35,534 bases of DNA from Chloroflexota bacterium (GTDB lineage: Bacteria > Chloroflexota > Chloroflexia > Chloroflexales > Roseiflexaceae): the NCBI GenBank assembly GCA_013388755.1, contig JACAEQ010000017.1, positions 1 to 35,534 of the forward strand, read 5' to 3'. Positions 1 to 35,534 of the stretch are shown here, one piece after another (positions within the stretch are counted from its first letter, which is position 1; every line of letters begins with the position of its first letter). A program made the position numbers and the translations under genes. The notes under the pieces were generated by a model. The model was given only the letters and a program-made list of their open reading frames with translations. It ran no database searches and was not told the origin of the DNA.

Positions 1-118
1 CGCATGCCGTGGGGCTAAAGCCCTCGGCTAGGCAAGGCGAAGCCCGCCTGCGCGGGCTAACGCATGCCGTGGGGCTAAAGCCCTCGGCTAGGCAAGGCGA
101 AGCCCGCCTGCGCGGGCT
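1..118. repeat. 60-bp tandem direct repeat, two copies
   Basis: Positions 1-58 and 61-118 are identical, and only the last two bases of the 60-bp unit differ. Each unit holds GGGGCTAAAGCCC and the pair GCCCGCC / GCGCGGGC, so it can fold into small hairpins. The array runs off the window's left edge, so the copy number is a minimum. It looks like an intergenic repeat rather than coding sequence, although one frame stays open across it. Confidence 0.9.
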
Positions 119-197
119 GGAGCGGATTATTTATTCAAAGACCATACATTTGGTTGTTGCGCCTCAGCATGACAATCTGCAAAGCTACAATGTAGTA

Positions 198-239
198 CTA
201 TCGGCTATCGCCTATCGCCTATCGTCTATCGCCTATCGG
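198..239 (+). repeat. Heptamer tandem repeat (CTATCGN x6)
   Basis: Six consecutive 7-bp units read CTATCGG, CTATCGC, CTATCGC, CTATCGT, CTATCGC, CTATCGG. The last unit supplies the first bases of the GGAGG ribosome binding site (238-242) of the CHAT gene that starts at 247. Copy-number change by slippage would alter the leader of that gene without touching its reading frame. Confidence 0.9.
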
Positions 240-246
240 AGGTCGC

Positions 247-1398
247 ATGGATCCCACCCAACTACCGGATCTCGCCCGGCTGCTGGTAGCGGGCATCGCC
301 CCGCTGATCGCTGGCGGCGCGCTGGCGAAGATCGGCGAGAATGCCACAGATACCGCGACCCAAACCCTGGGCTGCGCCTGGGGGATGCTGCAGCGCCGCT
401 TCCAGGGCCAGCGCAAGGCCGAGTCGGCGCTGACGATACTGGAAGATGAGGCCGACAGGCCGGAGAGTCAGGAACGGGTGGCGCAGCAGATTGTCGCCGT
501 ATTTCAGCACGATCCTGCCGCCATCGCCGAGTTGCGCGCCATCGTTGAAGAGTTGCGCCGGATGCAGCCGCAACCCCTGCCGCCGCAGCGCAGCCACACG
601 CAGACCATCAGCGGCAATGCACAGGTCGGCACAGCGGTTGTCGGCGATGTGCATGGCCCGATCACGGTCACGCAGCAATCGGGCGGCATCAACTTCGGCA
701 GCGGCAATGTCATCGGTCAGATCGGTGATGTTGTCGCCGGTAACAAACCTGTGACCACGGGCCCGACCATCAGCGGGCCGATCCATGCTCAGACCGTGCA
801 TGTCGCCACCGAACAGACGATCACGCACGGCGCTGCGGCATCCATGCCCGCCGCGCCCCAGGTGGTGCTGGCGGCCTCTGCCGCGCCGCGCGGTACTGCT
901 GCGCTCAACTGGGAGATCGAAGAACGGGCGTTGCGCGACTGTCTAGCGCCCTACCCGGAGCGCTTTCGGATTGAGCCGTTGCCGCGCGCTACGCCGGAGG
1001 AACTCCACCAGGCGCTGCTGCGACTCAAACCGGCCTGCCTGCATATTCTCAGCCACGGCAATACCGGCGACCTGCTGTTCCAGGATTCATACGGCGACAA
1101 GCACCCGGTGCCGCGCGCCGCGTTGCTCCAGACCTTCGCCAACACCCCGTCGCTGCGTTGCGTCATCCTGAGCGCCTGTGACTCGGCGGCGGATCTGACG
1201 GCGCTGGGGCCGGGGATGCCGCCGCTGATCGCGATGCGCGCGGCAATCAGCAGCGATGCGGCGCGCGCGTTCGCGCAGGGGTTCTATGATGCGATCGCCG
1301 CCGGGCACGATGTGCGCGCCGCGTATGCCGCCGGGCGCGACCGGATGCGCCTGCTGGGTGTGGGGGATGCCGATGTGCCGGTATTGCTCGAGCGGTAG
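247..1398 (+). CDS. CHAT-domain protease-like protein
   Basis: A 383-aa protein with a C-terminal CHAT (caspase-like) domain. The catalytic dyad is visible as His270 in HILSHG and Cys311 in VILSACDS. The end of the domain (about 325-375) has the usual pattern of a short strand, a helix starting SSDAARAFAQGFY and a final helix with AYAAGRDRM. The N-terminus has a hydrophobic helix (about 11-28), then a helical region to about 115. Next comes a Gly/Val-rich segment (about 118-170) of short strands such as GTAVVGDVHGP, resembling the beta-rich linkers of bacterial conflict proteins. It lacks the TPR or STAND modules that often accompany CHAT. GGAGG at 238-242 lies 4 bases before the ATG. CHAT proteins are known as proteases activated in conflict or cell-death pathways; the substrate here is unknown. 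The 3' quarter is duplicated at 2521-2756. Confidence 0.85.
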   Translation: MDPTQLPDLARLLVAGIAPLIAGGALAKIGENATDTATQTLGCAWGMLQRRFQGQRKAESALTILEDEADRPESQERVAQQIVAVFQHDPAAIAELRAIVEELRRMQPQPLPPQRSHTQTISGNAQVGTAVVGDVHGPITVTQQSGGINFGSGNVIGQIGDVVAGNKPVTTGPTISGPIHAQTVHVATEQTITHGAAASMPAAPQVVLAASAAPRGTAALNWEIEERALRDCLAPYPERFRIEPLPRATPEELHQALLRLKPACLHILSHGNTGDLLFQDSYGDKHPVPRAALLQTFANTPSLRCVILSACDSAADLTALGPGMPPLIAMRAAISSDAARAFAQGFYDAIAAGHDVRAAYAAGRDRMRLLGVGDADVPVLLER

Positions 1399-1579
1399 CT
1401 GCGCAAGGTCGCAGCGCGGACGCCGCGCGTGCAATGCGGACGCCGCACGCAGCGCGAGGTCGCAGCGTGTGCAACAGAGACGCGCCACGCTGCGTTCGTG
1501 GGCTTTGTATCCTTGCGCCTTTGTGGTCTGGCTTCTCTGAGCGGCATTGCGAAAAAGCGCAGAGATATGGGCCAGGTGG

Positions 1580-1585
1580 TACAAT
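1580..1585 (+). promoter_or_regulatory. Candidate -10 box of the UPF0175/DUF3368 TA pair
   Basis: TACAAT preceded by TGG (an extended -10 look), 46 bases upstream of the antitoxin ATG. No convincing -35 box sits 16-18 bases upstream, so the call rests on the -10 alone. Confidence 0.4.
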
Positions 1586-1631
1586 AACTGAGACATATGA
1601 CATGACCTCAGGGGCGAGGGAGGAATGTGCA

Positions 1632-1934
1632 ATGGTCACGGTTCAGGATCTTGTCAAAGCAAAGCTGTACGCTGATGATAATGCCGTCATCGTCGATGCG
1701 CTGCGTCACCTGTTGCGCGATCGTCCCGATCTGCGCATCGATCTTGCGATCTATCGGTATCAGCATGAGGCAATCTCCTTGGCCCGAGCCGCCGATCTGG
1801 CCGGTGTAAGCTGGCTCCAGATGCGCGACATCCTGCGTGAACGTGGTCTGCCGCTCCAGCTTGGCCCTGAAACGATCGAAGACGCCCAGGCGGAAGTGGA
1901 CGCCGTACATCAGGAGTTGAGGGCGCGTTCGTGA
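1632..1934 (+). CDS. UPF0175 family antitoxin-like protein
   Basis: A 100-aa protein. The core HEAISLARAADLAGVSW (about 49-65), followed by LRERGLPLQL and an acidic tail, is the UPF0175 signature. This family occurs as the antitoxin upstream of PIN-like toxins. The helix-turn-helix-like stretch probably binds DNA for autoregulation. The frame is open upstream to 1434, but ATG 1632 is preceded by GAGGGAGG (1616-1623) and starts exactly where the family does. Its stop codon overlaps the toxin start by 4 bases (GTGA at 1931-1934), the usual coupling in such operons. Confidence 0.85.
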   Translation: MVTVQDLVKAKLYADDNAVIVDALRHLLRDRPDLRIDLAIYRYQHEAISLARAADLAGVSWLQMRDILRERGLPLQLGPETIEDAQAEVDAVHQELRARS

Positions 1935-2446
1935 GTGTCGTCAGCAGCACGACCGTGCTCTCGAACTTCGCAAGTATTGGGCAGCTCGCGGTGCTGCGCC
2001 ACCTGTTTGGCGTCGTCTGTATGCCAACCGAGGTGTTTGCCGAGATCGAAGATGCACAGCATGAGGGATACCCGTTTTTCGCCGATATCGAACAGCAGAC
2101 CTACCCGCTTGTCGAAACCGGATGGCTGCATCTCATCAGTTTGGATGAAACCGAGCTGCGCCTGGCTGCAACCTTATCAGCGGGATTGCATCGTGGTGAA
2201 CGCAGTTGCATAGCCATCGCCCTCCAACGCAACTGGCTGATGCTGACCGATGACCGGGCTGCACGCGCCGAAGCGCGGCTACGGCAGGCGCGGTTTTCGG
2301 GATCGATTGGCTGTCTCGTCCTCGCAGTGGAACGAGGTCTGATTCCGCTGGCTCAGGCAAACGGATGGCTGGAGGCAATGATTGCTCAGGGCTATTATGC
2401 GCCACTTACCGACCTGAGCCTTCTCATCAATCGCGGACCAGCGTAA
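1931..2446 (+). CDS. DUF3368 PIN-like toxin
   Basis: A 171-aa protein resembling DUF3368 / COG2405 PIN-fold nucleases. These are RNases acting as toxins of UPF0175 pairs. Visible landmarks are the opening strand VVSSTTVLSNF, Glu in MPTEVFAEI, GERSCIAIAL and the LTDDRAAR segment with its acidic cluster. The first acidic residue of the PIN site (usually Asp in SDTSPL, often Asn in this subfamily) is Ser here, so catalytic strength is uncertain. It starts on GTG and overlaps the antitoxin by 4 bases. The pair sits between the CHAT gene and a second copy of that gene's 3' end. Confidence 0.82.
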   Translation: MSVVSSTTVLSNFASIGQLAVLRHLFGVVCMPTEVFAEIEDAQHEGYPFFADIEQQTYPLVETGWLHLISLDETELRLAATLSAGLHRGERSCIAIALQRNWLMLTDDRAARAEARLRQARFSGSIGCLVLAVERGLIPLAQANGWLEAMIAQGYYAPLTDLSLLINRGPA

Positions 2447-2519
2447 ATGTGGCCACGCTGGGTGCCGATCAAATATCCAGGTAACACCCGACTGCACTTC
2501 ACACGTATCGCGGCGCTGT

Positions 2520-2756
2520 GTCATCCTGAGCGCCTGTGACTCGGCGGCGGATCTGACGGCGCCGGGTCCGGGGATGCCGCCGCTGATTGCGATGCGCGCG
2601 GCGATCAGCAGCGATGCGGCGCGCGCCTTCGCGCAGGGGTTCTATGAAGCCATCGCCGCCAGGCACGAAATTCGCGTCGCGTATGCCGCCGGGCGCGACC
2701 GGATGCGCTTGCTGGGTGTGGGGGATGATGATGTGCCGGTGTTGGTTGGTGGGTAG
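2520..2756 (+). pseudogene. Partial second copy of the CHAT gene 3' end
   Basis: From about 2520 to the TAG at 2754-2756 the sequence repeats 1162-1398, with about nine of ten bases identical when aligned by eye and no gaps. It keeps the LSACDS cysteine box in frame but lacks the rest of the CHAT domain, including the catalytic His. An ATG at 2574 could give a 60-aa peptide, but there is no ribosome binding site. This is a truncated duplicate left downstream of the TA pair. Confidence 0.88.
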
Positions 2757-2797
2757 GCGCACGTGATGCGATCAGACCGCAAGCTTATGAACGGCAA

Positions 2798-3196
2798 TCA
2801 GCTATAGTTTGCATGCCACCAATCGAAAAGCGCATGGGTTCGATGCGGTTGAGACCGTCCACGCACATGCATCCACCTCAACGCATGTGCAAGATCCGCG
2901 GCCGCGCTTTGCGTTTCCTCTGCCCAATGCTTAAGCAGTTCAAGTGATGACACTATCTGGAGCTGTGGGCAACGTTGGGCAAAGAAGCGAATCGCCGCGC
3001 GATCGTCCGTGCCGATAGCCCAATCGCTCTCAACCGCGATTGCGCCCGTAATTGCCTCGCCATCATCGGCAAGCCGCGCCGCAAAATCGATGAAGCGCGC
3101 ATGTTCAGTATCCAGTTCCAGATCGACGATCCGGATGCGCCCTTCATCGATCAGCGGCCCTGAGTCGATCGCTTCTCTGGCGCCTGAACCATCCAC
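2798..3196 (-). pseudogene. N-truncated PIN-domain protein
   Basis: The 132 codons resemble the C-terminal two thirds of a PIN-domain family: an IVDLELDTEH strand, then FAARLADDGEAITGAIAV, then a WAIGTDDRAAIRFF acidic site and an ILKHW-like end (LLKHWAEE). The opening strand with the first catalytic Asp is missing. Two stop codons (TAA TAG) lie a few codons upstream of the only start (GTG), which has no ribosome binding site. A neighbouring frame upstream reads LIVVAGG, so a frameshift near the 5' end is also possible. No antitoxin gene is seen beside it. Confidence 0.6.
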
Positions 3197-3315
3197 CCGC
3201 GACCACTATTAACCCGTGGTTGCGACCTTCCCACCCGCAATCGTGGCATTTGTTCTATGCTTGAGCTATGGCATTACCGCCACGTCGTCGTCATTCATCC
3301 GCGCGGAGCGATACT

Positions 3316-4686
3316 ATGCAGCATCACCTTTCTACCCGCCGCCTCCGGCTCACCGATTTTTTGCTCGCTGGTCTGGCCATATTCACGCTCAGCGGCTGCG
3401 CTGGTGTCACGCTGCGACCACTCGCGGCAGCGCCGCCGCCGACCGCCATGCCGCAACTTGCGGGCGAGCCACTCGCCGCACCACCGACACCGGAACGCGT
3501 CACTGCGCCAGCTAGCGCCGTCGTGGCGACGCCGCCCGCCGCAACCGATACGCCAGAGCCGGCGCCGACACTGCCAGCCGTTGCGGCGACTGGAAGCGTC
3601 GTTCATGGCGGCAATCTGCGCGTTGTACCTTCCGGCGCCATTGTCGGTCAGCTCTGCCCTGGCGATACCATCGGGTTTCTGACGCGCGAGGGCGAGTGGT
3701 TCCACATCCGGCTGGAACAAACGGTCGCGGATTGCGTCCCCGATCGCGCACCGGCCGGAACCGCGGGCTGGGCGCACCAGACGTTGCTCTCCGCACCGGC
3801 CGTCACCATTGCCGAAGCGCCCGCCCAGCCGATCAGCGATGAGTCCGGTGCCACGATTGCGCCGCCGGCCGACGCCGCGCGCGCACAGGTCACCAATGTC
3901 GTCGATGGCGATACCATTGATGTCCTGATCGACGGGCGCGAAGTACGCATCCGCCTGATCGGCATCGACACGCCGGAAACCGTCCATCCCACCGACCCGG
4001 TGGAATGCTTTGGCCGTGAAGCATCGACCTTTGCCCGTGAACTCTTGACCAACCAGCGCGTCCTGCTAGAAGCGGATCCCAGCCAGGGAGAACAGGATCG
4101 CTATGGCCGCCTCTTGCGGTATGTCTGGTTAAGCGATGGCCGCCTGGTCAATCAGGAGCTCATCGCCCAGGGATACGCCTTTGAGTATACCTATAACACG
4201 CCGTACGCGTACCAGACGCAATTCAAGGAGGCGCAACGCGCGGCGCGTGAAGCTCAGCTTGGTCTCTGGTCACCCACAGCATGCAATGGTGAACAGAAAC
4301 CAGCAGAACCGACGCCCGCCGTTGCGCCGCCGGCAGCACCGGCCCCAACACCGGTTCCCGTCACCCCGGCGGCGACGGTGTGGTTCAGCAGTTGTCGCTC
4401 CAACCCGGGCGGCGCGCCCAACGCCCCCGTCACGATTGCCGGCGTGGATAAACGCGCTGAAGCGGTCGTTTTGAAGAATGTCAGCAGCGAAGCCATCAAT
4501 CTCGATGGATGGATCATGTGCAGTATCAAGGGCGGACAGATTCATAGCGGGATTGGCGGGGTGCTCCAACCTGGCGAACAGCGGCGCTTCCAACATGTCG
4601 GCAGCAACATCTGGAACAATAGCGAACCGGATCCTGGCGCGCTCTATGATGCGGAGGGTCGCCTGGTCGCCTACTGGCCGGATTGA
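3316..4686 (+). CDS. Lipoprotein thermonuclease with SH3-like and lamin-tail domains
   Basis: A 456-aa exported nuclease. ATG 3316 is preceded by CGGAG and opens a signal peptide ending in the lipobox LSGC (FTLSGCAG), so the mature protein should be lipid-anchored outside the cell. A Pro/Ala-rich linker follows, then an SH3-like domain (about 85-145: LRVVPSG, VGQLCPGDTIGFL, GEWFHI, GWAHQ). The SNase domain (about 180-320) has VVDGDTIDV, Arg213 and Glu221 in RLIGIDTPE, and Arg265 in DRYGR, matching the three catalytic residues of staphylococcal nuclease. The C-terminus (about 355-455) looks like a lamin-tail domain (VVLKNVSSEAINLDGW, LQPGE). It likely degrades extracellular nucleic acid. The frame is open from 3268, but that start would bury the signal peptide. 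Confidence 0.88.
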   Translation: MQHHLSTRRLRLTDFLLAGLAIFTLSGCAGVTLRPLAAAPPPTAMPQLAGEPLAAPPTPERVTAPASAVVATPPAATDTPEPAPTLPAVAATGSVVHGGNLRVVPSGAIVGQLCPGDTIGFLTREGEWFHIRLEQTVADCVPDRAPAGTAGWAHQTLLSAPAVTIAEAPAQPISDESGATIAPPADAARAQVTNVVDGDTIDVLIDGREVRIRLIGIDTPETVHPTDPVECFGREASTFARELLTNQRVLLEADPSQGEQDRYGRLLRYVWLSDGRLVNQELIAQGYAFEYTYNTPYAYQTQFKEAQRAAREAQLGLWSPTACNGEQKPAEPTPAVAPPAAPAPTPVPVTPAATVWFSSCRSNPGGAPNAPVTIAGVDKRAEAVVLKNVSSEAINLDGWIMCSIKGGQIHSGIGGVLQPGEQRRFQHVGSNIWNNSEPDPGALYDAEGRLVAYWPD

Positions 4687-5349
4687 CGCAGGGTCGCGCC
4701 GGTTTTGTGGTGAGACGAATGCATATCCGAGACGTTGTTCAACGTGAGTATCACAACTTGTTAAGCACACACCATCATGTCTATACCCTCACATGCGCCC
4801 ATAATAAGGTATAATCACCAGCAATTCGCCTAGTCACTGTCGCACCGGAGCGATAATGCGTGACAACCTGCTTAACATCAACCAGCATTCTCGCGGTTCG
4901 CCGAAAACCAACCCTACTGCCGATCGACCTGCTCGCTATAGGATATCCTGATCGACACAAACATTCAGTCGCCTCATAATGCCTGCTCAGCGATAGCAAG
5001 GGAAAACGATGAAGGCGCAGAGGCAGAGATAAAGACAAGACAATTGCTACACTACCATTTGGGACACCGATTGAACCGATTGAACCAGCTGGAGAAACAC
5101 TAGGTGTTGACACCATTGAGCATGTTCTTACTGCAGGATTGAAGCCTGCCGATAGCTATGCAGTATCACACCAAGAAGTACACGATGGGTTTCGGAAGTT
5201 GAACTAGAGACCTTTGCCGCGTTACCCCAAACGTGGTCGCAACTAAACCGTGAAACCTGGCATTGATTACTTCTCTGAGAATATGCAACCGGCGCAATTA
5301 ACTGGTGGATTGATCAACAAACCACCCCGAGCAAAAAGGGACACGCGGA
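4687..5349. other. Gene-poor region with orphan promoter/RBS and an ORF remnant
   Basis: No intact gene is seen. At 4810-4815 a TATAAT is followed by CACCGGAGCGA (4843-4853) and an ATG at 4856, but that frame stops after 31 codons. The same -10 and RBS cassette precedes the CHAT relic at 7788, so this may be the severed 5' end of a related gene. From 5013 to the TAG at 5205 a frame is open without a start codon; its peptide (beginning about TIATLPFGTPIEP) is not one I recognise. The base composition is more AT-rich than the neighbours and this continues into the next gene. Confidence 0.5.
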
Positions 5350-6513
5350 ATGCCATCCATTGAACCATCCTCACACTTTACCCAATTGCGCGACTGGTCC
5401 GAACGGAAACATCAGGTTTTGAAAGATTATCTCCCGGCTTTTTGCCGAGTATTGTCACGTCGGGCAGAAACGATATGGTACGTCGATGGCTATGCTGGTG
5501 CAGGCATCTACCGCGATCCAAATAACCCCGACGCTCCCGGACATCCTGGTTCGCCGGTGTTGGCAGCGAAGATCATTCAGACTCTGCCATATCCAATTAG
5601 GTGCATCAATGTAGAAGGAGATCAGGAGAATTTCGGGAGTTTGCAGCGTGAGACTGCTCATTTCGCGAACGTTGAAAGTATCCATGGCGATTTCAACGCT
5701 GTGATTGACCAGATCCTCTCGAGAGTAGCCGAGATGCCGGCATTCTTCTTTCTTGACCCCTTCGGAACGAAAGATTTGCCTATGGAAGGTCTCGTCGATA
5801 AGATCGCGCTCCGTACAAAACCGACTGATATCCTCCTTCGGTATGCGACGGAGACGGTGCGCCGCGTAGCTGCTGCATATGAAAAGGATGCCAAACGGGG
5901 AAGTGCCCATGGGCGCAATCTGGACAAGTGGTTTCGTGGTCAAGACTGGCGTACAATAATCGAACAGCATACCGGTGATGAGCGAGACGAGGCACTGATT
6001 CGGTATTACCTGAAGCAGCTTGTTACAATCTCCAATAGCCGGATGAGATTTGCCTGCGCATATCCCATCCGATCGACCGAAGGATTGACAAAATATCACC
6101 TGGTGTTTGCAACTGGCGATCGGCTCGGGATGAAAGTGATGAGTGACATACTCTACAAGGCTGAAGCCAAGTATGTAGAAGAGCACGCAGCATATATTGA
6201 GCAGAAGGAGGCAGGGAAGTTAAAAGGGCAAACGATGTTTGATTTCGCCAATCCACACACCGAGCCTTCAGCGGCTGATCAGTTGACGGCGAAAATTGCC
6301 AAAATAGAACAATCAATCCTCGATCAGCGGCAACACAGGACTCATTGGGAATTTGATGACTTGCGCTGTACCCTGATTGAGCATGGATGGTTTGCTCGGT
6401 TCAGCGAAAAAGAGTTTCGCGACGCTTGTAAGGGGCTGTATGCTAAAGGGCAGATTGAGCGTGTATCAGCCGGAAAAGGCTGGAATAAGGGTACGGTCTT
6501 CATCCTTCGATAG
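5350..6513 (+). CDS. tcmP: Three-Cys-motif partner protein TcmP
   Basis: A 387-aa protein matching the TcmP family, defined by its regular place next to a three-cysteine protein of the Gp37/Gp68 (DUF5131) family, as here. Landmarks are LRDWSERKHQVLKDYL near the start, the strand-loop IWYVDGYAGAGIYRD (about 42-56), the GSP loop, and FFFLDPFGTKDLPM (about 132-145). YVDGYAGAG and LDPFG resemble the nucleotide-binding loops of a Rossmann-like methyltransferase fold. The C-terminal about 75 residues look like a winged helix (HWEFDDLRCTLIEHGWF). The biochemical role of the family is not established to my knowledge. An A/G-rich AAAAAGGGA stretch lies 8-9 bases before ATG 5350. Its codon use is less GC-rich than nearby genes, suggesting horizontal transfer. 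Confidence 0.85.
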   Translation: MPSIEPSSHFTQLRDWSERKHQVLKDYLPAFCRVLSRRAETIWYVDGYAGAGIYRDPNNPDAPGHPGSPVLAAKIIQTLPYPIRCINVEGDQENFGSLQRETAHFANVESIHGDFNAVIDQILSRVAEMPAFFFLDPFGTKDLPMEGLVDKIALRTKPTDILLRYATETVRRVAAAYEKDAKRGSAHGRNLDKWFRGQDWRTIIEQHTGDERDEALIRYYLKQLVTISNSRMRFACAYPIRSTEGLTKYHLVFATGDRLGMKVMSDILYKAEAKYVEEHAAYIEQKEAGKLKGQTMFDFANPHTEPSAADQLTAKIAKIEQSILDQRQHRTHWEFDDLRCTLIEHGWFARFSEKEFRDACKGLYAKGQIERVSAGKGWNKGTVFILR

Positions 6514-6524
6514 TAGCTGTATCA

Positions 6525-6553
6525 TTGACTTATAGGCACGCGTGTTCTACAAT
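6525..6553 (+). promoter_or_regulatory. Sigma-70-type promoter of the DUF5131 gene
   Basis: TTGACT (6525-6530), a 17-base spacer, then TACAAT (6548-6553). Only one base of each box departs from consensus. It lies in the 118-base gap after tcmP, so the second gene can be transcribed on its own. Confidence 0.75.
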
Positions 6554-6555
6554 TG

Positions 6556-6587
6556 AAGTGCATGATCGTTCCGCGAATCGTGCACTT
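6556..6587 (+). promoter_or_regulatory. Inverted repeat at the DUF5131 transcription start
   Basis: AAGTGCATGAT (6556-6566) pairs with ATCGTGCACTT (6577-6587), an 11-bp stem with one G-U pair and a 10-base loop. It begins two bases after the -10 box, so it covers the expected transcription start. No T-run follows, which argues for an operator or a 5'-leader hairpin over a terminator. Confidence 0.65.
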
Positions 6588-6631
6588 TCTGCGCTGTTAC
6601 GTTGGCGCTCTCAGATTGGAGGTCTACTCAT

Positions 6632-7441
6632 ATGGGCCAGAAGTCAGCAATTGAGTGGACTGACCATACCTTCAATCCGTGGTGGGGCTGTACCAAAGTC
6701 TCACCTGGGTGTGTTCACTGCTATGCGGAAACCTTCTCCAACCGCTACCAATTTGATGTGTTTGGACCTCGTAAACCCCGCCGCACCTTTGGCGAGAGTT
6801 ATTGGCACGAACCCCTGAAATGGAATCGACTAGCGGCACAGACTGGTACGCGCGCCCGCGTGTTCTGTGCCTCAATGGCGGATGTCTTTGAAGACAACGC
6901 CAGCGTCGAGCCCGAGAGACAGAAGCTATGGCGCTTGATCGACGAAACTCCGATGCTTGACTGGCTGCTCCTCACGAAGCGACCACAGAATATGCGTCGC
7001 CTTGCTCCATGGGAGAATGATTGGCCGATCAATGTCTGGGCGATGACGAGTGTCGAGGACCAGGCGCACGCACAAAGCCGTATTCCTCTCCTTCTTGAGG
7101 TTCCTGCGCTCGTCCATGGCCTATCCGTTGAGCCGCTGCTTGAACCAGTTGACCTCGCGCCATGGCTGGATGACCTTCAGTGGGTTATTGTCGGCGGCGA
7201 GAGTGGACCAGGCGCCCGGCCTATGCAAGTGGAATGGGTTGCATTTCTTCGCGATCAGTGCATCGAAGCCGGCATCCCATTCTTCTTCAAGCAGTGGGGC
7301 GAATGGTCATATGCCACAGACTCGAGTATGCCTACGAGGCGTGTCGGGAAAAAGGCAGCTGGACGCGACCTTGAGGGCCGAACGTGGGATGAGATACCTG
7401 ATGTTGAGAGCTTGTGGCTTGCGCGAACAGCGCATTTCTAG
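6632..7441 (+). CDS. DUF5131 / phage Gp37-Gp68 family three-Cys protein
   Basis: A 269-aa member of the Gp37/Gp68 family. The N-terminal IEWTDHTFNPWWGC leads into cysteines spaced C-x6-C-x2-C (WGCTKVSPGCVHCYAE), a cluster reminiscent of radical-SAM iron-sulfur ligands. Further family marks are VFCASMADVFEDN, LLLTKRPQNM, VWAMTSVEDQ, LSVEPLLEPV, VIVGGESGPGARPM and FFFKQWGEW. The family is found in phages and in mobile bacterial islands beside TcmP; what the pair does is not settled. ATG 6632 follows GGAGG (6618-6622) by 9 bases. A TTG at 6602 lies before this RBS and is rejected. The gene has its own promoter just upstream. Confidence 0.88.
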   Translation: MGQKSAIEWTDHTFNPWWGCTKVSPGCVHCYAETFSNRYQFDVFGPRKPRRTFGESYWHEPLKWNRLAAQTGTRARVFCASMADVFEDNASVEPERQKLWRLIDETPMLDWLLLTKRPQNMRRLAPWENDWPINVWAMTSVEDQAHAQSRIPLLLEVPALVHGLSVEPLLEPVDLAPWLDDLQWVIVGGESGPGARPMQVEWVAFLRDQCIEAGIPFFFKQWGEWSYATDSSMPTRRVGKKAAGRDLEGRTWDEIPDVESLWLARTAHF

Positions 7442-7787
7442 GTTGACTCGCCCCTGTTATTACCAGCCCTTAGCTCTCATACCTTCGCCCTCTACCTGTT
7501 CCCTTCGTGCCGTTTCCCACCCGTCGACGCATGCAGGACGATCGGGCAACTTGCGATCGCTGCGCCGTGCTGCTATCCTCAGGGTGCAAAGCGACGACCC
7601 CATTGGTGTGGGGAAGACTGATCACCCGCTAGGAAACGCCCCGGCTCTCCCGAGTCGGGCGATTGATTCTGGGTGCTGCCGTTCCGGGTGGTCGTAATCG
7701 TTGGCCGCGCTACAGATACTCACCACCTGCGCCCACATTCGGGTATAATCGTCCCATTCGTCCCGCTTGCACCGGAGCGACTGTGCG
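7442..7787. other. Intergenic region with hairpin and promoter-like element
   Basis: No gene is seen. A hairpin CCCGGCTC (7640-7647) / GAGTCGGG (7652-7659) with a 4-base loop and one G-U pair could end transcription of the upstream gene, but no U-tract follows. TATAAT at 7744-7749 and CACCGGAGCGA at 7770-7780 form the start signals of the CHAT relic. No good -35 box is visible. Confidence 0.5.
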
Positions 7788-8668
7788 ATGCCCGCGCCGA
7801 CCTACGCTGATATGCGATCGACCTCGATCCGCTCGACGACGACGCCTTTCTGCTGCGCCTACGCGCGCATGATGGTGCGGAAGCACGCGTCACATTTATG
7901 CTGCCTAGCGTCACCGATCTCTTGGTGCGTTTCGACCAGGATGACCTCGATGCCGCCGGCGCGGCCGATCTTGGGCGCGCGCTCTTCGACGCACTGTTCT
8001 CTGCCACGGCGCGCGACCTGCTCCAGCGCGGTCTGAGTTACGCCGAACAGCGCGGCCAGCGCCCGCGCCTGCTGCTCTCGCTGCCGCGCGAGGCCCACGC
8101 CGCCGCCGCACTACCCTGGGAATTGCTCCACGATGCCGGCGGGACGCCGCTGCTGTGTCGTGAGCTGGCGATCGTGCGCCGCATCCCGCTCGATACGACG
8201 ACCTCGCCGCCGCTGGAAGCGCCGGTGCTGCGGGTGCTGCTCGCCGCCGCGCCAACTGACCCACCCGCGCCCGTTGCCCGCGAACTGGCGGAAATCCGCG
8301 ACGCGCTGGCTACCGTGGCTGGCCGGGTCGCGGTCGACGTCGAGGAAACGATCACGCCCGCCATCCTCCAGCGCCGGCTGCGCGAAGAGTTCCACGTCTG
8401 GCACCACGTCGGCCACGGTCGACCGGACGGCAGCCTGGCGCTGCTTGACGAAGTCGGCGATCCGCTGCCGGTCAATCCAGCGCAGCTCGGCGCATTCGGC
8501 AGCGTCGCATTCCTGCACAATGGCGCGTCTGTGGTCACCGTCGGCGCCGACGGCGCCATTCGTTGCTGGCACATCGACCATCGGGCGGCGATGGAAGCGC
8601 TGCGGAGCCGGTTACTGCGCGACCTGACGGCGGAAGAACGGACGCAGTATGGACTTGGCGGCGGATAA
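7788..8668 (+). pseudogene. CHAT-WD40 gene collapsed by frameshift and internal deletion
   Basis: The natural start is ATG 7788 behind CCGGAG (7772-7777), giving MPAPTYAD. One base is then missing near 7812, and the real frame resumes as AIDLDPLDDDAFLLRL. A later ATG (7898) gives 256 aa. The first part is a CHAT domain N-terminal half: LLLSLPREAHAAAALPWELLHD, LRVLLAAAPTD, and the catalytic-His box WHHVGHGRPDG. Straight after LPVNPAQLGAF the frame jumps to GSVAFLHNGASVVTVGADG...IRCWHID, the last blade of a WD40 propeller, and ends RLLRDLTAEERTQYGLGGG. The CHAT cysteine half and all of a central NTPase/WD40 region are absent. It reads as the two ends of a long CHAT-NACHT-WD40 gene joined by an in-frame deletion. 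The product is unlikely to be a protease. Confidence 0.8.
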
Positions 8669-8686
8669 TCGGCCTCACCGGCTCGC

Positions 8687-11600
8687 TCACGGTTCACCGC
8701 TGATTCCATACTGCGCTCGTTCATCATCGGTGAAATCGCGTAACAGGCGACGACGCAGATGCGCTTGCGTTTCACGCCAGTCGAGATGCCAGATTCGCGC
8801 GGTGGCATCGGCGCTACAGGTGAGGACGTACTTGCCATCCGGCGCGAACGACGCGCCATACACCGCGCTGCTATGCCAGGTGAACCGCCGGAGTTCCGCG
8901 CCGGTCCCCAGATGCCATAACCGCGCCGTGCGATCCTGCCCCGCCGTCAGGCCCAGGGTTCCATCGGCGGAGATACGTGCACTGTTGATGTACCCATGAT
9001 GCCCGGCCGCCCGCCAGATCTCCCGGCCGCCGGCGAGATCCCAGCAGCGCACGCTGCCATCAGCGCTCCCGGTCAGCATGTGCCGCAGATTCGGGCTGAC
9101 CGCGGCATAGACCATTGGGAAGCGCGGGTCCACCAGGCGCTGCACTTCCGCGCCGGTCGTTACATCCCAGAGCCGCACGCTGCCGTCGTCGCTGCCGGTG
9201 ACGGCGTAGCGCCCATCGGGCGAAAACGCCGCGCCGACGACCAGGTCGGTATGGCCGGTAAGGACGTGTAACAGCTCGCCAGTGACTGCATCCCACAGCC
9301 GCGCGGTGCGATCATGGCCGCTCGTGAGGATGAGACGGCCATCGGGTGAAACCGCGATGCCCCAGATACGGTTCTGATGGCCGATCAGCAGCAACTCGAC
9401 AGCGCCGGTCTCGATATCAACCACGCGCCCGATGCCGTCATCGCCTGCTATCGCGACACGTCGCTCACTTGGGTGAGTGGCCAGCCCGCCATGGATCGTT
9501 TTCGCCGGCACCACACGCCAGCAGTGGCGCTCGCGACCGCTGCCAACATCCCACACCCGTAGGGCAAGGTCATCACCAGTGGTAACGACGGTTTTGCCAT
9601 CGTTCATGAACACGGCAGTCATCAAGCCGCTGGGCGAACCACGGAACACCGGCGGCGAGGGAGTCTCGTCAAGCGACCATAATGTCGCCACCCCATCAGT
9701 TCCGCCGGTAAGCACAAAACGGCCATCAGGCGCGCAGGCATGGCTCCAGATCAGATTATTATGCCCGGCGAAGCGCCGCAGTTCAGCGCCGGTCTTCATG
9801 TCCCACAGTCGCGTCGTCGAATCAAGACTGCTCGTAAGCATCCGCGCGCCGTCAGGCGTTACCGAGAACTTTTCAATATAGTCGGTATGGCCGCGATATT
9901 CACATGCGATCCTGCCGGTCTCACTATCCCAGCCGTGCACGATGAATGCATCATGCGGCCCGACCAGGATCATCTGTTCATCAGGAGTAACGGCAACATT
10001 GCCAGAGAACGGAATGTCGCGCAACAACGTAACCGGCGCAGGTTCGCCGAATGTCCAGCGCAACACAGCTTTGCCGGTGCAATAGATACAACTACGACCG
10101 TCCGGCGCCAGGCCGATTCTTCGCGGCACGCTACGGCGAGTATTAAGCGCCTCAAGCAGGACGCCGCCCACCGGATCCCACAGCCGCAGGTATGGTTCCA
10201 TGCCCCAGGTCAACAACCGCCCATCGGCGGTGAATTCTACTCCGCTCAGATTAGCGCCATGCGGCAAGAGATGAAGCTGTGCGCCACTGGAAGTATCCCA
10301 GATCCGCACCGTCTGGTCATCAGCGCCGCTTGCCAGCAGGCTGCCGTCCGGCGAGAAGGCCAGGGCGTGCAGATTGCTGGTATGGCCTACGAATTGGCGC
10401 ACGTCAACGCCCGTGGCGACATCCCATTGGCGAATCACCGGATCCTGACCGCCGGTCACCACCGTACATCCATCCGGCGCGTACGCGACGCAATAGATTC
10501 TGCCGGTATGACTGGTGAAATGACGCACCGGCAGATCCAGGAGCGCCGCGCCGCAGAGCGCCTCATCGCCTTGCGGCGTATGGCGGAGCGCAAGCGAGTG
10601 CAGCGCCAGCAGGGCAATCAGTTCGGCGCTGCCGCCGCGCTGGATGAGCCGGTTGGCCTCCGCGGCAAGCCGCTGCGCTTCGGAACGCGCCAGGCTCTCA
10701 CGGAGCGCCTCCTGGCGCGCCTGTTCCTGTTCAAGACGTTGCTCATGCTCGTTCATGCTCGCCGTGAGAAAGGCGCGCTCCTGCTGATTGAGTTCAATCC
10801 CGGTCAGCGCTTCGAATTGCGCCAGGCGCGCGCCGCCGGCGAGGAAGCTCGGGTCACAGCCGGCGGCATACCACTCAGCGGCGGCATGCGCCAGCCCGCG
10901 GTGTACGCGCAGATCGGCGCGCTGATCGTTCACCCAGTCGCTCAGTCGTTGCCATCCCTCAATCAGCGCCTCATGGGCAAGTTCAACCGTCGCGCCGCCC
11001 GAATCGCGATCGAGCGTCAGCAAGCGATGGTTGGCGAACCGTTCGGCGATCGCATGCGCGCCGCCTGGCAGTTCGGTTACATGCGCCCGGCGACGCGCAA
11101 CTTCGCCCGACTCCAGCACCGAAATCAGGCGCAGGAAGAGTTGGCGTGTCGCGTCACGCGCAGCGTCATCCAGCGACAGATAGAGCGCATCGGCGCGATG
11201 CGTGAGCGCGCCGGCAATCCCGCCGATTGCCTGGTAGTTCGCCAGGTTCAGGCCAGCGGCCGCGCGCTGCTCAAACAGTTCGGTCAGCGTGTACTGGAGC
11301 AATGGCAAAGCCCCGGGCCGCCGTTCCACATCGGCAACCAGCGCGGCGAGCAGCTCAGGTTCAGCGGTTACGCCCAGGCGTTCGAGCGGCCCCGTAATCA
11401 CATCCACGATTTCATCCGGCCCCAACGGCAGAACAACTTCGGTACACTGGCGCAGCGCCGCGCCAAAGGCGCGATACTGCAACGGACGGTCATAGAAGTC
11501 GGCGCGCAGCGTGACCACCACAAACGAGCCGCCAGGCGCTTGCGCAAGCGTCAGCAGACGCGCTAAAAATGCGGCGCGCTCCGCTTCCTGCTGGCAGAGC

Positions 11601-12262
11601 GTCCAAGCCTCTTCAAACTGATCGATGACCACCAGCCTGGGAATGTCAGCCCCTTGTTGCGGGAGCGCATCTTCAAGCAGCGCAACCGGATGGGTTCCCG
11701 GCGTCAACAGCGTCACCGGCCAGTGCTGCGAGCCAGGGAGCGCGCCACGCCGAATGGCGGGCAGCAGCCCCGCGCAAACGACCGAAGATTTCCCGCTGCC
11801 GGATGGGCCAACCACCGCCAGCATGCGTAAGGTGCGCTGAGTGGAACCGCTGGTGTCAACAATTGAGCTGGAGGGCGATCCTACCTGCCGGGCAATCTCA
11901 ACATGATCCGGCTGATCGATATGCGCGAGCCGAGTAAGCAGCCGCGCAATCAACGCCGCGCGGCCAAAGAAATCAGCAGCGTCGGCTTCGGTAAAGGCGC
12001 GTAATCCTTTGAACGGATTGCGCGGGTTGGCGACGCCGCGCGGCCGGCGCAGATGACGTATCAGGTTCTGGCGCTCTTCCGGCGTCAATTCAAGGGCGCG
12101 CAACAGATGGTCAGCCAGTTCACGCGATGGGCGGAGCGACCCATGTTCAATTCGTTTGAGTGTAATCACCGCGCAGCCGGCGCGGCGCGCCAGTTCGGCC
12201 TGAGTCAGATCAAGCGCGCGCCGGCGCTCCTTGATAATGCGCGCAAGCATATCATCCGGCAC
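8687..12262 (-). CDS. HTH-nSTAND1-WD40 signalling ATPase
   Basis: A 1191-aa STAND protein. An XRE-type HTH (about 5-70: IIKERRRALDLTQAELARRAG) leads to the nSTAND1 entry NPFKGLRAFTEADAADFFGR. The P-loop GPSGSGKS is at about 152-159 and Walker B is in LVVIDQFEEAW. After a helical, partly coiled-coil region (EHEQRLEQEQARQEALRE) come about 14 WD40 units (each near GHT...SPDG...RLWD), enough for two seven-bladed propellers. STAND proteins act as ligand-triggered oligomerising switches. The start is GTG 12262 because GGGGAGG (12268-12274) lies 5 bases upstream; an upstream ATG at 12346 lies inside the promoter. A Ser/Thr-rich stretch of about 30 residues separates the FGR motif from the P-loop and looks like an insertion. 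It converges on the CHAT relic with an 18-base gap. Confidence 0.9.
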   Translation of the reverse strand: MPDDMLARIIKERRRALDLTQAELARRAGCAVITLKRIEHGSLRPSRELADHLLRALELTPEERQNLIRHLRRPRGVANPRNPFKGLRAFTEADAADFFGRAALIARLLTRLAHIDQPDHVEIARQVGSPSSSIVDTSGSTQRTLRMLAVVGPSGSGKSSVVCAGLLPAIRRGALPGSQHWPVTLLTPGTHPVALLEDALPQQGADIPRLVVIDQFEEAWTLCQQEAERAAFLARLLTLAQAPGGSFVVVTLRADFYDRPLQYRAFGAALRQCTEVVLPLGPDEIVDVITGPLERLGVTAEPELLAALVADVERRPGALPLLQYTLTELFEQRAAAGLNLANYQAIGGIAGALTHRADALYLSLDDAARDATRQLFLRLISVLESGEVARRRAHVTELPGGAHAIAERFANHRLLTLDRDSGGATVELAHEALIEGWQRLSDWVNDQRADLRVHRGLAHAAAEWYAAGCDPSFLAGGARLAQFEALTGIELNQQERAFLTASMNEHEQRLEQEQARQEALRESLARSEAQRLAAEANRLIQRGGSAELIALLALHSLALRHTPQGDEALCGAALLDLPVRHFTSHTGRIYCVAYAPDGCTVVTGGQDPVIRQWDVATGVDVRQFVGHTSNLHALAFSPDGSLLASGADDQTVRIWDTSSGAQLHLLPHGANLSGVEFTADGRLLTWGMEPYLRLWDPVGGVLLEALNTRRSVPRRIGLAPDGRSCIYCTGKAVLRWTFGEPAPVTLLRDIPFSGNVAVTPDEQMILVGPHDAFIVHGWDSETGRIACEYRGHTDYIEKFSVTPDGARMLTSSLDSTTRLWDMKTGAELRRFAGHNNLIWSHACAPDGRFVLTGGTDGVATLWSLDETPSPPVFRGSPSGLMTAVFMNDGKTVVTTGDDLALRVWDVGSGRERHCWRVVPAKTIHGGLATHPSERRVAIAGDDGIGRVVDIETGAVELLLIGHQNRIWGIAVSPDGRLILTSGHDRTARLWDAVTGELLHVLTGHTDLVVGAAFSPDGRYAVTGSDDGSVRLWDVTTGAEVQRLVDPRFPMVYAAVSPNLRHMLTGSADGSVRCWDLAGGREIWRAAGHHGYINSARISADGTLGLTAGQDRTARLWHLGTGAELRRFTWHSSAVYGASFAPDGKYVLTCSADATARIWHLDWRETQAHLRRRLLRDFTDDERAQYGISGEP

Positions 12263-12345
12263 AGCAACCTCCCCGGCGGAACGAAGCCTGATCGGATCAA
12301 TATATTGACTGGCTTGTGGAGCAGCGAATGTGAATTGTATACGCA

Positions 12346-12374
12346 ATTGTATCCGTTGGCGTCTTGTTTATCAA
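12346..12374 (-). promoter_or_regulatory. Sigma-70-type promoter of the nSTAND-WD40 gene
   Basis: On the minus strand TTGATA (12374-12369), 17 bases, then TACAAT (12351-12346). A second ATACAATT lies 12 bases downstream as a direct repeat. The predicted start gives a leader of about 75 bases before the GTG start at 12262. Confidence 0.75.
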
Positions 12375-12632
12375 CCCGCGCGATGATTAAATCAGTTCCA
12401 TCCCTGAACGCATTGGAACGTCCAATATAAAACATGCGGCAACTGCTCGCACTTGTGGCAGGAATGTTCTTTTCCGTCGGCGGGGCGACGTGTATTGGCG
12501 CTTGCGTAGTGGACGCAGCAAGCTGCGTTCCAACCCGCCGCCGATTCTTGATCTCGGGGGCTTCCCCCGAACCCCCATGACGCTGGTTACATGGCCGGTT
12601 GCCGCGGCTGCACAAAAAGGCGTTACCACTTT

Positions 12633-12654
12633 GCGCGGGCGAAGCCGCCCGCGC
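12633..12654 (+). repeat. GC-rich perfect hairpin
   Basis: GCGCGGGCG (12633-12641), loop AAGC, CGCCCGCGC (12646-12654): a 9-bp perfect stem ending 38 bases before the hydrolase ATG. It contains the same GCGGGC core as the 60-bp repeat at the left edge of the window. No U-tract follows. Confidence 0.7.
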
Positions 12655-12692
12655 CAGAGACGTTTGAACCGTTAGTGAAAAGGAGCATCGGC

Positions 12693-13937
12693 ATGCGAAT
12701 GTGGGTTCGTGCGGTTGTGTGGAGCATCCTGATTGGTATGGCAATGCTGGCGAGCCGTCCGGTTCATGCCCAGAGCGCGCCTAGTGGCGTCGCCGAAGAA
12801 GACTTCACCGTCACCCTTGGCGACGGCTGGGTTAGCCAGGCGAAACTGACCTACCCGGCAGGCCGGTCTGGCCCGTTTCCGACGGTATTGCTGGTATTGC
12901 ATCCCGACGTCAGTATGGATTTTCTTGTGCCGCCGGTTTCCAACGACCCGATCTACAAAGATCTGGCGGAGTACCTTTCGGCGCGCGGGATCGCGGTTGT
13001 GCGCTATAACCCGCGCTATGTCACCGGACCCGGCGAATATGCCGACCAGGAGAAGGTCTTTGCGCAGATGCCGGTGGATATGGTCGCTGATGCCAGACGA
13101 GTGCTGGAAGCGATCAAGACCAATCCGCGCGTGGACGCGCGGCGTGTGTTTGCCCACGGCTGGAGCTTTTCAACCCTGGCGGCCGCGGAACTGGTTGCTC
13201 AAACCCCCGAACTTGCCGGGTTGATCCTGGTCGGGCCGATCGCCACATCCGATCGGCAGATGTTTATCGAGGATTACACCGATATCGTACTGCCGTATTT
13301 GTTGACCTATGCGCCCGATGGTCGCATCACTGCCAATGCCCTGAAACAGGCGCAGGAAGGCGACGGCGGGTTTAACACGAAAGGTTTGCTCGGGTTCGCC
13401 TTTGTTGATGGCAGCGTCACTGATCGCGTCGCCGTCAATCCATTCTTCGACAAGAACAGCGACGGCGTGCTCGACCTCAATAATGAGATTCTGCCCAATC
13501 TGGGCGCATGGGTGGATACTGATCCATTTGTCGAAATCTATCGTAGCATCCCCAATGTCTACGACCAGGGATCAGTTATTCGGCAGCCGGTGCTGGTACT
13601 GCAGGGTGAGCTTGACGGCGCGACGCGGCTGCGTAACGTGCGCGGGCTGAACCAGGCGTTTGCGAACCACCCGGATTTCACGCTGAAGGAGTACCCCGGT
13701 CTTGGCCATGCGTTGGAGCCGACGCGCGGGCTAAGCTATAACCAGTTGACGTTCTATAGCGAACAGCCCAAGGCCGACTACGCCGCATGGGTGCTGGCGC
13801 GCAGCGCACCCGCCGTTCCAGCGGCATTGCCGCGCACCGGCGGCGCGGATACCCATGTATTGCTGGCGCTCCTGGCGCTGCTCAGTTTGCTGGCGTCTGG
13901 GATTGGATGGCGCCTGAAGCGGAGAGCAGTCACATAG
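12693..13937 (+). CDS. Secreted alpha/beta hydrolase with LPxTG anchor
   Basis: A 414-aa protein. ATG 12693 follows AAAGGAG by 8 bases and opens a signal peptide (hydrophobic core about 5-20, ending SRPVHAQ). The body is an alpha/beta hydrolase of the dienelactone-hydrolase/acyl-peptidase type. The likely triad is Ser158 in HGWSFS, Asp308 in GELDGA and His339 in GLGHAL. Between core strands is a lid-like insert with EF-hand-like text FDKNSDGVLDL (about 252-262). The C-terminus ends LPRTGG (from residue 379), a hydrophobic segment of about 20 residues, then RLKRR: a textbook sortase sorting signal. The enzyme should be exported and fixed to the cell wall. The substrate is unknown. The frame is open upstream to 12591 through a hairpin element, with no RBS there. 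Confidence 0.88.
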   Translation: MRMWVRAVVWSILIGMAMLASRPVHAQSAPSGVAEEDFTVTLGDGWVSQAKLTYPAGRSGPFPTVLLVLHPDVSMDFLVPPVSNDPIYKDLAEYLSARGIAVVRYNPRYVTGPGEYADQEKVFAQMPVDMVADARRVLEAIKTNPRVDARRVFAHGWSFSTLAAAELVAQTPELAGLILVGPIATSDRQMFIEDYTDIVLPYLLTYAPDGRITANALKQAQEGDGGFNTKGLLGFAFVDGSVTDRVAVNPFFDKNSDGVLDLNNEILPNLGAWVDTDPFVEIYRSIPNVYDQGSVIRQPVLVLQGELDGATRLRNVRGLNQAFANHPDFTLKEYPGLGHALEPTRGLSYNQLTFYSEQPKADYAAWVLARSAPAVPAALPRTGGADTHVLLALLALLSLLASGIGWRLKRRAVT

Positions 13938-14528
13938 TCTGGCCAACGTCGCATACCCGTGCTATATTTCACCTGTCGGACTTCGGCGCGGTTCCCTTCC
14001 GCCGGAGTAGTCGAACGCAAAGCGGCGGGCATTGGGCTCATGGCCCGCCGCTGACGGCTCGAACGGCAATTCAGGACGCAAAAAGTTTCACTCCCCCCTC
14101 TGCTTCAACCCTGTTATGCTTTCCCTATACGCCCGCGCCACAACCGCGCGTGTGCGCTGGCTTCGCTCCGCCGGTCGCTGCATGGCGGCGGCGCTCTGAC
14201 ACCGGGCCGAACTCGTGGCCTGTCGCTCATGGCGCTGCCGGCGTCTGGTCGCCGGTGCAATGGGCCAATGCGCGCGATGGAATAGCGGCGCGGGCGTCGT
14301 ACATTGTTAGCTGAAGATTCTCATCCACAATTCCGTCCCGTTCAAACGGACACTACCCTTCCCCGCCGTGACTGATATGTCGGTTGATTCTATGCTCCAA
14401 CTGTCATCGCACGGTCGGTATTGTGGTTTCACAATCTGCTATCAGCATGCACTCGCCGTGCTTTTCGGTTCGATGGCATGGTATTATTGACGCAACAGCC
14501 TGATGTTAAGACAGTTTAGTGATGAATT
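13938..14528. other. Gene-poor region downstream of the hydrolase
   Basis: No supported gene. It contains the strong hairpin at 14021-14052. Frames stay open over parts of it but lack recognisable protein features and RBSs. An AT-rich stretch (14470-14528) before the next gene has TATTAT and TTGACG but no well-spaced promoter pair. Confidence 0.5.
14021..14052 (+). terminator. Strong hairpin after the hydrolase gene
   Basis: AGCGGCGGGC (14021-14030) and GCCCGCCGCT (14043-14052) form a perfect 10-bp stem with a 12-base loop, 84 bases after the hydrolase stop. It is terminator-like in place and strength, but no U-tract follows. Confidence 0.5.
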
Positions 14529-14825
14529 ATGGATCAGTCTGAATTTCCTGCCGAACTGCATATCCAGCACCGATCGACAACGACTGTGTCGCTCAACATT
14601 CCAACCGACACACTGGCGCAACTCAAACAAGTCGCACTAGGCCGGGATATGTCGGTGGAGGCGTTGCTCAAGATCTATATTGGGCAAGGGCTACGCCAGG
14701 ATATTGCACAGCGCTTCGCCGATCGCGTACTCGACCTTACCGCGCAAGTCCTCACACGCCACGGTCAGTCGGCTGAAGAGGTGGAGGCCATTGTGCGCGA
14801 GATTCGCAACGCGTCAACCACCTGA
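14529..14825 (+). CDS. Ribbon-helix-helix antitoxin-like protein
   Basis: A 98-aa protein. After a short tail, TTTVSLNIPTDTLAQLKQVA (about 17-36) has the strand-helix pattern of ribbon-helix-helix DNA-binding proteins, and RDMSVEALLKIYIGQGLRQD (about 39-58) gives the second helix. The C-terminal half is helical and acidic (SAEEVEAIVREIR). Such proteins are usually TA antitoxins or small repressors. No toxin-like gene lies directly up- or downstream; the next 200 bases hold only a stem-loop. No clear RBS precedes the ATG, so translation may be weak. Confidence 0.65.
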   Translation: MDQSEFPAELHIQHRSTTTVSLNIPTDTLAQLKQVALGRDMSVEALLKIYIGQGLRQDIAQRFADRVLDLTAQVLTRHGQSAEEVEAIVREIRNASTT

Positions 14826-14960
14826 TACTGCGTACGCGAGATCAATGCTCAACCATGTCGCTGATACGCCGCTGAAAGTCATGCTTTCACGGTGTATCGC
14901 ATTGTCCTCTCTGCGAGGCTGGTCACGCAACCCCATACCCCCACTATTGTTCCCGCTTGG

Positions 14961-15000
14961 GCAGCGCTTTCTTGCGCCCCGCCGCGGGGCCACGCGCTGC
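14961..15000 (+). other. Compound stem-loop before a small-gene pair
   Basis: An outer stem GCAGCGC (14961-14967) / GCGCTGC (14994-15000) encloses an inner stem GCCCCG (14976-14981) / CGGGGC (14985-14990). It ends 14 bases before the GAGGAGG ribosome binding site at 15015, so it may be a structured leader or the end of an upstream transcript. Confidence 0.5.
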
Positions 15001-15027
15001 CTCTTCATAGTTGAGAGGAGGTCTTAC

Positions 15028-15321
15028 ATGCATCGCCGTCCTACGCTTCTGGTTCTCTTTTTGCTGCCGGCTCTGCTGGCGACGCTCCACACACTGCATT
15101 GCATGCACCGACACCTGACCGCAGATGAGCGCTTTGTTGCGCAACGGCTCTGTTCCGCGCTGCTCATGCAGGGCATCTCCGCTACCGCTGCCGTCGCACC
15201 CGTGATTGGCCGCGATCTGCATACCGCAGTCACTCGCGCCGCAACGATGGTGCAATTCGCCAAAGTCGCGCAGCATCGCGGCATAGTCATGACCCAAGGA
15301 GCTTGCCATGACCGAAGCTGA
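15028..15321 (+). CDS. Small membrane-anchored hypothetical protein
   Basis: A 97-aa protein starting at ATG 15028, 6 bases after a strong GAGGAGG RBS. Residues 5-21 (PTLLVLFLLPALLATLH) form one hydrophobic segment, so it is a single-pass membrane or secreted protein. The rest is Ala/His-rich with no motif I recognise (HLTADERF, ALLMQGISATAAVAPVIGRDL). Its end overlaps the start of the next gene by 14 bases, suggesting co-expression. The frame continues upstream to 14680 but only as a shadow of the RHH gene. Confidence 0.55.
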   Translation: MHRRPTLLVLFLLPALLATLHTLHCMHRHLTADERFVAQRLCSALLMQGISATAAVAPVIGRDLHTAVTRAATMVQFAKVAQHRGIVMTQGACHDRS

Positions 15322-15676
15322 TATCCTGGAAACTGACGCATCTCCGCACATTTTTCCGCCGCTTGACCCGGCGCTTCGGCCAGACGAATCTGCTATCGAA
15401 GCGGCGTACCAGTATCTGTGTGCCGACACAGATGATCCGCGAACGCGGTCGGATCTCAAAAAGGCGCTGGCCGCTATCCGACGTGGTTATACCATCACTA
15501 CCGACGGTGCAGTGGAAATCGTTGGCTCCGACGGTGCTACGATCTATGTCGTTCAAAACGGCATGTGTACCATCAAAGGCCAGTTTGAAACATCGAAACA
15601 TGGCCGCCATCGTCCGGCGCTCTGTCGTGGCTGGAAGGCCGCACAACGCCGCACTGGCGCCTGTTATCACTGCTGA
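15308..15676 (+). CDS. Small protein with degenerate SWIM-like zinc-binding end
   Basis: A 122-aa protein. ATG 15308 follows AAGGAG by 6 bases. The N-terminal half is helical (SAIEAAYQYLCADTDD, SDLKKALAAIRRGYTI). The middle, DGAVEIVGSDGATIYVVQNG, is a beta hairpin leading to MCTIKG. In SWIM zinc fingers a similar strand leads to CxC...CxH; here the second Cys is Ile and the later CxH is SKH, so metal binding may be lost, or a nearby frameshift changed the tail (which ends with C-x2-C, ACYHC). I cannot assign a function. It overlaps the upstream small gene by 14 bases. Confidence 0.5.
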   Translation: MTEADILETDASPHIFPPLDPALRPDESAIEAAYQYLCADTDDPRTRSDLKKALAAIRRGYTITTDGAVEIVGSDGATIYVVQNGMCTIKGQFETSKHGRHRPALCRGWKAAQRRTGACYHC

Positions 15677-15786
15677 GCCACTGAGATTCTGCGCTGTGCC
15701 CAGGCCATTGAACGCGGCGATCTGTGATATCCGATAATCTACGCATCATTCGCTTTTAACACAGCCCATACGTGACGGTCATGCGG

Positions 15787-15792
15787 TACAAT
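15787..15792 (+). promoter_or_regulatory. Candidate -10 box of the MazEF-like pair
   Basis: TACAAT, 43 bases upstream of the antitoxin start, in an otherwise gene-free 110-base gap. No -35 box at the usual distance. Confidence 0.4.
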
Positions 15793-15835
15793 ACGATTGG
15801 ATAGCATCACGTTTTATCGTGGGAGAATAACTAAT

Positions 15836-16039
15836 ATGTTAAGCACTGTTCGCGCCATTGTTCGCAATGGCAAGATTGAACTGCTGGAGCCTGTCGATCT
15901 CGCGGAGGGAGCACAGGTGCTCGTCACCGTGCTTACCGATGAGGAACAGGTATTCTGGCAGGCAGCCAGCGCGCCTTCGCTTGATCAGGTGTGGGAAAAC
16001 GATGAGGACGACATCTATGCCAAACTACTCCCAGTATGA
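15836..16039 (+). CDS. MazE/DUF104-like antitoxin
   Basis: A 67-aa protein. VRAIVRNGKIELLEPVDLAEGAQVLVTVL (about 4-32) is the short beta-rich DNA-binding fold of MazE/AbrB-like and AF2212 (DUF104) antitoxins. The acidic C-terminus (QVWENDEDDIYAKLL) is the usual flexible toxin-wrapping tail. ATG 15836 follows GGGAG by 10 bases; an earlier in-frame ATG at 15797 lies too near the putative -10 box. Its last 23 bases overlap the toxin start. Confidence 0.78.
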   Translation: MLSTVRAIVRNGKIELLEPVDLAEGAQVLVTVLTDEEQVFWQAASAPSLDQVWENDEDDIYAKLLPV

Positions 16040-16349
16040 GATCATCCTCGTACGTTATCCATTTTCTAATCTGTCAAGCAGCAAGGTTCGGCCTGCTGTC
16101 ATTGTGAATACTTCGTATCCCAGCAACGATCTATTGATTGTGCCAATCACTAGCCGACTTGTTGGACTATTGCCAGGTGAGTTTGTACTTGCCGAGTGGC
16201 AGACTTCTGGTTTGAATGTTCCATCCGCAATCAAACGCGGGATCTATACAATTGAGCAGCGTCTGGTTCAACACACAATCGGCCAACTTGCGCCAAGTGA
16301 TATCGCTAAACTCACAACTGCACTGCGGTTGTGGCTCGGCTTATCCTAG
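16017..16349 (+). CDS. MazF/PemK-family toxin
   Basis: A 110-aa protein matching MazF/PemK endoribonucleases. YEIILVRYPFSNLSSSKVRPAVIV (about 6-29) is the family opening with its RPA box; later come LLIVPITSR and the SAIKRGIYTIEQRLV strand. MazF enzymes cut mRNA at short specific sites and arrest growth. At about 110 aa it has normal length. The start ATG 16017 lies within the antitoxin gene (GAGGACG upstream as weak RBS), so translation is probably coupled to it. Confidence 0.82.
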   Translation: MPNYSQYEIILVRYPFSNLSSSKVRPAVIVNTSYPSNDLLIVPITSRLVGLLPGEFVLAEWQTSGLNVPSAIKRGIYTIEQRLVQHTIGQLAPSDIAKLTTALRLWLGLS

Positions 16350-16676
16350 ACCAAGAACCCAACGATCCGCGTCCACTTCACCCTCTGTGTTCACTTTCAT
16401 TCAATGTGAACGCCAATCATAGTATTGGCTCGCCCACGCGGTTTGTACGAGAAGTCTCGTGCAAACCAATGTAGTCGCTATCATTGCCTTGCGCTTCGCG
16501 TTCCCTCGTTCCCGCGCTCGCGGGCTGTTTGTGTTTGTCTGAACAGCAAGGAGGCGCCTACCGATCCACGTCCGCCAGCGGCCACTGGCCGCATCGCCCT
16601 CCCCGCTCGGGGCTGTACTGCTGTATCGCCGGTCGAGCGTTCGGGGCCGGTGGATCTGTGTTCGAAGGAGGCTGCT
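16350..16676. other. Structured intergenic region before the acidic microprotein
   Basis: No gene is seen. A near-perfect hairpin at 16440-16467 and a short one, CCCGCG / CGCGGG (16511-16524), followed by a T-rich stretch (GTTTGTGTTTGTCTG) could end transcription of the TA operon. The rest is GC-rich with no promoter I can defend. Confidence 0.45.
16440..16467. repeat. 13-bp inverted repeat
   Basis: GGTTTGTACGAGA (16440-16452) and TCTCGTGCAAACC (16455-16467) pair over 13 bases with one G-U, leaving two bases between the arms. The near-palindrome suits a dimeric DNA-binding protein as well as an RNA hairpin. It lies 91 bases after the MazF-like stop and 210 bases before the microprotein gene. 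Confidence 0.75.
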
Positions 16677-16799
16677 ATGGCTATCCCTCTCACTGCTGGC
16701 GATCCTGAGCCGGATGAGGTTCCCGAATTGGAGCCGTTTTCTGATGATGAGATCGATGATCTCTTTGACCACCTTGAGGGCAAGGATGCCGCGACGTAA
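16677..16799 (+). CDS. 40-aa highly acidic microprotein
   Basis: ATG 16677 follows a perfect AAGGAGG (16665-16671) by 5 bases. The 40 residues contain 14 Asp/Glu and one Lys. The N-terminus is Pro-rich (PEPDEVPELEP) and the second half is a likely acidic amphipathic helix (SDDEIDDLFDHLEGKD). There is no known family I can name. The excellent RBS argues that it is translated. The acidity recalls DNA-mimic or antitoxin-tail peptides, but that is only a resemblance. It lies upstream of the response regulator and Rad52-like genes, separated by a hairpin. Confidence 0.6.
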   Translation: MAIPLTAGDPEPDEVPELEPFSDDEIDDLFDHLEGKDAAT

Positions 16800-16822
16800 G
16801 TCGCGCCGGTTCACTGTCGCCT

Positions 16823-16844
16823 GACACGCCATTCGTGGCGTGTC
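16823..16844 (+). terminator. Hairpin with TTCG loop
   Basis: GACACGCCA (16823-16831), loop TTCG, TGGCGTGTC (16836-16844): a perfect 9-bp stem, 23 bases after the microprotein stop and 70 bases before the response regulator. There is no U-tract, so it may be an attenuator or mRNA-stability element and not a strict terminator. Confidence 0.5.
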
Positions 16845-16914
16845 GCCCGCTGTTCGGTTATTCGACCGGAGAGTGGGCGCGCACCTGCTCCCCTGCGTTC
16901 AGGAGACTATTCCC

Positions 16915-17298
16915 ATGCCACCGACGACTCTGGTTGCCGATGACCATGATCTGATTCGTGATCTGATTGATCGTGTGCTGCGCGGCGCGGGCTACGAGGT
17001 TTTGCTTGCCACCAACGGCGAGGAACTGCTTACCCTGACATCTGACCGACGTCCCGACCTGGTGCTCACCGACCTGGAGATGCCGCTGCTCGACGGCTAT
17101 GACGCCCTGCGCCAACTGCGCGCTGATGCGCGTACGACGGCGGTACCGCTGCTGGCGATGAGCGGTCGCGATGATTGCGCTCACCTGGCGCTCGCTGCCG
17201 GCGCGGATGCCTTCCTGACGAAACCATTTTCACTGGATTGGCTGCTGACGCTGGTCGCTGAGCATCTGCACGGCGTCCATGCGCGCCAACCGGCGTGA
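16915..17298 (+). CDS. Single-domain response regulator
   Basis: A 127-aa CheY-like receiver domain with no output domain. The acidic pocket is in VADDHDLI, the phosphoacceptor Asp in LVLTDLEMPLLDGYDAL, the switch Ser in LLAMSGRD, and the conserved Lys in FLTKPFSLDWL. It should be phosphorylated by a histidine kinase encoded elsewhere; none is in the window. ATG 16915 follows AGGAG by 9 bases. The TGA (17296-17298) is 14 bases before the Rad52-like ATG, so the two are probably co-transcribed, an unusual pairing of a receiver with a recombination protein. Confidence 0.88.
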   Translation: MPPTTLVADDHDLIRDLIDRVLRGAGYEVLLATNGEELLTLTSDRRPDLVLTDLEMPLLDGYDALRQLRADARTTAVPLLAMSGRDDCAHLALAAGADAFLTKPFSLDWLLTLVAEHLHGVHARQPA

Positions 17299-17312
17299 AG
17301 GAGCGCGCTGCA

Positions 17313-18265
17313 ATGACAACTGAATCCGATACGCCACGTTTGCGCGATCTGCGCGCTGCCTTAAGCCGTCCGTTTCCGCTGTCCGCGATCGAAATCAAGC
17401 CAGGCGCATTGACCAAAGATCGCCGCCGCGGCCTGGCGCTGGCGTATGGCGACCCGCGCACCTCTATGGAACGTCTTGATGAATTGCTTGGCCCCGAGGC
17501 CTGGCATGTGTCGTATACGGTGCTGCCGCATAGCGTCGTCTGTCGTCTCACCGTATTGAGCGTCACCAAGGCCGATGTTGGCGATTTTCCGCTTGACGCC
17601 GGCGACCCCATCGGCTGACGACTGCGGCGATGCAGGCGTTCAAGCGCGCGTGCGCGCTCTTCGGCCTGGGCCGCTATCTCTATCATTTGCCACAGGTCTG
17701 GGTGGAGTATGATGACGACAAACGTTCATTTGTCGATCCCGCCGGCGTGATTCGCCGCATCTACACCCTGGCCGGCTTAACCTCCGACGGCGCGGTGCGA
17801 CTGAATCAGAGCATCGCTGCTGCTGAACCCATGCCGGATGGCATTCCTGCTACCAATGATTCATCCGCGCCAGCGGAGCCGGTTACTCCCGCGCCCGCCA
17901 GACATGGCGCTCCCGCGACGCGCCAGGCCAGCGCGCACCCTGCCACGACTCGCCAGGTGCATCGGTTGCGGAACCGCGCGATGGCCGCGATAGCACAGGA
18001 ACGCTTTGGCGTGACCCGACTGGAAGATCTCAGCTTTGCCCAGGCCTCCGCCTTGATTGGGGAATTGCCCCTGCGCGCGACCCGCGCCACAGGTGGCGGC
18101 ATTGCCCACACCCCATATCGCCCGCCGGCGTGCCAGTGGTCGGCGGGTGCCGCGCACCCTCAGTTGTTTCCGCCGCGGGCGGTTGGTGCTGGTGAGCGCC
18201 TTGCTCGATGGCGACTCGCTCCCCGTCATGCGGTTGATCCCAGAACCCTGGCCGAAAAGTCTTGA
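17313..18265 (+). pseudogene. Rad52/22-like single-strand annealing protein, frameshifted
   Basis: ATG 17313 lies 9 bases after AAGGAG. The first frame (17313-17618) encodes FPLSAIEIKPGALTKDRRRG, a helix with AYGDPRTSMERLDELLGPEAW and the strand VVCRLTVLSV, the opening of the Rad52/Rad22 family. One base is missing near 17610: the frame should continue as DPNRLTTAAMQAFKRACALFGLGRYLYHLP, the family's hallmark, which is now in the other frame (from 17612). A spacer rich in Pro/Ala and a C-terminal helix (IAQERFGVTRLEDLSFAQA) follow. Rad52-like proteins anneal single strands in recombination and are common in phages. If the base is truly missing, neither half is likely to work; a sequencing error would restore a protein of about 317 aa. 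Confidence 0.78.
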
Positions 18266-18330
18266 CACTCCTGATGGCAATCAAACTGAATTGCGACCGC
18301 ATCACAATGCGGTGGAGCAAAAAACCTACA

Positions 18331-18381
18331 CTTGAGAGAGGGCCGGGGTAGGGGTGACGGGCGTATTTGAAAGGTATTGGC
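18331..18381 (+). repeat. Partial copy of the GGTATTGGC dispersed element
   Basis: GAGAGAGGGCCGGGG... ending GCGTATTTGAAAGGTATTGGC matches the right end of the longer element at 30335-30457 (GCCTTATTTGCAAGGTATTGGC). Only the G-rich right half is present here. Confidence 0.55.
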
Positions 18382-18417
18382 ACTAAGCCGCCGCAGAATG
18401 CCACAGGAGAAGACTGA

Positions 18418-18753
18418 TGCCCACTCATCGAACGCGCCGCGACCGACGAGCGCAACGTTGTGAAGAAGGCAGTCAACTGGGCGTTGCGCACCATCGGCAG
18501 GCGCAACGCGCGCCTCAACGCGGCGGCGCTGGAGATGGCCAGAGTGACTCAGCGACTCGACTCGAAGGCAGTGCGCTGGATTGCCGCCGATGCCATCCGT
18601 GAATTGCAGCGTGAGGCGACGCGCACGCGGTTGGGGGTGGGGCAGCCGAAGATAACCAGCGAACAGCGCTTCCCTCGCCTGGGAAGCGCTGTGATTCAGA
18701 ACGACTCGCGATCAGAAGCGACGTTTATTCCCCGTCATACACACTGCCCGTAG
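18418..18753 (+). pseudogene. 3' remnant of a DNA alkylation repair (AlkD-like) gene
   Basis: The open frame begins right after a stop (TGA 18415) with no start codon and reads LIERAATDERNVVKKAVNWAL, RNARLNAAALEMA, then RLDSKAVRWIAADAIREL. This is the C-terminal HEAT-like end of AlkD-type DNA alkylation repair proteins. The first about 170 residues of the family are absent, and after about 18650 the sequence no longer resembles the family. A GTG at 18460 would give 97 aa but has no RBS. A second, more damaged copy of the same end lies at 24154-24311. Confidence 0.7.
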
Positions 18754-19087
18754 GATGTCCGCCCGGATACCATGGCTCCACCGCACGGGTGCTGTAATCG
18801 CCGCCGTCGTACACACTGCCGGTCGGATGCCCGCCTGAATACCACGATTCCGCTGCTCGAACGCCGTAGTCGCCACCATCGTAGACGCTGCCGGTCGGGT
18901 GGCCACCCGGCGACCAGGGTTGCGCCAGCGGCGCGGGCACTGCTGTTTCCTGCGCAGGCGCTATCCGCGTCTGGCTCAGCGCCAGCGCCGCCGCCAGCGC
19001 CAGCAGCGCCACGATGCTCAACGAGATCATCGGGAAGGTGATGTTCCGGCGGGTCGTCGTGGTCTGCCGCATCTGCTGCGTGCTCAT
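18725..19087 (-). CDS. Secreted/membrane protein with three PGGHPTGSVYDGG repeats
   Basis: A 120-aa protein. AAAGGA lies 8 bases before the ATG. A short cationic tail (MSTQQMRQTTTTRRN) precedes one hydrophobic segment (about 16-38, MISLSIVALLALAAALALS), a signal anchor or signal peptide. The outer part consists of three tandem units of about 24 residues, each with W(S/Y)xGGHPTGSVYDGxxY and then RAxE (about 55-120). The underlying DNA repeat is 72 bp, with silent differences between units, so the peptide seems selected. The unit has no cysteine and no catalytic motif; its Gly/His/Tyr/Asp make-up could suit a surface or metal-binding role, but I do not recognise the family. It is transcribed away from the RelE/Phd operon. 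Confidence 0.75.
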   Translation of the reverse strand: MSTQQMRQTTTTRRNITFPMISLSIVALLALAAALALSQTRIAPAQETAVPAPLAQPWSPGGHPTGSVYDGGDYGVRAAESWYSGGHPTGSVYDGGDYSTRAVEPWYPGGHPTGSVYDGE

Positions 19088-19236
19088 TGGTTGGTTCCTT
19101 TCATTTCACTTCGTGTCTGCCGTCGTGTCGATGGCGCTATTACACCAGCAACCCGCTGTACAGCGGTACCATCTTTCAGTACAATTGGCGTACACATCTC
19201 ACGTCCATACACCAGGTACATCATCCGAACCGGCAG

Positions 19237-19265
19237 TTGACAGTCATTATTATGGTCACTATAAT
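19237..19265 (+). promoter_or_regulatory. Perfect consensus sigma-70 promoter of the RelE/Phd pair
   Basis: TTGACA (19237-19242), 17 bases, TATAAT (19260-19265): both boxes and the spacing are exact consensus. The predicted start gives a leader of only about 20-25 bases before the toxin ATG at 19295. Confidence 0.9.
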
Positions 19266-19281
19266 AACTGTAATAATGACT
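19241..19281. promoter_or_regulatory. Multi-half-site operator over the RelE/Phd promoter
   Basis: AGTCATTATTA (19242-19252) and TAATAATGACT (19271-19281) form a perfect 11-bp inverted repeat. Between them ATAATAACTG (19261-19270) is a further inverted copy of CAGTCATTAT (19241-19250) with one mismatch. The sites cover the spacer, the -10 box and the start point, so binding would block RNA polymerase. Autorepression by the toxin-antitoxin complex is the expected mechanism for this family. Confidence 0.75.
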
Positions 19282-19294
19282 AAAACCCTGAACA

Positions 19295-19609
19295 ATGCCG
19301 CAGTACGATGTTATCTATGATGCCGACGTTCTTCACCATCTGGCCATGATTGAGCGAAAATACCATTCGCTCATTCGCGAGACGATCACGCTGCAACTGA
19401 GCACTGAGCCGCGGGTGACGACGCGAAATCGCAAACCGCTCCGTTCGCCAGCCAAAAGCGGCGCAGATTGGGAACGGCGTCTTGGGCCAGATAATCGCTT
19501 CCGCGTGTTCTACCGCATTGATGTCACCCGACAGCTCGTCGTTATCCTCGCGATCGGCGTCAAGGTACGAAATCGCCTGTTCATTGGCGGAGAGGAGATA
19601 CAGCTATGA
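19295..19609 (+). CDS. RelE/ParE-superfamily toxin
   Basis: A 104-aa protein of the RelE-like plasmid stabilisation family: YDADVLHHLAMIERKYHSLIRETI (helices), EPRVTTRNRKPLRSPA, WERRLGPDNRFRVFYRID and LAIGVKVRNRLFIGGEEIQL. RelE members cleave mRNA on the ribosome; ParE members target gyrase. This subgroup (RNRKPL...FRVFY) is usually annotated RelE-like. The ATG has no Shine-Dalgarno and a very short leader, which may keep toxin translation low. The toxin comes first and its stop overlaps the antitoxin ATG by 4 bases (ATGA 19606-19609), a reverse order compared with the other TA pairs here. Confidence 0.82.
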   Translation: MPQYDVIYDADVLHHLAMIERKYHSLIRETITLQLSTEPRVTTRNRKPLRSPAKSGADWERRLGPDNRFRVFYRIDVTRQLVVILAIGVKVRNRLFIGGEEIQL

Positions 19610-19908
19610 AGATTGCACCGGTGGCTGAAGTGAAAGCACGATTGAGCAGTTTTCTTGAGGAAACCGTCCATGGACCGGTGATTATTACCAGGAATGGTCA
19701 CGCCATTGCGGCGCTGGTGGCGGTGTCCGATGATGACGATATTGAGCGGCTGTTGTTGGCGCACTCGCCCCGACTGCGGCAGTTACTCGAGCAGGCCGCG
19801 ACGCGAGTCGCTGAGGAGGGCGGCCTGACCCATGAGCAGTTCTGGGCCCAGGTTGATGCCGACGCCGCACTTGCGGAGGATATCAGCAGCAAAACTCTGC
19901 CTGAATAA
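19606..19908 (+). CDS. Phd/YefM-family antitoxin
   Basis: A 100-aa protein. APVAEVKARLSSFLEETVHG followed by VIITRNGHAIAALVAV is the Phd/YefM DNA-binding fold. The C-terminal half (RLLLAHSPRLRQLLEQAATR, then LTHEQFWAQVDAD) is helical and would bind the toxin. GGAGGAG-like sequence (GGAGAGGAGAT) lies just upstream of ATG 19606, so the antitoxin has a far better RBS than the toxin. Together with the operator upstream this makes a complete autoregulated unit. Confidence 0.82.
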   Translation: MKIAPVAEVKARLSSFLEETVHGPVIITRNGHAIAALVAVSDDDDIERLLLAHSPRLRQLLEQAATRVAEEGGLTHEQFWAQVDADAALAEDISSKTLPE

Positions 19909-19937
19909 CTGGTAGTCCGCGTGAAAGGGTATCGCTG

Positions 19938-20095
19938 GTACGTGATGTTCTCTCGTTTGGCGACCGGGTGCGTAAACGGCGCAAAGCGCTCGACCTGACC
20001 CAGGACGACCTGGCGCAGTGCGTTGGTTGCTCGAAGGAACTGATCGCCAAGATCGAGGGTGACGCGCGCCGCCCATCGAAAGAGATTGCCGCGTG
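19938..20095 (+). pseudogene. 5' fragment (XRE HTH) of a broken STAND regulator
   Basis: The frame reads VRDVLSFGDRVRKRRKALDLTQDDLAQCVGCSKELIAKIE, an XRE-type helix-turn-helix that opens many Chloroflexota STAND proteins. The position expected to be the start codon (19938), 8 bases after AAAGGG, is GTA, so the original start may be mutated; GTG 19968 lies inside the helix. After AACCGCG... at about 20094 one base is missing and the family sequence (LATALQLDPADHAAF) continues in another frame. Confidence 0.65.
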
Positions 20096-22582
20096 CTTGC
20101 GACCGCGCTGCAGCTCGATCCCGCCGACCATGCCGCGTTCGTCCGCGCCGTGCGCGCCGATCTGGCCGCTGACCGGCTCGCGCCGCCAACTCAGGGCGTA
20201 CCCCGCCCCGCCTTCATCGCCGCGCCCGTGCCGGACGTACCATCTCGCATCACTGTCGCCGTCCCACAGGAACTGCTGCCATCCGGCACGGTCACCTTCG
20301 TCTTCAGCGATATCGAAGGCAGCACCCGGCTGTGGGAACAGCATCCCGCCGCAATGCGCGCCGCGCTGGCACGTCACGATGCCATTCTGCGCCAGGCGAT
20401 CACGTCTCACAGCGGCAGCGTGTTCAAGACCGTCGGCGATGCCATGCACGCCGCCTTCGCCCACGCGCCCGCCGCCCTCCAGGCCGCGCTTACCGCGCAG
20501 CGCGGTCTGCATACCGCGCCCTGGGATGCCGATGGCCTGCCGGAGCCGCTGCACGTCCGGCTGGCGCTGCACGCCGGAACCGCCGAACCGCGTGATGGCG
20601 ACTATCTGGGCGTACCACTCAACCGCATCGCCCGGCTGCGCGATGCCGCGCATGGCGGGCAGATTCTGCTCTCAGGCGCGACATACCAGTTGCTGGCCGA
20701 CCACCTGCCGCGAGACGTCATCCTGCGCGATCTGGGTAGCCACCGGCTGAAGGACCTCAGCCGGCCCGAACAGCTCTACCAGGTGGTCGTGCCTGGTCTG
20801 CCTGACGACTTCGCCGCGCCGCGCACGCTGGATGCCCGCCCCGGCAACCTGCCGGCCCAGGCCACGGCGCTGATTGGCCGCGAACGCGAACTGGCCGACC
20901 TGACCGCGCTGCTGCGTGAACCAGACGCGCGCCTGGTGACGCTGACCGGGCCAGGCGGCACGGGCAAGACCCGCCTGGCACTCCAGTCCGCCGCCGAACT
21001 GGCCGATGCCTACACCGACGGCGCATGGTTCGTTGACCTGTCGCCACTCAGCGATCCGGCATTGGTGGCGTCGACCATCGCCCACACCCTGGGCGTGCCG
21101 GAGCATGCCGACCGTTCGCCCGCCGAGACGGTTGTCGCATTTCTGCGCGCCAGAGCACTGCTGCTGGTGCTGGACAACTATGAGCAGGTGCTGGACGCTG
21201 CCGGCCTGGTGGCGGCGATCATCGCCGGCGCGCCGCGGGTCACGGTGTTGGTCACCAGTCGTGTGCCACTCCAGTTGTATGGCGAGCGTGAGGTCGCGGT
21301 TGCGCCGCTGGGATTACCCGCGCCGGGAATGATGGATGTCGATCGTCTGACGCAGGTTGACGCGGTGAAGCTGTTCATCGAAGGGGCGCGAGCGGCGCGC
21401 GCCGGGTTCCAGGTGACCAATACGACCGCGCCGGCGGTGGCCGAGATCTGCGCGCGATTGGATGGCCTGCCGCTGGCGCTGGAACTGGCGGCGGCGCGGC
21501 TGAAGCTGTTCACGCCTGACGCCCTGCTGGCGAAACTGGCGGCGGGCGGGAGTCTGCCGCTGCTGGCCGGCGGGGCGCGCAATCTGCCGGCGCGACAGCA
21601 GACCATCCGCACCACGATTGCCTGGAGCTACGATCTGCTGAGCGACGGAGAAAAGACCGTGTTCGCGCGGCTAGGCGTCTTTGTCGGCGGGTTCACGCTG
21701 GATGCGGCGGTGGCGGTGGCGGGCGGGAAGGTTGAAGGTGCGAACGTTGAAGGTGGGAAGGTTGACGGCGACGGAGTATGGCCGAAGCATTCGCCTGCAC
21801 ATGACACCCCGGACTCCAGCAGCGCTGCGCGATTGCTTCAGCCCGGTGCCGTTGCCCCTACACCCGGTCTCGTCCCACACGCCGCGTTTGCGGGCCTTCT
21901 CGAGAACCTGGCGGCGCATAGTCTGGTGAAGGTTGTGGGAGGCGTGGATGGCGAGCCGCGTTTTGGCATGCTGGAGACCATTCGCGAGTTCGCGCTGGAG
22001 CGGCTGCGCGAACGGGGTGAAGAAGCGCAGATTCAGCGCCGGCATACAGGGTGTTTCCTGGCGCTGGCGGAGGAAGCGGCGCCGGAGTTGCGCAGCCACG
22101 ACCAGATTGTCTGGCTGGATCGAATGGAAACCGAGATTGACAATTTCCGCGAGGCAATGCGCTGGACGCTCGCTCGTGATTCACTGGAGACTGCGGCGCG
22201 CATCGCCGCGGCGCTGGACAGCTTCTGGGAGTTGCGCGACTATCTGCCGGAAGGGCGGCGCTGGCTGGAAGCGCTGTATCTCCAGCGCGACCAGCTCGCG
22301 CCACAGGTTCGGGCGCGACTCTGTCATGTACTGGCCAGGTTGCGCTGCCTCCTGGGAGATGGTCCGGCGCCCACGTTGTACGAAGAAAGCATGCAGTGGT
22401 ATGAGCAACTTGGCGACACTGTCGCTGCCGCGCGCGTCGGGGTGGATCTCGGATGGTACACGATAGGCATCGCTTCAGAACAAGCCCGCGCATTGCTTGA
22501 GCGTGGACTGGCCACGCTTGAGCCGGCCGGCGACCGCCTGGGCGCTTCATGGGCTGGCTTTGATGGCTACTGGGAATCATAA
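20093..22582 (+). CDS. Adenylate/guanylate cyclase-NB-ARC fragment of a STAND regulator
   Basis: This 829-codon frame is the middle of a gene broken on both sides. Residues about 63-225 are a class III nucleotidyl cyclase domain: TVTFVFSDIEGSTRLWEQ (first metal Asp), KTVGDAMHAAF (second Asp), LALHAGTAEPRDGDYLG and NRIARL. An NB-ARC-type ATPase follows with P-loop GPGGTGKTRLAL (about 282-293), Walker B in LLLVLDNYEQVLD and VTSRVPL, then a helical region (RLDGLPLALELAAARL, FGMLETIREFALERL). A repetitive stretch (GKVEGANVEGGKVDGDG, about 544-560) interrupts the winged-helix part. GTG 20093 could act as a start without a good RBS. At the 3' end the frame runs off into WAGFDGYWES because of a second frameshift near 22550. 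The parent protein would be a cAMP/cGMP- and ATP-using signal sensor of about 1220 aa. Confidence 0.7.
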   Translation: MLATALQLDPADHAAFVRAVRADLAADRLAPPTQGVPRPAFIAAPVPDVPSRITVAVPQELLPSGTVTFVFSDIEGSTRLWEQHPAAMRAALARHDAILRQAITSHSGSVFKTVGDAMHAAFAHAPAALQAALTAQRGLHTAPWDADGLPEPLHVRLALHAGTAEPRDGDYLGVPLNRIARLRDAAHGGQILLSGATYQLLADHLPRDVILRDLGSHRLKDLSRPEQLYQVVVPGLPDDFAAPRTLDARPGNLPAQATALIGRERELADLTALLREPDARLVTLTGPGGTGKTRLALQSAAELADAYTDGAWFVDLSPLSDPALVASTIAHTLGVPEHADRSPAETVVAFLRARALLLVLDNYEQVLDAAGLVAAIIAGAPRVTVLVTSRVPLQLYGEREVAVAPLGLPAPGMMDVDRLTQVDAVKLFIEGARAARAGFQVTNTTAPAVAEICARLDGLPLALELAAARLKLFTPDALLAKLAAGGSLPLLAGGARNLPARQQTIRTTIAWSYDLLSDGEKTVFARLGVFVGGFTLDAAVAVAGGKVEGANVEGGKVDGDGVWPKHSPAHDTPDSSSAARLLQPGAVAPTPGLVPHAAFAGLLENLAAHSLVKVVGGVDGEPRFGMLETIREFALERLRERGEEAQIQRRHTGCFLALAEEAAPELRSHDQIVWLDRMETEIDNFREAMRWTLARDSLETAARIAAALDSFWELRDYLPEGRRWLEALYLQRDQLAPQVRARLCHVLARLRCLLGDGPAPTLYEESMQWYEQLGDTVAAARVGVDLGWYTIGIASEQARALLERGLATLEPAGDRLGASWAGFDGYWES
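21725..21767 (+). repeat. GTTGAAGGT-type repeats inside coding sequence
   Basis: The stretch GGAAGGTTGAAGGTGCGAAC... repeats the words GAAGGTTGA / AACGTTGAAGGTGG / GAAGGTTGA. It encodes an in-frame Gly/Val/Glu-rich insert where related STAND proteins have a compact helix, so it looks like a simple-sequence expansion or the entry of an intergenic repeat into the gene. Confidence 0.6.
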
Positions 22583-23624
22583 TGCTGACCGCCAGCGTTC
22601 TCTGCTTGAGCAGAGCCTCGTACTGCGGCGCGCCGCCGGTGACCGCCAGGGGATCGCATGGGCATTGGTCGGCCTCATTCAACACGCCTTGCGGTGCGGA
22701 GATACCGTTGCAGCACGAGCTTTCAACGCAGACCGTCTGCTTCTGGAACGGGAACTGCGGCATAAGTATGGCGAAATTGCGTGCCTGCTGACGTTCGCGA
22801 ACATTGACGCCGCATCTGGCCACTACGCCGATGCGCTCGATCATACCTCTGCTGCTGAACAGATTGCCCAGCATGCAGCCATGGAGTGGGAGGTCATCGA
22901 GACGCGAATGCAGCGCGCCTGGCTGGCGCTGCGAGCCGGCGAGACCGCACATGCGACCGAACTGGCGAGTCAGGTCTTGAACGAGCTTCGCCGCTTCGAC
23001 CGAACGTTACGCTATGCCCATCTTATCAGGGGAATCGGCGTTCATCGGCTTTGGATCGGATTCGTCACCGAGGCAAGCGCACTCATTGAAGAAGCGTTCG
23101 AACTGGATCGCACGCTTGGCGGTGATACTCGCGACGACCCATTTGTGTTCGGTTGCGTCGCCTATCACTGTGGCGACTTTGCCAGCGCGCAAACGATGTT
23201 TGCGCAAGACCTCCTGCTGATGCGAGCGTCGGGCAATCCGATTGCGATTGCGGACACGCTGACATGGCTCGGTCGAACGTTGACGGCACGCGGCATGCCG
23301 CGTGCCGGGCTACCGCATCTGCGTGAGAGTATCACGTTCCTCCCACACAACCATGATCTTGCAACTCCTGCGCTGGAGGCGCTGGCGGTGTGTTCCAGCG
23401 CCCTGGGAGATCCGACACGCGCTGCGTGCCTGTGGGGCGCCGCGGCGATTCAGCGGGAACGCCTCCAGTGTTCGATGTGGCCGGTGGATCGCCCGGCCTA
23501 TGAACGCGACATTGCCGCCTGCCGCGCCGCCCTGGGCGACGAAGCCTTCGATGCCGCCTGCCTGCCCGAACTGGCGCTCGCGGTCGCCATGCTGTTCGCC
23601 GGCGCGCCGGATACGACGCTGTAG
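22550..23624 (+). pseudogene. TPR-containing 3' fragment of the broken STAND regulator
   Basis: From about 22550 the family sequence resumes in a new frame: ALHGLALMATGNHNADRQRSL, LLEQSLVLRRAAGDRQGIAWAL, and a series of about seven TPR-like helix pairs up to the TAG at 23622. The end (GAAAIQRERLQCSMWPVDRP) is the usual C-terminus of cyclase/NB-ARC/TPR regulators of this phylum. In the parent protein the TPRs would hold the sensing surface. There is no RBS or start at the junction. An apparent start at 22497 lies in the wrong frame of the upstream part. Confidence 0.7.
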
Positions 23625-23718
23625 ACCAACAGGTCGCCGCGCTCGTCACCCCAAAAAGGTCTGGGGGACGATAGACCATCTATACATCTGTCAGGTATGG
23701 CTGACTGCGCTCTCATCG

Positions 23719-23985
23719 ACACCCCAGCACCTCCTCCAACCTTTCCCGCCACTCCGCCGCCGCGCGCCGCCCCTTCAGCGCACCGCAGCACTCGCGCAGC
23801 AGCGCATACGCCGTTCCTTCGGCGATGGCACAGCACTGCGCGGCATCGGCCACGCTGGTCGCGCCGTCGAGCGCCGCGAGCAGTGCGGTCAGATAGGGGC
23901 GTTTGGTTAACGGCGTGGGTTGTGGCAGGTTGACCCACACCTGCCCTGGTGCGAGGTCGAGCGGCGCCCACAACCCCATGCCGCC
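23719..23985 (-). pseudogene. 3' gene remnant, copy 1
   Basis: On the minus strand the last 85 or so codons read GLWAPLDLAPGQVWVNLPQ, PTPLTKRPYLTALLAALD, then AEGTAYALLRECCGALKGRR and WRERLEEVLG. The same peptide is present at 25387-25770. Upstream of about 23985 the frame stays open but the similarity ends, so only the 3' end remains. I do not recognise the family. Confidence 0.7.
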
Positions 23986-24153
23986 AGCGTCGCGATCATT
24001 CAGATTACCGGCTGGTGGGATATCCCCAGCAACTGCGCCAGAGAGAAAGGCATGCTGAACAGGAGTCAGACACCCGGGGCTAAAGAAGCGCACGGAATAA
24101 CCAGGGTTACCGGTCGTGCACGTACGCCACCACACAGCTCCGCACACGACGAT

Positions 24154-24311
24154 CGCACCATCGGCAAGCGCACTGCACGCCGCAACACGGCGACGCTGGA
24201 AACCACAAGAGCGATTAGCGGCTCGACTCCAAGGTGGCGCGCTGGATTGCCGCCGATGCCATCCGTGAACTCCAGAGCGAGGCGACGCGCACGCGGTTGG
24301 GGATAGCGTAG
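24154..24311 (+). pseudogene. Second 3' remnant of the AlkD-like gene
   Basis: Starts CGCACCATCGGCAAGCGCA, as in the remnant at 18418-18753, and ends RWIAADAIRELQSEATRTRLGIA with a TAG at 24309. Between these the frame changes: TIGKRTARRNTATLETTRA is in one frame and DSKVARWIAADAI in the next. It is shorter and more damaged than the first copy. Confidence 0.7.
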
Positions 24312-24428
24312 GGAGAGACCGACATTGCGGCAGTCCGCTCTTTCCCAGGCCAATGTCGGCGCGCACATATCCGCTACGCAGCCAAGCCGGGGCGGGTTCT
24401 GCGTCTGTTGTTATGCGCCTGGGATGCG

Positions 24429-24875
24429 TCATTGAAGTTCGGCAAGCGCCTCGGTTGGGGTGAGGGTGGTCACAATCGCCGCAGCACGCTCACGCTGTTC
24501 GCGGTCGAGTGAGACCAGCGTACAGTTGTACTGGCGCGCCACCGCGACATAGGTCGCGTCAGCGCCACGCAGTGCATAGTCGGCAGCGATCTCGGCGGCA
24601 GCGTCGATCAGCGCGTCGTCGAGCGAAACGATCTGTACATGTGGGAACGTGCGCCATGCATCGACCATCAGACGGGCACGGATCGGATCTCGGGTGAGCC
24701 GGCGTGCCAGACCGGCGATTTCCGCCAGCAGCAGTCGGGGCACAATGACCCGAATAGCCTGCTGGTCGAGCAGGGCGATCAATTCGTGGCACGCTGCATA
24801 CTCAGGGTCGCCCGGGTCGAAGTCGCGGGCAACGATACTGGCATCAAGCGTGTACATCGTCTTCTGTATCTTCAT
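24429..24875 (-). CDS. PIN-domain (VapC-like) toxin
   Basis: A 148-aa PIN-domain RNase. All four acidic landmarks are visible: Asp in YTLDASIV, Glu in LLLAEIAGLAR, Asp in LRGADATYVAVA and Asp in LVSLDREQRERA. VapC enzymes cut tRNA or rRNA and act as growth-stopping toxins. ATG 24875 overlaps the antitoxin by 32 bases and has no clear RBS, so coupling to antitoxin translation is likely; an in-frame ATG six codons later (24857) is a reasonable alternative start. The pair lies between two copies of an unrelated gene remnant (23719-23985 and 25387-25770). Confidence 0.8.
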   Translation of the reverse strand: MKIQKTMYTLDASIVARDFDPGDPEYAACHELIALLDQQAIRVIVPRLLLAEIAGLARRLTRDPIRARLMVDAWRTFPHVQIVSLDDALIDAAAEIAADYALRGADATYVAVARQYNCTLVSLDREQRERAAAIVTTLTPTEALAELQ

Positions 24876-25134
24876 GGCGTCCGAGGAGCGCGCGGTCGCG
24901 GTCGCGCCGGTCGGCTTCCAGTTGCTCACCGGCAGTCAAACGTGGTTGGGGAAGCGCGGCGACCACCTGCCGCATCTCAGCCAGAGCGGCACGCGCCTCG
25001 TCGGGCGTCATAGCTGTTCGCGGTGGCGTATCAGTCGCCAACTCAAGCGCCAGGCGGGCGATGAGTTGCCCACGTTGCTCACGTGGGAGCTGGTGCGCCA
25101 GGTTCATCACCTGATCAAGCGTCGGTATAGTCAT
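24844..25134 (-). CDS. Antitoxin-like partner of the PIN toxin
   Basis: A 96-aa protein. ATG 25134 follows AAAGGAGG (25149-25142) by 7 bases, the best RBS in this block. The N-terminal half (TLDQVMNLAHQLPREQRGQLIARL) is helical and resembles the small helical antitoxins paired with PIN toxins. The second half is charged and disordered-looking (LEADRRDRDRALLGRHEDTEDDVHA), suited to wrapping a toxin. It is the upstream gene of a two-gene operon and overlaps the toxin. No named family is certain, so the call rests mainly on position, size and overlap. Confidence 0.7.
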   Translation of the reverse strand: MTIPTLDQVMNLAHQLPREQRGQLIARLALELATDTPPRTAMTPDEARAALAEMRQVVAALPQPRLTAGEQLEADRRDRDRALLGRHEDTEDDVHA

Positions 25135-25386
25135 AGGCAGTCCTCCTTTATCGTAGCGTACCAGTGACCCCTTGCAGCGCAACTGTACCACAAAGCCCTT
25201 TCTGGCCATACGACGAGTTGCTACCCATGGATCTCTACTGGACGCTCTCGCTCGCGGCATGCCAATGAGTAGCTGTGGTGTTCAATTATACGGTCGTGAC
25301 TGCTGGCTGTCCACTGAATTCGTGCTTGTTTGCTTCTTCAGAATGGGCCATAGTTTGTTCGTGAGCGCGCTACTCAGAGGTCATGT

Positions 25387-25770
25387 CCATGTGACCATCG
25401 AACCAATCATCGACACCCCACCACCCCCCTCCAACCTTTCCCGCCACTCCGCCACCGACCGCCGCCCGTCCAGCGCGCCGCAGCACTCGCGCAGCAGCGC
25501 CCAGGCTGTTCCCTCGGCAAACGCGCAGCGCTGCACGGCGTCGGCGATGCTGTGCGCGGCGTCGAGCGCCGCGAGCAGTGCGGTCAGATAGAGGCGTTTG
25601 GTTAACGGCGTGGGTTGTGGCAGGTTGACCCACACCTGCCCTGGCGCGAGGTCGAGCGGCGCCCAGAGCCATGCTGCGATTGTCGCGCTGTCGGTGCGGT
25701 CGAGGATTGCCGCACGCAACGCCGGCAGACCAGCGATCAGGCGTTGCTGACCGATCGCTGTGCGCTACCA
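25387..25770 (-). pseudogene. 3' gene remnant, copy 2
   Basis: On the minus strand from about 25770 the frame reads QRLIAGLPALRAAILDRTDS, then WLWAPLDLAPGQVWVNLPQ, PTPLTKRLYLTALLAALD and LLRECCGALDGRRSVAEWRERLEG. It is a longer copy of the remnant at 23719-23985 (about 270 bp shared, well over four fifths identical by eye, same orientation). A stop (TAG) lies just upstream of the similarity, so the 5' part of the gene is gone. A start at about 25719 would yield 112 aa with no RBS. Family unrecognised. Confidence 0.7.
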
Positions 25771-25924
25771 TGGATATCAGCCCGTCCTCTATCTCGCGCC
25801 TGCACTGCGGCAGGGTCGATTTGCCGGCGCAGATGTGCAACCTGGAGAGGGTGCGTAGTATCCGCCGCGAGACTTATGCAAGAATCTCAACCATCTGCTA
25901 CGATCCGTTGCGCGATGGAGAAGG

Positions 25925-28900
25925 ATGATAATGAGTGGATGTCTCGCGGAAGTTCATGGCGCCATACTGACCATTCCCGGTGATGGCGCCGCACAGCGCA
26001 TCATCATGCTTGAAACGCCTGAATGGTTCTCCTGGCTGGCTGATGATACACAGCGCGCCTTTCGTTACCGGCATGCGCGGGGTCTGCTGACCATCCGCAA
26101 AGAGCGGCGCGCGCGCGGCATGTGGTACTGGAGCGCCTATCGGCGTGTTGCGGGTCGGTTGCGCAAACACTATCTGGGGCGCTCCGCCGAACTGACGATT
26201 GCGCGGCTGGAAGCGGCGGCGCATGCGCTGGCTGATCCATCCGCGCCTGTGGCGGCGGAACCCGCGCCTCCCGGGCCAACGCCACTGCTTGTCGCCACCA
26301 AACTTGCACCGCCGCCGATTGACGAGCGGACGGTTGCGCGTCCGCGCCTGCTTGAGCGTCTGCGGAGCGCACTTGGTCGAATGACGCTGGTTCAGGCGCC
26401 GGCGGGGAGCGGTAAAACGACGCTGCTGGCGGCATGGTTTGCCGATCAGGCGCGCACGGGCGAGGGGCTTCCGCCGGGTATGGCCTGGGTGACGCTCGAT
26501 GCCGCTGATAATGAACCGCTCCGCTTCTGGCGGTATGTCTTCGCCGCGCTTGGTCATGCCCTGCCGGCGCTGCATTCCGCCGCGCCGCTGTTTCATAACG
26601 CGACCGATGAAACGATTGGGCCGCTGGCGGTAACCGCGCTGACGCATTATCTGGAGATGCGCCAGGAACGGATTATTCTGGCGCTCGACGATTACCATGC
26701 CATTCAGCATCCGGCGATCCATGCGGCCATGACCCAACTGCTCGATCACCCGCCGCGCATGCTGCATCTGGTGATTGCCGGTCGCCAGGAGCCGCCGCTG
26801 CCGCTGGCGCGCTTACGCGTGCGTGGGTTATTGCACGAAATCCGCGCCGCTGACCTGGCGTTTCGTATTGATGAAGCGGAAGCATTGCTGGCGCGTACCC
26901 TCGCGACGCCGCTGAATTCGGAAGAACTGGCCTGTGTAACCAGAGAAACCGAAGGATGGGCCGCCGGTTTACGGCTGGAAGCGCTGGTGCGCCACGACGG
27001 CGCGTATGCGGGTCATCCATCCGCGCCGCGCTTAACCGGCGAACATCAGTATCTGTTCGACTATCTGATGGAAGAGGTTTTTCAGCAGCAACCCGCGTCA
27101 GTTCAGCGATTTCTGCTGGCAACCGCATATGCGGAACGTATCTGCGCGCCGCTCTGTGTGACGCTTCTGCGCGTCTTGAGCCGCTCTGAAGGCGAGTCTG
27201 AGGCGCTGAGCCATGAGCAGGCGCGGGAGCTGCTGCTTCAGATTGAGCGTCAGGGCCTCTTTCTCAGCGCGCTTGATACCGAGCGTTCCTGGTTTCGGTA
27301 CCACCATCTGTTTGCCGCATTTCTGCGCCAGGCGCTGGAACGGCGCGATCAGGCGCTTGCGCCGGCATTACAGCGCGCGGCGGGCGAATGGTTCGCCGAA
27401 CAGGGGTTGGTGGGCGAAGCCGTCGCCGCGCTGGTGGCAGGCGGCGCGTATGAACAGGCGGCGGATCTGGTGGAACGGCATGTGGAACGGACGCTCTGGG
27501 AATTGTTCGATCCCCTGACGATCCGTTCCTGGCTCGCCATGCTGCCGCCGGACGCGATTCGCCGGCGCTGGCGGTTGCTGATCGCGGCGATTTTGACCGC
27601 GCAGACCAGCGGGCCGGCGCGGATGAAGGCCGAAACCGAAGCGCGTATCGCGGAACTGTTGCAGCATGTGCCTGCCGGTGCATTGCGCGATGCCTGGATG
27701 CGTCGCGAACCACCGCCGCAGGATTGTTCGGATACTGATGATACCTTCGTGTTGCTTGGCCAGCTCGCATTCATTCAGCTTAATCTGGATCGGCTGATCA
27801 ATGGCGGGCAGCAGTATGCCGTACTGGCCCCGTTTACCGAACAGTGGCTCAGCCGGCAGCGCTCGATTTTCTCGCCCATTCTGATGGGCGCGGCGGCGAT
27901 TGCCGCATTCTTCCAGGGTGATATCGCCGCCGCTGAGCAGAGCTATCGGCGGATGTATGAACGCGCGCTGGCGATCGATAATCGCGCCATGGCGAGCGCG
28001 GCGATCGTCGGCCTCGCGTCAACCCAGGCGGCGGCAGGGCAATCAACAGCGGCGCGGCTGACCTATGAACAGGGTTTACACAACGCCCGGGCACATGGTC
28101 AGGAGCAGAGCACTGCCGCGGCAATGGCGCACGGTCATCTGGGCCGCATCCATTACTGGCGCAATGATCTGGCAGCGGCGCGACGCCATCTGCTGCAGAG
28201 CGTGACGATTCCCTGGCAGTGGTGGGAGCCAGAGACCTATCTGCCGACCGCGCTGGCGCTGAGCCTGACCTATGCCGCGGAAGGAGCGGCACAACAGGCG
28301 CTTGACCCGCTGGATCAATTTGCTCAGGTGGCGCAGCTTGGCCATCATGATGATATTGCGACAATTGTTGCGGCATGCCGGGTGCGCGTCTGTATCCGCC
28401 TGGGTGATGTCGATGCCGCCCGACTCTGGCTGGCGGATACGCCGGTTGCCGCGATCCGCGCCCGCTATGCATCGGCCTTTCTGGTGTTGCGCGAACTGGC
28501 GGATCTGGCGCTGGCGCGCGCGCTGATGGTGACCGGGCGCGCCGCCGAGGCGTATGACCTGCTAACGGAACTGGAAGCACTGGCCGTCACCCAGGGGCGC
28601 ACGCGCAGCCTTTGCGAGATCCGGCTGCTGCTGGCGCTGGCGCTTGAGGCGCGGGGCGATCAGCGCGCGGCGCTGCAGACATTGGGCATGACCCTGCCGG
28701 CGCTGATGGCGGCGCAACTGGTGCGTCTCGCGGTTGATGAAGGCGCGCCGATCGCCGCGCTTGTCGCGGTAGCGGGGGAGCGGGGACTGGTAGCGGGACA
28801 TATCGCGCGCCAGGCGCTGGCCGCATTCCCGGCGCATGAGCGCCCGCGCCCGGTCGGAACCGCGGCGCTGGAGAGCGATATGGCGCTGATGGTGGAGCAG

Positions 28901-29086
28901 TTGAGCGAGCGGGAGCGGGAGGTGTTGCGGTTACTGGCGGAAGGCGCGAGTACGCGCGATATCGCGGAGAAACTGGTCGTGGCGGAAAGCACGGTCAAGT
29001 GGCATGTGCGCAATATCTGCGGCAAACTTCAGGTGCGCACCCGGCTACAGGCCGTGGCGCGGGCGCGGGCCTTACAGTTACTGTAG
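25925..29086 (+). CDS. MalT-like (LAL) LuxR-family transcriptional regulator
   Basis: A 1053-aa large ATP-binding LuxR regulator. An N-terminal module (about 25-90: LETPEWFSWLADDTQRAFRY, WYWSAYRRVAGRLRKHYLG) is typical of Chloroflexota members. The ATPase follows, with P-loop APAGSGKTTLLAAW (about 152-165), Walker B in RIILALDDYHAI, and the GLRLEALVRH region. A long TPR-like sensor region (about 450-970) leads to the LuxR HTH (about 985-1050: LSEREREVLRLLAEGAST, ESTVKWHVRNICGKL). Such proteins switch transcription when a ligand binds the TPR region. GGAGAAGG lies 4 bases before ATG 25925 and 6 bases (from AAGG) before a second ATG at 25931; either may be used. It converges on the roadblock-like gene with a 9-base gap. 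Confidence 0.9.
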   Translation: MIMSGCLAEVHGAILTIPGDGAAQRIIMLETPEWFSWLADDTQRAFRYRHARGLLTIRKERRARGMWYWSAYRRVAGRLRKHYLGRSAELTIARLEAAAHALADPSAPVAAEPAPPGPTPLLVATKLAPPPIDERTVARPRLLERLRSALGRMTLVQAPAGSGKTTLLAAWFADQARTGEGLPPGMAWVTLDAADNEPLRFWRYVFAALGHALPALHSAAPLFHNATDETIGPLAVTALTHYLEMRQERIILALDDYHAIQHPAIHAAMTQLLDHPPRMLHLVIAGRQEPPLPLARLRVRGLLHEIRAADLAFRIDEAEALLARTLATPLNSEELACVTRETEGWAAGLRLEALVRHDGAYAGHPSAPRLTGEHQYLFDYLMEEVFQQQPASVQRFLLATAYAERICAPLCVTLLRVLSRSEGESEALSHEQARELLLQIERQGLFLSALDTERSWFRYHHLFAAFLRQALERRDQALAPALQRAAGEWFAEQGLVGEAVAALVAGGAYEQAADLVERHVERTLWELFDPLTIRSWLAMLPPDAIRRRWRLLIAAILTAQTSGPARMKAETEARIAELLQHVPAGALRDAWMRREPPPQDCSDTDDTFVLLGQLAFIQLNLDRLINGGQQYAVLAPFTEQWLSRQRSIFSPILMGAAAIAAFFQGDIAAAEQSYRRMYERALAIDNRAMASAAIVGLASTQAAAGQSTAARLTYEQGLHNARAHGQEQSTAAAMAHGHLGRIHYWRNDLAAARRHLLQSVTIPWQWWEPETYLPTALALSLTYAAEGAAQQALDPLDQFAQVAQLGHHDDIATIVAACRVRVCIRLGDVDAARLWLADTPVAAIRARYASAFLVLRELADLALARALMVTGRAAEAYDLLTELEALAVTQGRTRSLCEIRLLLALALEARGDQRAALQTLGMTLPALMAAQLVRLAVDEGAPIAALVAVAGERGLVAGHIARQALAAFPAHERPRPVGTAALESDMALMVEQLSEREREVLRLLAEGASTRDIAEKLVVAESTVKWHVRNICGKLQVRTRLQAVARARALQLL

Positions 29087-29095
29087 CTCCGGCTT

Positions 29096-29749
29096 TCACT
29101 CCATAAGTAGCCTCATCATTGCCTGTACAGTGTTATCTATCACATCTGGCTGATTGATAATCACCAGCAGCGTTGCACCCGCCGCCCAGGGGATGACGAC
29201 ATACGCGGCGCGCGCGCTCCGTAGTAACGCATACTGCCGCGGCGTATCGCCAAGTTCGGTCGCCATGCGCTCGCCAATACTGTTCAGCGCCAGCGCCATA
29301 ATCCCGGCTTTGTCACTAAATTCAGCGGAATGCCCGCCGGAAGCAGCGCCCGGCGGCATCAGCGCGCGACCATGCCGGTCGAACAGGAGCAGCAGCGTAT
29401 CGGGCGGCGCGACTGCCGTAAGGCGTGGCAGCAGCGCCCGCCATTGTTCATGAAGCGCGTTCTGTTTATCCGTGGTCATATCCCCCTGGCGCGCGTCCCG
29501 ACTCGCGCCGGGAATAGCGGCGATGGCCAGCAAACAAACACCAGCAAGCAATAATCCTATGACCAGCGAGTTCAGTTCGAGTACCTGCTGAGAGCTGGTC
29601 GCGAACGTGGCGATCAGGCCGGTCGCTGTCAGAATCAGAAACCCGATCGTCTCCATCCATGGCCGCCATGCGCGCTGACGCCATGCAGCGCGGGCCGACC
29701 TGATCCCGGCCCAGCATGTAAGCATACTCGCCACGATATACAGCAGCAT
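29096..29749 (-). CDS. Membrane protein with roadblock/LC7-like domain
   Basis: A 217-aa protein. The first 90 residues hold about three transmembrane segments (LLYIVASMLTCWAGI, IGFLILTATGLIATFA, NSLVIGLLLAGVCLLAIAAI). The cytoplasmic part (about 105-215) resembles a roadblock/LC7 domain: DTLLLLFDRHGRALMPPG, a helix with SDKAGIMALALNSIGERMATEL, YALLRSARAAYVVIPW and TLLVIINQ. Roadblock proteins partner small Ras-like GTPases in bacteria; none is encoded nearby. Two adjacent ATGs exist (29752, 29749); GAGG lies 4 and 7 bases upstream respectively, so the second is preferred. Confidence 0.7.
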   Translation of the reverse strand: MLLYIVASMLTCWAGIRSARAAWRQRAWRPWMETIGFLILTATGLIATFATSSQQVLELNSLVIGLLLAGVCLLAIAAIPGASRDARQGDMTTDKQNALHEQWRALLPRLTAVAPPDTLLLLFDRHGRALMPPGAASGGHSAEFSDKAGIMALALNSIGERMATELGDTPRQYALLRSARAAYVVIPWAAGATLLVIINQPDVIDNTVQAMMRLLME

Positions 29750-29921
29750 CATAGCACCTCGCACCTGTTGCGCACGGAGTTACCTTATCCCGTGCAGCGG
29801 CGCTGCTACCCATTCAAAAGGAGAGGGTCGCGCGCGCGCAACCGGAGTATGATTGGCAATTGTTCACCCATGTAATCAACCTCGCGGCGAATGTGAACAG
29901 TTAAACAAGCGAACATTCCAT

Positions 29922-30332
29922 ATGCAACAACCGACAGTACGCGATATCTTGAGCGTGGTCATTGGCGGCAGCCTTGGGATGCTGGCGATGCTTGGCATGA
30001 GTCTGTGGCTCCTGGACGTGGAACGCAAGGCGCAGGCACAGAACCGCCCGCTCGAAGACCGCTGGATCGTGGCGGCCAGTCTTGCAGGCGTTTCTGTCAT
30101 GGTCAGTACGCTCAGTTCCTGGGCGATCTCATCCGGTCCCGGCACCGCGCTGCTGGCGGCGATCCTTGTTCCGCTGGCCGGTATCCTGGCTGGAGTCGCG
30201 ATACTGCGGAAGGCGTTTGCCGGCGCCCGGCGACCCTTCTTCATGCTGGCGGCATGGCTTATGCTTGGTGGTGCGCTGGCAATCGTTCTGGCGGTTCAGC
30301 GGCTCATGATGTTCCTTGAGGCGCAGCCCTAG
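29922..30332 (+). CDS. Four-helix hypothetical membrane protein
   Basis: A 136-aa protein with four probable transmembrane segments (LSVVIGGSLGMLAMLGMSLWLL, IVAASLAGVSVMVSTLSSWAI, ALLAAILVPLAGILAGVAIL, FFMLAAWLMLGGALAIVLAV). No signature residues are visible and I do not recognise the family. ATG 29922 (MQQPTVRD) is chosen because the frame upstream is polar and short of codons typical for a leader; no good RBS precedes it. It is divergent from the roadblock gene, with about 170 bases between, so both may share a control region. Confidence 0.55.
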   Translation: MQQPTVRDILSVVIGGSLGMLAMLGMSLWLLDVERKAQAQNRPLEDRWIVAASLAGVSVMVSTLSSWAISSGPGTALLAAILVPLAGILAGVAILRKAFAGARRPFFMLAAWLMLGGALAIVLAVQRLMMFLEAQP

Positions 30333-30334
30333 CG

Positions 30335-30457
30335 TCAATACCTTGCAGATACGCTCTTCGCCCCCACCCCAGCCCGCCCCCGCTGGGGGCGGGAGACCGG
30401 CTTCTCCCCCAGCGGGGGGAGTTGGGGGTGTATCGCGCCTTATTTGCAAGGTATTGG
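30335..30457. repeat. Dispersed element with terminal inverted repeats
   Basis: The left end TCAATACCTTGCAGATA (30335-30351) is inversely repeated at the right end (TATTTGCAAGGTATTGG, 30441-30457, two mismatches). The interior is a chain of C-rich and G-rich blocks (CCCCCGCTGGGGGCGGG, CTCCCCCAGCGGGGGGAG) that fold back. A partial relative is at 18331-18381. It has no coding capacity and resembles a MITE-like or structural intergenic repeat. Confidence 0.65.
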
Positions 30458-30479
30458 CCCTGGCGTGGGGAGATAGTCA

Positions 30480-30781
30480 ATGACGGTTCTCTATCATATT
30501 GCGCCGCGTGCTGAATGGGAGGCGGCGCTTGCCTCCGGCAGCTTTACCCCCGCCGCGACCGGCGGATCAGCCGCGTTATCGATGCATTCGGCGCACTCCG
30601 CGATGGCGTGCCGTTTGTCCGACCTGAGATTGTGCTCCTGTTCAAATCAAAAGCGCCGCGTTACAAGGATTCACGCGATTTCGCGCGAGTCGCGCCATTA
30701 CTTGAGCCGCCCGCGCGGGAATGGCTGCGCGCGGCGCTGCGTATGGCACACGCGGCGAGTCCCTGGCCTGGCTTGCTGTAG
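30480..30781 (+). pseudogene. DUF952 start fused to a nucleotidyltransferase end
   Basis: ATG 30480 opens TVLYHIAPRAEWEAALASGSFTPA, the N-terminus of DUF952 proteins. After about 27 codons the similarity ends. In a different frame (+2) from about 30560 the sequence reads RRISRVIDAFGALRDGVPFVRPEIVLLFKSKAPRYKDSRDF and ends LREWL-like (REWLRAALRMAH, SPWPGLL), the C-terminus of an aminoglycoside-nucleotidyltransferase-like family. Neither gene is complete and the join is out of frame, so this is a deletion junction of two neighbouring genes. No RBS of note. Confidence 0.6.
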
Positions 30782-30787
30782 ACCATG

Positions 30788-31618
30788 CTACGCGCGCGCT
30801 TCGAGATAGGCCAGCGGGATGCTGAGCCGGAGTTCGCCGGCATGTCTGGCGTGCGCGTTCAGGCGCGCTTCAATATCGGAGAATAACGCCGCCATGTCCG
30901 GCCCTGCCAGCGCATCGCGCCAGGCCGGCAGAAATGCCAGTTTGATGAACCAGTGACGTAGCATGGCGCTGCCATCGGCAAAACGCAGTTCGGCCGTCTC
31001 TTCAGCCGTTCGCGTCATCTGAAAGCCCGCCGCTTCCAGCGCCGCCGCCAGCGCCGGTATGGTTGCGCGCTGTTCGATATGCCGCTGCAACCGGGGGATG
31101 AGGTGATCGGCGCGCGCGGATTCTAACGCGGCGAATGCCACGGTATAGAATTCCTGCATATGCCCCTGAAGATTCGTGGTGAGCGCGACTACCGCGCCAG
31201 GCCGCGCGACACGGCGGCATTCGGCGAAAACGGCGACGCCATCGGCAAGATTATTAACGCCCAGGTTGGAAACAATCAGGTCAATCGATTCATTCGGCAA
31301 CGGCAGACTCGCCGCATCGCCAGGGATCAGCGTGACATTGGCGACTTGCCACTGGCGGGCTTTGGCGCGAGCGCGGTCCAGCGCCGCTTCCCAGGGATCG
31401 ACGCCATACACATGGCTGCCCGCGCCCAGTCGTTGCGCCAGTTCGAGCAGCGGGAACCCCGCGCCGCAGCCGATATCCAGTGCGACACACCCGCGCCGCA
31501 GCGGGACGTGACGCAGCAGCAGCGCGCCGGCATAGGCCGACCAGAGCGGCAGTTCATCATAGTGCGCGACAAACGCCGGATCGTGGATATTGACCTGGTG
31601 GTTGAGATAATCGCTCAT
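30788..31618 (-). CDS. Class I SAM-dependent methyltransferase
   Basis: A 276-aa methyltransferase of the UbiE/Methyltransf_11 type. Motif I is ALDIGCGAGFPLLEL (about 47-61), the acidic SAM contact follows in VYGVDPWEAAL, motif post-I in LIPGDAASLPLPNESIDLI, and SNLGVNNL then CRRVARPGAVVALT complete the fold. The substrate cannot be read from the sequence. ATG 31618 overlaps the TGA of the upstream esterase by 4 bases (ATGA), so the two are translationally coupled. An upstream GTG-type start at 31663 lies inside the esterase and is not needed. Confidence 0.87.
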   Translation of the reverse strand: MSDYLNHQVNIHDPAFVAHYDELPLWSAYAGALLLRHVPLRRGCVALDIGCGAGFPLLELAQRLGAGSHVYGVDPWEAALDRARAKARQWQVANVTLIPGDAASLPLPNESIDLIVSNLGVNNLADGVAVFAECRRVARPGAVVALTTNLQGHMQEFYTVAFAALESARADHLIPRLQRHIEQRATIPALAAALEAAGFQMTRTAEETAELRFADGSAMLRHWFIKLAFLPAWRDALAGPDMAALFSDIEARLNAHARHAGELRLSIPLAYLEARA

Positions 31619-32529
31619 ACGACTGCCTCCAGCAGCGCATGGGGACGCCGCGCCAGCAGCCATGCGCCAATGCGCTCAATCGCCTGGCGCGCCTCGGGGA
31701 GCTCCGCCGCCCAGCCATGCCAGACATGCCACATACCCTCCCAGATTTCCAGAACGACCGGCACGCCCGCCTCGCGCGCATACCGCGCCAGGCGCTGTGC
31801 GTCATCCAGCAGCACTTCATCGCCGCCAACCTGAATGAATAGCGGCGGCAGATCATGGAGTTTGCCATAGAGCGGCGATACAACAGGATTGCGCGGATTG
31901 GCGGATCCAAGATAGCGATGCGCGGCCAACTGTAATCCTTCCGCCGAACAGAGTGGATCGCGCGCCGCGTGAGTCGTGAGGGTCGCGCCAGTCAATGCAA
32001 GATCGACCCATGGCGAGAGCAGCGCCGCGCCGGCAGGCAGCGCCTGACCAGTAGCACGCAGACGTAGCAGAAGCGCAAGCGCCAACCCGCCGCCCGCCGA
32101 GTCGCCGCCAAGAATGATGTGCCCAGGCGCAACGCCCTGCTCACGCAGCCAGGCATACGCTTGCACAGCATCGTCAAGCGCTGCGGGAAAGGGATGTTCC
32201 GGCGCCAGGCGATACTCGGGCAGCAGAATACATGCACCGCTGGCGCGAGCGATACGCGCGGCCAGGTCGCGATGAGTAAGGCATGAGCCGGCGAAGAAAC
32301 CGCCGCCATGCAGCCAGAGCACAACCTGCCGCGGAATGAGCGGCGCGGCGCAGACCCATTCGGCACGCATGCCGTCGATGGTGAGCGGGTTGATATCTAT
32401 GTCGATTGGTAACGGCTGCCGCGCTGCAACCTGTTCCCATTCGGCGCGCTGAACCGCGATAGGTATGGAAAGCGACTCGCGATCATTGATCAGCGTGGCG
32501 CGGATACGCTGGCTTTCCGGGCTGCACAT
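31615..32529 (-). CDS. HSL-family alpha/beta hydrolase (esterase)
   Basis: A 304-aa cytoplasmic esterase of the hormone-sensitive-lipase family. The oxyanion motif is WLHGGGFFAG, the nucleophile GGDSAGGG, the acid Asp in VGGDEVLLDDA and the His in EGMWHVWHG. EYRLAPEHPFPAALDDA is also characteristic. ATG 32529 is preferred because GGAG lies 9 bases upstream; ATG 32544 gives five more residues but has no RBS. It is the first gene of an operon with the methyltransferase. A cytoplasmic carboxylesterase plus a methyltransferase suggests joint action on a small ester or acid, which is only an inference. Confidence 0.88.
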   Translation of the reverse strand: MCSPESQRIRATLINDRESLSIPIAVQRAEWEQVAARQPLPIDIDINPLTIDGMRAEWVCAAPLIPRQVVLWLHGGGFFAGSCLTHRDLAARIARASGACILLPEYRLAPEHPFPAALDDAVQAYAWLREQGVAPGHIILGGDSAGGGLALALLLRLRATGQALPAGAALLSPWVDLALTGATLTTHAARDPLCSAEGLQLAAHRYLGSANPRNPVVSPLYGKLHDLPPLFIQVGGDEVLLDDAQRLARYAREAGVPVVLEIWEGMWHVWHGWAAELPEARQAIERIGAWLLARRPHALLEAVV

Positions 32530-32638
32530 TGGGTTATGCTCCATGATTGGCCATTTTTCTGATGGTTATGATATGCCATCTGTTGCTGGAATACCCTACG
32601 CCAATGGAAGGGAGCGATAGCAATGAACCAGAACATCA

Positions 32639-32657
32639 TGTAACACTCAATGTTACA
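32639..32657. promoter_or_regulatory. TGTAACA palindrome, operator-like
   Basis: TGTAACA (32639-32645) and TGTTACA (32651-32657) around a 5-base centre, in an AT-richer patch upstream of the divergent esterase. It has the look of a regulator binding site; the protein is unknown. Confidence 0.4.
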
Positions 32658-32735
32658 CAACATGCATCTGTTCCCGGTTGCGGGGATTGATTGGGTCGGT
32701 TACGCCAGTTTTGCTGGTGCAACCAGCCGAAACAA

Positions 32736-32792
32736 GAACATGCGGGGTCGCGGCTTCGCCGCGCCACAACCCCGCGCCTGTTTTGCATGTTC
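32736..32792. repeat. Three-level hairpin element
   Basis: GAACATGC (32736-32743) pairs with GCATGTTC (32785-32792); inside it GCGGGGT pairs with ACCCCGC, and inside that CGCGGC / GCCGCG closes on TTC. The nested design resembles the other intergenic hairpin elements in this window. Confidence 0.6.
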
Positions 32793-33007
32793 CGGCAAGG
32801 TATGCGGAAATCAGCGCAGGCTATAGCGCATTGCAGTGCTTAACCCTTAACCCCCCAACCCCTGCGCCGAAGGCGCGTTATACGGTGAACGGCAATGCGA
32901 AAATGAAAATAAACCATGCAGTACCACCTTCGTTACCTGACGCCGCCGCCAGGGCTTGCTATGCTCAGTGCACTGGACACGCTGATGCAAACAAAGAGGT
33001 GGTTCGT

Positions 33008-33895
33008 ATGGATATTACTCATTCTGAAGCGGTTGGAACCGTAACGACACGACGTGATCATACCGAGATGCGTTCGCTGCTGGCATTCGTTGGCCTTACC
33101 TTTGGCATTTCCTGGGTTGTCTGGCTAAGCCTGGCGGCGGCGGTGAATGGTTTGCTGCCGGTACCGGTGACTTCCAGTTCGGTCACATTCATGGTCTGGA
33201 TGATTGCCGGCGCATGGGCCCCTACCGTCGCCGCATTACTGATCACGGCGCGTACTGAGGGCCGGGCAGGCGTTCGCAGCCTGCTTAGCCGTCTGGGGCG
33301 CTGGCGCGTCAACTGGCGCTGGTATGGTGTGGCGCTGCTCTTGCCATTCAGCCTGGCCGCGCTGGCGTCGGTCATGCATGTGGCGCTTGGCGGGAATCCG
33401 CCGCCCGGGCCGGCAATGGAGCCATTCTTTGCGCCGCTGATTGTGCTGCTGGTCAGCCTGCCGATTCATCTGGTGGTTGGGGGCGCGCTGGCCGAGGAGC
33501 CTGGCTGGCGCGGCTACGCGCTGCCGCGATTGCAGCAGCGGCTCGGGATGATGGGCGCTGGCATCGTGCTGGGACTTATCTGGTGGACCTGGCATTGGCC
33601 AACATTGCTGATCCCCGGATCGGGTCAGAGTCATCTGCCCTTTGGCGGCTATTTCTTGCTGATGATCGCCTGGAGCCAACTCTTCGTCTGGCTTGTCAAT
33701 CGGGCGCGCGGCAGTGTGCTGCTGGCGGTGTTGTTCCATGCCGCGATGAACGCCGCAATCTCAACCGCGCTGCCCGTGTTTCTGGGCGACGACATGCGCG
33801 CCGGATGGATCTTTATCGGGTTGCTCTGGCTGGCCGCGCTGGCGACCATTGTCTCGGCAAAAGTTCCGGCGGGAGCGAACCGGGAGAACAATTGA
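33008..33895 (+). CDS. CPBP-family intramembrane metalloprotease
   Basis: A 295-aa protein with about eight transmembrane segments. The three CPBP (Abi) motifs are present: EEPGWRGYALP (EExxxR type), a WWTWHWP histidine and FHAAMNAA with the third histidine and Asn. CPBP proteins are membrane proteases related to CAAX prenyl proteases and are linked to bacteriocin immunity and surface maturation. ATG 33008 follows AAAGAGGT by 8 bases; the frame is open further upstream through a hairpin element, without an RBS. The neighbours are unrelated in function. Confidence 0.88.
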   Translation: MDITHSEAVGTVTTRRDHTEMRSLLAFVGLTFGISWVVWLSLAAAVNGLLPVPVTSSSVTFMVWMIAGAWAPTVAALLITARTEGRAGVRSLLSRLGRWRVNWRWYGVALLLPFSLAALASVMHVALGGNPPPGPAMEPFFAPLIVLLVSLPIHLVVGGALAEEPGWRGYALPRLQQRLGMMGAGIVLGLIWWTWHWPTLLIPGSGQSHLPFGGYFLLMIAWSQLFVWLVNRARGSVLLAVLFHAAMNAAISTALPVFLGDDMRAGWIFIGLLWLAALATIVSAKVPAGANRENN

Positions 33896-33908
33896 GTGTT
33901 CGGCCCCT

Positions 33909-34385
33909 TTATTGTCGCGCCATCCACTCGCGGAGCATCCGCGCCCGTTCGGCGCGCCCAAGACGTTCATAGGCCTGCGCTTCATAGGCAAGCGAGAGTA
34001 CCGGGGCGCGCCAGTCGCCAAATGGTATCCAGCAGCGATGCCGCAGCACATCAACCGGCGCTTCCCAATCGCCATCGGGCAGGCGTTTCTGGATGTGGCC
34101 CATGATTTCGACTTCCACGCCCTGGATCTGGAGGGCGCCAAGATGCGAGCGGATGGTCGGCGATTCCCGGTACGCGACTGGCCGGATGATATATTCGGCG
34201 AAAAGCCGCGCAATGGCATACGCACCGGCATCGCTGGTCTGAATATCAATATCATGAACCGTCACCGGCAGACCGTGGAGCGCGAAGCCGCAACTGCCGG
34301 TGATCGCCCATGGAATGACAGCCGGGGAGAGCCGTTCCAGCAGGGCGTGCAACACCCGTTGATGCTCACTGGGAAGATTCATCAT
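33909..34385 (-). CDS. Nucleotidyltransferase-fold protein
   Basis: A 158-aa protein. WAITGSCGFALHGLPVTVHDIDIQT (about 24-48) is the nucleotidyltransferase signature, with the metal-binding pair as Asp-Ile-Asp after a G-S-x-G loop. VEVEIMGHIQKRL gives the third acidic strand. The C-terminus is helical (LSLAYEAQAYERLGRAERARML). It is close to the lincosamide-adenylyltransferase-like/MNT group and could modify a small molecule, protein or RNA. No HEPN partner is seen, so it is not a classic MNT-HEPN TA pair. Two adjacent ATGs (34385, 34382) lie within the end of the NTF2-like gene, so it is translationally coupled. Confidence 0.75.
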   Translation of the reverse strand: MMNLPSEHQRVLHALLERLSPAVIPWAITGSCGFALHGLPVTVHDIDIQTSDAGAYAIARLFAEYIIRPVAYRESPTIRSHLGALQIQGVEVEIMGHIQKRLPDGDWEAPVDVLRHRCWIPFGDWRAPVLSLAYEAQAYERLGRAERARMLREWMARQ

Positions 34386-34797
34386 CGGGAAGCCCCATCC
34401 GCTCGACCCGGGCGACACGCCAGGCGGGCGCTTCGAATGGGTCGGGCCAATACTCAACCTGGCGTGTAATCAGGCCGGCGCGCACTGTGGAAAAGGTAAT
34501 CGCCCGCGCCAGGATGACGCCATCGGTCACGGTGACATCAGTGACCACATCACTCCCCTGGGCGATCAGACGCTGCACCGTGAACTGCCAGCGGCCAGCG
34601 GCCGGGTAGTGGGTATTGATAGCCGCGAAGTTCGCCGGGCCGCGGATTCGTTCGCCGGATTGCGGCCATTCCAGCGTATAGTCAGGAGCAAGCAAACCAG
34701 CGGCCGCGTAGAAGTCGTTGGTCTGCATCGCATCCCAGAACGCGGTCACGACCCGCGCGCTTTCCCGGCTTGCGGTATCGGGGGTGTGATCGTTCAT
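34366..34797 (-). CDS. SnoaL/NTF2-like protein
   Basis: A 143-aa protein of the SnoaL-like fold: ARVVTAFWDAMQTNDFYAAAGLLAPDYTLEWPQSGERIRG, a central strand series (FTVQRLIAQGSDVVTDVTVTDG), and ITRQVEYWPDPFEAPAWR at the end. Family members are small isomerases, hydrolases or binding proteins with a pocket inside a cone-shaped sheet; the W-P-S-G stretch and EYWPDPF are typical. The ATG at 34797 follows TGGAGAG by 8 bases. It is upstream of the nucleotidyltransferase and overlaps it by about 20 bases. Confidence 0.85.
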   Translation of the reverse strand: MNDHTPDTASRESARVVTAFWDAMQTNDFYAAAGLLAPDYTLEWPQSGERIRGPANFAAINTHYPAAGRWQFTVQRLIAQGSDVVTDVTVTDGVILARAITFSTVRAGLITRQVEYWPDPFEAPAWRVARVERMGLPDDESSQ

Positions 34798-34973
34798 AGC
34801 GTTATCTCTCCATCGGCTTATGCAAACATGAATCGCCTGCACACGCCAGTATAGCGCGATACTCAATCATCATGCCCCATCTTTCGGCGGGCGCGGCTCC
34901 GGTCTGGAAACAGTACATGTATTGGGCGACGCCATAACCGAATCATAGTTGCGTGGCTGAGGAGCATACTTCG

Positions 34974-35522
34974 ATGACTATTCCCACTATGAGCGATTTT
35001 ACGGTAACCCGCGAATTTCAGCGCTTCCTGACGGTCAGCGCCGAGAAGCTGGCGATTCAGACCGCACTGCATACTGGTCTCTGGCAACTGGATCAGGCTG
35101 AATGGTTGCTGAGCCAGGACGAAGGAACCATAACCTTCATCGCGCCCAATGGTATGACGGCAACCTGTAGCGCGCAAATTATCGGAACCTATGATACGCA
35201 GGATCAGACATGGCTCTGGGCCTGGGATCACCCATCAGTCGCCGAGCCGTTACGCCAGGCGGCGCATACCGTGCGCGCATATGGCGTTGCACATGCATGC
35301 AACCAGTTGACGACCCGTAAGCTTATCTGTACTGAGCAGCATGCCTGGGAGTTTACCGCTCTCGCGGCGCATCTCTGCAATGCACAGGGCGGCTACCGCG
35401 GGGTAGCGGGAACGACGTTGGTATTTGTTGTGTATGATCATGTGCGCCTTGGTCAGACGCCAATGCGACAGGAGGTGTCACAATGGCAGGGAACGCTTCC
35501 GATCGCTGGCATCAATGGCTGA
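34974..35522 (+). CDS. DUF6882-like hypothetical protein
   Basis: A 182-aa protein. AIQTALHTGLWQLDQAEWLL near the start, then WLWAWDHPSV (about 85), the helix LRQAAHTVRAYG, and AWEFTALAAHLCNAQGGYRG...TLVFVVYDHV are the landmarks of the DUF6882 group, small proteins of unknown role often near toxin-immunity or stress genes. ATG 34974 follows GAGGAG by 9 bases. The next gene starts inside its 3' end. Confidence 0.7.
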   Translation: MTIPTMSDFTVTREFQRFLTVSAEKLAIQTALHTGLWQLDQAEWLLSQDEGTITFIAPNGMTATCSAQIIGTYDTQDQTWLWAWDHPSVAEPLRQAAHTVRAYGVAHACNQLTTRKLICTEQHAWEFTALAAHLCNAQGGYRGVAGTTLVFVVYDHVRLGQTPMRQEVSQWQGTLPIAGING

Positions 35523-35534
35523 TGAATCGCCGCG
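35483..35534 (+). CDS. Start of a class I methyltransferase gene (cut by window edge)
   Basis: AGGAGGTG (35470-35477) precedes ATG 35483 by 5 bases. The 17 visible residues, with SDRWHQWLMNRR, resemble the N-terminus of Chloroflexota SAM methyltransferases (DRWAEWLLxRR). It overlaps the DUF6882-like gene, so the two are probably coupled. Only the start is visible. Confidence 0.55.
   Translation, partial: MAGNASDRWHQWLMNRR

Follow-up and report, generated by a model that had tools for sequence, protein, structure and literature searches.

Two adjacent genes of families with no assigned function, TcmP and DUF5131, occupy positions 5350-7441 of the window, by which we mean the whole 35,534-nucleotide stretch of Chloroflexota DNA analysed here, and raise the question of what their products might do together. 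No function or activity of either family has been reported in the searchable literature, and the first-pass annotation, which described them as a conserved two-gene unit in an AT-richer island, went no further than considering a role in conflict or mobile-element biology plausible. Both genes are on the forward strand and intact. TcmP (5350-6513) encodes 387 aa and scores 162.1 bits against TIGR04474, whose curated cut-off is 53, while DUF5131, also named Gp37/Gp68 (6632-7441; 269 aa), scores 280.9 bits against PF07505 over residues 5-256 (gathering threshold 28.9). The DUF5131 gene, with its C-x6-C-x2-C motif, lies downstream, 118 bp from the end of TcmP; ATG 6632 is a more likely start than TTG 6602, a ribosome-binding site GGAGG being directly readable on the same strand at 6618-6622, 9 nt upstream of the ATG, and residue numbers are counted from this start.

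The composition of the island agrees with the lower GC content claimed earlier. The pair has 52.3% GC as compared with 62.3% in 352 kb sampled from the same genome, which served as reference in place of the whole genome, and none of the 627 segments of 2.1 kb in that sample was as low. An AT-rich leader (4687-5349, no strand assigned) with 49% GC and devoid of sizeable ORFs precedes TcmP. Each family is present in a single copy in the source genome. The closest pair found, that of locus L224, shows 64% and 67% identity; relative to it, pN is 0.22 and 0.21 with pS saturated, which indicates that both genes are maintained by purifying selection. Of the neighbours previously seen in the flanks, a CHAT gene at 247-1398 and an nSTAND1-WD40 gene at 8687-12346 were confirmed. 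Between the pair and the latter, an ORF at 7898-8668, read by eye, runs from a CHAT-like N-terminal part into what would be the final WD40-like repeat of a STAND-type protein; it is consistent with a damaged gene, as had been proposed, and looks like the product of an internal deletion in a CHAT/WD40 gene. An empty-site comparison of the flanks (3268-5300 and 7460-9460) with 40 relatives demonstrated no insertion, the only matches being a copy of the STAND gene at 84% and unlinked paralogues at about 67%. Since parts of the flanking sequence recur elsewhere in the genome, the nSTAND and CHAT neighbours are weak evidence at this locus. Further upstream, two overlapping ORFs (1434-1934 and 1931-2446) encode a small antitoxin-like protein and a PIN-like DUF3368 protein (weak Pfam match), a probable toxin-antitoxin pair.

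What the first-pass annotation overlooked is the enzymatic character of both proteins: DUF5131 is, by its model, a radical-SAM protein, and TcmP is RlmJ-like. The DUF5131 model (pLDDT 94.7) is an atypical-motif radical-SAM fold in the form of a partial TIM barrel. Its top Foldseek match was spore photoproduct lyase (VIA Z 13.4 over 203 residues, 3.3 A), followed by viperins (Z ~11), RlmN (10.9) and lipoyl synthase (~10), all of which are radical-SAM enzymes, as were all the best-scoring solved structures from Z 13.4 down to ~8.4. The three cysteines noted earlier (residues 20, 27 and 30; 6689-6721, forward strand) proved to be kept in 57/57 Chloroflexota homologues of at least 220 aa and invariant in an alignment of 72 sequences (72/72). 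Their conservation and their location in a radical-SAM fold make an iron-sulfur cluster likely, with the cysteines as the predicted 4Fe-4S ligands. The canonical C-x3-C-x2-C is absent from DUF5131, C-x6-C-x2-C standing in its place; radical-SAM families with variant cysteine spacings exist, and a weak HHalign alignment (probability 26%) laid the DUF5131 motif on the C-x3-C-x2-C of the spore photoproduct lyase-like (SPL-like) proteins discussed below, with a three-residue insertion.

Pfam searches with DUF5131 of this locus gave no match to Radical_SAM (PF04055) or SPL (PF20903), and sequence searches of the PDB yielded nothing useful. The NCBIfam radical-SAM family TIGR04471, by its name (radical SAM mobile pair protein A) likewise part of a mobile two-gene arrangement, shows detectable similarity (E 6.6e-10); its score of 38.8 bits stays below the cut-off (355), so DUF5131 is not a member. 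Compared with spore photoproduct lyase, DUF5131 is also shorter and differs in the spacing of its cysteines. A further cysteine, C79, reaches at least 90% conservation in the DUF5131 branch to which this locus belongs and is replaced by Val in most of the other branch; by comparison with spore photoproduct lyase it is a candidate extra catalytic (hydrogen-donor) residue, a proposal drawn from sequence rather than superposition. In Micromonospora costi, an intein sits directly before the third motif cysteine, and inteins prefer active sites. This intein (L246:6894-8918) starts with CLDPATRV, ends with THN before CYAS and contains a LAG-FDTDG homing-endonuclease-like motif; a viral contig (L190) is near-identical to the M. 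costi locus.

The resemblance to viperins, the second structural group matched by DUF5131 and themselves radical-SAM antiviral enzymes, might suggest that DUF5131 turns a nucleotide into a chain terminator or a signal, and that TcmP modifies or delivers the product. A solo DUF5131, of which there are many (see below), could then work without a nucleic-acid-binding partner. We nevertheless consider this very improbable: the match to spore photoproduct lyase is better by about 2 Z units, nucleic acid is the more fitting substrate for a methyltransferase that may end in a winged helix, and DUF5131 is frequent in phages themselves. Viperins have the canonical CX3CX2C and act on NTPs; to our knowledge, they need no methyltransferase partner.

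For TcmP, the first-pass annotation had proposed a nucleotide- or SAM-binding fold on account of two loops, and the AlphaFold2 model (pLDDT 88, pTM 0.86) supports a class I SAM-type Rossmann methyltransferase fold that is RlmJ-like over approximately residues 15-260. RlmJ was the best PDB match (Foldseek E 8e-7; VIA Z 17.1 over 224 residues, 3.4 A) and also came first in a sequence-profile search of the PDB (E 0.013). The putative SAM-binding loop, motif I YVDGYAGAG (residues 44-52; 5479-5505, forward strand), aligns with DTHAGAG of RlmJ, and motif IV LDPFG (5752-5766, forward strand) with its DPPY, and the profile alignment places D136 on D164, a residue needed for methyl transfer by RlmJ (PMC3814359). 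D46, G50 and D136 are invariant among 29 sequences, together with K20 and Y27; K20, in the first helix, is positionally compatible with K18 of RlmJ, no more than that. The RlmJ Pfam family itself gave no match to TcmP at E 0.1, and a BFVD fold search returned mostly generic methyltransferases. Given that motif IV reads DPFG rather than DPPY and that its Pro is missing in 4/47 TcmPs, some members may not methylate; that TcmP methylates is likely but not certain. TcmP further differs from RlmJ in having an extra C-terminal domain and, nearly always, a radical-SAM-type neighbour. This helical, winged-helix-like extension, at about residues 308-387, had been read as a winged helix. The secondary structure of the model (helices 308-328, 335-347 and 353-365, then two strands) is compatible with this reading; no fold match was obtained for this part and the PDB sequence search with it yielded nothing useful.

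The likeness to RlmJ, which methylates A2030-N6 of 23S rRNA (PMC3814359), brings in the possibility that tRNA or rRNA is what the pair modifies, whether in housekeeping or in response to phage, for example by blocking translation or undoing tRNA damage. TcmP also resembles the tRNA methyltransferase Trm1 in fold, and RlmN is among the best structural matches of DUF5131. The distribution of the genes speaks against it, being patchy even within one phylum (TcmP in 81/400 and DUF5131 in 99/400 Chloroflexota genomes), as do carriage on mobile elements, defence-gene contexts and solo DUF5131 genes adjoining DNA methylases. We regard an RNA substrate of this kind as unlikely.

An indication of a joint function comes from linkage. 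In the 400 Chloroflexota genomes, 55 of the 78 TcmP matches above cut-off lie within 1.5 kb of a DUF5131 gene, and the two-gene unit described earlier is indeed conserved. Its gene order is not: over all adjacent matches, TcmP comes first in 24 and DUF5131 in 22, nine being convergent and one divergent. A linkage that survives such rearrangement points to shared function. The remaining 23 TcmPs, read individually, comprise 12 with an SPL-like neighbour, five at contig ends and six without such a neighbour; of these six, four are divergent and two are partial or broken. All 12 SPL-like neighbours carry C-x3-C-x2-C; one of the 12 TcmPs is the second of a tandem TcmP pair. Thus, 67 of the 73 testable TcmPs have a radical-SAM-type neighbour, as compared with 0/1290 matches to either partner family among ORFs of at least 150 aa in control loci on the same contigs and in a sample of the source genome. 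Several of the alternative partners are labelled SPL or Radical_SAM by Pfam. TcmP of Halopiger, an archaeon, comes after an annotated radical-SAM gene, with a second radical-SAM gene just beyond, and the sequence of the TcmP neighbour at locus L121 bridges the two families, matching Radical_SAM (1.8e-10) and DUF5131 (7e-5) as well as PDC-M41B/M30B, two models considered below. The conserved unit is accordingly a radical-SAM protein plus a methyltransferase, in which the radical-SAM partner is interchangeable. Divergent TcmP paralogues without a radical-SAM neighbour stand at a fixed position beside enolase and glyceraldehyde-3-phosphate dehydrogenase genes at three loci (L330, L332 and L336), where they are possibly domesticated.

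The replacement of DUF5131 by SPL-like proteins raises the question of repair. DUF5131 could reverse a DNA or RNA lesion in the manner of spore photoproduct lyase, its closest fold, with TcmP as an accessory for binding or methyl handling, and the pair would be a survival gene of mobile elements. The Pfam SPL matches of the alternative partners are in keeping with this, and a plasmid copy in Burkholderia glumae adjoins ImuA, a Y-family polymerase and an error-prone polymerase. However, it would be left unexplained why a methyltransferase accompanies a lyase, the annotated contexts are mostly restriction or defence genes, and the DUF5131 of this locus lacks the Pfam SPL match. Repair is, in our judgement, unlikely.

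Within the pair, the two proteins evolve differently. The median pairwise identity is 46% for DUF5131 and 21% for TcmP, and several loci have two TcmPs for one DUF5131. The conservation of the one, the variability of the other and the two-TcmP loci suggest that TcmP may be the recognition part. Mirror-tree analysis of co-evolution was uninformative (Mantel r 0.30 for 72 pairs and 0.00 for distant pairs), and co-evolution is not demonstrable in this way because TcmP identity saturates near 20%.

We tentatively favour, at somewhat short of even confidence, the reading that the products of the two genes, a radical-SAM enzyme and a methyltransferase, work as a module that modifies nucleic acid in phage-host conflict. 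In DUF5131, the three cysteines would bind a 4Fe-4S cluster for SAM cleavage; the enzymes nearest to this protein in fold have DNA bases (spore photoproduct lyase), nucleotides (viperin) and RNA (RlmN) as their substrates. TcmP would be an RlmJ-type (adenine-N6) class I SAM methyltransferase with an added C-terminal domain. The two enzymes would share one target base, most likely in DNA, with recognition and probably methyl transfer supplied by TcmP and the radical step by DUF5131. The nucleic acid so marked or altered might be protected from restriction or cooperate with it, or the invader might be impaired. As RlmJ is an RNA enzyme, the data do not separate DNA from RNA, and DNA is what we infer. 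It is tempting to go further and to imagine an immunity module that installs a so far undescribed hypermodified base, such as an exocyclic amine that is methylated and then remodelled in a radical reaction. Its radical-SAM partners would be interchangeable, and specificity would reside in one or two rapidly evolving TcmP subunits. This more elaborate version is rather unlikely; if true, it would represent a nucleic-acid modification chemistry undescribed in phage defence.

The association with mobile elements and defence genes suggested for the pair was found in many places. Restriction or defence genes surround it in diverse hosts: an N6-methylase, an AAA ATPase and McrC (McrBC) in Nocardioides; DUF3375, DUF4194 and an ATPase, a Wadjet-like set, in Rhodococcus; a methylase, a helicase and a GIY-YIG nuclease in Acidovorax; DUF262 genes in Paraburkholderia; and type ISP, IIG and III restriction genes in Chloroflexota. 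The excess of restriction genes over matched control loci in Chloroflexota, from Pfam and PADLOC tallies, is suggestive only, with Eco57I-type neighbours in 4/123 matched loci and defence-like genes in the controls as well. In S. meliloti, an ORF of 845 aa taken as hna has DUF5131 and two TcmPs as neighbours, and an expression table lists TcmP SMa2243 together with hna SMa2245; the resistance in this species is conferred by Hna alone (PMC12445080).

DUF5131 was found in 153 phage and 376 plasmid records, while TcmP is present in only 4/80 phage loci (IMG/VR). The DUF5131 tree divides into a branch of mostly host-type genes, as a rule accompanied by TcmP, and a phage-rich branch, as a rule solo; the association with TcmP changed at least nine times in the tree, and the copy of this locus falls within the phage-rich branch, in a small group from Chloroflexota. 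Since many phages have DUF5131 by itself, defence is not the exclusive role of the pair. The conflict or mobile role foreseen by the first-pass annotation stands to this extent, a purely defensive one not being established.

Such carriage could also mean that the pair is selfish cargo, serving the mobile element by masking its DNA from host restriction. The phage and plasmid records agree with this, as does the island of foreign composition in which the present copy resides. Solo DUF5131 genes adjoin DNA methylases at some loci and, on plasmid pRA01 of Roseicitreum antarcticum (L345:7001-8456), one overlaps a Lar restriction-alleviation gene in a prophage-like region. Many copies, however, are chromosomal and adjoin host defence systems, and in Gordonia phages the pair lies in the lysogeny module, between integrase and repressor, the usual place of prophage defence genes. 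We consider such a selfish or anti-restriction role quite improbable, and the modification module described above remains our preferred reading.

The association with defence is not new, since PADLOC already lists both genes as the candidate systems PDC-M30 and PDC-M41. DUF5131 matches the M30B and M41B models (3.4e-62 and 1.8e-63), and the TcmP of this locus matches M30A and M41A as a distant relative (42 and 38 bits); these are model scores alone, taken apart from PADLOC's own coverage and E-value rules. PDC-M30 was present in 32/100 P. aeruginosa strains, 68.8% of which were phage-resistant (PMC10855318), and PDCs are described as being without experimental validation (PMC10855318, PMC12988326). 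What is new here is that both proteins are assigned to kinds of enzyme and that the radical-SAM partner is interchangeable. This gives a concrete, testable chemistry to two families without known function and to PHROG 2045, a gene widespread in phages. If the pair does modify nucleic acid in conflict, PDC-M30 and PDC-M41 would be explained and radical-SAM nucleic-acid chemistry would join the phage-host toolbox alongside viperin.

Several individual loci deserve mention. On the B. glumae plasmid p79s2p (L344:357-11490), the arrangement is TcmP-DUF5131-TcmP, with the ImuA/Y-polymerase/error-prone polymerase cassette on one side and, on the other, a further radical-SAM gene followed by dTMP kinase. 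In Sorangium cellulosum So ce26 (L206:7881-11381), a 1166-aa ORF contains DUF5131, a low-complexity linker and a ParB-like domain, and is possibly a fusion. At L107:10433-11056, finally, a solo DUF5131 lies downstream of IS21-type istA/istB-like genes, and the protein encoded after it, of 207 aa, has an EVK motif that is possibly PD-(D/E)XK-like.
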